A stretch of 6,741 nt of DNA from contig CAMCIX010000088.1 of the NCBI GenBank assembly GCA_945875045.1, positions 1 through 6,741 on the forward strand. The letters are read 5' to 3'. Numbering within the stretch: the stretch's first letter is position 1; each line of letters opens with the position of its first letter. This document shows, in pieces, positions 1-6,741 of the stretch. The stretch comes from an uncultured Clostridia bacterium (lineage in GTDB: Bacteria; Bacillota; Clostridia; Oscillospirales; Acutalibacteraceae). The position numbers were made by a program, and so were the translations under genes. The notes beneath the pieces were generated by a model, which searched no databases, was not told the origin of the DNA, and worked only from the letters and a program-made list of their open reading frames with translations.

Positions 1-47
1 GAGATGTAGAGAGGTCTCGTGGGCTCGGAGATGTGTATAAGAGACAG
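1..47. other. Illumina Nextera i7-side adapter (library artefact)
   Basis: This stretch is not biological. Positions 29-47 are the 19-bp Tn5 mosaic end, 14-28 are the Nextera read-2 tail, 6-13 read GTAGAGAG (the i7 index I know as N707), and 1-5 are the last bases of the P7 adapter. Genomic sequence starts at 48, so the left end is a tagmentation cut and not a natural boundary. Confidence 0.98.
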
Positions 48-150
48 CTACGGTGGCAAGGATAATTACCCCTATCACGATAAAAATGCTTATCATTCCC
101 ACCGCTAAATAGCGGAGGTTTGCTACGAAATTCATAGGATTAAAGGTCAT
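48..150 (-). CDS. oadG: OadG-like gamma subunit of a Na+-translocating decarboxylase, 3'-truncated
   Basis: Only the first 34 codons are present, because the gene runs into the adapter junction at 48. The peptide begins MTFNPMNFVANLRYL and continues into one very hydrophobic segment (about residues 15-34, GMISIFIVIGVIILATV). This matches the single N-terminal membrane helix of OadG-type small subunits, which anchor the carboxyltransferase alpha subunit to the membrane beta subunit. The start at 150 is supported by an AGGAGG ribosome binding site with 8-nt spacing that overlaps the oadB stop codon, so the two genes are probably translationally coupled. Position directly after oadB supports the call. 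A different small membrane protein is possible because the cytoplasmic tail is missing. Confidence 0.72.
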
Positions 151-157
151 TTTTTTA

Positions 158-164
158 TCCTCCT
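158..164 (-). promoter_or_regulatory. Strong Shine-Dalgarno of oadG overlapping the oadB stop
   Basis: On the minus strand the sequence AGGAGGA lies eight to nine bases before the oadG ATG and shares bases with the oadB TAG codon. This fixes the oadG start at 150 and implies that ribosomes ending oadB can reinitiate on oadG. Confidence 0.85.
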
Positions 165-1302
165 ACATAAAGAAGTTGAGTATCAGCCCGCCCGCGATTA
201 CCGAGGCTATCTGTCCCGATACGTTTACGCCGATAGACTGCATTAAAATAAAGTTCTGCGGGTCCTCCTTAAGCGCCATTTTGTGAACGACCCTGCCCGA
301 CATCGGGAAGGCGGAAATGCCCGCCGCGCCTATCATCGGGTTGATTTTGTTTTTAAGGAAGATATTAAGGAATTTAGCAAACAGCACGCCGCCCGCCGTG
401 TCGAAGATAAAGGCAAACAGTCCCAAGCCTAAAATCAAGAGGGTGTCGGGTCTTAAGAATTTTTCCGCCTGCATTTGGGTGGCTATGGTGATTCCTAAGA
501 AAATGGTTATAAGGTTTGCAAGCACCTTTTGCGCCGTTTCCGAAAGGGAGTTTAATACCCCACATTCTCTAATAAGGTTGCCGAACATCAAAAAGCCGAT
601 AAGGGCGACCGATTCGGGAGCGACTATGCCCGCGATTAGGGTAATTACAATCGGGAATAGGATTTTAGTAAGCTTGGATACCTGCTTTTCGGTATACGGC
701 ATACGGATAAGCCGCTCCTTTTTGGTGGTGAGCATTCTTATTACGGGAGGCTGGATAATGGGGACAAGCGCCATATAGGAATACGCCGCCACCATTATAG
801 CTCCCTGATAGGAGGAGTTAAGCTTTTGCGAAACAACGATAGCCGTCGGACCGTCCGCCGCGCCGATAATGCCTATGCTCGCCGCGTCGTTGGGCGCAAA
901 GAACATTGACGCCGCGCAGAAGGTGAAGAAAATCCCGAACTGCGCCGCCGCCCCGAAAATCATAAGCTTTGGGTTGGAAAGCAGGGGACCGAAGTCTATC
1001 ATCGCGCCTATGCCGATAAAGAGTATCAGCGGAAACAGCTCGTTTGCGATACCAGCCGAGAAAAGGGTAGAAAGCGCCCCCTCCTGCACCTCGCCGTTTT
1101 CAAGCGTTCTGTCTAACGCGCCCGAAAAGGGAATGTTAACAAGTATCGTTCCGAAGCCCAGCGGCAAAAGGAGTGTAGGCTCCATTTCGTACTTAATAGC
1201 AAGGAAAATCAGCAGTCCGCCGATAACCCACATTGTAACATACCGCCAGTCGGCAAGCTCGGCGATGTTGTTTACAAGAAAACCGAAATCGCTAAATGAC
1301 AT
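163..1302 (-). CDS. oadB: Na+-translocating decarboxylase beta subunit (OadB/MmdB/GcdB family)
   Basis: This is a complete 379-residue polytopic membrane protein. The family takes carboxybiotin produced by the alpha subunit, decarboxylates it and uses the energy to export Na+. Family hallmarks are visible: the stretch from IGIGAMIDFGPLL (about 97-108), the GAADGPT motif (148-154) carrying Asp150, which corresponds by motif to the essential Asp203 of Klebsiella OadB, the segment SYMALVPIIQPP (175-186), and the C-terminal polar helix around N360, G363 and S367. About ten hydrophobic segments can be counted. Length fits the shorter beta subunits of Firmicutes. The start at 1302 has a GAGG ribosome binding site 8 nt upstream. 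The substrate (oxaloacetate, methylmalonyl-CoA or glutaryl-CoA) cannot be told, because the alpha subunit and the biotin carrier are not in the window. Expression appears to be governed by the riboswitch leader immediately upstream. Confidence 0.95.
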   Translation of the reverse strand: MSFSDFGFLVNNIAELADWRYVTMWVIGGLLIFLAIKYEMEPTLLLPLGFGTILVNIPFSGALDRTLENGEVQEGALSTLFSAGIANELFPLILFIGIGAMIDFGPLLSNPKLMIFGAAAQFGIFFTFCAASMFFAPNDAASIGIIGAADGPTAIVVSQKLNSSYQGAIMVAAYSYMALVPIIQPPVIRMLTTKKERLIRMPYTEKQVSKLTKILFPIVITLIAGIVAPESVALIGFLMFGNLIRECGVLNSLSETAQKVLANLITIFLGITIATQMQAEKFLRPDTLLILGLGLFAFIFDTAGGVLFAKFLNIFLKNKINPMIGAAGISAFPMSGRVVHKMALKEDPQNFILMQSIGVNVSGQIASVIAGGLILNFFM

Positions 1303-1340
1303 TTTTCAAACCTCTTTTTTTAAATAATATTAACTTGCTG

Positions 1341-1379
1341 TTTGTAGGGACGGGTGCCCTTGACCGTCCGCCGGCAGGA
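1341..1379. repeat. GC-rich palindromic intergenic repeat
   Basis: The plus strand contains GGACGG (1348-1353) and CCGTCC (1364-1369), a perfect 6-bp inverted repeat around a 10-nt loop, flanked by TTTGTAG on one side and CCGCCGGCAGG on the other. Its GC content and look differ from the AT-rich leader around it. It resembles short dispersed palindromes I recall from intergenic regions of gut Clostridia (of the type GTAGGG-C-rich palindrome), but only one copy lies here, so repeat status is inferred. It sits between the riboswitch terminator and the oadB ribosome binding site, so it is part of the full-length mRNA leader. Confidence 0.5.
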
Positions 1380-1381
1380 AT

Positions 1382-1425
1382 AAAAAAAGACCTTTACTGC
1401 ACAAATTAAGTACAGTAAAAGTCTT
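1382..1425 (-). terminator. Intrinsic terminator of the oadB leader (riboswitch expression platform)
   Basis: On the minus strand AAGACTTTTACTG (1425-1413) pairs with CAGTAAAGGTCTT (1399-1387) over 13 bp, with one G-U wobble and a 13-nt loop, followed by a run of seven U (1388-1382). On the plus strand the same position is a C-A mismatch, so the element is better suited to minus-strand transcripts. The 5' arm includes the 3' strand of aptamer helix P1, so the terminator and the folded aptamer exclude each other. It would also stop transcripts that arrive from phoR. Confidence 0.9.
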
Positions 1426-1510
1426 GCCGTTTAATGCAGCCGCGGGACAAAAATCCGTATTGACGCAAGCTGCCGCGGTGAAAAGCACCGCCGGCTACTC
1501 CCTTAAACTT
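1414..1510 (-). promoter_or_regulatory. yybP-ykoY family manganese (Mn2+) riboswitch aptamer
   Basis: The minus-strand leader carries the conserved parts of this family in the right order: GGGAGUAGC after the P1 5' strand (1502-1495), a hairpin GCGGUG/CACCGC with loop CUUUU (1491-1475), a helix GCAGC/GCUGC enclosing the signature GCGUCAAUACG and a small GGAU/GUCC stem with UUUU loop, and finally GGCAAGACUUUU (1428-1417). P1 can form between 1509-1502 and 1421-1414 as two blocks of three pairs separated by two U-U mismatches. In the known family Mn2+ docks the GGGAGUAG and GUCAA loops together and stabilises P1. Here P1 overlaps the terminator arm, so ligand binding should prevent termination and switch oadB on. 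The P4 region is very short compared with the Lactococcus example. The identification rests on recalled motifs, not on a covariance-model search. Confidence 0.87.
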
Positions 1511-1516
1511 AAAGGA

Positions 1517-1545
1517 ATTATAACATACCCGTAAAAAAATTTCAA
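1517..1545 (-). promoter_or_regulatory. Sigma-A type promoter for the riboswitch-oadB transcript
   Basis: Minus strand: -35 TTGAAA (1545-1540), a 17-bp spacer, and a perfect -10 TATAAT (1522-1517) preceded by TGT, an extended -10. The spacer includes a T7 run. Counting from the -10 puts the transcription start near A1510, the first base of the riboswitch aptamer, which gives a leader of about 208 nt before the oadB start. The -35 box lies only 28 bp after the phoR stop codon. Confidence 0.88.
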
Positions 1546-1573
1546 GATATTGTTATTATATGTGGAAAAATTT

Positions 1574-3220
1574 TTATTTGTTAAAGGCGACGGTAATTTC
1601 CGTCCCCTCGCCGAGGGCGCTTTTAAGGGCTATTTTCCCACCGAAGGAGGCGGCGATATGCTTTACGATAGAAAGCCCCAGCCCCGTGCCGCCGATAAGC
1701 TTTGAACGGCTTTTATCAACCCTGTAGAACCGCTCGAAAACCCGCTCGGTATGCTCGGGGGCAATGCCTATTCCCGTGTCCTTAACCGTAACAAAAGGCG
1801 CGCCGTCCCTTTTTCCGACGGTGACCGTGACAGAGCCGTTTTCCTTATTATACTTTATCGCGTTGTCGCAGAGGTTATAAATCATTTCAAAAATGAGCGA
1901 TTCACCCGCCGTTATTTCCGCGCTTTCTCCCGTAACGGTAAGGGAAATACCCTGTTTTTCGGCTATCGGGGCAAGGCGGTGGGCAACCTCTTGCGAGATT
2001 TTGAGCAAATCGACCCTTTCGGTCTCCTTAGTACCGCCCTCGTCAAGCTCTGAAAGCTTTATTATATCGTTTACAAGGCTTATCAGCCGTTCGGTCTCCC
2101 TGTTTATATCCCGGGCGAAGCCGCCTACGTCCTCTGCCGCCACCATACCGTTTTTAAGCATATCGGATATGCCTAAAATTGAGGTGAGCGGCGTTTTAAG
2201 CTCGTGGGAAACATTGGCGGTAAACTCGCGCCTTAGCTTTTCCCGCTTTTCCTTTTCGGTTACGTCTATAATCAGTATCACCGCGCCGCAGGGAGAGTTC
2301 TTTTCGTCAAAAACGGGGTTGGCGGTGACCTCGTAATACATACCGCTTAGGGTTGTCACATTTTCGTAATGACGGCTTTCCTTAATATTGTCAAAAATCT
2401 CCCTGAATACCTCGCCGCGGTTAAGGGTAAGAATATTTTTGCCGTTAATATCCTCGGTAATTCCGAAAATTTTAAGCGCGCTCTTATTGTGGGTTAAAAT
2501 ATGCCCCTTTACGTCGGTGAGCAAAAGCCCCTCGCTCATATTTTCGGCGATTGTCTCAAATTCGCGGCGGCTCCTTGAAAGGGCGGTTATCTGGCGGTTG
2601 ATCTTGTTCTTTTGGGAGTTGATTTTTGAAATAAAGGGGGAAAGCTCGTCATACGTGCTGTAGGTATCGGGCTTATCAAGATCAATTTCGTTTATCGGCT
2701 TCAGTATTTTTTTGGTTATAACCGAGGCTAATACAAGAGCCAACACAAATGTAAGCAAGGCGATCGCGGCGATAGGGGGCAACAGCTCGACTATAACCGC
2801 TCCTACCGAGAGAGATTCGTCCGCAACCCTTAAAACATCGCCGTTTTCGAGCTTTACCGCGTAGTAGCAGGAGTTTATTCCGAGGGTTTCGGAGTGCCTT
2901 ACGGCGTAGCCCGTTCCCGCGCTTAACGCCTCCTTAAATTCCTCTCGCCCTTTATGATTTTCCATTCCCGCCGCGTTTGCCTTATTGTCAAAAAGCACGT
3001 TGCCGTCCTTACTAATAAGGGTTATTCGCTCCTTTGCGGAGGAATATTTTTGGAGCTCTTCTTCATTTGCCGAAAGGCTTATTAAATACGCCTTGCTCTC
3101 TAATGCGGAATATCTGCTGTCGGTGTAAATCTGATACTGAACCCCGATTATAAAAACAAGGCAGGCGAGCATTGTAATAATTGAGGAAAGCAAAATTCCC
3201 CTGAATATTTTTTTAGTCAT
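1574..3220 (-). CDS. phoR: PhoR-type membrane sensor histidine kinase
   Basis: Complete, 548 residues. Order of parts: a membrane helix at about 8-28, an extracytoplasmic sensor region of about 115 residues, a second membrane helix at about 145-168, a short HAMP-like linker (KPINEI, then DELSPFI), a PAS domain at about 220-320, the HisKA dimerisation helix with phospho-acceptor His339 in the ANVSHELKTPL motif, and a HATPase_c domain with the N box (N449, N453 in YNLCDNAIKYN), the G1 motif DTGIGI (481-486) and the G2 motif GGTGLGLS (510-517). All catalytic residues are present. PhoR autophosphorylates and donates phosphate to its regulator when phosphate is scarce. The start is 14 nt after the preceding regulator gene, with CGGAG as ribosome binding site. 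The sequence alone does not exclude another sensor of this class, but the pst-phoU context makes PhoR the best call. No separate terminator is visible after it. Confidence 0.92.
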   Translation of the reverse strand: MTKKIFRGILLSSIITMLACLVFIIGVQYQIYTDSRYSALESKAYLISLSANEEELQKYSSAKERITLISKDGNVLFDNKANAAGMENHKGREEFKEALSAGTGYAVRHSETLGINSCYYAVKLENGDVLRVADESLSVGAVIVELLPPIAAIALLTFVLALVLASVITKKILKPINEIDLDKPDTYSTYDELSPFISKINSQKNKINRQITALSRSRREFETIAENMSEGLLLTDVKGHILTHNKSALKIFGITEDINGKNILTLNRGEVFREIFDNIKESRHYENVTTLSGMYYEVTANPVFDEKNSPCGAVILIIDVTEKEKREKLRREFTANVSHELKTPLTSILGISDMLKNGMVAAEDVGGFARDINRETERLISLVNDIIKLSELDEGGTKETERVDLLKISQEVAHRLAPIAEKQGISLTVTGESAEITAGESLIFEMIYNLCDNAIKYNKENGSVTVTVGKRDGAPFVTVKDTGIGIAPEHTERVFERFYRVDKSRSKLIGGTGLGLSIVKHIAASFGGKIALKSALGEGTEITVAFNK

Positions 3221-3234
3221 AGTATTAGCTCCGT

Positions 3235-3894
3235 TCAGCTTATTTTATAGCCCACCCCGCGCACGGTTTCTATAATTGAACCGTTTTGTCCAAGCTTTGT
3301 CCTGAGAGTTTTAATATGAACGTCCACCGTGCGGTTTTCGCCGTCGTAATCGTAGCCCCAAATATCCTCTAAAAGCCTGTCGCGCGAAAAGACCGTGCCG
3401 CGGTTTTTAAGCATAATAAGGAGCATTTCAAACTCCTTTAGGGTAAGCGCAACTTCTTTTCCGTCGGCGGTTACCGTGTGCTTTGTCGGGTTAAGGCAAA
3501 CGCCGCCCGCCGAATAGACCTTGTCGGCGGATTTGGTGCGCCTAAGCAGCGCCTTTATGCGGGAGATTAGCTCCATTGTACCAAAGGGCTTTGCGATATA
3601 GTCGTCCGCGCCCGAGTCAAGCCCCGCCACCTTGTCGTATTCGCTTGCCTTGGCGGTTAGCATAATGATAGGTAGCTCGGCGGTCTCGACGCGGGAGCGG
3701 AGCCATTTAAGCACCGATATGCCGTCCTCCTCGGGGAGCATAATGTCAAGCAACGCAAGATCGGGCTTTTTGTTTTCGACCGCCCTTTTAAAGTCGGAGG
3801 GAATAGCAAATCCCTGCGCTTCCATACCCGTCTGCTTAAGAGCATAAATAACAAATTTTCTTATACTTTCGTCGTCTTCAAGAAGATATATCAT
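3235..3894 (-). CDS. phoB: PhoB/PhoP-type response regulator (OmpR family)
   Basis: Complete, 219 residues. The receiver domain (1-118) has the acidic pair Asp7/Asp8, phospho-acceptor Asp50 in LALLDIMLP, switch Thr80 and Lys102 in AKPF. The C-terminal winged-helix DNA-binding domain (about 128-219) has the typical LTLKEFEMLL, the recognition-helix region RTVDVHIKTLRTKLG and the wing ending in ETVRGVGYKIS. Phosphorylated by PhoR, it would activate pst and other phosphate-starvation genes, probably including this operon, whose promoter lies outside the window. The start is supported by AAGGAG, which overlaps the stop codon of the HD gene. In Gram-positive nomenclature the same gene is often called phoP. 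Confidence 0.92.
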   Translation of the reverse strand: MIYLLEDDESIRKFVIYALKQTGMEAQGFAIPSDFKRAVENKKPDLALLDIMLPEEDGISVLKWLRSRVETAELPIIMLTAKASEYDKVAGLDSGADDYIAKPFGTMELISRIKALLRRTKSADKVYSAGGVCLNPTKHTVTADGKEVALTLKEFEMLLIMLKNRGTVFSRDRLLEDIWGYDYDGENRTVDVHIKTLRTKLGQNGSIIETVRGVGYKIS

Positions 3895-3904
3895 TGTTTT
3901 CTCC

Positions 3905-4564
3905 TTACAACAACGGCTGACCGTTTATTTCGAGCTTGAATATAAGCCCTAATTTCTCCGCCGCCTTGCGGCATAATAGCATTCGGTTCATAAAAATCTC
4001 GAAATATTCCATAATACTGCCGTAGGCGGTGTCGATAGAAAGGCGTAGGGTGATTGTTTTTTTGTCCTCGCTTATTTCGAGCGCCGAGCTTTTTACCGAA
4101 TAATTCACCCTGTCGTGAATATCAAAGGTCGATTTATCGCGGTTTCGAACGCGGCTTCGGCGAACATCCGACTTGTCGGCTAAAATAAGGGCGGCGGAGA
4201 CCGCGTCTACCGGTACGCCCGTGCCCTCGTCGTGATTGCCTATTGCCGAAACCACCGTCGCAATGTCGCGGGTGTCCATATTAAGCTTGTCTAAAATCCT
4301 GAACGCCATTACCGCGCCGCTTTGCGAGTGCTCGATACGGTTTACAAGGTTGCCTATATCGTGCAGATATGCGGCAATTCTCGCAAGCTCAATTTCGTGC
4401 TCGGAATAGCCCATAACCGACAGAATGTAGCGGCAGGTCTCTGCGACCTTACCGACGTGGGCAAAGCTGTGCTCGGTAAAGCCTAAAGCCGCAAGCGACC
4501 TGTCCGCTCCCTCGATATACGCCTTAATCGATTCATTCTTTTTTAATTCTTCATAGGTAAGCAT
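3905..4564 (-). CDS. HD-domain phosphohydrolase inside the pho operon
   Basis: Complete, 219 residues, no signal peptide or membrane segment. Metal-binding residues of an HD hydrolase are visible: His36 in HSFAHVGKV, His68-Asp69 in LHDIGN, His79 in EHS, His111-Asp112 in GNHDEG and Asp130 in LADKSD. This pattern resembles the H...HD...H...H...D arrangement of HDIG proteins and allows a metal-dependent phosphatase or nucleotide hydrolase. It is not a recognisable HD-GYP domain. The C-terminal part (about 150-219) is a beta-rich then helical tail I cannot assign. The gene is 27 nt after phoU and 10 nt before the regulator gene, so it is co-transcribed with the phosphate system; a role in phosphate signalling is inference from position only. 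Its ribosome binding site lies in a hairpin. The substrate is unknown. Confidence 0.85.
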   Translation of the reverse strand: MLTYEELKKNESIKAYIEGADRSLAALGFTEHSFAHVGKVAETCRYILSVMGYSEHEIELARIAAYLHDIGNLVNRIEHSQSGAVMAFRILDKLNMDTRDIATVVSAIGNHDEGTGVPVDAVSAALILADKSDVRRSRVRNRDKSTFDIHDRVNYSVKSSALEISEDKKTITLRLSIDTAYGSIMEYFEIFMNRMLLCRKAAEKLGLIFKLEINGQPLL

Positions 4565-4570
4565 AATTTT

Positions 4571-4606
4571 CCTCCCTTACGGGAGACGCACCTAATGAAC
4601 TCCCGT
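4571..4606 (-). promoter_or_regulatory. Hairpin hiding the HD-gene ribosome binding site, with a competing upstream stem
   Basis: On the minus strand CTCCC (4585-4581), GTAA (4580-4577) and GGGAG (4576-4572) form a perfect 5-bp stem closed by a GNRA tetraloop, and a flanking U-G pair can extend it. The 3' arm is the Shine-Dalgarno GGGAGG of the HD gene. A second segment, ACGGGAG (4606-4600) at the end of the phoU coding region, can instead pair over 7 bp with CTCCCGT (4585-4579), which would free the site. A switch between the two forms is inferred; the complementarity is visible directly. Confidence 0.6.
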
Positions 4607-5227
4607 TATTGAATACTCCACCCACTCGGCAATGTTTACCGCGTGGTCGCCTATGCGCTCAAGGTATTTCGCAATCATAAGAAGGTCAATGCAAAACTCG
4701 CCGTTTGCGCGATCCTCCGAAATAAGGCGCACAAGCTCGTCTTTAACACAGCTGAAAAGGTTATCTACCTTATCGTCGTACTCCATAACCGCGCGAGCCA
4801 AGGACAAATCCTTTTTAACAAAGGAGTCCACGCTGTCGGTTACCATCTTGATTGCCGCCGCCGCCATATCGCTTATATGCACACGGCTTTGAACATTGCT
4901 GTTTTTAATAAATTTCGCGATTTCCGCAATGTCGGAGGCTTGGTCGCCTATCCGCTCCATATCCGAAATCATTTTAAGGGCGGACGAAATAACCCTTAAA
5001 TCCCGCGCCACAGGCTGTTGCTGAAGCAGAAGCTTCATACAAATAGCCTCAATGTCGCGCTCCTTTTGGTCGATCTCCGCGTCGGTCGCGAATACCTTTT
5101 CGCAAAGCGAATCGTCGCCGTAGGTCATAGCCTTTACCGAGGCGGAAATAGCGTCCTCGCAAAGCGCGCCCATTGTAATAAGCTCTAAATTAAGCTTTTC
5201 AAGCTGGCTGTCAAATTTGTTTCTCAT
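4592..5227 (-). CDS. phoU: PhoU phosphate signalling protein
   Basis: Complete, 211 residues, the usual length. It is built of two similar three-helix halves. The PhoU metal-site signature appears twice: ISDMERIGDQASDIAE (87-102) and AKYLERIGDHAVNIAE (186-201), with the preceding VARDLRV segment (73-79). The protein lies at the cytoplasmic membrane face, where it connects the Pst transporter to PhoR and keeps the kinase in its repressing state when phosphate is plentiful. The start is 1 nt after the pstB stop, with GGGAGG 10 nt upstream inside pstB, so translation is coupled. The last codons carry the ACGGGAG segment that can pair with the leader of the next gene. Confidence 0.96.
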   Translation of the reverse strand: MRNKFDSQLEKLNLELITMGALCEDAISASVKAMTYGDDSLCEKVFATDAEIDQKERDIEAICMKLLLQQQPVARDLRVISSALKMISDMERIGDQASDIAEIAKFIKNSNVQSRVHISDMAAAAIKMVTDSVDSFVKKDLSLARAVMEYDDKVDNLFSCVKDELVRLISEDRANGEFCIDLLMIAKYLERIGDHAVNIAEWVEYSITGVH

Positions 5228-5228
5228 A

Positions 5229-5978
5229 TCAGCCGAACCTCCCCGTGATATAGTCCTCTGTGCGTTTATCCTGCGGATTAGAAAACATCTTTTCGGTCTC
5301 GGAGAACTCGATTACTTCGCCTAAGAGGAAAAATGCCGTGTAATCGGATATTCGCACCGCCTGCTGCATATTGTGGGTTACCATAATTATGGTGTAATCC
5401 TTTTTAAGCTCCGAAGCGAGGTCTTCTATTTTGGAGGTAGAGATAGGGTCTAAAGCGCTTGTCGGCTCGTCCATTAAAAGCACCTCGGGCTTAACCGCCA
5501 AGGCGCGCGCGATACAAAGCCTCTGCTGTTGACCGCCCGACATTGCAAGGGCGCTTTTTTTAAGTATATCCTTGGTCTCTTCCCAAATAGCCGCCTTTTT
5601 TAGGGACTCTTCAACTATTTCGTCCAATTTTTGCTTAGAACGAACACCGTGGGTACGCGGACCGAAGGCTATATTGTCGTAAATCGACATAGGGAAAGGG
5701 TTAGGCTTTTGAAAAACCATTCCCACCCGCTTGCGAAGGGTGTTTACGTCCATACCGCCGTAAACGCTTTCACCGTCAAGGGTTACTTCGCCCGTTATTT
5801 TACAGCCCTCAACCAAATCGTTCATACGGTTAAGGGACTTTAATAGGGTGGATTTTCCGCAGCCCGAGGGTCCTATAAAGGCGCTTATTTTATTTGCGGG
5901 CAGGGAAAGATTTATGTTTTTAAGAGCCTTAAAATCATTATACCACAAATCAAGATTTTTTACAGCTATTTTTTCCAT
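5229..5978 (-). CDS. pstB: Phosphate ABC transporter ATP-binding protein PstB
   Basis: Complete, 249 residues, normal for PstB. Walker A is GPSGCGKST (36-44), Q-loop Gln90 in [10 protein letters not shown] (the PNPFP motif is characteristic of PstB), ABC signature MSGGQQQR (146-153), Walker B VLLMDE (166-171), D-loop SALD (174-177) and H-loop His202. All catalytic residues are intact. The protein powers phosphate import through PstA/PstC. It starts 4 nt after the pstA stop, with an AAAGGA ribosome binding site inside the end of pstA. Confidence 0.98.
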
Positions 5979-5982
5979 TTTC

Positions 5983-6695
5983 TTATCCTTTCTTCGCCGA
6001 CAGTCTTTTGGCTATAAGCCCAGACAGCATATTAATAAACAGCACCATTACAAGCAGTACCACCGCCGTGGCGTAAGCCTCCTCCATATAAAGCCCCTCG
6101 CTTAAAAGGGCGTACATATGGATTGAGAGGGTGCGTCCGCTGTGCATAAGGTCTTGGGGTATTCCTGCCACGGTGCCCGAGGTGTATATAAGCGCGGCGG
6201 TCTCTCCGACAATTCTGCCTATGCTCAAAATTATTCCCGATAAAATACCCGGTACCGCCGAGGGTAAAACCACACGAAAGACGGTGCGCAGTCTGCCCGC
6301 GCCTAAGCCGAAGCTACCCTCTCTAAAGGAATCGGGAACCGACAAAAGCGCCTCCTCGGTAGTGCGCATCATGGTCGGCAAAATCATAATAGCAAGGGTC
6401 AATGCGCCCGAGAGCATAGAAAGCCCGAAACGACAGGCGATAACAAAGATAAGGTATCCGAAAAGTCCGTAAACTATAGAGGGGATACCCGCCAAGGTCT
6501 CGGTTGTGACCCTTACCACCTTAACAAGCGGATTGCCCCGCTTTGCGTACTCGGCAAGGTATATTGCCGAGAAAACGCCTATCGGCACGGCGAGCACAAG
6601 CGAAAAAACGGTCATTGTAACCGTATTGATGATCGCGGGGAGCATCGAAACGTTTTCGGTATTGTATTCTAAAGCGAAAAGGGAGGGCTTAAGAT
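5983..6695 (-). CDS. pstA: Phosphate ABC transporter permease PstA, 5'-truncated
   Basis: The reading frame stays open from the stop at 5983 through an internal ATG at 6645 up to the adapter junction at 6695, adding [16 protein letters not shown] before that Met. This upstream part looks like normal PstA periplasmic sequence, so the ATG at 6645 is not the true start; compared with typical PstA of about 280-300 residues, some 45-65 N-terminal residues, including the first membrane helix, are missing. The remainder shows a BPD_transp_1 permease with several membrane helices ([22 protein letters not shown] and others) and the EAA loop [20 protein letters not shown] (109-128 counted from the internal Met), which contacts PstB. 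Together with PstC, outside the window, it forms the membrane channel. Confidence 0.95.
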
Positions 6696-6741
6696 CTGTC
6701 TCTTATACACATCTGACGCTGCCGACGATATGCAGTGTGTA
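6696..6741. other. Illumina Nextera i5-side adapter (library artefact)
   Basis: Positions 6696-6714 are the reverse complement of the Tn5 mosaic end, 6715-6728 the Nextera read-1 tail, 6729-6736 read TATGCAGT (reverse complement of ACTGCATA, the i5 index I know as S506), and 6737-6741 are the first bases of the P5 adapter. Genomic sequence stops at 6695. Confidence 0.98.

Follow-up and report, generated by a model that had tools for sequence, protein, structure and literature searches.

Riboswitches of the yybP-ykoY class (RF00080) share the arrangement P1.1/L1/P1.2, the helices P2 and P3, and a loop L3 whose invariant adenosine contacts Mn2+ through its N7 in the solved members (UCA41AUUC in L. 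lactis). Mn2+ stabilises P1.1, which permits readthrough (PMC6754395). In E. coli, the class includes the leaders of mntP and alx, both regulated by Mn2+ (PMC9603457). Two yybP-ykoY crystal structures display a four-way junction with P4, which is not a defining feature, since the Mn2+/Ca2+-sensing yybP-ykoY riboswitch of streptococcal mgtA (PMC11434433) is described with a three-way junction; its target is a P-type ATPase (PMC9495176, PMC11434433). In Streptococcus pyogenes, SSRC10 precedes a putative calcium transporter (PMC3675131), and we infer that SSRC10 is this same mgtA riboswitch. The Na+-I riboswitch (DUF1646 motif) is a two-helix RNA that is found, in some cases, before oxaloacetate decarboxylase genes (PMC9337991). 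Regarding the decarboxylase itself, Asp203, Ser382 and Asn412 bind Na+ in the beta subunit of Salmonella oxaloacetate decarboxylase (OAD), Glu40 is needed for carboxybiotin decarboxylation, and OadG requires its tail (61-84) for holding the alpha but not the beta subunit (PMC7274780). Within the open-licence part of the PMC literature, we found no published tie of a yybP-ykoY-type RNA to oadB.

The window analysed here, a whole stretch of 6,741 nt, contains a leader RNA (Table 1) that agrees with the yybP-ykoY class in P1.1/L1/P1.2, P2, P3 with L3, the L3 adenosine, a terminator overlapping P1.1 and the exporter targets, and differs from it in being compact, without P4, below the Rfam cut-off and placed before an OadB-type gene. 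It has the three-way junction in common with the streptococcal mgtA riboswitch, while the targets differ. We suggest that this is probably a compact Mn2+ riboswitch that turns on a stand-alone OadB-type transporter working without the decarboxylase. The riboswitch part of this reading is well supported at the sequence level. The gene resembles part of a sodium pump but lies apart from the partner genes, which leads us to predict a transporter against excess manganese; an unexpected target would be added to the Mn2+-riboswitch regulon. The RNA-oadB arrangement recurs across several families of its phylum, which is Bacillota to judge from the titles of the named relatives.

Table 1. Features of the leader and of the genes behind it (positions in the window).
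Feature	Position	Strand	Basis or remark
Sigma-70-type promoter TTGAAA-N17-TATAAT	1517..1545	-	11/12 matches, TG before second hexamer
Compact three-way-junction aptamer of the Mn2+-riboswitch type	1414..1507	-	R3 76.3 bits, E 1.2e-19; family covariation
L3 loop GUCAAUACG	1456..1464	-	A at 1461 is the counterpart of L. lactis A41
Intrinsic terminator, 16 bp, with the P1.1 3' strand as its 5' arm	1387..1425	-	leader folding
Type-Q OadB paralogue, 379 aa	163..1302	-	PF03977 E 5e-150; TIGR01109; 6iva_A E 6.4e-97; tree
First 34 codons of a mini-OadG with a single membrane helix	49..150	-	cut by adaptor-like contig end

On the minus strand, a promoter-like site, the aptamer, the terminator and the start codon of oadB (1302) follow one another from 5' to 3'. 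The original prediction had named three conserved yybP-ykoY elements, and all three are present on this strand, GGGAGUAG at 1502-1495 and GGCAAGACUUU at 1428-1418 besides the L3 loop. It had also placed them behind a near-perfect promoter; the 11 of 12 matches at 1545-1517 stand, but the site is not significant alone, since 2 such sites were found against 0.9 +- 1.0 in shuffles. Transcription would start at about 1510. A second promoter-like site, TTAACA-N18-TATAAT, is located upstream of the main promoter (1584-1555, minus strand).

The aptamer is composed of P1.1, L1, P1.2, P2 and P3 with the L3 sequence UCAAUAC. P1.1 and L1 (GGGAGUA / AGAC) adjoin P1.2, as in the class, and an unpaired linker takes the place of the absent P4, so that the junction is three-way rather than four-way. 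The folding energy of the 131-nt leader is -52.8 kcal/mol (z -5.5), with a z of -2.3 for the aptamer by itself. A terminator overlapping P1.1 is possible in 36 from 36 RNA-oadB leaders tested (34 distinct; the sample excluded L010, L069, L072 and seven RNA-oadB leaders of the phylum). We predict that the window leader works as an ON switch in which the metal blocks termination: high Mn2+ would bind the aptamer and stabilise P1.1, whose 3' strand would then be occupied and unable to start the terminator, and oadB would be read through.

The search with RF00080 that had been proposed as a check failed: neither the 231-nt leader nor the own genome gave a match at E <= 10, and the whole window gave none at E <= 1. 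This result counts against our main explanation. No Rfam family attains its gathering score at the window leader, and the best match is SSRC10 (RF02617; 1382-1507, 34.4 bits, E 0.0012, cut-off 56), which spans the aptamer and the terminator exactly, yet has a different target. Nine homologous loci were scanned, with weak SSRC10 matches at the leader in 6 and sub-gathering RF00080 matches in 3, L080 having both. In a scan of 14 exporter leaders and six further oadB leaders, RF00080 gave sub-gathering matches in 4 of the former and in none of the latter, and the leaders before MntP and GDT1 reach only 23-27 bits against the cut-off of 45. A genome search with RF00080 found matches in 9 from 14 control genomes, above the cut-off in 2. 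The gathering score is a threshold set by the database and has no biological meaning of its own, and the compact form of the class drops below it even before mntP. Since RF00080 fails as proof, we used our own covariance models, whose E-values are rough.

The window OadB retrieved 166 relatives, and the analysis went on with the best 80 loci from named genomes. Ten leaders were aligned (90.9% of cells paired; 29 both-side changes vs 10.8 in shuffles) and used to build model R1, which in the own genome matches the window leader alone (150 from 1133 candidates scored) and matches 40 from 150 family genomes at E <= 0.1. For model R2, 58 leaders (57 distinct) were used, and it matches 142 from 398 phylum genomes at E <= 0.001. 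In alignment A4, both-side changes number 280 vs 83.5 in shuffles. Because the window is among the leaders behind R1 and R2, these two models are partly circular. The training set of R3 was therefore restricted to exporter leaders, 71 of them before MntP, GDT1, P-type ATPase and Na_Ca_ex genes, in an alignment laid out with R2 (406 both-side changes vs 118.4 in shuffles).

Over 588 kb, R3 gives 46 matches at E <= 1, all of them at the window, oadB and E. coli leaders. The next match in the window after the leader has only 8.2 bits. The model finds the E. coli mntP leader (22.5 bits, E 0.0043) and alx leader (20.1 bits, E 0.019), each just upstream of its gene, and 8 family plus 7 phylum RNA-oadB loci that were supplied to it. 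The presence of the same leader upstream of oadB homologues, also proposed as a check, was confirmed at 28 of the 80 named loci, in 27 of them immediately before oadB; in the operon of L010 the order is RNA, Na_Ca_ex, OadB (about 30 nt after Na_Ca_ex) and mini-OadG. The 52 loci with no R3 match count against the main explanation. At L045 (461-538), the RNA before oadB has a short P3, lacks a recognisable L3, and may be decayed or altered in its ligand.

The genes following the RNA were tallied at two levels. All 45 R1 places in the 150 family genomes precede genes for OadB (11), P-type ATPase (15), MntP (6), Na_Ca_ex (6), a CitMHS-like protein (1) or unclear products (6), the classes coming from BLAST clusters with representatives confirmed by Pfam. 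Known kinds of divalent-cation exporters thus follow at 27 of the 45 places and oadB at 11. In the phylum tally (89 places, all those listed with E <= 2.1e-6 minus the window's own), we counted P-type ATPase (24), Na_Ca_ex (23, many called at 23-26% identity, with two, L149 and L162, confirmed by Pfam), MntP (12), OadB (7) and CitMHS-like (1), besides 21 genes with no BLAST assignment and one place with no gene; the genes in L164 and L196 start more than 600 nt from the RNA. Pfam was run on 15 of the 21 unassigned genes and recognised GDT1 in 6 (L133, L138, L139, L153, L181, L206), TerC in 5 (L190, L201, L202, L205, L213) and LemA in 2 (L169, L179), with nothing in L207 and L216. From both tallies, the RNA mostly precedes divalent-cation exporters, with oadB as a recurring minority. 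Several of these exporters are among the targets that the original prediction names for the class, the RNA preceding mntP, TerC, GDT1 and P-type ATPase genes. As a plain observation, it never precedes both OadB and a P-type ATPase within one family genome.

Some arrangements in these tallies deserve a record. Tandem Na_Ca_ex genes have their own RNA copy each in L092 (353-448 and 1501-1591, minus strand). The LemA-family genes, to which L170 can be added by likeness, are not what one would expect behind a Mn2+ switch. A CitMHS-type permease gene lies behind the RNA in L104 (by Pfam) and in L200 (by likeness to L104).

The original prediction took the target for a Na+-pumping decarboxylase, a description that our data do not support for this gene, which is a separate OadB paralogue. 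The homologues at the 80 loci fall into two types, type Q, with the window protein, and classical OadB, and a branch with SH-aLRT 100 splits type Q from Salmonella OadB and five classical neighbours in what is a quick tree with a long-branch warning, omitting the near-duplicates L004, L013, L088 and L095 and the duplicate L081. The RNA label changes 20 times on the type-Q tree, fewer than in any of 500 shuffles, which indicates that the RNA is clustered within type Q, yet often gained or lost; L010, L069 and L072 are labelled RNA-negative in this tree, although R3 detects the RNA in each of them.

In the relatives, type-Q oadB is followed by a mini-OadG. Such a tiny OadG-like gene turned up at 32 from 35 named and 14 from 17 unnamed loci examined, the proteins having 43-55 aa in 24 of the 32 named loci. 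Both window ends (1-47 and 6696-6741) look like Nextera transposon adaptors, presumably from an artificial cut of the contig, so we consider the window mini-OadG truncated; its full-length homologue in L001 has 43 aa. Most mini-OadG proteins of the relatives stop before the alpha-binding C-tail. Three of four tested resemble NF040909 (OadG-related small transporter subunit; E 1.8e-5 to 0.0024), with 17.9, 18.6 and 24.6 bits vs a cut-off of 25, and the fourth, from L012, has no match.

The motif scan of fetched flanks detected no carboxyltransferase or biotin carrier at any of the 25 named RNA-bearing loci then known, nor were they seen beside type-Q oadB among the ORFs around 11 loci. The window contig ends inside mini-OadG, with further downstream neighbours out of view. 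The neighbours of type-Q oadB are mostly unrelated genes; the exceptions, close upstream and on the same strand, are CNNM/CorC (L007, L011), membrane pyrophosphatase (L014, L027), Na_Ca_ex (L010) and a biotin carrier (L047, L050, L053). Genes annotated as sodium-pump decarboxylase subunit beta, with no partners adjacent, would in this way gain a testable function.

The protein belongs to the same OAD_beta family as the Salmonella OAD beta-gamma subcomplex (6iva/6iww, PMC7274780), and the Na+-binding residues and Glu40 are kept in 92 from 92 type-Q rows (the window being counted twice, via L081, besides two further duplicate pairs). Unlike the Salmonella enzyme, type Q has no adjacent alpha partner, its relatives miss the gamma tail, and Arg304, of moderate effect in Salmonella, is lost in 91 from 92 rows. 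The substitutions Gly201Ala, Val384Phe and Val416Gln, at positions close in sequence to the ion-site residues, are found in 91 from 91 type-Q rows vs only 6 classical rows. This residue pattern fits a cation transporter with an altered site and does not indicate the ion moved.

OadB and mini-OadG may form an elevator transporter of the beta-gamma kind, which would move cations with no need of carboxybiotin. Our preferred reading can be extended, tentatively, to Mn2+ export by this pair, most likely in exchange for Na+ or H+, which would make it a candidate new exporter family. The candidate could be the ion-translocating core of a biotin decarboxylase pump that has lost its coupling to decarboxylation and come under the control of a Mn2+ riboswitch, although we hold this with some reserve; a subunit of a primary pump would then have turned into a stand-alone metal transporter. 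MntP is present in 28 from 28 family genomes examined, including the own genome (G000), so no exporter gap is shown, which counts against the main explanation. For the same reason, the idea that type-Q OadB is the only Mn2+ exporter of its genome is not supported. No RNA was seen before the G000 mntP (by eye and with R1).

The transporter could instead extrude Na+ by Na+/H+ antiport, induced by Mn2+ as a helper that sustains the gradient for Na+-coupled Mn2+/Ca2+ exporters or counters alkaline pH, and Mn2+ stress and the Na+ gradient would be linked. The operons with Na_Ca_ex, CNNM/CorC and membrane pyrophosphatase, the retained Na+-site residues, and the response of the E. coli class switches to both Mn2+ and alkaline pH (PMC9603457) are all consistent with it. 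However, Na_Ca_ex was not found in 17 from 18 RNA-oadB genomes, which also speaks for the main explanation. Among genomes without RNA-oadB, the search for Na_Ca_ex covered G066, of the same genus, which has it. We regard Na+ extrusion as rather doubtful.

The reading closest to the original prediction, a true beta subunit that borrows a carboxyltransferase and a biotin carrier while Mn2+ adjusts Na+ pumping, seems unlikely. Conservation of the Na+-site residues and Glu40 would be compatible with a decarboxylase function, and PF02436 occurs elsewhere in 14 from 18 RNA-oadB genomes, on another contig or about 128 kb away on the same one (G442), from where it could be shared; both facts count against our main explanation, as does the position of type-Q oadB behind a biotin carrier, with classical oadB further on, in L047, L050 and L053. 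On the other hand, this reading is opposed by the lack, in mini-OadG, of the C-tail that holds the alpha subunit in Salmonella and by the loss of Arg304. In G000, the classical beta subunit already has its partners, in a biotin carrier-oadB-carboxyltransferase operon on contig C177, with type-Q oadB and the RNA on C88. PF02436 was not found in G010 (69% complete), G113 (84%), G134 (100%) and G536 (96%), although an OadA match, a partial one, exists in G113, and G536 encodes a biotin carrier. The 100% complete G134 has the RNA and type-Q oadB as its one full OadB, and no decarboxylase alpha subunit was found there; OadA gave just a weak, partial match, and the two PF01039 matches lie in frames (311 and 263 aa) as long as acetyl-CoA carboxylase subunits. 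G066 (99% complete) carries a single OadB along with the classical operon, and the RNA gave no match in it. The tie to oxaloacetate or methylmalonyl-CoA metabolism, offered earlier as speculation, finds no support in these data. In L047, L050, L053, L070 and L071, type-Q and classical oadB are only a few kilobases apart, with a biotin carrier motif nearby.

From the claim of a Mn2+ riboswitch, the class-type aptamer, the L3 adenosine and the ON-type terminator stand, and Mn2+ itself is what we infer, as very probably the ligand. The L3 C and A are invariant in 16 from 16 aligned oadB leaders, and the same CA pattern, with a similar L1, is found before MntP, P-type ATPase and Na_Ca_ex genes where L3 can be aligned (not in L120, L122 and L124, of the P-type, and only partly in L116). 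A variant aptamer with the yybP-ykoY fold that senses Ca2+ or another metal ion would explain the odd target, and such variants are expected by Breaker and co-workers (PMC7266159). The mgtA aptamer binds Ca2+ tighter than Mn2+, although Mn2+ activates transcription more (PMC9495176), so Ca2+ is a possible ligand, which counts against the main explanation, and Na+-I riboswitches, a different RNA class, likewise lie before genes annotated as decarboxylase (PMC9337991). Against a variant ligand, L1 and the L3 CA are alike before oadB and the exporter genes, the L3 of the P-type ATPase leader L109 is identical to that of the window, and a gathering-score Rfam scan of 40 oadB loci (L010 and 39 of the 52 RNA-less ones) gave, besides tRNAs, a single cis-regulatory match, a lysine riboswitch about 1.9 kb upstream in L030. 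We therefore consider another metal ion quite improbable. Na+ as the ligand, suggested by the target and the Na+-I literature, was dropped since L1 and L3 match the exporter leaders; the Na+-I family has no Rfam match in the window leader at E <= 10. That the leader is a mere terminator or small RNA resembling a riboswitch by coincidence is hardly credible: RF00080 is not reached and SSRC10 is catalogued as an sRNA, but the R3 match (E 1.2e-19) and covariation far above shuffles contradict it.

Two minor observations concern other frames. In L126 (7424-7609, minus strand), a 61-aa frame contains only the OadB H1 hairpin motif IIGGADGPTAVYV and one hydrophobic stretch, and short OAD_beta matches of the H1-hairpin part are also found in longer frames of other genomes. 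In the window, an HD-domain phosphohydrolase-like gene (3905-4564, minus strand) lies, as judged by eye, amid phosphate-uptake and PhoB/PhoR-like genes.
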